Below are positions 1 to 32,596 of a stretch of DNA of 32,596 nt, in pieces. Numbering within the stretch: the stretch's first letter is position 1; each line of letters opens with the position of its first letter. Position numbers and translations under genes: made by a program. This DNA is from Chlorobiaceae bacterium (GTDB lineage: Bacteria; Bacteroidota; Chlorobiia; Chlorobiales; Chlorobiaceae): contig JAFGMZ010000156.1 of the NCBI GenBank assembly GCA_016927285.1, forward strand, positions 1 through 32,596. The letters run 5' to 3'. Under the pieces are notes generated by a model. That model had not been told where the DNA came from. It made no database searches and worked only from the letters and a program-made list of their open reading frames with translations.

Positions 1-1733
1 GGTTCGATAGCGACGTCGTCAATTTTGGTAAAAAGTATTTCGGAACGTTCTCTCAGCTGATGGTCTTGTTTAAGCCGGGGCGCACGCAACTGCTCAAGCA
101 GCGACCGGTCGGGTACGAACGATGCTTCAATTGGCTCATCGAAACCAAGCATGGCAAAAATTCTGCCGGAAGTCTCAGGAATTACGGGGTAAAGCGCAAT
201 GGCAAGTGCATAGCAGAGGTTTAGAGAGAGCGCCATGGTTTTTGCTGCTGCATCAGAATCGGTTTTGATAACCTTCCATGGCTCTGATTCGGTCAGAAAA
301 CGGTTTGCCGCTCTGGCTATGTCCATGCCGAGCGTTGCTGCCTCCCTGAAATGGAACTGCTCGAAGGCATAGTCAAGTTTTTCAATCGTACCGTTCCAGT
401 CGATACCGAGGTCGTGCCACTCTTCGGCAGAGCAACTGCAAGGCACAGCCCCTTCAAAACGCGCATTGGTAAAATCGACCGAACGCTTGATGAAATTACC
501 GAGCGTATCGGCAAGTTCGCCGTTGGTCCGGTTCTGAAAATCCGTCCAGCTGAAATCGGTATCCTTGTTTTCAGGATAGTTCATGGCAATGCTGTAGCGC
601 AGGGTATCTGCCGGAAATTTTTCAAGGAACTCGCCAAGGTAGACTGCGTAATTTCTTGATTTCGAGAATTTCCTGCCTTCGAAATTCATGAATTCAGAGG
701 CTGGCACGTTATCGGCAAGGTTATATATTCCGCTGATTCGTCCCTCGTTCCATGCCATGAGAATGGCCGGAAACATAAGCGTATGAAACACAACGTTGTC
801 CTTGCCGATAAAATTAACGACCCTCGATTGCGGATCCTGCCAATACGACCTCCAGAGCTCATCATCGCCTCGCTCCGCAGCCCACTGCCGGGTAAAAGAG
901 ATATAGCCAAGCACTGCATCGAACCAGACGTAGAGTACTTTTCCTGCGGCTTCGGGCGCATCGAGAGGCACACTGATACCCCAGCTGAGATCCCTGGTAA
1001 TGGCTCTGTCGTTCAGACCCTGCTTGAGCCATGTTCGCGTGTAATTGATAACATTTGACCTCCAGTCCTGCTCATGGGCGGCCACATAGGTCTCGAGCTC
1101 CTGCTGAAACCGTCCGAGCGGAAAATACCAGTGCATGGTTTCGCGCAACTCCGGAGTGGCATCGGATAGTTTGCTTTTCGGGTTCAGCAATTCTGTCGGG
1201 CTCAGATGCGTTCCGCACTGTTCGCACTGATCTCCGTTGGCTTCCGGATTACTACAGATGGGACAGGTTCCGGTTACGTATCGATCGGAAAGAAAACGTC
1301 CTGCGGTCGCGTCAAAAAACTGCTTATCGCTCTTTTTCCTGAGAATTCCTTTTTTCTCGATTTCAAGAAAAAATTCCTTTGCGGTTTCATGATGCTCAGG
1401 CGATGAGGTTCTCCCGTAATAGTCAAAGGAAATGCCGCACTTTCTGAACGCATCATGGTTCATCGTGTGGTACCGATCGACCACATCCTGAGGAGATATC
1501 CCCTCTTTTTCTGCTGTAATGGTAATGGGAACTCCGTGTTCGTCGGAACCTCCTATGTGTATGACGTTCTCTCCTTTCATCCGCTTGTACCGGACATAGA
1601 TATCTGCCGGAAGGTAGACCCCTGCAAGATGGCCAAGATGGACCGGTCCGTTTGCGTAGGGAAGCGCTGTGGTAACGAGGGTACGGGTAACGTTTTGCAT
1701 CATGGGTACGAAAGAGTGGAAATAAGACGGCAT
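1..1733 (-). CDS. metG: Methionyl-tRNA synthetase, C-terminal end outside window
   Basis: This enzyme charges tRNA-Met with methionine in the cytoplasm. I translated the minus strand from 1733 to the window edge: about 577 residues in an unbroken frame that the ORF track omits because it has no stop here. Class I signatures are visible: HLGH (HIGH motif) near residue 35, a zinc knuckle with CPIC and CEQC cysteine pairs, and KFSKS (KMSKS variant) around residue 350. The start at 1733 is supported by an AAGGAGG Shine-Dalgarno seven bases upstream; ATGs at 1703 and 1700 are alternatives with no such site. The missing part would hold the end of the anticodon-binding domain and possibly a C-terminal tRNA-binding domain. 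The PSP1/RicT gene lies immediately upstream, an arrangement also met near metS in Firmicutes. Confidence 0.97.
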   Translation of the reverse strand, partial: MPSYFHSFVPMMQNVTRTLVTTALPYANGPVHLGHLAGVYLPADIYVRYKRMKGENVIHIGGSDEHGVPITITAEKEGISPQDVVDRYHTMNHDAFRKCGISFDYYGRTSSPEHHETAKEFFLEIEKKGILRKKSDKQFFDATAGRFLSDRYVTGTCPICSNPEANGDQCEQCGTHLSPTELLNPKSKLSDATPELRETMHWYFPLGRFQQELETYVAAHEQDWRSNVINYTRTWLKQGLNDRAITRDLSWGISVPLDAPEAAGKVLYVWFDAVLGYISFTRQWAAERGDDELWRSYWQDPQSRVVNFIGKDNVVFHTLMFPAILMAWNEGRISGIYNLADNVPASEFMNFEGRKFSKSRNYAVYLGEFLEKFPADTLRYSIAMNYPENKDTDFSWTDFQNRTNGELADTLGNFIKRSVDFTNARFEGAVPCSCSAEEWHDLGIDWNGTIEKLDYAFEQFHFREAATLGMDIARAANRFLTESEPWKVIKTDSDAAAKTMALSLNLCYALAIALYPVIPETSGRIFAMLGFDEPIEASFVPDRSLLEQLRAPRLKQDHQLRERSEILFTKIDDVAIE

Positions 1734-1793
1734 CCAGCTCCCTCCTTGTCCGGAGAAGAACGCGGGATGCCCCCCTGATTATTACTGATAGCG

Positions 1794-2771
1794 TTAATTC
1801 GAGGTAAAGAGGCTGCGGCACTTGTCGAAAGGGACCCTCCTCCGCTGGTCATTCCTGACATAACGCAACAGTACAAGCTTCTTCTGCATATCGACACTTT
1901 CGACAACCGCCTCCCCTGAGGATGTCGTGACCCTGTCGCCGGGTTTGGGTGGCGAAAATGAAGCCGAGCTGCCCGAGGTAGTCCTGGGATGCCTGGAATA
2001 TCCGAGACAGCATTTCGGACGGTTACAGATACCGGTAATATTGAAGGCATGGCTATCACTGCCGTTGGCATCGGAAGTTACCGATTTGTCGGCAAAGGGG
2101 TTTGCGTGTATTTTAGGCAACCAGCTCGAGCAGCAGAGCAGATAACCGCAAGGGCCGAACGAGTTCGCGCGCCGAGCCTCTTCCCTTGTGGTGATCTGCA
2201 CCATCTGAATTCTTGCCTTGAACTCGCCGGCCAGGTCACGTACGAGAGAACGGAAATCCACCCGATGAGCGGAGGTGTAGTAGACCGAAAGTTTCTGCTG
2301 ATCCATACGAAGCTCCACATCAACCAGCTTCATATCGAGATCGTGTTTTTTCACCTTTCCCAGACAGGCATCCCTTATCTCCTTTTTCCGGCCTTTAAGT
2401 TCAATGATTGCCTGCGAGTCATCTTCATTCGCCTGACGAATGATTGCGAGACGTTCGGCTTCAGGCTTGTCGAGACCTTTGAGTTTCAGTTTTTTCAGGG
2501 CTATCCGGCCTGTCGAGTAAACGACCCCGTAATCATACCCCCCATCGGTGGCGACGATGACCTGCTGACCAACGGCAAGAGGCAATTGATCCGGATTGTC
2601 GAAAAACTCCCTGCGGCACCCCTGAAGCTCGACTTCGCAAATAAAGCGGTTCGCTTCATTGGCAGGATCTTCGCCGTAGAGCTCTTCAACCTCGCTGTGC
2701 AGCAGCTGCGACAACCGAAGCCTGACTTTTGCGTTGTCACCAAGCAGGCAACTGCAGATAACATTACTCAT
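1794..2771 (-). CDS. PSP1 domain protein, RicT (YaaT) family
   Basis: A 325-residue protein matching the PSP1 C-terminal family, whose Bacillus member RicT (YaaT) works with RicA and RicF in an Fe-S-containing complex that affects RNase Y-dependent mRNA maturation. The central PSP1 region (about residues 60-200) contains VYYTSAHRVDFRSLVRDL. It is followed by two cysteine groups typical of RicT, GPCGYLLCC and CNRPKCCLGY (about 205-255), probably Fe-S ligands. An extra N-terminal CSCLLGD precedes the domain. The C-terminal tail (about 275-325) is a small SH3-like segment. It sits 60 bases upstream of metG on the same strand and may be cotranscribed with it. The role in Chlorobi is inferred; partners RicA and RicF are not in this window. 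Confidence 0.88.
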   Translation of the reverse strand: MSNVICSCLLGDNAKVRLRLSQLLHSEVEELYGEDPANEANRFICEVELQGCRREFFDNPDQLPLAVGQQVIVATDGGYDYGVVYSTGRIALKKLKLKGLDKPEAERLAIIRQANEDDSQAIIELKGRKKEIRDACLGKVKKHDLDMKLVDVELRMDQQKLSVYYTSAHRVDFRSLVRDLAGEFKARIQMVQITTREEARRANSFGPCGYLLCCSSWLPKIHANPFADKSVTSDANGSDSHAFNITGICNRPKCCLGYSRHPRTTSGSSASFSPPKPGDRVTTSSGEAVVESVDMQKKLVLLRYVRNDQRRRVPFDKCRSLFTSN

Positions 2772-2793
2772 AAGAATGGTGTAATTAAATTAA

Positions 2794-2838
2794 GAGCGTC
2801 CGCTTTGGACCTCCATCGGCAAACCGACGGATACGCTC
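2794..2838 (-). terminator. Possible weak terminator between acyltransferase and RicT genes
   Basis: An imperfect inverted repeat (GAGCGTCCG near 2794 and CGGATACGCTC ending 2838) with an inner TCGG/CCGA hairpin overlaps the stop codon of the acyltransferase gene. On the minus strand it is followed by a U-rich but interrupted tract. It could be a weak terminator or mRNA processing hairpin. Confidence 0.35.
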
Positions 2839-3598
2839 ATCTACCAACCCCCAGCATGTTGCGATACCGCTCGATCTTTTTGTTAATCGATTCGCGACCC
2901 CGAACAAGAATCTTCGCGTCATCGAGCGTACGGCTCATTACAGACTCTTTCAACCCGTCAAGATGATCTTCCGTTTCTCGCCGCATCATCGAAGTCAGCT
3001 CGTCTGAAGAAGGCGACTCACCCGGATAGAGCAACTCGGGAGCCCTGAATGAAACAAACAGTTCGGGCTTTTGTTCTTCAAGATATTCAATCCTGCTGAC
3101 AACTGAAACAAGGTAGAGCGGGCTGTTTTTCTGAAAAACGCGGGAAACGATGCCAGCCGTTCCTTTATAGAAAAAAAGAGGCCGTTCGTCGACGTGAACA
3201 ATCCTGCCCTGAGGAAAAATCCAGAGGGCGTTCTGACGGTCCGAGGGTTGAAGCAGCAGTTCGGATGCGTAGTCGATGGTTCGCAATGCGCTTCTCGGAT
3301 TCGAGCGGTCAATCGAAAAGGCTCCGATACGGGTAAAGAAGCGGTGCTGGTTGAGTTGCTGGTATTCGATGATGATATGGAGATTCTGACGGAAATACTC
3401 CTCCGTACAGAGCTGCGACCAGAAGCCGTCCCACCAGTAGGCGTGATTACAATAAAAAATAACGGGAATGCCGGACTCCATCCTCGGTACCTGCGCATCC
3501 ATAAAGACGCGTAACGTATTGAAATATCGCCGGAACTGCCTGCGGGAATACCATCCGAACCACAAGGTATAGAGACTGCTCCGGCGAACTTTCAGCAT
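2837..3598 (-). CDS. PlsC-family acyltransferase, candidate CruD-type carotenoid glucoside acyltransferase
   Basis: A 253-residue 1-acylglycerol-phosphate acyltransferase-like protein. The H-x4-D catalytic motif is CNHAYWWDG near residue 51. The usual FPEGTR block is FPQGRI near residue 128, so the glutamate is replaced by glutamine, and IDR near residue 97 matches the third PlsC block. No transmembrane N-terminus is obvious. Green sulfur bacteria have a PlsC-type enzyme, CruD, that puts lauroyl on chlorobactene glucoside. The changed motif and divergence from ordinary PlsC make this a candidate, but I cannot distinguish it from a general lysophospholipid acyltransferase. The ATG at 3598 has AAGG about seven bases upstream, and the gene starts nine bases after the aminotransferase stop, suggesting an operon. 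Confidence 0.78.
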   Translation of the reverse strand: MLKVRRSSLYTLWFGWYSRRQFRRYFNTLRVFMDAQVPRMESGIPVIFYCNHAYWWDGFWSQLCTEEYFRQNLHIIIEYQQLNQHRFFTRIGAFSIDRSNPRSALRTIDYASELLLQPSDRQNALWIFPQGRIVHVDERPLFFYKGTAGIVSRVFQKNSPLYLVSVVSRIEYLEEQKPELFVSFRAPELLYPGESPSSDELTSMMRRETEDHLDGLKESVMSRTLDDAKILVRGRESINKKIERYRNMLGVGR

Positions 3599-3607
3599 AG
3601 GAAAACC

Positions 3608-4816
3608 TTACTGGAAAGCTTTCCTGATACGGTTAACGGCCTCCTCGAGCGAAGAAATGGATGCTGCGTAGGATAAGCGCAGATTTTCAGGCGCTCCGAA
3701 CGCATCGCCGGGAACCGTGGCTACGTAATGCTCCTTGAGCAGGTATTCTGCCACGTCTGCCGAATCGTTCATGATCGCCCCGTTGAAGCTTTTTCCGAGC
3801 ACGCCGCTTATCGAGGGAAATATGTAGAACGCCCCCTGAGGCAGTGCTGTCCTGAAGCCGGGAATGCTGTTCAGGGCTTCGTACATGTAATCGCGACGAC
3901 GCTCGAATTCGCGACGGCGCTCCTCAACGACGCTCTGATCACCCAGAAGCGCGGCTACGGCGGCTTTCTGAGCCACAGCATTGGGATTCGAGGTGGTCTG
4001 CGACTGGATTTTGTCGCAGGCATCGATCAGCCATTTCGGACCGGCCAGATAGCCGATACGCCATCCGGTCATGGCGTAAGTTTTAGAGACTCCGTTGCTC
4101 ACGATCACCCACTCTTTCATTTCAGGAATACGGGCAGGCGAAAAAGGACGAACATCGCCGTAGACGATCATGTCGTACATTTCATCCGACAGGACAAAGA
4201 TGTTGCGACCCTCGAGCACCTTCATAAGCGCCCTTACTTCCTGTTCACTGTAGACTGCGCCCGTAGGGTTTGACGGAGAGTTCAGTACCAGTATTTTGGT
4301 TTTCGGCGTGATAGCCGCATCGAGCTGAACAGGAGTGATCTTGTACTCGGTTTCGATCGTAGTATTGACGATAACCGGTTCGGCACCGGCAAGACGGACC
4401 ATTTCAGGAAAACTTACCCAGTAAGGGGCCGGTACGATAACTTCGTCGCCTTCCTCGCAAAGCGCAAGAAAGGTATTGGCAAGCGTCTGCTTCCCTCCGT
4501 TGCTGACGATAATCTGATTTTCCTGGAATTCGAGCCCATTATCGCGGCGAAATTTCTCCAGAATAGCTTTTTTAAGTTCGGGCATCCCCGAGTTGGCCGT
4601 ATATCGGGTAAATCCTGCATTGATCGCATCGATTCCTGCCTGATTGACATGGTCAGGAGTCGGAAAATCCGGTTCACCTGCAGAGAGGCTGACAATATCC
4701 TTTCCTTCGGCTTTCATTTTATTTGCCAGACCCGTGATGCGCATGGTCTGGGATTCCTGCATGCTGAGCACCCGGCGGGTAAGGTATTGCTCTCCGGGAA
4801 CGGTTGAATATGACAT
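3608..4816 (-). CDS. Class I aspartate aminotransferase (possible aspartate/prephenate aminotransferase)
   Basis: A PLP-dependent fold-type I aminotransferase of the AspB/AatA (Ib) group, exchanging the amino group between aspartate and 2-oxoglutarate. Diagnostic pieces are [15 protein letters not shown] near residue 35, [11 protein letters not shown], the LSDEMYD aspartate that contacts PLP, and the Schiff-base lysine in [12 protein letters not shown]. The terminal arginine motif NLRLSYA is present. The track begins at 4918, which overlaps coaD. I chose the ATG at 4816 ([11 protein letters not shown]...), giving 402 residues, the normal family length, and a 16-base gap from coaD. Chlorobi members of this subgroup have been discussed as relatives of plant prephenate aminotransferases, so a role in arogenate-route phenylalanine or tyrosine synthesis is possible; that is inference. 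Confidence 0.93.
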
Positions 4817-4832
4817 AATTAATATAAATAGT

Positions 4833-5333
4833 TTATTTTTTGTGTTTTGATTCATCGAGTTTCCGGTGCAGCATATCCAGCACATAGGGATGGACGAATT
4901 TCGACACATCGCCGCCAAGCATCGCTACCTCCCTGATGATAGACGATGCCACATAGGTATATTTTACGTTCGGCATTAAAAACACGGTAGTTACCTCGGG
5001 ATAGAGATGCCTGTTGAGCAGCGACATCTGAAATTCGTATTCGAAATCCTTGACCTGCCGTACGCCACGTACGATGGCTCGAGCTCCCTGTTGACGGGCA
5101 TAATCGGCAAGAAGCCCGTCATGGAGCACCTCAACGCTTACCGAAGAGTAGTCCTGCACCACCTTGCTTATCATCGTAAATCGCTCTTCAAAACTGAACA
5201 GGGTCTTTTTCTGGCTATTTTCAGCTATGACTACGACAACTTCCGAAAAAATGTTCAGCGCCCGTTCCAATACATCGAGGTGCCCGTTCGTAAATGGATC
5301 GTACGTGCCAGGGTAAATTGCTTTTTGTGTCAT
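4833..5333 (-). CDS. coaD: Phosphopantetheine adenylyltransferase
   Basis: Catalyses the fourth step of coenzyme A synthesis, making dephospho-CoA from 4'-phosphopantetheine and ATP. The 166-residue length is typical. The nucleotidyltransferase T/HxGH site is [13 protein letters not shown] at residues 9-21, and the second conserved block is [13 protein letters not shown] near residue 125 (ISSTxxR equivalent). The ATG overlaps the rsmD stop by four bases (ATGA), implying translational coupling. The rsmD-coaD pair is common across bacteria, which supports both calls. Confidence 0.97.
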
Positions 5334-5881
5334 GTGCTATCGTGTTGATGCTTAAAAAAAGTGACCCTGGTCATACCATAATCCTTGTGCATGAGGTAGT
5401 GTGGAGAGGCATGAAAACACAACGTTGCGCTATGCTCTACAAGCAGCAGTCCGTCGTCGGCAAGCAGAGATGTTCCCGCTATCCGTTCGATCAGGATGTC
5501 GTAATCAGGCCATGTGTAGGGCGGATCGCAGAACACCAGATCAAAACGCTCGCTGGTACGATCGACAAATGCCTGCACATCCGACCTTGCGATATTTACC
5601 TGATCGAGTACACCGAGCTGCCTTGCCGTCTCCTGCATGGAGTTGAGGGCTTCGGTGTGACGATCAACGAAATAAACGAAACCAGCTCCCCTGCTGAGTG
5701 CCTCGAAACCCATATTGCCGAATCCGGCAAAGAGGTCGAGCACCACGATTCCCTCGAAATCAATCCTATTTTCAAGCGTGTCAAAAAGCGACTTCTTGAC
5801 CCTGCTGCTGCAGGGACGGATATCGCGCGACGACGTGCTTTTTATTTTCCGACCCCGGTATGTACCGGCAATAATCTGCAC
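5330..5881 (-). CDS. rsmD: 16S rRNA (guanine966-N2)-methyltransferase
   Basis: An SAM-dependent methyltransferase acting on the small-subunit rRNA. It begins with the family signature [12 protein letters not shown] and [15 protein letters not shown]. The SAM-binding [19 protein letters not shown] follows near residue 47 and the catalytic DPPY motif near residue 120. The start codon is GTG at 5881, as no ATG precedes the conserved N-terminus. At 183 residues it is full length. It lies eight bases downstream of the transketolase stop and overlaps coaD by four bases, so all three are probably in one transcript. Confidence 0.95.
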
Positions 5882-5889
5882 CCGGCTTT

Positions 5890-6828
5890 CTATGCCTCGA
5901 AATCGCCGAAACGGGTTTCTCCCAGAACGGCAAGAGCTTTCTCGGCTTCATCCATCGATGGCGGTTTTCCGTGCCAGTTTGAACCATCGGCCATAGTACC
6001 CTCGAAAAAAGGAACGCCCCTGCCCATGAGAGTAGAAGCAAGCACGACCGTCGGTTTCGTGCGATCTTCAAGAGCAAGAATACCTTCCAGTGTCGCAAGA
6101 ACATCCTCGATGCTGTTTCCGTCGCAACTATAGACATCCCAGCCGAAAGCGCTCCATTTATCGGCAAATGGCTCGATGTTCATGATCTTGTCGACCTCTC
6201 CGTCGATCTGCTGATTGTTGTAATCGACAATGCCTATCAGATTGCCGAGACCGTAATGCGCCGCACTCATTGCCGCCTCCCATATCTGTCCTTCCTGACA
6301 CTCGCCGTCACCCATGAGGCAAAACACCCGGTTCGTGCGTCCATCGATGCGATGGCCAAGCGCCGCTCCTGTCGCCGCTGAAAGCCCCTGACCAAGAGAA
6401 CCCGAGGCTATCCTGATACCGGGCAATTTCGATTCTGAAGTCGGATGTCCCTGGAGGTAAGAGTTGAGCTGACGAAGCGATTTCAATTCGCTGAGCGGGA
6501 AATAACCGGCTCGCGCAAGCACGCTGTACCAAACCGGTGCGATATGGCCGTTTGAGAGAAAGACCACATCTTCGTTGTCGTGTTCCCGGAAACCATGCGG
6601 ATTGTGACGCAATATCCTGAAATAGAGCGCCGTAAAAATATCGGCCATTCCAAGCGATCCACCGGTATGACCGGAATTTGCCAGGGCAAGCATTCTGATG
6701 ATGTCTCTGCGAACCTGCCGAGCCATGGTGTTAAGATCTTCGATAGATGCGAGTTCGAGCAACTCGCCTTTCCTGTCTGCCGGATAGAGTGCTAAATCTT
6801 TTGCCATTGTTGATATGGAGAACAACAT
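5890..6828 (-). CDS. Transketolase N-terminal (ThDP pyrophosphate-binding) half, unpaired
   Basis: A 312-residue protein equal to the N-terminal subunit of split transketolases, which move two-carbon units between sugar phosphates in the pentose phosphate pathway. The thiamine-diphosphate motif runs from GDGECQEGQIWEAAMSAA to DYNNQQIDG. SGHTGGSLGMADIF and FLSNGHIAPVWY are the usual N-terminal blocks. Split transketolases normally have the C-terminal half directly downstream, but here rsmD follows. The partner must be elsewhere or missing. Two starts are possible: ATG 6828 (MLFSISTMAKDL...) or ATG 6807 (MAKDLALYP...); neither has a strong ribosome site. Confidence 0.9.
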   Translation of the reverse strand: MLFSISTMAKDLALYPADRKGELLELASIEDLNTMARQVRRDIIRMLALANSGHTGGSLGMADIFTALYFRILRHNPHGFREHDNEDVVFLSNGHIAPVWYSVLARAGYFPLSELKSLRQLNSYLQGHPTSESKLPGIRIASGSLGQGLSAATGAALGHRIDGRTNRVFCLMGDGECQEGQIWEAAMSAAHYGLGNLIGIVDYNNQQIDGEVDKIMNIEPFADKWSAFGWDVYSCDGNSIEDVLATLEGILALEDRTKPTVVLASTLMGRGVPFFEGTMADGSNWHGKPPSMDEAEKALAVLGETRFGDFEA

Positions 6829-6892
6829 TCTTGAGAATTAAAATACCAGAACACGAAGTTAACGGGCCGGAAACATAAATAATAAAAAAAAC

Positions 6893-7537
6893 TTACTCAT
6901 GAGCCTGTTTTCTTTCATTGAAGAACCTCCAGCCCGCAAAAACGAAGACTGCGAGAAAAATAACGGTAACCGGTATGCTGTACATGGCAGCATACATTCC
7001 GATGGCGCTCCAGTTATTTCCGAGCACAAGGCCTCCGGAAATAAGGAGAATATTCCAGACCGTCGCGCTGAACGTCGCAGCAAGAAAAACCCGTGTTATG
7101 CTCAGATGCATCAGTCCGGCCATAACCGATATGACCGCCCTTGAGCCGAAAAGAAAACGGTTGACCATAACGGCAAAATACCCGTGTGCCGAAAACTTTC
7201 TGCGCAGCAGCGCCATATCCGAAGGCGGAAAAAAACGATGGAAGATATCAGAAAACCTGTGTGGCACCTGACCGATTCCTTCACCATAAAGCTTCATGCC
7301 AAAATGACGGCTCAAGAGAAACACCAGCATGAACCCGGCTGTCGATCCCAGAGAAGACCAGAACAACGCTTCAGGAAACGAAACCACGCCGAAAGAAATG
7401 AGATACCCGATGAATGCAACAGGTACATCACCGGGTATCGGAGGTATAACGTTTTCAAAAAATGCTATTAAAAACAAAAACATCCCGATGCTCAGGGAAT
7501 CAGCATGCTGCAGATAGGTAATGATCGAATCAAGCAT
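6893..7537 (-). CDS. DedA/VTT-family inner-membrane protein
   Basis: A 214-residue multi-span membrane protein of the DedA (SNARE-associated, VTT) family, linked in other bacteria to undecaprenyl-phosphate or phospholipid flipping and membrane homeostasis. The conserved re-entrant motif FFENVIPPIPGD is at residues 26-37 and the second, arginine-bearing motif NRFLFGSRAVISVMAGL near residue 125. Four or more hydrophobic helices are visible, with the last at the C-terminus (VTVIFLAVFVFAGW). It sits between purC and the transketolase half-gene on the same strand; no functional link is evident. Confidence 0.9.
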   Translation of the reverse strand: MLDSIITYLQHADSLSIGMFLFLIAFFENVIPPIPGDVPVAFIGYLISFGVVSFPEALFWSSLGSTAGFMLVFLLSRHFGMKLYGEGIGQVPHRFSDIFHRFFPPSDMALLRRKFSAHGYFAVMVNRFLFGSRAVISVMAGLMHLSITRVFLAATFSATVWNILLISGGLVLGNNWSAIGMYAAMYSIPVTVIFLAVFVFAGWRFFNERKQAHE

Positions 7538-7566
7538 AGGCTGTCCTTGACATCGCTGCCGTTATC

Positions 7567-8277
7567 TCAGTCCAGTTCGAGAACTCGTCGCTGCACCTCG
7601 CTATATGCGTCTTCTACACCGCCAAGATCGAACCGGAACCGGTCCTTATCCATCTTTTCGTTTGTTTCGAGATCCCAGAACCTGCAGGTATCCGGGCTTA
7701 TTTCGTCACCAAGAAGAATTTCATCGTGGTATCTGCCAAACTCAAGCTTGAAATCGACAAGCTTGAGTTTTCTCTCGGCAAAAAATGATTTCAGCACCCC
7801 GTTGATAACTTCGGCTCTGGCTTTAAGCGTGGATAGCTCATCGTAGGATGCGACACCGAGCGCTACGGCATGCGACTCGATCATGAGCGGATCGTCAAGA
7901 TCGTCGTCTTTCAGATAAAACTCCACAAGCGGCTGCTCAAGCACTGTCCCCTCAACAAAACCATATCTTCTGACAAGGGAGCCCGCGGCAATATTGCGTA
8001 CCACAACCTCTACCTTTATGATGTCGAGACGGCGACAGAGCATATCGCGCTCCGAGAGCTTTTCGACGAGATGAGTTTTAACGCCGTGCGCTTCAAGAAG
8101 AGTGAAAAGCTTGCACGATATAGCGTTGTTGACAACGCCCTTATCGGCAATCGTACCTTTTTTCTTGTTATTGAAGGCAGTTGCATCGTCTTTGAATTCC
8201 TGTATAACCAGATCATTATCTTCGGTCAGAAATACTTTTTTAGCCTTGCCTTCGTGCAGCAGCGTTGTTTTTTGCAT
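7567..8277 (-). CDS. purC: SAICAR synthetase (phosphoribosylaminoimidazole-succinocarboxamide synthase)
   Basis: Joins aspartate to CAIR in step eight of purine synthesis. The protein starts MQKTTLLHEGKAKKVF and carries FKDDATAFNNKKK, the conserved RNIAAGSLVRRYG block near residue 95, and the later KLVDFKLEFGR and LGDEISPDTCRFWD motifs. The track's 8358 start adds 27 unlikely residues; ATG 8277 gives 236 residues, the standard length for this enzyme. It is followed 29 bases downstream by dedA and preceded by an unknown gene on the same strand. Confidence 0.97.
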   Translation of the reverse strand: MQKTTLLHEGKAKKVFLTEDNDLVIQEFKDDATAFNNKKKGTIADKGVVNNAISCKLFTLLEAHGVKTHLVEKLSERDMLCRRLDIIKVEVVVRNIAAGSLVRRYGFVEGTVLEQPLVEFYLKDDDLDDPLMIESHAVALGVASYDELSTLKARAEVINGVLKSFFAERKLKLVDFKLEFGRYHDEILLGDEISPDTCRFWDLETNEKMDKDRFRFDLGGVEDAYSEVQRRVLELD

Positions 8278-8369
8278 ACCCTGTATTTGAATGAATTGAT
8301 AATGAAACCGCGCGCCGGTATAGCCTCCGCAGTCTTTCTGATAAACGTAAACGGTCAATCCTTAAAAGG

Positions 8370-8774
8370 TCAAGCGATTCCGTTCCCCCCGGAAGCTGCT
8401 TGCTGAACGGCGCCTGTCAGTACAATGGTAATCTGCTCATCAGTCAGTCCCTTGTCTTTAAGAAAACTCATGAATCTGAAGACGCCAAGATCGGAGAGCA
8501 TAGCTCTGGTAAGGTCGCTTCCGCTGAGCCCCCTGGTTCGCCCATACTCAAGCGACGTATTGATCCAGTCCTCAATGAACTCTTCGTTTTTTCCTTTTTC
8601 AAGAAAATAACCGGTTATGATCCGCTCGACGTCATGGTGACCCGGCTCAGGATGGGCCTGAAGCAACAGCTGCATCTCTTCGGAAATTCTGGCAAGGACA
8701 ATAACAGCTTCCCTGTCGAGCGTTTCTTCGAGAATATCCTTTGCCTGCTTCTTGACATCTGTCATATGAACCAT
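8370..8774 (-). CDS. Conserved-looking hypothetical protein, helical, 134 aa
   Basis: I do not recognise the family. The protein is soluble, rich in Glu/Asp and predicted helical, with segments such as DILEETLDREAVIVLARISE and a C-terminal FMSFLKDKGLTDEQITIVLTGAV. No cysteine pairs, signal peptide or membrane segments are seen. The start may be ATG 8774 (MVHMTDVKK) or ATG 8765 (MTDVKK). Its codon use resembles the neighbouring purC, it is followed by purC 92 bases later, and the minus frame is uninterrupted, so I accept it as a gene. It is transcribed divergently from the EEP remnant at 8886. Confidence 0.75.
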   Translation of the reverse strand: MVHMTDVKKQAKDILEETLDREAVIVLARISEEMQLLLQAHPEPGHHDVERIITGYFLEKGKNEEFIEDWINTSLEYGRTRGLSGSDLTRAMLSDLGVFRFMSFLKDKGLTDEQITIVLTGAVQQAASGGNGIA

Positions 8775-8885
8775 ACTTTTTTCATGGTCGTTGAATAGAG
8801 AAAACCTGGATCATAACGCTGAAAAATCCGGAATAACCCTACATTTTACAATAGTAAAGAAAAAATCTTGCAAAGATAAGCGAAT

Positions 8886-9029
8886 ATGAAGAAAACCCTG
8901 TTACTTGTTCTGCTCTTTTTTGAAGTCCTGCCGCATCAGCGACCCGGCCTGCATGCAGAAGAAAAACAAGGCCGCGAGTTGGCCATTCTGTGGTGGAATG
9001 TAATGCAGTGGAGACAGATCGTTCTATAA
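8886..9029 (+). pseudogene. Severed 5' end of the EEP nuclease gene (left of element)
   Basis: Translated directly, this 47-codon ORF has a signal-peptide-like start (MKKTLLLVLLFFEVL...) and then ELAILWWNV before going out of homology into element DNA and stopping at 9027-9029. ILWWNV is exactly the sequence at which the EEP nuclease body begins at 17547, in the same codon frame. Rejoining the two gives a normal gene reading ILWWNVENLFDT. I read this as the original start of that gene, cut off when the element integrated. The native promoter would lie in 8775-8885, so a short exported peptide could still be made. Confidence 0.88.
8985..9001 (+). repeat. attL core, 17-bp direct repeat
   Basis: ATTCTGTGGTGGAATGT, identical to 17547-17563. 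Flanking bases differ on both sides, so the repeat is exactly 17 bp. It encodes ILWWNV in the frame of the EEP gene remnant. Confidence 0.92.
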
Positions 9030-9044
9030 TAATGACTTATAGCA

Positions 9045-9080
9045 GCAACAAACCGGCACAAACAACAAGAGAGCAACAAA
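9045..9080 (+). repeat. Candidate integrase arm sites, left end (GCAACAAA x2)
   Basis: GCAACAAA occurs at 9045-9052 and 9073-9080 within 80 bases of the attL core. The same octamer in the same orientation occurs at 17305-17312 and 17436-17443 near attR. Arm-type sites flanking the core are expected for tyrosine integrases with an N-terminal arm-binding domain; the assignment is inference from position and repetition. Confidence 0.5.
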
Positions 9081-9087
9081 ACTACAC

Positions 9088-9114
9088 AAAAAAGCCGGGA
9101 ATTACGCTCCCGGC
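9088..9114 (-). terminator. Intrinsic terminator for leftward element transcription
   Basis: Stem GCCGGGA/TCCCGGC with a seven-base loop (9094-9114). Reading the minus strand, the stem is followed by six U residues (A-run 9088-9093). It closes the leftward transcript just inside attL and would keep element transcription out of the chromosomal genes. Confidence 0.85.
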
Positions 9115-9159
9115 AATCATCCTGAACCTTGGCAGAACCTTAGTATATTCTCAACTCAA

Positions 9160-9429
9160 CTACCCCACGCCGTCCCTCTGAATCCTCCGTTGCCGGAAGT
9201 ACTCCTCAAGCCTCTGAAGGTTCTGCCGCCGCCTGATCCTATCCTCGATCTGTCGAAGCACAGCCTCCCTTCTCTCAGCATGCTCAACGATATTGCTGCC
9301 GGCCACGATCCCCACCCACGGCTCAACCTTGCTCTTGCGCCGTGCCTCAACAATATCCATCCGCTTCTCGACAATAACCACTTCATCAAGCAATATCAGG
9401 GTTTCGGCATCATCTCGGCAACTTCTCAT
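9160..9429 (-). CDS. Small charged hypothetical protein at the element's left end
   Basis: An 89-residue ORF starting at ATG 9429, rich in Arg and Glu, with a likely helical or coiled-coil C-terminal half (HAERREAVLRQIEDRIRRRQ). I do not recognise a family. Support comes from its position between the lipoprotein gene and the strong minus-strand terminator at 9088-9114. Against it, high Arg/Glu content can also come from a non-coding shadow, and overlapping ORFs exist in two other frames. No clear ribosome site. Confidence 0.45.
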   Translation of the reverse strand: MRSCRDDAETLILLDEVVIVEKRMDIVEARRKSKVEPWVGIVAGSNIVEHAERREAVLRQIEDRIRRRQNLQRLEEYFRQRRIQRDGVG

Positions 9430-9557
9430 GGCACAACTCTATTAAATCATCTAAAGCATCTTTCAGGTATAATCAGGCATTGCTCACAAAAAACATCACC
9501 GCCAAAGGAAACACTATGTATCGGGCACCTGCTCATGCGCATTCTCCCAGATTGTTG

Positions 9558-10004
9558 TCAATTATCACCATCACCAGTTATCTGTGCAGCAGGTACAGTT
9601 AAGGATTGCTCTCGCCGTGTATATTCAAGAACATCATCCCAAAATCCTTGTTCTCCCGTTTTCTGGCGAGGTAGTTCCTCGATGATAGCCGCAGCTTTCT
9701 CTGGCTTAGATGCGACATTCTCTGAAGCTGGCGCAATTTCATCAGTAGCCGATGCACTCTCGTCGGGTCGAGGAGCGACTTCCTCAGCATCAGGAGCAGC
9801 TTCTTCAGTATTATTTGGTGCCGCGTAATCCTCAACACGCCTCTGCTTCCCACCGACAACCAACCATATCTCACCGGTCAATCTATCAACTTTGTACATA
9901 CGCCCATTGCCAACATTGTGATATTCGTATCTCTGGCCGCATGCCGATACGACCACAAGACTTGCGATCATCATGGCATTTCGAAAAAACTTTCCAACTG
10001 TCAT
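9558..10004 (-). CDS. Small lipoprotein with acidic Ala/Pro/Glu-rich linker (element cargo)
   Basis: A 148-residue protein with a lipoprotein signal: basic start MTVGKFFRNAM, hydrophobic core MIASLVVVSAC and a lipobox (VSAC) with Cys at about residue 22. A short motif YKVDRLTGEIWLVVGGKQRRV (about 37-58) resembles the small KVDRxTGxxW segments seen in many secreted proteins of unknown role. Residues 60-115 are low-complexity Glu/Ala/Pro/Ser, probably an extended periplasmic linker. The C-terminal 30 residues are polar. Function unknown. Lipoproteins carried by temperate phages and satellites sometimes block superinfection, which is only a suggestion here. Confidence 0.8.
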   Translation of the reverse strand: MTVGKFFRNAMMIASLVVVSACGQRYEYHNVGNGRMYKVDRLTGEIWLVVGGKQRRVEDYAAPNNTEEAAPDAEEVAPRPDESASATDEIAPASENVASKPEKAAAIIEELPRQKTGEQGFWDDVLEYTRREQSLTVPAAQITGDGDN

Positions 10005-10099
10005 TCCAATTCATTGAAAAGGTTATTGATTCTATTCACAAAGTATTGATTCTGAAGTAACTTCGCAGAACACATAAAGCCCAAAACCTCACCATTTTA

Positions 10100-10140
10100 T
10101 TGCCCCTTTTTATGGACTTCAGAAATCCCAGAATGTCCAG
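10100..10140 (-). repeat. Isolated copy of the element's ~37-bp repeat
   Basis: Shares TTTTTATGG-A/C-CT and the CAGAAA core with the four copies at 11045-11277. It lies between the two lipoprotein genes and is probably non-coding. Confidence 0.65.
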
Positions 10141-10209
10141 AAACCATGCAAACCACTTCGTAATAAGGGTAAGGACAGGGGGCATAGAAAGAGGATTGGA
10201 GGCCTGTTC

Positions 10210-10758
10210 TCACTTCCCGTGGTTTATTTCAAGCAACTTCCTTTTCTCAGCCTGAAACTCTTCTTCAGTTAGGATGCCACGCGCCTTAAGATCAGCAAGC
10301 TTTTTCAACTCTGCGTATACATCGACCTGCTTCTCGACACGAACAACAGTGTCTCTCGCTGTTGGCCTGCCTTCAGCGTCATACGCTTCTTGAGTTGATA
10401 CTGCTACCGTCGGATTACTTGCGACCCCTTCTGTTCCAGGGCGCACAAGACGGAACTTAAGATCTACCTGCGGCCACTTAGCAAAACCGGCTCCGATCTC
10501 ATTCACAGACACAACTTCCGCAACCATACCTTTGCTCGCCGCAAATTCGTTAGCCTTCTTGTATGCTTGCGCTCGAAGAGTCCCGACAGGCGTAAAACCA
10601 GTTGTACCTGTCTTTGTAACAGTGTAGACTTCACCAGCGGAAAGCATGATTGGTGAAGTAGTAGAACATCCACTCTGCAAAAGCAGAGTGGTGAGCACTG
10701 CGTTAACTGTAAGCATGACTTTCAACGTCGCAATTAGATTCCAACCAGTTTTTTTCAT
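10210..10758 (-). CDS. Lipoprotein with C-terminal SHOCT-like domain (element cargo)
   Basis: A 182-residue protein. The N-terminus is a lipoprotein signal: MKKTGWNLIATLKVMLTVNAVLTTLLL, then lipobox LQSGC with Cys near residue 31. The middle (about 45-110) is a compact domain including YTVTKTGTTGFTPVGTLRAQAYKKANEFAASKG, resembling small periplasmic lipoprotein folds. The C-terminal 30 residues (ELKKLADLKARGILTEEEF...) match the SHOCT short helical domain, often an oligomerisation tag. The start ATG 10758 opens directly into the signal. Being carried on the element and located with another lipoprotein, it is probably accessory cargo; the target is unknown. Confidence 0.82.
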   Translation of the reverse strand: MKKTGWNLIATLKVMLTVNAVLTTLLLQSGCSTTSPIMLSAGEVYTVTKTGTTGFTPVGTLRAQAYKKANEFAASKGMVAEVVSVNEIGAGFAKWPQVDLKFRLVRPGTEGVASNPTVAVSTQEAYDAEGRPTARDTVVRVEKQVDVYAELKKLADLKARGILTEEEFQAEKRKLLEINHGK

Positions 10759-11044
10759 GTTAGTATGGGGGCTATGTTATGTTTGTTACGCTGAGGAAAT
10801 TTTTTTCAATATACGAATCGCTGTTTTCCGTAGAATATTATTGTGCAATACCGGTATCGAAAAACTCCTTCATAGCCTCACGCTGCTCCCGAAGCAACGC
10901 GTTCATCATCTTTGACTGCTCACGGTATTTCAACCATGTCCCGCCCTTATAAGCGTTTCTCGACGCTGCCGCCTTTCCGCTTTCTGTTACCGGCCCGAAG
11001 CCTTAACATTTGTCAACAATCTCGGATACACCCTTGTCCTGATC

Positions 11045-11277
11045 TTGCCCCTTTTTTATGGCTTCGGAAAACTCGGGATAGTGCTCTTTTTTATGGACTT
11101 CAGAAATTCCGGATAGCCCGTAATCCTCCCCAAATCCTCCCCATTTCCTTGCCCTTTTTATGGCCTCCAGAAAGTCCAGAATCTTTCCCAAAACCTTAGT
11201 ATTTCCTTAGGTGTTTTTCTGCCCCGAACCTTGCTAAAACCTTGCCCTTTTTATGGCCTCAGAAAACCCGGTGTAGC
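11045..11277 (-). repeat. Cluster of four ~37-bp degenerate direct repeats
   Basis: Copies begin near 11045, 11082, 11148 and 11241 (a fifth at 10100). All share a core TTTTTATGGCCTCAGAAA-like stretch preceded by TTGCCC or TGCTC and followed by a C/G-rich tail. Orientation is the same in all; spacing is irregular (37, 66, 93 bases), so this is not a CRISPR array. The cluster lies downstream of the primase genes, a position compatible with iterons. Confidence 0.75.
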
Positions 11278-11390
11278 GCTTCTGAATAACAGGTTTTGAC
11301 AGGTTCGCCCGCTTTTGGATTAGAACTTTTTACAACCACCCTGACAGAGCGACCCTTGCCCTGATCTCGGCCTTACCGTCCGCGCCGGAA

Positions 11391-11441
11391 GTTGAGTTTT
11401 GTTGAGTAGCTCGACCGGCCCAAATCTTAACAAAACTTAAC
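11391..11441 (+). other. 15-bp hairpin in non-coding DNA
   Basis: GTTGAGTTTTGTTGA at 11391-11405 pairs with TTAACAAAACTTAAC at 11427-11441 around a 21-base loop. The only two non-Watson-Crick positions are G-T, which form G-U pairs only in a plus-strand RNA. No U-tract follows, so a simple terminator is unlikely. Confidence 0.55.
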
Positions 11442-11599
11442 CATTCCCTTTGTCCGGAGCTATCCGTTTCATGCCTCAATATCATAATCAGAATACCTGC
11501 TTTTACCGACACTAAAAACTATTAAGTCAATCAGTTCTGAATCATCAAAACCCATGTATATATCAATTCTTTGCCGCATTGCTTGCCTCTACTGCAACG

Positions 11600-11824
11600 T
11601 TATCGCAGAAATATCCACACTGCATCAACGAATAGAATATCGCTATAACGCTGACGTATGAGCCTGTTTTGTTGATCGGATGTGCCCGACCACCTACAAG
11701 AGATAATCCCGCCGATCTGCGGAATACCGCCGCGCCGGACACTCTCCCGGATCTCACCCGCCGGAACCTGAAAAAACCCCGCCATAAACGGCTCAGGTTG
11801 AACGATCTCCCGCCGCCTATACAT
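11600..11824 (-). CDS. Possible small protein overlapping the Toprim gene end
   Basis: A 74-residue ORF starting at ATG 11824, overlapping the stop of the Toprim-like gene by eight bases, as coupled genes do. The product is basic and contains PAGEIRESVRRGG; no family recognised. A second frame is open over the same stretch (11563..11757), and codon evidence is poor, so this is a weak call. Confidence 0.3.
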   Translation of the reverse strand: MYRRREIVQPEPFMAGFFQVPAGEIRESVRRGGIPQIGGIISCRWSGTSDQQNRLIRQRYSDILFVDAVWIFLR

Positions 11825-12722
11825 TGATAGCCTGCTCTCTCAGGATAAAATCAGCAAGGTCAAGGCCTGCGACCCGATCCTCTTCACTTGCCCGCCGTTC
11901 AAGCACATCCGAAACCCTCACGCCCGGCATCTGATCCACTGCAGCCTTCCACTTCTCGAACGCGCCAAGGTCAGGGAACAGTGTTACTTCCCGGCCTCTC
12001 AGAAGGCCCAGTTTCACTACTTTGAGATTGCCTTTTCCGGCTGTCGCAGTCCAGATATATTCCGGCATGAACCCGGCTGCAACTATCGCCGTCTTTTCGC
12101 TCTCCACAACAGCCACCGGCTTCACGGGATCCGCTGCTAACAGATGCTCCCCGAACAGGCACTGCCTCAAGTGATACAGCTCGATCTTCAACGCCTTGTG
12201 AACCCAGGTAACATGATTGAACGGCTCTTTCACTCGCCGGCCTGTCACCGCATCATACAGCATGATCTTTCCACCCCTGATCTTGCCGGTAACGTCCTGC
12301 TGCCAGAATATCGAAGCTCCCGGCCAATGCCTCGACGTGCCGACGTGATAGGCATCGACAAGCCGGAAGGCTATCTCTTCGCCGAATACGCTGCATAGCC
12401 ACAAAGCGAAATTGTTATGCCCGTAACCCGTCAGGCTCCGGCCCGCTGTCTCTGCATCAATGGACGACGGTTCAGGCTCCGGCATCGGCTCCTTTCGTCT
12501 CGCTGCTGCTGTCGGCGGTTTCGTGCCAGTTTGCCGGAAATACTCGCTCGGTCTCAGGTGATAGCCACATGAATCTTCCCTGTCACACCTCCCGACCTCA
12601 TCGGCAACCTGTTCGCCGGTCAAGGTATCGACATACCGGACGAACCTCCGCTGTTGTCGGCAAGCAGGGCAAGCGTACTTTACGCCACCCCGCTCAAGCC
12701 TATACCTGAAATCGCCTGTCAT
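11817..12722 (-). CDS. Zinc-finger/Toprim-like primase component of mobile element
   Basis: A 301-residue protein resembling the DUF6371/CHC2-type replication proteins of Bacteroidetes/Chlorobi elements. The N-terminus has a zinc ribbon (YACPACRQQ ... GRCDREDSCGYH, residues 17-54). A Toprim-like centre follows: VAVVESEKTAIVAAGF near residue 205 (glutamate of the Toprim ExxxT/D block) and EVTLFPDLGAFEKW near residue 245 (aspartate). It is preceded on the same strand by the D5/P4-type helicase, 72 bases upstream, so the pair would form a split primase-helicase for element replication. The start ATG 12722 has only a weak ribosome site. Zinc and Toprim residues are visible; activity is inferred. 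Confidence 0.8.
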   Translation of the reverse strand: MTGDFRYRLERGGVKYACPACRQQRRFVRYVDTLTGEQVADEVGRCDREDSCGYHLRPSEYFRQTGTKPPTAAARRKEPMPEPEPSSIDAETAGRSLTGYGHNNFALWLCSVFGEEIAFRLVDAYHVGTSRHWPGASIFWQQDVTGKIRGGKIMLYDAVTGRRVKEPFNHVTWVHKALKIELYHLRQCLFGEHLLAADPVKPVAVVESEKTAIVAAGFMPEYIWTATAGKGNLKVVKLGLLRGREVTLFPDLGAFEKWKAAVDQMPGVRVSDVLERRASEEDRVAGLDLADFILREQAINV

Positions 12723-12744
12723 TATTACGCTTCTTTTCTTGTGG

Positions 12745-12785
12745 AAAAAAGATGTTTTCAGAATGTCCGAAATGTCGAAATGTCG
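12745..12785 (+). repeat. Inverted repeat flanking the primase-helicase gene, left copy
   Basis: A 41-bp sequence matching the reverse complement of 14157-14197 at 39 of 41 positions. It contains GATGTTTT and then three spaced GAATGTC/GAAATGTC units. It lies in the 72-base gap between the helicase and Toprim genes. Confidence 0.9.
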
Positions 12786-12794
12786 AAAACAGTG

Positions 12795-14300
12795 CTAAAA
12801 CGGAACCGGATCCAAGCGCCTAACACAACCGAACCCCCATCCCGTGCGCTTCACCTTCTCAAGTCCACAGGCCTCCAAGCGCTTCGAGAAATTCTGTTTC
12901 CCTAATGGCCTGTACCCGTCATCAGCGCAAAAGCTCTTATAGCCTTTGTAGAGTTCTCCTAACGTCTCGAAGCCGACACCTGAAGGCTCAAGCGCTTGTT
13001 CATCGACGAACATCTGAACGGAATCACTTTCCCGCTTATACTGGTCAACCGCACACCGTGCGGCATCGCATTCACTGAACCGACCCTGCTGGAGTAATCG
13101 CCGCAGCCCTTCCAGTGCCCAGTTCAAAACTCCCGGTAGTTCCGAAGCAATGATCTTGCCGGCAAGCCCTTTGTCCTGCTCCGCCTCAGGAATCGTAACC
13201 GTGAAGGGGATAATCAGGAACCGCCGAAAATATGCGTTCGTATGTTCGACATCTCTCGGCAGTTCGTTTGCATTAAAAATCAGCTTCGCATAATCTCTCA
13301 TAATGAACGGCTTTTCGTAAGGCAAGCGCCCTTCTACTGGCTCCCCTGAGACAAGCTGTTTAAACAAGCTCGCTTCAAGCTTGCCGTTTATCTCTGAAGC
13401 GTAATTCACAAGCTTGTCAGCTATCATCGCCCGGTAGTAACCGTTCCGGCTGTCGGTCAGGCTCGACAAGCTGTAACTGCTCGCGTTCTCCGCGCCAAGC
13501 AAGGCAAGCAGTATATCGAACCAAACACTCTTGCCGTTTGCGCCGGTGCCGTAAAGTAGCAGCGCCTTTTCAAGCTTCATGCCTCGAACGAACACGTAAC
13601 CCACAAACTCCGCTAAAACCCGCTGCGAATCTGTATCCGGAAGAACCCTCTCAAGGAATGAGCGGAACAAAGGCGCCTCAGCGTTCTCCCTGTACTCGAA
13701 CGGCAAAACATGCGTCAGGAAATCCGCGCTCCGGTGCTCACGCAGCCGGTGCCCATCGGCATCTATTTCAAGTGTGCCGTTCTGCAGGTTGATAAGGGTT
13801 CGCACCGTGCTAACGTCCGGCTGTGTCAGGTGCGCTTCGCTGTGGAACTGCTCAAGCAAGTCCTTCCGAAACTTGTAATCGTCGGCTCGATACCTCGGAA
13901 CGCCCGATCTCAGCGCCGCCGCCCCCAAAAATGCCTTCATATCATCAGGATCGACCCTCCGCCAATGCGCCCCGGTGTACACGTAAACGTTGCCGTTCTT
14001 TTTACAAACTCCCCAACCCTTATGTTTGGCTAAGTGAACTATATTCTTTACCGAGTATATTCGGTGATGAACCGCTCTCACTTCCTCGCCGCCGGCGACC
14101 CTGGCAAAATCGACCGGCTCGATCTCCTCAAGAAGCTGCCCAAGAATCTCACTTGCCGACATTTCGACATTTCGGACATTCGCAAAACATCTTTTTTTTC
14201 CTGATAATTGTGCAGTATTACCCGTTTCGGCACCGCCCTTGCTGCCGTCCAGCTGCTTGTTGGAAAACCCTGCCCTGATCTCATCAATGGTGCTGCTCAT
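12795..14300 (-). CDS. P4/D5-family primase-helicase (element replication protein)
   Basis: A 501-residue superfamily 3 helicase of the phage/plasmid primase P4 family. The D5 N-terminal region (about 120-230) includes LINLQNGTLEIDADGHRLREH and THVLPFEYRENAEAP. The ATPase carries Walker A LLYGTGANGKSVWFD near residue 265, Walker B-like DKLVNYASEIN and sensor-type KLIFNANELP. The C-terminus (about 400-495) is a winged-helix-like FETLGELYKGYKSFCADDGY segment. ATG 14300 has a strong GAGGAGG site eight bases upstream, confirming the long form, although an internal ATG at 14162 follows one copy of the inverted repeat. Residues 35-50 are encoded by that repeat. It works with the downstream Toprim protein to replicate the excised element. 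Confidence 0.92.
   Translation of the reverse strand: MSSTIDEIRAGFSNKQLDGSKGGAETGNTAQLSGKKRCFANVRNVEMSASEILGQLLEEIEPVDFARVAGGEEVRAVHHRIYSVKNIVHLAKHKGWGVCKKNGNVYVYTGAHWRRVDPDDMKAFLGAAALRSGVPRYRADDYKFRKDLLEQFHSEAHLTQPDVSTVRTLINLQNGTLEIDADGHRLREHRSADFLTHVLPFEYRENAEAPLFRSFLERVLPDTDSQRVLAEFVGYVFVRGMKLEKALLLYGTGANGKSVWFDILLALLGAENASSYSLSSLTDSRNGYYRAMIADKLVNYASEINGKLEASLFKQLVSGEPVEGRLPYEKPFIMRDYAKLIFNANELPRDVEHTNAYFRRFLIIPFTVTIPEAEQDKGLAGKIIASELPGVLNWALEGLRRLLQQGRFSECDAARCAVDQYKRESDSVQMFVDEQALEPSGVGFETLGELYKGYKSFCADDGYRPLGKQNFSKRLEACGLEKVKRTGWGFGCVRRLDPVPF
14157..14197 (-). repeat. Inverted repeat flanking the primase-helicase gene, right copy
   Basis: Reverse complement of 12745-12785 with two mismatches. 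This copy is inside the 5' coding region of the helicase gene (residues about 35-48, GKKRCFANVRNVEMS). Confidence 0.9.
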
Positions 14301-14391
14301 AATACCAGCCTCCTCGCGAAAACACTGGCTCGTGTGAGGACATACCGCAGCCTTAGGATAACCTGGCTGACTGTTCGTTTGATTTGGTATC

Positions 14392-14667
14392 TCATCGCTG
14401 CCCTCCTTGCTCTTTTGTGCATCGAATGCAGCCGTTCCGATCCACGTAGTAGCTGAACCTGAGCTTTGACGGGAAGTCCTTCAGGAGCACATACGCATCA
14501 CTACAGGCGCGCCGGACATTCCGCCTGTAGGCATCAAGATCGAAGGCTTTGAGATTGTCGGAAGGAATTGTATCTTTCTTTTGTGCTCGATCATTCGCCC
14601 GATCTTCACGATTCTGGTTTTGCCCTCTCGGACTCGCCCCCGGAAGGGCACTACTGTTTCCAGTCAT
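14392..14667 (-). CDS. Small hypothetical protein following xis
   Basis: A 91-residue protein starting MTGNSSALPGAS. The track begins at 14700, but ATG 14667 overlaps the preceding stop as ATGA and has GGAGG seven bases upstream, which settles the start. The N-terminal 40 residues are polar and disordered. The C-terminal half (AFDLDAYRRNVRRACSDAYV ... YYVDRNGCIRCTKEQ) looks like a small folded domain with two cysteines. No family recognised. Its placement between xis and the helicase suggests a role in replication control or excision. Confidence 0.78.
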   Translation of the reverse strand: MTGNSSALPGASPRGQNQNREDRANDRAQKKDTIPSDNLKAFDLDAYRRNVRRACSDAYVLLKDFPSKLRFSYYVDRNGCIRCTKEQGGQR

Positions 14668-14963
14668 TTTGCACCCTCCTTCACGGCTATGTGAGTACAA
14701 GCCGCCGCTTCGATCTCTTCAGCCGTAGCCTTGCGTCCCCGAAGCATCCATGCCTCAAGCTCCTCGCGATTGAAATAAATCGCCTTACCTGTCGGTTTGT
14801 AACACGGGATTCCGTTTGTGCTGGTGAGTTTGTAGAGATGAGACAGCGATAACCCTGTGAGAATTGCTGCTTCGCGCATGGTGAGAACAGTCTTGTTTGC
14901 CACAAGTAGTCCCTCGATACGCTCCAAGCGCTCATTCATCTGGTCAAGTTCAGGTAATGCCAT
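14664..14963 (-). CDS. Helix-turn-helix protein, MerR/excisionase (Xis) type
   Basis: A 99-residue DNA-binding protein. Residues 1-25 form a short coiled coil (LDQMNERLERIEGLLVANK). Residues 27-75 are the winged HTH of the excisionase family: LTMREAAILTGLSLSHLYKL then GIPCYKPTGKAIYFNREELEAWML. Such proteins direct excision and often act as transcription regulators. The ATG is one base inside a 10-bp outer stem of a three-way-junction fold (14965-15017), so translation or expression is likely controlled there. It is followed by the 91-aa gene with a four-base overlap. Confidence 0.9.
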   Translation of the reverse strand: MALPELDQMNERLERIEGLLVANKTVLTMREAAILTGLSLSHLYKLTSTNGIPCYKPTGKAIYFNREELEAWMLRGRKATAEEIEAAACTHIAVKEGAK

Positions 14964-14964
14964 T

Positions 14965-15037
14965 TTGCCTGTAAGGTTTGATTAACAAACTCAGTCTTTG
15001 TGACTGATTACAGGCAACTTCATAAAAGAAATGAAGT
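14965..15037 (-). promoter_or_regulatory. Three-way-junction fold plus hairpin in the xis leader
   Basis: Outer perfect 10-bp repeat TTGCCTGTAA (14965-14974) and TTACAGGCAA (15008-15017). Between them are two complete hairpins: GTTTG/CAAAC (14976-14990, five-base loop) and TCAGTC/GACTGA (14991-15007, five-base loop). A separate 7-bp hairpin ACTTCAT/ATGAAGT follows at 15017-15037. The outer stem includes the AGG nearest the xis start codon, so folding of a leader RNA would hide the ribosome site. It could equally act as DNA, as an operator, cruciform or single-strand origin. Confidence 0.7.
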
Positions 15038-15059
15038 GTGAGAATAGACAGGACTTACA

Positions 15060-15096
15060 TGTAAAGGGGTGTAAAGGATGTAAAGGATGTAAAGGA
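15060..15096 (+). repeat. Four tandem TGTAAAGGA iterons
   Basis: TGTAAAGGGG then three exact TGTAAAGGA units, head to tail at 9-10 bp, between the 331-aa gene stop and the xis leader. The spacing, close to one DNA turn, fits cooperative binding by a replication initiator or regulator. Confidence 0.85.
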
Positions 15097-15102
15097 TGAA
15101 CT

Positions 15103-16098
15103 CTATCCGCGATCAGTAATCCGACTAACGATTTCATGAATCATCGGCCCTTTGTCTGGGACACCTTTTTTACCAGTATTCAAACCCCCGGATAAAGTAG
15201 TATTGTTATCTTTGTAGTTACTCCTTGCCTGCCTCAGGTTGCTGAATGTTTCCGGGTTACCATCTGCCGAATAATCACCATTAAAGAAACGCGACCCGAT
15301 AAGACGGTCTGAAGCGCTCTTCTTTTTTACTAAACCGTTTTCTTTCAGAATCTCAAAAAGGTATGCAAGTAGAGTAATTTCATCTCGCCATTCACAAGGT
15401 TCTTCTACCACTCGTCTCGCCTTATCGAACTGTCCTTCGAAGGCTTCAGCACTGGCAATGAACCTCTCCTTTTGCAGCTCAGCTGTAAGCCGATCCAACT
15501 GTTCAGCTGTGCCCATCCACCCGATAAACTTCCGCGCTTGCAGTTCACCCGCCGCCGGTTCTCCGGCCTGCTCTGCTGGATCATCCTGCCCAACTCGCTC
15601 CGAAATCATGGCTTGAAGCTTCTGGAGAACAATAATCTTTCTCAATAAATCATCATCGCCAACCCATTCAGGGCAGCAAAAATCGTAACAAATGCGAGTA
15701 AAGTATGGATTCCCGGAACCATCCCATATGTCTGAAGGCCATTTCCCACCGAGCCGCTTGAAACATGCGGTCAAATATCGGTTCACCATTCCCGTGATAT
15801 ACCCCTGATACTCCTCTGGACTGCTCTGTACCTGATTGAGAATGGCTTCAAGAGACTTCCCCATCCAATCAGCGGGAGCATCCATGTAACACAGTGGTAT
15901 TTGAGGAAAGTTACGACCATCCTTTAAAAGCCCTTGCATATACTCGCCATATTCATCAGGGGCGGTTATCATCCATTGTTGACGGCGGTTGGCCTCCTTC
16001 GACGCCTCAGCAGGCCAATCTATCTCCCTTGCATTGCACAATTCAGCTCTAAGATCTCCCTCCGAAGGAGTCCATTCCGATCTATCAAATTCGCCCAT
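15103..16098 (-). CDS. Unknown 331-aa element protein
   Basis: Starts 13 bases after the integrase stop with AAGGGCG about eight bases upstream, so it is cotranscribed with int. I do not recognise a family. The N-terminal 150 residues are rich in Trp and Tyr (IDWPAEASKEANRRQQWM, KWPSDIWDGSG, FCCPEWVGDDD). The middle is helical. The C-terminal 110 residues (EWRDEITLLAYLFEILKENGLV ... SRFFNGDY ... FSNLRQARSNYK) vaguely resemble C-terminal regions of regulatory or accessory proteins from Bacteroidetes elements such as RteC, but I would not assign it. No signal peptide or membrane span. Confidence 0.8.
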   Translation of the reverse strand: MGEFDRSEWTPSEGDLRAELCNAREIDWPAEASKEANRRQQWMITAPDEYGEYMQGLLKDGRNFPQIPLCYMDAPADWMGKSLEAILNQVQSSPEEYQGYITGMVNRYLTACFKRLGGKWPSDIWDGSGNPYFTRICYDFCCPEWVGDDDLLRKIIVLQKLQAMISERVGQDDPAEQAGEPAAGELQARKFIGWMGTAEQLDRLTAELQKERFIASAEAFEGQFDKARRVVEEPCEWRDEITLLAYLFEILKENGLVKKKSASDRLIGSRFFNGDYSADGNPETFSNLRQARSNYKDNNTTLSGGLNTGKKGVPDKGPMIHEIVSRITDRG

Positions 16099-16111
16099 GT
16101 TCTCGCCCTTG

Positions 16112-17275
16112 TTAAATGTTCAGCCCTGAAAGCTCAGGAATCCGCGCCGTCATCGCTTCCCTTCTTGTCTTGTCCAGAATATCGGCATAGATAGCCGTTA
16201 CCTCTATCTCCCTGTGGCCTAATAGCCGGCTCAGGGTGTAAATGTCCGTCCCGTTCTCAAGCTGCAACACGGCGAAGGTATGGCGGCCGGAATGAAACGT
16301 CAGGTGCTTGGTAATGCCAGCCTTCAGAGCCCATTCACGGAGAACGATGCTGAGGTAAGCTGAATATGCGCTTATAGCAAAGAACACCCGATCATCGGGC
16401 GCGCCAGATTCCCCCATGAGTTCCCGCGCCTGCTTTGATATGTCGAGATACTGCAACCCTTTTGTTTTTTGCTGGTGGAATACTACCCTCCAGCCTTCGC
16501 CCTGCCGCTGCACCTCGCCCCATGTCAACTTATGGCAATCAGAGAAGCGTAGCCCGGTAAGGCACGAGAACAGGAACATCCGCTTCAGCGTAGGGTTCCG
16601 GCATTCAGCCTTTGCTATTGCCTGAAGTTCGTCGAAGGTCAGGTATTCCCGCTTGTGTGAAATGATCTTTGGGCGCGCCACACCCTTCGCAGGGTCAACG
16701 GAAAGAATCCCGTCCTTTATCGCCTTATTCAAGCAAGCCTTGAACTTCCCGTAATAAGCGCCCTGAGACGCTGAAGAGAGCCCTTTCCCCGTTCTCGTTG
16801 TCGCCTCATCCCGGAGATAGTCCTTGAACCCTTCGCAAAACGCCTTATCGATCTCCCGGAAGGTGATTCTCGAAGAGTACAGCTTCTCGACAAAACCGGT
16901 GAGGTGTTTCAGCGTGCTTGTCCAGTTTCCCGGATCGTCAGGAGTAGCCTTCTTCTCCGCTTCAGCCTTGAAATAAGTGAGAAACAAGGCCTTGTCCTTT
17001 ACTCCTGCATCAAAACCATATTGACCGTTCTTGATCTCAAGTTCCCGCTTTGCCTTGATCGACTTGGCAAGCTCAAGTATATTCTTGTTATGCTCTTTTT
17101 CCGCCGCTGTTCTCGGCTTGTCGTCAAGATACAGGTTCAGGTATTCGTAATCCCTGAGAACCTTCGCTTTCCCGTCAGGCTGTGTAACCGCGCCCTTGTA
17201 AAACTCAAGATACAGGCTTATGCGCCCGCTCTTACCCTGCTTCCGCTTCCGCAAGTGTACGGATGAAACGTCCAT
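16112..17275 (-). CDS. Tyrosine-type site-specific integrase
   Basis: A 387-residue phage-type integrase that would catalyse integration and excision at the 17-bp core. The N-terminal arm-binding domain (1-90) includes RKRKQGKSGRISLYLEFYKG, and a SAM-like core-binding domain (about 95-190) follows. Catalytic residues are visible: Arg in CLTGLRFSDCHKL, Lys in the beta-hairpin HQQKTKG, His-x2-Arg in FHSGRHTFAV, His in LLGHREIEVT and the nucleophile Tyr in AIYADI. The track starts at a TTG (17311); ATG 17275 preceded by AGGGA is the better start. It is divergent from the restored EEP gene, whose ATG lies only 37 bases away, so the two share a promoter region. Confidence 0.96.
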   Translation of the reverse strand: MDVSSVHLRKRKQGKSGRISLYLEFYKGAVTQPDGKAKVLRDYEYLNLYLDDKPRTAAEKEHNKNILELAKSIKAKRELEIKNGQYGFDAGVKDKALFLTYFKAEAEKKATPDDPGNWTSTLKHLTGFVEKLYSSRITFREIDKAFCEGFKDYLRDEATTRTGKGLSSASQGAYYGKFKACLNKAIKDGILSVDPAKGVARPKIISHKREYLTFDELQAIAKAECRNPTLKRMFLFSCLTGLRFSDCHKLTWGEVQRQGEGWRVVFHQQKTKGLQYLDISKQARELMGESGAPDDRVFFAISAYSAYLSIVLREWALKAGITKHLTFHSGRHTFAVLQLENGTDIYTLSRLLGHREIEVTAIYADILDKTRREAMTARIPELSGLNI

Positions 17276-17304
17276 GCTCTTTCCCTGTTTGACCTTATGG
17301 AACA

Positions 17305-17443
17305 GCAACAAAATGGAACGTCAGCAAATCAATTTATATCAGTCACTTAGAGACTTTACTGATAGCCGAAAACGCCCAAAAACCGCCCTTTTCTTGTTGC
17401 TATTTTTGTTGTTACCTCTTCAAAGTAGCAAATCAGCAACAAA
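17305..17443 (+). repeat. Candidate integrase arm sites, right end (GCAACAAA x2)
   Basis: GCAACAAA at 17305-17312 (touching the ATG of the restored EEP gene) and 17436-17443; inverted TTGTTGC at 17394-17400. They match the octamers near attL and lie between the integrase start and attR. Confidence 0.5.
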
Positions 17444-18479
17444 TAAACCACAAATAACAACAAAATATCAGAAAGAAAGCGCTCTCAAATCAGGTTTAAC
17501 AGCTAATAATAGAAAGGATTACGTAAAGGAAGGAAAAGAACTATTGATTCTGTGGTGGAATGTGGAGAACCTTTTCGACACCATTGATAATCCTGCAACT
17601 GAAGATAATGAATTTACGCCTGCCGGAAAACGGCAGTGGACAGAGAAAAAACTGGCATTGAAAAGGATCCGGATCAGGCGGGTGCTCGAAACTCTCAAAG
17701 TCGATCCGGATGTGGATCGTTACCCTGACATTATAGCATTTGCGGAAACGGAAAACCGCAAGGTTTTCGTGGGTTCGCTTAAAAACATTACCGGCATATC
17801 CTACAGAACCGTCTACTACGAGTCCCCTGATACAAGAGGCATCGATATCGGACTCGCATACAACCCGAAGAGTGTCGGGCTTCGCGCCTCGAAAGCATAT
17901 CATGTGCCAATCGTCAACGATAAACCGACCAGGCATATCATCGCAGCCGGTTTTTCCGCAGGCCGACATCCGTTTCACCTCATCCTCAATCACTGGCCAT
18001 CAAGAGCCTTTGACCGGGAATGGAGCGAACAGAAACGCATTGCAGCCGCAAAGGTAGCACGGCACATCGCTGACAGTCTTCGAACAGTCGACCTCAGTGC
18101 CGATATTATCGTCATGGGAGATTTCAATGACGAACCCCATGACCGATCGGTAAGAGACGTTCTCGGATCTTCCGGCGACAGAAAAAAAGTACTGAAGGAG
18201 TGCCGGGAGCTTTTTTACAACTGCTGGAGTGACTATGAGGGCATCGGCAGCTATTGGTACAGGAATAAATGGGAGCGGATCGACCAGATTCTGATATCTT
18301 GCGGCATGCTGCAGCCGAAAGGATTGTCTGCCGCGCCCAACGCTTTCAGATGCTATCATTTTCCCGACATGCTCACGAGATCGTCGGGAAAACCTTACCA
18401 GACCTACTATAGGGGTCAGTACAAAGGGGGCTATTCCGATCACCTCCCGTTATTGCTCAGGGTTTCTGTCGAGCAATGA
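17313..18479 (+). CDS. Endonuclease/exonuclease/phosphatase (EEP) family protein with element-supplied N-terminus
   Basis: A 388-residue predicted secreted EEP hydrolase (DNase I-like fold; substrates in the family include nucleic acids and phospho-lipids). Body motifs are ILWWNVENLFDT, IIAFAETENR (metal-binding Glu), LILNHWPSR, the catalytic VMGDFNDEPHD and the terminal GGYSDHLPLLL. The first 78 residues come from the integrated element: MERQQINLYQSLRDF..., then TALFLLLFLLLPLQ with a likely cleavage after SKSA, then a polar linker that reaches the core in frame. The original start is at 8886. The element DNA here is noticeably more A/T-rich than the body. The ATG has no strong ribosome site; expression would use a promoter shared with int. 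Confidence 0.9.
   Translation: MERQQINLYQSLRDFTDSRKRPKTALFLLLFLLLPLQSSKSATNKPQITTKYQKESALKSGLTANNRKDYVKEGKELLILWWNVENLFDTIDNPATEDNEFTPAGKRQWTEKKLALKRIRIRRVLETLKVDPDVDRYPDIIAFAETENRKVFVGSLKNITGISYRTVYYESPDTRGIDIGLAYNPKSVGLRASKAYHVPIVNDKPTRHIIAAGFSAGRHPFHLILNHWPSRAFDREWSEQKRIAAAKVARHIADSLRTVDLSADIIVMGDFNDEPHDRSVRDVLGSSGDRKKVLKECRELFYNCWSDYEGIGSYWYRNKWERIDQILISCGMLQPKGLSAAPNAFRCYHFPDMLTRSSGKPYQTYYRGQYKGGYSDHLPLLLRVSVEQ
17547..17563 (+). repeat. attR core, 17-bp direct repeat
   Basis: ATTCTGTGGTGGAATGT, identical to 8985-9001, located 79 codons into the restored EEP gene and in the same reading frame as the left copy. Confidence 0.92.
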
Positions 18480-18516
18480 AACAAGGAATTTCCAAAACCT
18501 TCATGACCAAAACCCA

Positions 18517-19329
18517 TCACCCACTACCCATCGCATAACAGTAGAGACACCCATGCCGGCAAGTATCATATTCTCCGATATCCCGGCTTACGGCACACCC
18601 GCAATGCCTGCGCTGACCCCGGTCTTTTGCATTGCTTTTGGGAGATCTGCCGCTGAGCCGGGCAATCAGATTTCGATCGATACAGCTTCCGTGCAGAATG
18701 CCGCAATGAGAGAGATCTTCGGCATGGCCGCATGTGAATAGATCCATGCCGTTATGGTGGGCAATCGACGAAAAATCGCAGGCAAGCGCTGCCATCGCAT
18801 GCCGATCCGGAAGGAAGTAATCGATTTTTCGCATTCGGGTCCTGATTTTTCGGTAATCGTCAAGAAAACTGACGATGCATCTTCCGGTGCTTCCGGCAAG
18901 CTGCTCCGAAATAGTGCGAAACGCAGTTGTATGCCACTCATGATTCATAGCATCGGTCATGATAACAGGATCATACCGCCAGACAACCTTTTCCGGACCG
19001 ATCATATCGGAAAGACGCAAAAAAACATCGATCCTCTGCGACTTGGCCGGCACACCGGGTTCGATCAAGCTGTCGTAAGGGGTGAGGGTAAAAAGAAAAT
19101 AATAGAAATAACCCATGGCATCGATTTCCGGCAAAAGGTCGAACATCGGGGCGGGATTTTTCGTCCAGAACACAAGGGCATCGACATCTTCCGGCAGCAG
19201 TGAAAATCGGCTTGTCTGTTTCGGGTTCACGGGATTTCGCACCGCGACCTCCCCTGCCTGCAGGCAGCTTAATAGCCACTGTCCGTAAAACGCCGGAATA
19301 TCGGTCCGGCGGCTTGCACTGATGATCAT
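18517..19329 (-). CDS. DUF1848 family protein (radical-SAM-like cysteine motif at C-terminus)
   Basis: A 270-residue protein beginning MIISASRRTDIPAFYGQW, the hallmark start of DUF1848. Other family pieces are VRNPVNPKQTSRFSL and DALVFWTKNPAPM. The C-terminal cluster CGCAVSRDIGEYDTCRHGC continuing LYCYA provides a C-x3-C-x2-C-like group that probably binds an Fe-S cluster. Function is unknown. The track's 19461 start adds 44 residues with no homology; ATG 19329 is preceded by AGAGG about eight bases upstream. It starts 13 bases after the stop of the Cdd1-like gene, so the two are likely one operon, converging on the EEP gene. Confidence 0.9.
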   Translation of the reverse strand: MIISASRRTDIPAFYGQWLLSCLQAGEVAVRNPVNPKQTSRFSLLPEDVDALVFWTKNPAPMFDLLPEIDAMGYFYYFLFTLTPYDSLIEPGVPAKSQRIDVFLRLSDMIGPEKVVWRYDPVIMTDAMNHEWHTTAFRTISEQLAGSTGRCIVSFLDDYRKIRTRMRKIDYFLPDRHAMAALACDFSSIAHHNGMDLFTCGHAEDLSHCGILHGSCIDRNLIARLSGRSPKSNAKDRGQRRHCGCAVSRDIGEYDTCRHGCLYCYAMGSG

Positions 19330-19342
19330 CCCATGCCTCTTG

Positions 19343-19645
19343 TCACTTCGGAACTCGGCCAGCACCGAGCATACGCTTGCGTTCCTCGGTAAAATTCCAC
19401 CACGGTTCGGCATCATTGCCTTCAATGAAACTCGCAACCGACATAAATACATCAATGACACAGGGATCTTGCGACTTTCCTGTCTTCATGCAAAGGTCCC
19501 GATAAAGCTCAAAGGGGCACCTGCCTTTGAGCTGTTGAGGTTCCGTAATACCAAGCAGCCTGAAATTCCCTGCGAAGGCCATTCCGACGTTTGGAAGATC
19601 GGTCAGTCTGACCAAACGGCTTCGATCAACTTTTGAAGGATGCAT
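19343..19645 (-). CDS. Cdd1-like helix-hairpin-helix protein
   Basis: A 100-residue protein similar to the Cdd1 ('pathogenicity locus') family of small HhH proteins: SRLVRLTDLPNVGMAFAGNF (helix-hairpin-helix, DNA-contacting glycine turn) and LLGITEPQQLKGRCPFELY. The C-terminus PWWNFTEERKRML is also typical. The role is unknown; HhH suggests DNA binding. I chose ATG 19645; the ORF track runs back to a TTG at 19816 through a C8A7 homopolymer tract that is probably non-coding. Overlapping expression with DUF1848 is likely. Confidence 0.85.
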   Translation of the reverse strand: MHPSKVDRSRLVRLTDLPNVGMAFAGNFRLLGITEPQQLKGRCPFELYRDLCMKTGKSQDPCVIDVFMSVASFIEGNDAEPWWNFTEERKRMLGAGRVPK

Positions 19646-19820
19646 CGGCTTTTCGAGAAACGGTGTTACGTAAACGGTGACGATATCATTGCAATGTACC
19701 GGATTTCCCCCTCTTTCGATGAAGGATATGCGGATTTTTGAAAAGATTGCCACCCCCCCCAAAAAAACGCAGAAAAGCGTCTGAGGCAAAAAACTTCCAC
19801 TTTGAACTACATGCAATAAA

Positions 19821-19851
19821 TTGTAAATTTTAAAATCGTTATGATTTACAA
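19821..19851. promoter_or_regulatory. Dyad symmetry upstream of hppA
   Basis: Perfect 8-bp inverted repeat TTGTAAAT / ATTTACAA separated by 15 bases, in A/T-rich DNA between the divergent Cdd1-like gene and hppA. A possible operator; no binding protein can be named. Confidence 0.45.
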
Positions 19852-19993
19852 AGTCATATTACATAACCACAGTGTCGCCTTCTTCCACGGCTTCACGTGA
19901 CTGCAGCCAAAAGGCTTTCCCCGAAGCCTCTCGTAGTTGTTATTGTCCTTCTGTCAGTACCAGGGTTTCAAGCAATTTTCAACAAGAAAAGAC

Positions 19994-22078
19994 ATGGATA
20001 ATCAAACCATCCTCTATGCAATTCCTGTTAGTGGTGTTCTTGCTTTGCTGTATGCCTTTTTCAAAGCCTCCTGGATTTCGAAACAGTCCGAGGGCACTGA
20101 GAAAATGTCAAAAATCGCAGGGCACATCGCCGATGGCGCTCTCGCCTTCCTGAAAAGGGAGTATAAGGTTCTCATTATTTTCGTTATCTCCGTAGCCGTG
20201 CTTCTCGGCTTCGCCAACAGCGGAAGAGAAGGCACCTCTCCAATCATAGCTCTCAGCTTTGTTGTTGGAGCATTCTGTTCGGCGCTTGCAGGTTATTTCG
20301 GTATGAGGGTTGCAACAAAGGCTAACGTCCGCACCACCAACGCCGCTCGCACCGGACTCGGCGAGGCGCTCAACATCGCATTCTCCGGAGGTCTGGTGAT
20401 GGGGCTTTCCGTCGTCGGACTCGGCATTCTCGGCCTCTCGACACTCTTTATCATCTATTCGCAGATGTTCCCCGCCCTGACCCAGGTCAGTGAAGTCATC
20501 AACCTGATTTCCGGCTTCTCGCTCGGCGCATCGTCCATCGCGCTTTTTGCCCGTGTCGGCGGCGGTATCTACACCAAAGCTGCGGATGTCGGAGCCGATC
20601 TTGCAGGAAAAGTGTATGAAGGTATTCCCGAAGACGATCCGCGCAACCCGGCAACCATCGCAGACAACGTAGGCGACAACGTAGGCGACGTAGCCGGTAT
20701 GGGAGCCGACCTCTTTGAAAGCTATGTAGGCTCGATTATCGGAACCATGGTGCTGGGAGCGGCCTTTGTCCCTGTCTTCAACAGCATGGGCATCAACCCT
20801 GTGGCTGCAGTGACGCTTCCGCTGATCATCGCCGCGGTCGGCATTCTCGTCTCGATCGTCGGTTCGTTCTTCGTAAAAGTGAAAGAGGGCGGCAACCCCC
20901 AGGCAGGACTCAACATGGGCGAATTCGGCGCCTCCATCATCATGGCCGTGCTCAGCTACTTTATTATCGATTACTTTCTTCCCTCAAGCTGGACGGTAGA
21001 CGGCTTCACCTACACCTCGCTGAATATCTTCTTCGCGGTCATTATCGGTCTTGTTGCCGGCGTGCTGATCGGCATGATTACCGAATACTACTGCTCTACC
21101 CACAACAAGCCGGTTATCGAGATTGCCCGTCAGAGCATCACCGGTGCGGCGACAACCATCATCTCCGGACTTGGAATAGGCATGATGTCCACCGGTCTGC
21201 CGGTGCTGGTGCTCTCCGCAGCTATCGTGGCGTCCCACTATTTCGCCGGACTTTACGGCATCGCCATTGCTGCGCTCGGCATGCTGTCCGTAACCGGCAT
21301 CCAGCTTGCCGTCGATGCGTACGGACCGATTTCCGACAACGCCGGTGGTATTGCCGAAATGGCCGGCCTGCCTGCGGAAGTCCGCGAAAGAACCGACACA
21401 CTCGATGCCGTCGGCAACACCACGGCCGCTATCGGTAAAGGCTTTGCCATCGGAAGCGCCGCGCTCACCGCGCTTGCCCTCTTTGCCGCATACCGTCAGC
21501 AGGCGCATGTCACTTCGCTTGACATCTCCGAGCCCATCATCATGGCCGGTCTGCTTATAGGAGCCATGCTGCCCTTCGTTTTCAGCGCCATGGCCATGGG
21601 CGCCGTTGGTCGCGCAGCATCCGATATGATCAACGAGGTCGGCCGTCAGTTCAGGGAAATTCCCGGCCTGCGGGAAGGCACCGCCGAAGCAGAGTTCGCG
21701 CACTGCGTCGATATCTCCACCAAGGCAGCAATCAGGGAGATGATCCTTCCCGGCCTCATGGGCGTACTGGTGCCTGTTGTCGTAGGCTTCATTTCCAAGG
21801 ATATGCTTGGCGGCCTGCTTGCCGGCGTCACCTCTTCGGGCGTGCTGATGGCTATCTTCCAGTCCAATGCCGGCGGAGCCTGGGATAATGCCAAAAAGCG
21901 TATCGAAGGCAAAATCGAGTTCGACGGCGTTGTTTACGGGAAAGGATCCGATGCGCACAAGGCTGCGGTTGTTGGCGACACCGTCGGCGACCCGCTCAAG
22001 GATACAAGCGGACCGAGCCTCAATATCCTCATGAAGCTCATTGCTGTCGTGGCGCTTGTGATAGCCCCTCTGCTTTGA
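19994..22078 (+). CDS. hppA: Membrane-bound ion-pumping pyrophosphatase, K+-dependent type
   Basis: A 694-residue integral membrane enzyme that couples pyrophosphate hydrolysis to export of H+ and/or Na+, with about 16 hydrophobic spans. The substrate site is [13 protein letters not shown] with the acidic [20 protein letters not shown] loop and, near the C-terminus, [19 protein letters not shown]. In the position that separates the two subfamilies the sequence is [10 protein letters not shown], an alanine where K+-independent enzymes carry lysine, so K+ dependence is expected. K+-dependent enzymes include Na+ pumps; the ion cannot be decided here. ATG 19994 ([11 protein letters not shown]) removes 19 implausible residues from the TTG start in the track. 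A strong terminator follows, so it is probably monocistronic. Confidence 0.96.
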
Positions 22079-22105
22079 TTAATCAGAAGCTTTTCGTACA
22101 ATTCC

Positions 22106-22139
22106 AGCGGCCTTCTCCAATGAGGGCCGCTTTTTTTTT
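22106..22139 (+). terminator. Intrinsic terminator after hppA
   Basis: AGCGGCC (22106-22112) pairs with GGCCGCT (22125-22131), followed by an uninterrupted T tract to 22139. Confidence 0.92.
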
Positions 22140-22166
22140 ACCACTCAGCAGCGTACGAAAGAGATT

Positions 22167-22739
22167 ATGAAACTTATCATCGGACTCGGTAATCCTGAAG
22201 CCCGGTATACGGGTACGAGGCATAATGTCGGATTCGACGTGATCGACAGGCTTGCGGCACAATTCCAGGCCGTATTCAGCTCGGGCAAGGGTAAATTCCA
22301 CTGGACAAAAATCAACTGGAGGAACACCCCGATCATTCTGCTCAAACCCATGACCTATATGAATCTGTCAGGCCATGCCGTCATTGCTGCCATGAACTTC
22401 TGGAAGATACCGCGTCAGGATATCCTCGCTGTCTGCGACGATCTCAATCTCCCCTCGGGAAGCCTGAGGCTCAGGGCAAAAGGATCGGCAGGGGGACAGA
22501 ACGGCCTTAAGCATATCATCGAGTGCCTTGGAAGCGACGAGTTCGCGCGGCTGAGAGTGGGCATCAGACTTGATGAACAGCTGCCGGGACCTTTTTCTTC
22601 GTTTGTTCTGGGAAAATTCAGCGAAGAAGAAAAAAAAACAATGGAAAAAATTTTGCCACTCTGTTCCGACGCTGCGCTTGATTTTGCGGTAAACGGCATC
22701 GAACACGCCATGAACCGCTACAATAAAAGCGCAGTCTAA
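22167..22739 (+). CDS. pth: Peptidyl-tRNA hydrolase
   Basis: Recycles peptidyl-tRNA released from stalled ribosomes. The 190-residue length is usual. Key parts are LIIGLGNPEARYTGTRHNVGF with the catalytic His near residue 20, KPMTYMNLSG (Asn near 68), VCDDLNLPSGSLRLRAKGS (catalytic Asp) and GGQNGLKHII (Asn). It starts 27 bases after the hppA terminator and so needs its own promoter or read-through. The stop overlaps the convergent alpha/beta hydrolase stop by four bases. Confidence 0.97.
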   Translation: MKLIIGLGNPEARYTGTRHNVGFDVIDRLAAQFQAVFSSGKGKFHWTKINWRNTPIILLKPMTYMNLSGHAVIAAMNFWKIPRQDILAVCDDLNLPSGSLRLRAKGSAGGQNGLKHIIECLGSDEFARLRVGIRLDEQLPGPFSSFVLGKFSEEEKKTMEKILPLCSDAALDFAVNGIEHAMNRYNKSAV

Positions 22740-23575
22740 CAGGCGACTAACTGGGCAATACCTGCCTCACAGGAGCATCCCGTAACCTCAGGGTTCATGC
22801 GCTTCAAAAACGCTATGGCGCGGGCGTTGAATTCACGCGGCTGATCGACATTACAGACATGACCTGAATTATCGATAACTTCAAGCCAGGAATTGGTATG
22901 CCTGGTTATAATGATACGCACCGCAGGAAGAAACATATGATCCTCTTCACCCATCAGGTAAAGGGTGGGAATGCCGGTATCTTTCTCCTCGAAATACTTC
23001 AGAAGCGGCGTTAATTCATAGGTAAGCCTGAACCAGCGCATAAACTCCTTCTGGGCAACCTTCTTGGCTTCGTTAACAAACAGCAGACGCGACTTTTTAT
23101 GGCGTTCGCGAGGCATAATTATCCATGCGAAAAAGCTGTAGAGCCACATATAGGGTACGACCCGCTTGAACATATTTCCTAACGTCACCAGCACCTTTGC
23201 TCGCACATTCAGCCTGATTATGGCCCCGCCCATGATCATCGAGCTTACCCGCTCAGGAGCGATTTCGCTCATATTGCGGATCAGGATGGTACCCAGAGAG
23301 ATTCCAACGAAATGCGCTTTATCTATCCTCAGCATATCAAGCACTTCAATGATATCCCGGGTGATATCTTCGAAATTGTAATGCCGATCCTCCTTGTGCG
23401 CCACAATATGCTTTGACTTTCCATGCCCTCTCAGATCGACAAGCAGTACATTGAAGTGTTTTATAAACTCTTTAATCTGCAGAAACCAGATCGATGAACT
23501 GCCGCCTGCTCCGTGTACGAATACCACCCAGGGTGCAGAGGTATCGGAAAGTTCATATGTTTTGTAGTGAAGCAT
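22736..23575 (-). CDS. Alpha/beta-hydrolase fold protein
   Basis: A 279-residue hydrolase of unknown substrate. Motifs are FVHGAGGSSSIW (oxyanion HGxG near residue 20), LVDLRGHGKS, the nucleophile elbow VGISLGT with Ser near residue 94, an acid residue in LMGEEDHMF and the catalytic His in NSGHVCNVDQP. The cap region (about 125-200) is basic and hydrophobic, including VVPYMWLYSFFAWIIMP, which may touch the membrane. The tail ends with extra cysteines (GCSCEAGIAQLVAC). It stands alone on the minus strand, convergent with pth and 66 bases downstream of the TrmH-family gene. Confidence 0.87.
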   Translation of the reverse strand: MLHYKTYELSDTSAPWVVFVHGAGGSSSIWFLQIKEFIKHFNVLLVDLRGHGKSKHIVAHKEDRHYNFEDITRDIIEVLDMLRIDKAHFVGISLGTILIRNMSEIAPERVSSMIMGGAIIRLNVRAKVLVTLGNMFKRVVPYMWLYSFFAWIIMPRERHKKSRLLFVNEAKKVAQKEFMRWFRLTYELTPLLKYFEEKDTGIPTLYLMGEEDHMFLPAVRIIITRHTNSWLEVIDNSGHVCNVDQPREFNARAIAFLKRMNPEVTGCSCEAGIAQLVAC

Positions 23576-23641
23576 CGAAGAACACGTTTAAAGACTATTA
23601 AACTCTATTGAAAGAAAGAAACCGGAAAAACCATTAAATAG

Positions 23642-24181
23642 TTACATCCCGCTGCGCACGACCCTGACGAGCTCGAACAGTGCAATGCCCGCAGCAACAG
23701 CCACATTAAGCGAATGCTTGGTCCCGTACTGCGGAATTTCAAGCACCTCGTCGCAATGCATAAGAACCTCGTCCTCGATTCCCTGAACCTCATTGCCAAC
23801 CAGAAGACAGACCGGAAAATCATTTTTTCGCATAACCGTATACGGCCTGCTGTTTTCAGTGATTTCAAGACCGCATATTCTGAAACCGGAGGCCTTCATG
23901 AGAGCTATAGCTTCAAGCGGATCGGACCGGTACTCCCAACGTACGCAATCCTGGGCTCCCAGTGCGGTTTTATCGATCTCTTTCCGGGGTGGGGTGGCTG
24001 TATACCCGGTAATGAACATTTTTTCTATGCCTGCCGCATCGGCAGTACGGAACATGGAGCCGACATTCCACATGCTCCGTATGTTGTGAAGCATCAGGCA
24101 AATCGGATGACGCGGCGCATCGTGAAGATTTTCAGGAGATATCCGGTTCATCTCCGGGGCCTCCAGCTTCCTGAAACTCAT
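23642..24181 (-). CDS. SpoU/TrmH-family RNA 2'-O-methyltransferase
   Basis: A 179-residue SPOUT methyltransferase acting on tRNA or rRNA ribose. All three family motifs are seen: NIRSMWNVGSMFRTADAAG (motif 1), PVCLLVGNEVQGIEDEVL (motif 2) and IPQYGTKHSLNVAVAAGIAL (motif 3). The trefoil-knot SAM site is formed by motifs 2 and 3. There is no separate RNA-binding extension. The ATG overlaps the hisC stop as ATGA, so it is translationally coupled to hisC. The target nucleotide cannot be predicted. Confidence 0.92.
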   Translation of the reverse strand: MSFRKLEAPEMNRISPENLHDAPRHPICLMLHNIRSMWNVGSMFRTADAAGIEKMFITGYTATPPRKEIDKTALGAQDCVRWEYRSDPLEAIALMKASGFRICGLEITENSRPYTVMRKNDFPVCLLVGNEVQGIEDEVLMHCDEVLEIPQYGTKHSLNVAVAAGIALFELVRVVRSGM

Positions 24182-25251
24182 GTATGCATCGTTCTGAGTT
24201 TCTCAAGCAGCCGGTCGTTTTCATCACGCATTCCAACGTTGAAGCGCAGACAATTCTCCATCAGCGGATAACCCGATACGTTGCGGACGAGAATACCCGA
24301 AGCGCTCAGATCGCGAAACGTCCTTGCAGCATCATGCACTCTGATGATGAGAAAATTGGTATCGCTTGCAAAAACCTCAATCCCCGCTATACCATCGATC
24401 TCGGCATAGACCCTGTCGCGCTCGGCCAGAATATATGCCACAGAATCGGTAACAAGATAAGAGTGTTTCAATATATGCAGCAAGGTGATTTCGGCGAGCC
24501 TGCCCGACGAAAACGGTATTTTTGGCTTGGCGATTTCTCCCAGCAGTACCGGGTTCGCGATTGCAAAACCGATACGCATGCCTGCAAGCGCAAGCGCTTT
24601 GGACATAGTACGAAGCACGACAAGATTCGGATGTTCTTCGATAAGGCCAAGCACGGACTTCTCGCGCGAAAACTCAATATATGCCTCGTCAACCAGAACG
24701 ATTGCATCGGACTCCCCGATTATACGACAGACATCGTCGTAAGGAAGCGATTTGCTGGTAGGATTGTTCGGCGTCGAAAGCACGATAAAATCAACCTCCT
24801 GCTCCCTGGCCTTTGCGATAATGGCTTCGGTATCAAAATCAAGACCCGGATGCATGGGCACAGAAACCACTTCCGCCTGCAGAAGCAGGGCGATTTTTTC
24901 GTAAAGCGAGAAAGATGGTTCCGGAATGAGGATCTTTTTACCTGGTCCGAGACATGCAAGGAAGATCGTATAGAGCATCTCGTTGGAACCGTTGCTCATA
25001 ATGACGGAATCCCGGGCAATACCGAGAAAATCCGCATAGGCATCCATAGCCCTGAACGGAAGGATATCCGGGTAGCGATTCCAGGACTCATTGCGAAATT
25101 CATCGAGAATGGTCTCTTTCAGCCATAACGGCAAATCGAAGGGGCTCTCGTTCTGATTAAGCTTTATTTCAGCTTCCTGTCCCCCATCAACCTTGTAGAC
25201 CGCAATGCTGCGCAGGGCCGGATTTAGCAGATCCCGTATATCTCTTTTCAT
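24178..25251 (-). CDS. hisC: Histidinol-phosphate aminotransferase
   Basis: A 357-residue PLP enzyme of the HisC family. It converts imidazole-acetol phosphate to histidinol phosphate in histidine synthesis. Visible blocks: IKLNQNESPFD near residue 30, SNGSNEMLYTIF (PLP phosphate), LSTPNNPTSKSL, LVDEAYIEFS, the Schiff-base lysine in TMSKALALAGMRIGF, and NCLRFNVG at the end. ATG 25251 is the only start fitting the family N-terminus. It reads away from the sigma-like gene; the 180-base intergenic region holds A/T tracts. Confidence 0.93.
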   Translation of the reverse strand: MKRDIRDLLNPALRSIAVYKVDGGQEAEIKLNQNESPFDLPLWLKETILDEFRNESWNRYPDILPFRAMDAYADFLGIARDSVIMSNGSNEMLYTIFLACLGPGKKILIPEPSFSLYEKIALLLQAEVVSVPMHPGLDFDTEAIIAKAREQEVDFIVLSTPNNPTSKSLPYDDVCRIIGESDAIVLVDEAYIEFSREKSVLGLIEEHPNLVVLRTMSKALALAGMRIGFAIANPVLLGEIAKPKIPFSSGRLAEITLLHILKHSYLVTDSVAYILAERDRVYAEIDGIAGIEVFASDTNFLIIRVHDAARTFRDLSASGILVRNVSGYPLMENCLRFNVGMRDENDRLLEKLRTMHT

Positions 25252-25432
25252 TTAAGCTAGTTACTGTTTACCATCAACGATGGAAAAATGAGATGCTGCC
25301 ATCAGGAGTACAAACATCACTAAAAAAACATCTTTTTAAGATTTTTTTATAAAAAAAACTGGACATTCCTCAATTTTTTTATACTTTAATCAAGGACTTA
25401 TTTTATCCTATATATCTAAAACCGAAACGAAA
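25252..25432. promoter_or_regulatory. A-tract-rich divergent promoter region
   Basis: Runs of 7-8 A or T near 25322, 25342, 25351 and 25373, roughly helically spaced, plus an ATCTT/AAGAT dyad (25330-25342). Such DNA is usually curved and contains promoters for hisC (minus) and the sigma-like gene (plus); exact -35/-10 boxes are not clear. Confidence 0.45.
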
Positions 25433-25855
25433 ATGGCACCGACTAATAAAACACCGATCGAGTTGCTGGATAACATATACAGTTTGGCATACTGGATGAC
25501 CGGCAACGAAGCAGAATCGCGCGATCTCGTCAATACAACCTATCTGAATGCGGGCATCGAGACTCCGGAAATCGAACTACTCAAAACTTTCCGTAACTGT
25601 TATGTTGACCGCTACGGCCAGGAAACGGAGTTCTGTATAAGCGAAAAATCATGCAAGTCGGGAAACGGACTTGCTAAATCGATAGCCAGGCGGGCCGCTG
25701 ACGTAAAACTAACGGTTCTCCTCAGTGAATTGTCCGGCCTCAAGCATGCCGATATATCGGATGTGCTCGAAAAACCGGTTAATACAATACGTACCTGGCT
25801 CTTCTGGGGAAGGAAACTTCTTGTTCAGGATGACATCATGAAAGCCTCCGCGTGA
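25433..25855 (+). CDS. Small ECF-sigma-like protein
   Basis: A 140-residue protein that resembles a compact extracytoplasmic-function sigma factor. Residues 9-40 (IELLDNIYSLAYWMTGNEAESRDLVNTTYLNA) look like sigma region 2. IELLKTFRNCYVDRYGQE (47-64) matches the region 2.3-2.4 position. Residues 90-132 (LTVLLSELSGLKHADISDVLEKPVNTIRTWLFWGRKLL) resemble the region 4 HTH, but core residues for -35 contact are changed (IRTWLFWGRK for the usual vrSrLxRgR). It may be a functional small sigma, a degenerate one or a regulator. It stands alone with its own terminator. No anti-sigma gene is adjacent. Confidence 0.8.
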   Translation: MAPTNKTPIELLDNIYSLAYWMTGNEAESRDLVNTTYLNAGIETPEIELLKTFRNCYVDRYGQETEFCISEKSCKSGNGLAKSIARRAADVKLTVLLSELSGLKHADISDVLEKPVNTIRTWLFWGRKLLVQDDIMKASA

Positions 25856-25873
25856 TAGATGCACTCCATGCAG

Positions 25874-25909
25874 AAGGCCGTTGTTAACCGCAACGGCCTT
25901 TTGTTTTTC
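25874..25909 (+). terminator. Intrinsic terminator after the sigma-like gene
   Basis: AAGGCCGTTG (25874-25883) pairs perfectly with CAACGGCCTT (25891-25900); a T-rich tract to 25909 follows. Confidence 0.92.
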
Positions 25910-25966
25910 TGCGCCGTGCTTCATATTTTCAGTTACCGTTTTTCTGAAAACCTATATCAGTACGAC

Positions 25967-26977
25967 ATGATCGTCATTACCGGAGGCGCCGGATTTATCG
26001 GCAGCGCCATGCTATGGATGCTGAATATGCTTGGTCGTGACGACATCATCATCGTTGATACGCTTGGTCTGGCTGCGAGAGGGAAATGGAAAAATCTCTC
26101 GGGACTCCGGTTTGCTGATTTCATCCCGAGAGACCAGTTTCTTCCGCTTCTGGAATCAAAAAAAATCTCAGGCATCACCGATCTGATCCACATGGGCGCA
26201 ATCAGCGCAACAACAGAAACCGACGCAGACCTGCTCATCGAAAGAAATTTTGCCTTCTCGAAACGCATTGCAACCTGCTGCATGCAGCAGAACATCCGCC
26301 TGATCTATGCTTCGAGCGCGGCAACCTATGGCAACGGCGCATCCGGATATACCGATGACGAAAAGACAATCGATACACTCAGGCCTTTAAACATGTATGG
26401 CTACTCGAAGCAGCTTTTCGACCGCTGGGCCTTGCGCAACGGGGTGCTCGAGAAAGCGACCGGACTGAAATTCTTCAATGTCTACGGACCGAACGAATAC
26501 CATAAAGGGGATATGAGCAGCGTGATCTTCAAGGCTTTCCGGCAGATCACGGAAAAAGGCTGTGTCAATCTCTTCAAATCGCACCGCCCGGACTATCGAG
26601 ACGGCGAACAGTTGCGTGATTTTGTCCATGTACGCGACTGTACCGCCATTATAGCCTGGCTTATAGAGAACCCCGCAGCAACGGGACTGTTCAACGTGGG
26701 CAGCGGAACAGCCAGAAGTTTCAATGATCTGGTCAACGCGGTTTTTACCGCTCTTGATAAGGAACCTGCCATCACCTATATCCCGATGCCAGAGCACCTG
26801 CAGGGGGGATATCAGTATCACACCTGCGCAGATATGGCCAAATTACAGCAGGCTGGCTACCGGAATGCCATGACATCTCTCGAAGCCGGCGTCAGGGATT
26901 ATGTACGGAACTATCTTGCCTCCCCGGAACCTTATTATGATCTGTACCGACATACAACAAATTCAGGAAACTCTTGA
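25967..26977 (+). CDS. hldD: ADP-L-glycero-D-manno-heptose 6-epimerase
   Basis: An NAD(P)-dependent short-chain epimerase making the heptose donor for LPS inner core. MIVITGGAGFIGSAML is the Rossmann start. YASSAATYGNG supplies the catalytic Ser/Thr region, and YGYSK the Tyr-x3-Lys pair. NVYGPNEYHKGDMSSV is characteristic of HldD. The 336 residues agree with the family. The track's 25859 start runs through the terminator, so ATG 25967 is chosen. The stop overlaps the TTG of the PhoH gene, giving a two-gene operon with no evident pathway link. Confidence 0.93.
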   Translation: MIVITGGAGFIGSAMLWMLNMLGRDDIIIVDTLGLAARGKWKNLSGLRFADFIPRDQFLPLLESKKISGITDLIHMGAISATTETDADLLIERNFAFSKRIATCCMQQNIRLIYASSAATYGNGASGYTDDEKTIDTLRPLNMYGYSKQLFDRWALRNGVLEKATGLKFFNVYGPNEYHKGDMSSVIFKAFRQITEKGCVNLFKSHRPDYRDGEQLRDFVHVRDCTAIIAWLIENPAATGLFNVGSGTARSFNDLVNAVFTALDKEPAITYIPMPEHLQGGYQYHTCADMAKLQQAGYRNAMTSLEAGVRDYVRNYLASPEPYYDLYRHTTNSGNS

Positions 26978-27933
26978 CCACTGAAAAGAAAATTGAAATA
27001 CAGGGTATTGAACCGGTTATTCTCTTCGGCCCGTTCGATGCCTACCTGAAAACGATCAGGAACGCATACCAGGATGTTCAGATAACAGCAAGAGGATCCA
27101 CTATTCATCTCAAGGGCAACGATGAGGAGGTTGCCGTACTCGAAAAGATTTTCAGGGAGATGATCTTTCTCGCAGATAAAAACGGCGAAATACTGGAAAA
27201 CGATATTAAAGCGCTCATCAACCTCGCCCTGTCCCCGGCTCCAGGTATAAAACCTGCAGCACCCGGAGATGAAGACATCATTGTCGCCTCTGCCGATTAT
27301 GCCGTACGGGCAAAAACAAACGGGCAGCGAAGGATGGTTGCTGAAGCAAGGAACAACGACATTCTATTCGCAATCGGTCCAGCAGGAACAGGAAAAACCT
27401 ATACCGCCGTGGCAATTGCCGTTGCCGCATGGAAAGCAAAACAAGTCAAAAGGATCGTACTCGCCCGTCCGGCTGTAGAGGCCGGCGAAAGCCTCGGCTT
27501 TCTTCCTGGCGACCTTGCGCAGAAAATCGATCCATACCTCCGCCCTCTCTACGACGCGCTTCAGGATATGCTTACGGCTGAAAAGCTCAAATTGCTCACC
27601 GAACGCAGGATTATAGAAATCGTACCGCTTGCCTATATGCGAGGAAGAACACTGAATAACTCCTTCATTATCCTCGACGAAGCGCAGAACGCATCGGGTA
27701 AACAGATGAAAATGTGCCTTACCCGTCTTGGCATAAACTCGAAAGCCATTATTACCGGAGACGTCACCCAGATCGATCTACCGACGACCATGGAATCGGG
27801 CCTCCCCAGTGCGGAGAAAATTCTTAAAAACATCAAAGGCATCAGCTTCGTTTATCTCGACAAATCAGACGTCGTTCGACATAAACTGGTCAGGGACATC
27901 ATCAATGCCTATGAAATTCATGAAAGCAAATAA
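26974..27933 (+). CDS. PhoH-family ATPase
   Basis: A 319-residue P-loop ATPase of the PhoH (YbeZ) type, associated in other bacteria with RNA metabolism and the YbeY endoribonuclease. An N-terminal KH-like domain (1-90) precedes the ATPase. Walker A is AIGPAGTGKTYTAVA near residue 131, Walker B IILDEAQNAS near residue 220, and ITGDVTQIDLP is the sensor. The start is TTG at 26974, overlapping the hldD stop (TTGA), with AGGA six bases upstream. A hairpin and T tract follow at 27986-28023. YbeY is not in the window. Confidence 0.94.
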   Translation: MTTEKKIEIQGIEPVILFGPFDAYLKTIRNAYQDVQITARGSTIHLKGNDEEVAVLEKIFREMIFLADKNGEILENDIKALINLALSPAPGIKPAAPGDEDIIVASADYAVRAKTNGQRRMVAEARNNDILFAIGPAGTGKTYTAVAIAVAAWKAKQVKRIVLARPAVEAGESLGFLPGDLAQKIDPYLRPLYDALQDMLTAEKLKLLTERRIIEIVPLAYMRGRTLNNSFIILDEAQNASGKQMKMCLTRLGINSKAIITGDVTQIDLPTTMESGLPSAEKILKNIKGISFVYLDKSDVVRHKLVRDIINAYEIHESK

Positions 27934-27985
27934 GGCCGGTCTCCTGCTGCGGAACTTTGTCGTTAACCGGCAGGTTTGATTCTTG

Positions 27986-28023
27986 TGACGACATTGGTAA
28001 TATTGCTCGTCATCGTTTTTTTT
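27986..28023 (+). terminator. Intrinsic terminator after hldD-phoH
   Basis: TGACGA(CA) pairs with (TG)-TCGTCA (27986-28012, one bulged base), then TCG and eight T. A second dyad GCCGGT/ACCGGC (27935-27971) precedes it. Confidence 0.6.
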
Positions 28024-28056
28024 ATCTGAACAACACAAAACAAGCAGAAAATAATC

Positions 28057-28245
28057 ATGGCACATCGAATCAGTGAAGAATGCACCTACTGCGGAGCATG
28101 CGAACCAGAATGCCCGGTCAACGCAATTTCAGCCGGTGACGACATCTATATCATCGACGAGAATGTCTGTATCGATTGTGTTGGCTACCACGATGAAGCG
28201 GCCTGCGTAGCGGTCTGCCCGGTAGACTGCATTTCCATGGTCTGA
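28057..28245 (+). CDS. 2[4Fe-4S] ferredoxin, Chlorobium type (copy 1)
   Basis: A 62-residue low-potential electron carrier. Cluster 1 ligands are C-x2-C-x2-C-x3-CP (ECTYCGACEPECPVNAI). Cluster 2 shows the extended spacing C-x2-C-x8-C-x3-CP (CIDCVGYHDEAACVAVCP) typical of green sulfur bacterial ferredoxins, which take electrons from photosystem I-type reaction centres and feed CO2 fixation by the reductive TCA cycle. Net charge is strongly negative. It is separated from the radical SAM gene by 317 bases and closely related to the copy at 30126. No strong terminator follows. Confidence 0.96.
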   Translation: MAHRISEECTYCGACEPECPVNAISAGDDIYIIDENVCIDCVGYHDEAACVAVCPVDCISMV

Positions 28246-28562
28246 ACAGGCAGGAAACCTGTCCGCTTTCCACCTGACGGCAATCTGCCCTTCCCGAAAA
28301 AGCCTCCGTTGCTTCACTGTTGCAAATGGAAAATATCTGTCCGGAAAGATACTTTACTATGCGCAATAAAGTAACGGGGGCATCCTGAACATGTCCGAAC
28401 CATTCCGTATATTTCGTGACATGATCTTAGCGAATCAGTCTTTGACGAACCGCAATCGTTATTCCGGAATCAGCATATCCGCGTAAGCTTCAACCGGAAG
28501 ATTACAACTGATCGTTCAGAAAGGCTGTCCTTTTCGCCACAACCTCTTTCCGGGCCTGCACG
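28246..28562. other. Intergenic region between ferredoxin 1 and the radical SAM gene
   Basis: Contains a small ACAGG/CCTGT dyad just after the ferredoxin stop, and a 31-codon ORF (28391-28486, MSEPFRIFRD...) with no ribosome site that I do not accept as a gene. A promoter for the radical SAM gene should be here but no boxes stand out. Confidence 0.4.
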
Positions 28563-30008
28563 ATGCGTATCCTGTTCGTCAATCCAAATGAAATCAGGCA
28601 TATCGAATATTCGGATTATGCCATGGGTGGTTATATCCGTCCGTTTTTCTCCCCTGCTCTCGGCATGCTCATTTCCATGACGCCGAACCATCACGATCTC
28701 GAATACATCGATGAAATCATAGGAGAACAGGTCGATTTCAAGCAGCGATATGATCTTGTTGCCATTACAACGACATGGACCATCCAGGCGCAGCGCGCCT
28801 ACCAGATCGCCGATGGATTCGCAAAAAAAGGGGTTCCCTGCATCATCGGAGGAAACCATGCATCGCTCTGCATCGAAGAGGCGGCCAGGTACGCGAGCGT
28901 AGCATCGGGAATGGCGGAAAACATGTGGATACAAATACTCGAAGATGCCGAACGACGTTCGCTTCGTCCTGTGTACCGGGCAGATGAGTTCCCCGAAGTG
29001 AAAGAGTGTGCCTGGTTCGATTACCTCAAGATCAAAAAAGCGATCGACAATACGCAGGCCGCTATCGATCCTATCAACGGACTGGCAAGAAACATGCGCC
29101 CTTTTCCGATTCTCACCAGCCGCGGCTGCCCGCATACCTGTAAAATGTGCGTTACCCCGGAAATCTACCACAGGAGCTATTTTGCCATCGACCCCGAACT
29201 GCTTGAAGAGCAGATTGCCATAGCGGAAAGGCATTTCAAACCGTTCATGTACATGTTCATCGACGAATATTTCGGTCACGATCCCCGGCACACATCGGCA
29301 TGTCTGCGTAAATTCAGGGAAGCCCGAGTAAAGTACGGCGTACAGGTCACGCCGAATCTGCTCTGCGAGGGGGATCTCGCAAAAGAACTTGCCGAGACAG
29401 GATGCGTTGTCGCAAGCATCGGTCTCGAATCCCTGAACACCGAAGTGCTCGACGAAGATTTCGGAAAAGGCGAGCCAAGCATTCAGGAGGGGATGGAGCT
29501 GAACGACCGGAACATCGAAACCACCTATCTTGCGGCTATCCGGAAGTGTCAGGAAGCCAAATTGCCATTCATGCTCTTCTGGCTGATCAATCCTGTCAGA
29601 AACACCATCGAGGACATGGAAAAAATCGTCGCCTTCTCAAAAAAAAGCGGCGCGGTACTTTCGTCGCTTAACTTTGCCGTTCCATTGCCCGGCACGAAAT
29701 TTTTCAAGGAACAGAAGGCTAAAGGCAACATTCTATCCTACGATTGGAGCCTGTACAACACATTCAACATCCTGTTGAAACCCTCAGGCGGCATTACAGC
29801 CGAAGCGTTCCAGAAAGCCATGCACGACAACTTTCTCAAACTCTATCCGATCGGCAACATACCGGGCCATCTCATGGGAAACGCATCATTCAGTATCGAA
29901 GTACTCCCCTACATGGTAACCTCCGTTGCCGTCAGACTTGAATACCTGAAAAAACTGGTAGAAAAAACACTGCCATTTCCTTTTCCTCTTCCCTTTATGC
30001 CGAAATAA
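28563..30008 (+). CDS. B12-binding-domain radical SAM enzyme
   Basis: A 481-residue protein. The N-terminal third (1-140) has the cobalamin-binding-like fold: MRILFVNPNE, DLVAITTTWTIQAQRAYQIA and GVPCIIGGNHASL. The radical SAM core starts at about residue 185 with TSRGCPHTCKMCVTPE, the C-x3-C-x2-C that binds [4Fe-4S] and SAM. GLESLNTEVLDEDFGKG and FMLFWLINPVRNTIEDM are later core pieces. The C-terminal 80 residues are hydrophobic and basic. This architecture includes the Chlorobi bacteriochlorophyll enzymes BchE, BchQ and BchR, as well as lipid-modifying enzymes. I cannot place it in one of these. Flanking ferredoxins are plausible electron donors. Confidence 0.88.
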   Translation: MRILFVNPNEIRHIEYSDYAMGGYIRPFFSPALGMLISMTPNHHDLEYIDEIIGEQVDFKQRYDLVAITTTWTIQAQRAYQIADGFAKKGVPCIIGGNHASLCIEEAARYASVASGMAENMWIQILEDAERRSLRPVYRADEFPEVKECAWFDYLKIKKAIDNTQAAIDPINGLARNMRPFPILTSRGCPHTCKMCVTPEIYHRSYFAIDPELLEEQIAIAERHFKPFMYMFIDEYFGHDPRHTSACLRKFREARVKYGVQVTPNLLCEGDLAKELAETGCVVASIGLESLNTEVLDEDFGKGEPSIQEGMELNDRNIETTYLAAIRKCQEAKLPFMLFWLINPVRNTIEDMEKIVAFSKKSGAVLSSLNFAVPLPGTKFFKEQKAKGNILSYDWSLYNTFNILLKPSGGITAEAFQKAMHDNFLKLYPIGNIPGHLMGNASFSIEVLPYMVTSVAVRLEYLKKLVEKTLPFPFPLPFMPK

Positions 30009-30125
30009 CCCACACCCCGAGCATGCTTTTTTTTGCCGGCTCAAAAAAAAGTTTATATTTTCGGAATTCTATGGAATTGTTCTTTCTTCCTTATTCACAA
30101 CCAACATTTAGAAAGGAACTTGGAT

Positions 30126-30314
30126 ATGGCACTCTACATTACTGAAGAATGCACCTACTGCGGCGCTTGCGAGCCGGAATGCCCGGTCAACGCAATTTCA
30201 GCCGGTGACGACGTTTATGTCATCGACGCCGGTTCGTGCACCGAGTGTGCTGGTTATGCAGATGCTCCTGCATGCGCCGCAGTCTGCCCTGCAGAGTGCA
30301 TCGTTCAGGGATGA
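30126..30314 (+). CDS. 2[4Fe-4S] ferredoxin, Chlorobium type (copy 2)
   Basis: A 62-residue ferredoxin with the same cysteine spacing as copy 1 (ECTYCGACEPECPVNAI and CTECAGYADAPACAAVCP). The start ATG 30126 is preceded by AAGGA eight bases upstream; the track's longer start at 30033 is not supported. It differs from copy 1 mainly in the second half and tail (CIVQG versus CISMV). A 36-base stretch is identical to copy 1. It is downstream of the radical SAM gene by 117 bases, with its own strong terminator, so it is probably independently expressed. Confidence 0.96.
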   Translation: MALYITEECTYCGACEPECPVNAISAGDDVYVIDAGSCTECAGYADAPACAAVCPAECIVQG

Positions 30315-30338
30315 TCTGAAATCCGCACGACTACTTAA

Positions 30339-30375
30339 TAAAAAAGCGGCGTGAAGCAATTCATGCCGCTTTTTT
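30339..30375 (+). terminator. Intrinsic terminator after ferredoxin 2
   Basis: AAAAAGCGGC-GTGAA and TTCAT-GCCGCTTTTT form a long stem (one mismatched pair) around GCAA, ending in six T; the A/T arms would let it work in both directions. Confidence 0.9.
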
Positions 30376-30447
30376 ATTACCTGCGCCGAACATCCGAAGA
30401 AAAACCTCCAACCATTCACTCATTCCTCCATCGATGCCTTCCCCGCT

Positions 30448-30469
30448 CATCACTCAGTACTGAATGATG
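30448..30469. repeat. 22-bp near-perfect palindrome
   Basis: CATCACTCAGTACTGAATGATG, with one mismatched pair, centred on TCAGTACTGA, in the short space between the ferredoxin terminator and the convergent Dabb gene stop. Possibly an operator or a residual hairpin. Confidence 0.5.
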
Positions 30470-30483
30470 TCCCATTCTCCCCC

Positions 30484-30786
30484 TCAAACCTCGTAATCCA
30501 CAACCGCCCGTTCAGCGGAAGCCCCGGCAATAAAAGCCTTGACCGCTTCATGTTCGGGATGAACCTGATAGGCATCGAGAGCACTCCTGTCGGAAAACAA
30601 CGAATTAAGCACAACATCGTATGACGCCGGCGAACAACTGAAATCAATTCCCGCCTCGATGCTGAGCAAACCAGGAATGCGCCCGGCAAGTCTTTCCAGC
30701 TTTTCCTTGAACAGCCTGGCGTTCTCTGCCCTGTCGTATCCGTGAGCGCTCTCTTTCAGGCGCCACATCACAATGTGTTTTACCAT
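30484..30786 (-). CDS. Dabb-family (stress-responsive A/B barrel) protein
   Basis: A 100-residue dimeric alpha/beta-barrel-type protein: MVKHIVMWRLKESA is the family opening strand, SIEAGIDFSCSPASYDVVL the second repeat region, and AYQVHPEHEAVKAFI the family signature helix. The molecular role of most members is unknown. The ATG at 30786 has AAGG just upstream; the track start at 30891 overlaps the carboxypeptidase in another frame. Located four bases after the dac stop, it is in one operon with it. Confidence 0.92.
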   Translation of the reverse strand: MVKHIVMWRLKESAHGYDRAENARLFKEKLERLAGRIPGLLSIEAGIDFSCSPASYDVVLNSLFSDRSALDAYQVHPEHEAVKAFIAGASAERAVVDYEV

Positions 30787-30790
30787 AACC

Positions 30791-31684
30791 TTACCTTTTC
30801 CATGGACGATAGTTGACATCGATGCCTTCATTAGCCGCATAATCGCGCCCGGACTGTTTCGCAAAAGCCTTTTCGAACATCTCTTCGGCAATCAGCCACC
30901 GGTCGCCCTGTGCGTTGAGCATGACCAGCAAAAGATCGCGGTTCTCCTTCTGTGCCCTCGCAATCAGACACTTTCCCGCCCTTCGGGTGAATCCGGTCTT
31001 GATGCCAACAGCATAAGGGTACTTTGCAAGAAGCTTGTTGTGGGTTTTCAGGAGTATCATCTTTCTGCTGTTCAGCTCGGTCACCAGTACTGATTCAAGC
31101 TGGGCTATCTCATTAAACAGATTGTTCCTGATTGCATATTCCGTGAGGACCAGCAGATCTTCGGCCGTTGAAATGTTTCCCGCATAGATACCTTTGTCGA
31201 ATCCGGCAGGGTTGGTGAAATTCGAACGCTTCATGCCGATCTTTTTGGCCCGGTAGTTCATTGCGGTAACGAACCGTTCTACGCTTCCGCTCAGATGGAT
31301 GGCTATTGCGAAAGCCGCGTCATTGCTTGAACTGACCATCGCCGCTTTGACCAGATCTACCAGCTTCACCCGATCACCCGGCTTGAAACCCGCCTTCGTC
31401 GGCTCCACCAGCGTAGCCTCTTTTGCAATAAGCACCTCCTGATCAAGCTTGCCACTCTCGATGGCAATGATGGATGTCAGAATTTTCGTAAGACTTGCCG
31501 GCTGGATGATCCGGTCTGCGTCTTTGGTCATATAAACCTTTTTCCCGTCGGTCTGTTTGACGATATACGCCGCGATATCCGGATAGTACATGCTCGAATC
31601 GACACCAGGAGCGTAAGCCAACGCCTGTCGAGATCCGAATGAGAGCATGATCAGGAATAAAGCCGAATAAATAAAACATCTCAT
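30791..31684 (-). CDS. D-alanyl-D-alanine carboxypeptidase (PBP5/DacF-like), short form
   Basis: A 297-residue periplasmic penicillin-binding protein trimming pentapeptide side chains of peptidoglycan. The signal peptide MRCFIYSALFLIMLSFGSRQALA is cleaved after ALA. The active site motifs are PASLTKILT (Ser-x2-Lys), SSSND (Ser-x-Asn) and GIKTGFT (Lys-Thr-Gly). After the catalytic domain only about 50 residues remain, so the C-terminal beta domain and membrane-anchoring helix of full-length PBP5 are missing; the enzyme is probably soluble in the periplasm. The track uses TTG 31690; ATG 31684 begins the signal directly. The Dabb gene follows four bases later. Confidence 0.93.
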   Translation of the reverse strand: MRCFIYSALFLIMLSFGSRQALAYAPGVDSSMYYPDIAAYIVKQTDGKKVYMTKDADRIIQPASLTKILTSIIAIESGKLDQEVLIAKEATLVEPTKAGFKPGDRVKLVDLVKAAMVSSSNDAAFAIAIHLSGSVERFVTAMNYRAKKIGMKRSNFTNPAGFDKGIYAGNISTAEDLLVLTEYAIRNNLFNEIAQLESVLVTELNSRKMILLKTHNKLLAKYPYAVGIKTGFTRRAGKCLIARAQKENRDLLLVMLNAQGDRWLIAEEMFEKAFAKQSGRDYAANEGIDVNYRPWKR

Positions 31685-31906
31685 TATCAATTCCGTTTTA
31701 CAGTGAAAACCGGCATCGTCAACGCATCGTATACAAAGCAGGGATACCCGTCAAAATCTGTTAACAAGCTATATATTGTCTATGTAAAGAAAAAACAACC
31801 ATGTTTCCAAGACCCTCATACTATCTTTTTACTTGACCAGCAAACGGGATGGCGAGATCGCTGATCATCACCCAGTAATCATTACTAATCACACCCCGCC
31901 GATCTC

Positions 31907-32596
31907 CTAATTCAGCATCAGCAAGCTGACAGCCATTATCACCATTCCGAGGATCAGGCCTGAAATGGCTATATGGTGTTCTCCGTACTCCTCCGCAGCG
32001 GGGAGCAGTTCGTCGAGCGAAATGTAGACCATGATGCCGGCAACGGCGGCCAGAACGCTTCCGAAAACAACGGGAGTAAGAAATGGTTTGAGCAGCGCGT
32101 AGCCGATGATGGCGCCAAGCGGTTCGGCAAGGCCGGAAAGAAACGAGTAGCTGAATGCCCGCATACGGCTTTTGGTAGCAAAATAGATCGGAACGGCTAC
32201 AGCCATACCTTCAGGAATGTTGTGCAGGGCAATGGTTGCCGCGATCACCACGCCAAGGTTCTGATCGGAAAGCGCGCTGAAAAAGACAGCAAGACCTTCA
32301 GGAAAATTGTGAATTGCTATCGCTACTGCTGTAAAGATGCCCATACGGTGGAGGCGGGCCTCTTCAATCGGAGCCGTATTCATGGTTCCGATCATCGACA
32401 TTTCGTGCGGGTTTTCAAAATCGGGCACCAACTGGTCGATCAGCCAGATAAAGAGCATCCCGCCGAAAAACGCGAGAGTGGTTATCCATGCGGCCATCTT
32501 TTCCGGCATCTCCTCCCTGATGACCATCCCCGATTCCGGCATGATTTCCACAAACGAAACATAGAGCATGATTCCCGCAGAAAAACCGAGAGCGAA
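31907..32596 (-). CDS. ZIP-family divalent metal transporter (ZupT-like), 5' end outside window
   Basis: An inner-membrane importer for Zn2+ and other divalent metals. The frame stays open to the window edge (FALGFSAGIMLYVSFVEIMPES), so the start lies beyond 32596; the track's ATG 32569 is internal. The metal-site helices are present: HNFPEGLAVF (helix 4) and HNIPEGMAVAVPI (helix 5). A loop GTMNTAPIEEARLHRMG replaces the His-rich loop of many ZIPs. FLSGLAEPLGAIIGY and ISLDELLPAA complete the signature, and the protein ends in a hydrophobic helix. It is separated from the dac operon by about 220 bases with no visible gene. Confidence 0.93.
   Translation of the reverse strand, partial: FALGFSAGIMLYVSFVEIMPESGMVIREEMPEKMAAWITTLAFFGGMLFIWLIDQLVPDFENPHEMSMIGTMNTAPIEEARLHRMGIFTAVAIAIHNFPEGLAVFFSALSDQNLGVVIAATIALHNIPEGMAVAVPIYFATKSRMRAFSYSFLSGLAEPLGAIIGYALLKPFLTPVVFGSVLAAVAGIMVYISLDELLPAAEEYGEHHIAISGLILGMVIMAVSLLMLN

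Follow-up and report, generated by a model that had tools for sequence, protein, structure and literature searches.

In IS10 and IS50, hairpins in the read-through RNA of the transposase gene sequester the ribosome-binding site, and the repeat that forms them involves the terminal sequence of the element. The gene tetQ of CTnDOT is controlled by translational attenuation, which involves tetracycline and a leader peptide. In Bacteroides, integrative mobilizable elements of the NBU1/Tn4555 type carry the genes int, orf2, orf2x, orf3 and prmN1. Moreover, Weinberg and colleagues reportedly found a candidate structured RNA, the int-alpA motif, between integrase and AlpA-like genes. The excision needs of the NBU1/Tn4555-type elements have been described (PMC5704250), and in CTnDOT the activator RteC turns on the excision operon (PMC10865816). 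Beyond a few models, little is known of how excision is kept off in integrative elements while int is expressed.

A branched structure before xis in a Chlorobiaceae element

We analyzed a stretch of DNA of 32,596 nucleotides (here referred to as the window) from a Chlorobiaceae genome; the relatives found belong to Chlorobium/Pelodictyon and Chlorobaculum. The window contains a small integrated element at about 11.8-17.3 kb, with the gene order int-orf331-xis-orf102-D5 helicase-DUF6371 on the minus strand. A three-way-junction structure sits between orf331 and xis, on the xis-coding (minus) strand. The features are as follows.

11817..12722, minus strand: DUF6371 protein, primase-like, with a Zn ribbon and a PG0870-like N-terminus
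12795..14300, minus strand: P4/D5-type helicase-primase
14392..14700, minus strand: orf102, overlapping the end of xis
14664..14963, minus strand: xis, excisionase-family HTH protein of 99 aa (TIGR01764, HTH_17)
14965..14974, minus strand: 3' arm of the outer stem, 10 bp
14976..14990, minus strand: inner hairpin 2, 5 bp with a 5-nt loop
14991..15007, minus strand: inner hairpin 1, 6 bp with a 5-nt loop
15008..15017, minus strand: 5' arm of the outer stem, 10 bp
15017..15037, minus strand: fourth hairpin, 7 bp, with one base in common with the outer stem
15041..15047, minus strand: conserved CTATTCT block, the same in L004 and L006, which might be a promoter -10 region
15054..15098, minus strand: TTTACATCC direct repeats, four to five copies with a 9-bp period, ending in the palindrome TTTACATGTAA
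15103..16098, minus strand: orf331; its counterparts at this place in relatives are diverse, and a C-terminal repeat is common to some
16112..17311, minus strand: tyrosine integrase; the frame is open to 17311 and an ATG near 17275 is the likelier start

The xis product matches both families above their curated cut-offs, with 42.1 bits for TIGR01764 (cut-off 28.8) and 42.2 for HTH_17 (cut-off 27); by these matches it is a member of the excisionase family, with putative excision activity. For orf331, a relationship to RteC was considered and dropped, as neither Pfam, NCBIfam, PDB sequence nor a low-confidence fold supported it.

The outer stem pairs TTGCCTGTAA with TTACAGGCAA (14965-14974 / 15008-15017), and the three-way junction has 21 perfect Watson-Crick pairs and a single unpaired junction base (14975). 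An earlier note, made from the letters alone, had described this 10-bp stem around two hairpins with 5-nt loops and almost no unpaired bases, and every part of that description is present in the sequence. The same is true of its placement of the stem one base from the xis ATG and over the only AGG of the gene: the ATG lies at 14963-14961 on the minus strand, base 14964 alone separates it from the outer stem, and the AGG at 14968-14970 lies inside that stem. The 7-bp fourth hairpin of the note is also present, but it is not separate from the outer stem; A15017 closes the hairpin and also ends the stem, and six of the seven pairs belong to the hairpin exclusively.

The note's view that such compact branching is unlikely by chance was borne out: 136 Mb of first-order Markov sequence, generated with local or window composition, contained no equally good junction. 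The search required 21 or more Watson-Crick pairs and no more than 4 junction bases, and this three-way junction is the sole one of that kind within the window. The fold z-scores for 14960-15040 were -6.0 as RNA and -6.2 as ssDNA. The predicted fold leaves the ATG mostly unpaired (0.66-0.99) and buries the AGG; opening the ribosome site costs 9.5 kcal/mol, an unexceptional value among the genes of the window in this GC-rich genome. Rfam covariance models gave no match at E<=1 to the structure or to 12 relatives of it, and further copies elsewhere in the same genome were not found.

In element-free genomes, homology to the exonuclease gene beside int starts at about residue 75, near 17545, and in L041 and L057 a related integrase adjoins this same exonuclease gene. 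From such comparisons, the element seems to end, on its integrase side, near 17545, beyond int and about 2.5 kb from the structure. The earlier suggestion of an attP-associated cruciform is not supported, given this apparent distance, and also because a double-stranded palindrome would not favour G.U over A.C, as the related stems do (see below). The element sits at the 5' end of this exonuclease/endonuclease-like gene (17313-17560). About 74 residues at the start of the present exonuclease frame are matched only in genomes with the element there, and integration may supply the gene with a new N-terminus.

Other repeats and folds were seen in and near the element. Two 41-nt inverted repeats (12745-12785 and 14157-14197), 95% complementary and carrying CGACATTTCGACATTTCGGACATT, flank the D5 helicase gene, and the right arm overlies a likely in-frame start (MSASEILG...); they may be initiator or regulatory sites, or remnants of a cassette that moved. 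At 11050-11280, to the left of where the coding part of the element ends, there are degenerate tandem copies of CCCTTTTTATGGCCTC(A/C)AGAAA..., spaced 35-93 nt apart. A second three-way-junction-like fold of 21 pairs lies immediately left of the element (10802-10864, minus strand); it has a 10-bp outer stem, with G.U allowed, and 5 junction bases.

Start-codon stems in related elements

Among the 98 genomes of the class that were searched, just five others carry a close homologue of xis. In L004, L005 and L006 the RNA directly before xis is also predicted to fold as a three-way junction, of unrelated sequence, in which the outer stem CCCATAG/CTATGGG has the xis ATG within its paired bases and two inner hairpins are present; the window junction cannot be aligned to these. 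By prediction, then, the ribosome-binding site or the start codon pairs with the upstream leader, through the AGG in the window and through the ATG in L004-L006. No clear junction was found in L003 or L007, and the xis protein of L003 is near-identical, yet this locus has no such structure. In a second excisionase-like family of Chlorobiaceae, CCATCG is paired with CGATGG over the ATG. A covariance model built from L004-L006 (R2) recovered its own members and weak matches, nothing more. The best of the weak matches, L162, was rejected as a relative; it is probably a part of an RNase P RNA and has no xis beside it. As far as sequence comparison can tell, it is pairing rather than sequence that is kept in these relatives, and column-wise covariation is thin.

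We then looked at xis homologues across Bacteroidota with a stem test that joins positions -70..-17 with -16..+9, the control being the same halves swapped between homologues. A strong stem was present in 38 of 88 nonredundant homologues, against 6.7 expected from swapped halves. A region shifted upstream also exceeded its swapped control, though less so (13 against 3.8), so xis leaders are structured more generally. With other gene starts of the same loci as controls, and with start codons picked automatically throughout, the strong start-locked stem was found in 31 of the 67 closer nonredundant xis homologues and in 15 of 235 control starts (p=4e-13; here and below, p-values account for shared ancestry only via clustering). 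The difference held in the lowest-GC class, with 19 of 39 xis genes against 3 of 85 controls. After clustering at 60% protein identity the stem was present in 21 of 48 clusters, or 20 of 47 when Chlorobiaceae were removed. Moreover, a position-free search placed the 3' arms in a sharp peak at -10 to +9, and the ATG region is less often unpaired in xis than in control genes (0.35 vs 0.45) despite the lower GC of the xis leaders.

The strong start-locked stem is absent from about half of the xis homologues; its presence at the other half suggests a widespread, previously unnoticed excision brake. No xis relatives were found in viral contigs. Four elements of gut Bacteroidales (L143:2335-2435, L145, L146 and L147) have a different hairpin, GCCCTCCGT...ACGGAGGGC, right after a TAnnTTTG-like box, at the expected 5' end of their xis RNA.

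RNA structure, promoter position and xis translation

A double-stranded palindrome has no strand, and an RNA tolerates G.U pairs on its own strand, which are A.C on the other. Counted on the coding strand, the strong stems of xis leaders have G.U and A.C in the ratio 25:8, against 116:128 in swapped halves (p=0.003) and 13:13 in the upstream-shifted control region. The bias is weaker in the very strongest stems (6:6 at a score of at least 22), and a clear G.U bias was absent from a permissive stem search with many mismatches, instead of which the stricter stems and swapped-half controls were used. Sense leaders also have lower fold z-scores than antisense ones (-2.08 vs -1.65, p=0.01). Six aligned leaders from one Bacteroidota clade share a 22-pair hairpin, and in them every one-sided change that keeps a pair is a G.U on the coding strand. 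Covariation in homologues, one of the checks that the earlier note had named, was thin, with one compensatory change (A-U to U-A) in this six-sequence clade and none among L004-L006. Since the tolerated non-Watson-Crick pairs are mostly coding-strand G.U, selection seems to read the structure as RNA, and the evidence favours an RNA of the xis-coding strand.

We think it probable that this cis-acting leader structure sequesters the ribosome-binding site of xis and keeps excision off while int is expressed. Since int, orf331 and xis all point the same way, transcripts begun at the int promoter are expected to continue into xis. With its ribosome-binding site hidden, xis would be poorly translated by default, and integrase could form without excisionase, which would leave the element integrated. 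Transcripts whose start lies within the 5' arm or beyond it (the prediction for L079, L106 and L135) would pass this gate; where the whole structure is in the xis leader, as is likely in the window, some opening signal would be needed to pass it. For the window we only infer repression of xis translation, because the ATG is largely free though the AGG is buried; Int/Xis separation, promoter position and any switching we infer likewise. The RNA switch for excision proposed by the earlier note thus stands in part: recurrence, enrichment and the G.U bias support an RNA structure at the xis translation start, which may or may not act as a switch.

In Flavobacterium the promoter box TAnnTTTG lies at -12 to -5 from the transcription start (PMC9723704). 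Exact boxes of this kind occur before xis at about three times the expected frequency and fall into two position groups, and we therefore rejected a single promoter position for all xis genes. In L106, L079 and L135 the box predicts a start inside or after the 5' arm, so that only read-through RNA could fold. In L009, L074, L145 and L101 it lies upstream at a distance that would put the entire hairpin into the leader. In the window, CTATTCT is the sole conserved promoter-like block; it lies upstream of the entire structure and beside the repeats, and the whole structure would then be in the xis leader. Should this promoter assignment be correct, the fourth hairpin would be at or near the 5' end of the transcript. 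TTTAC direct repeats are found before the structure in the window and, with a different sequence, in L004 and L006; the TTTACATCC repeats are possible activator or initiator sites. Distant elements carry repeat arrays of their own, such as AATCCCC in L018 and L029.

These box positions bear on a special case of leader sequestration, insulation against read-through only, in which the hairpin forms in RNA from upstream genes and the genuine xis transcript, begun within the 5' arm or past it, is translated freely, as for the transposase genes of IS10/IS50. The starts predicted for L106, L079 and L135 are what it calls for, but the boxes of the other four loci leave the whole hairpin in the leader and the only conserved promoter-like block of the window lies upstream of the entire structure, and we regard it as unlikely. 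Since the predicted starts precede the hairpin in some lineages and fall within it in others, one mechanism may not fit all. For the most part, Bacteroidia ribosomes ignore Shine-Dalgarno sequences (PMC9976891), so burying the AGG may matter less there.

A DNA operator, with inverted repeats that bind Xis or another regulator and an RNA fold that is incidental, is less probable still. Xis is a DNA-binding HTH protein, and repeats beside its own gene would suit autoregulation. However, a double-stranded site is strandless, yet G.U exceeds A.C and sense leaders fold better than antisense ones; the arms track the start codon, and three-way junctions of unrelated sequence are unexpected for a protein site.

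Two further readings we consider very improbable. A single-strand DNA structure for replication or transfer (a single-strand origin, as the earlier note had also suggested, a primase site or an oriT-like hairpin) would suit the ssDNA fold, whose significance equals that of the RNA fold (z -6.2), the repeats alongside and an element that encodes a helicase-primase and a primase-like protein; against it, the stems are locked to the xis ATG across elements, L003 with its near-identical xis protein has no such structure, and the window element has a P4/D5-type helicase-primase, with no rolling-circle Rep or relaxase identified in it. Coding-strand or transfer-strand ssDNA is accordingly the less favoured form, as the fixed relation to the start codon would then go unexplained. 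A 5' stem that stabilizes the mRNA and has no part in initiation would fit the fourth hairpin, which the proposed promoter, if correct, would place at the 5' end of the transcript, but a stabilizing stem would not need to overlap the start codon, as these stems do.

Beyond the window, sequestration of the xis start may extend to the phylum: fast-evolving start-codon structures would guard the xis genes of Bacteroidota integrative elements and, by locking translation, keep Int separate from Xis, with shape and position kept and sequence replaced wholesale. We give this wider proposal slightly less than an even chance.

Comparison with known systems

If true, a xis lock that keeps its structure and changes its sequence would explain in general terms how excision is kept off in a phylum dominant in the gut, and would help to explain why such elements remain integrated. 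It would also mean that cis-acting RNAs can be common and still be missed by sequence-based family searches; if the structures at xis starts do keep shape and position and swap sequence, such searches would miss them.

Of the described systems, IS10/IS50 resemble this locus in that an inverted repeat at a recombination gene of a mobile element hides the start in RNA from upstream. The structures described here differ: they are internal, they precede an excisionase gene of an integrase-type element, and they often belong to the leader of that gene itself. The NBU1/Tn4555-type elements have a similar order of integrase, variable ORF, HTH excisionase, helicase/ATPase and primase-like protein, and L140 and L143 are annotated as integrase, hypothetical, HTH, ATPase and toprim; the host class is another one, and no mobilisation gene was recognized in the element of the window. 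The open-licence papers searched do not mention a start-codon hairpin for elements of this type.

As for CTnDOT, the repeats before the window xis could be activator sites as in its excision operon, but a relation of orf331 to RteC was not detectable by Pfam, NCBIfam or PDB, and the likeness is one of position only. Its tetQ is comparable in that a leader RNA structure controls translation in a Bacteroides mobile element; unlike there, the short ORF that we considered in the window leader (10 codons, 15023-14991) was rejected, not being conserved in L004-L006. The int-alpA motif is likewise a candidate structured RNA at the junction of integrase and AlpA-like genes, but no Rfam match (E<=1) was found here, in a database that may not include this motif. 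The literature searched (open-licence papers only) contained no account of start-codon hairpins at xis genes of this kind, and within those papers a position-fixed sequestering class without sequence conservation, with a three-way-junction form in Chlorobiaceae, is undescribed. Leaders that sequester a ribosome-binding site are already known; on the open-licence literature, their use at xis genes looks new.
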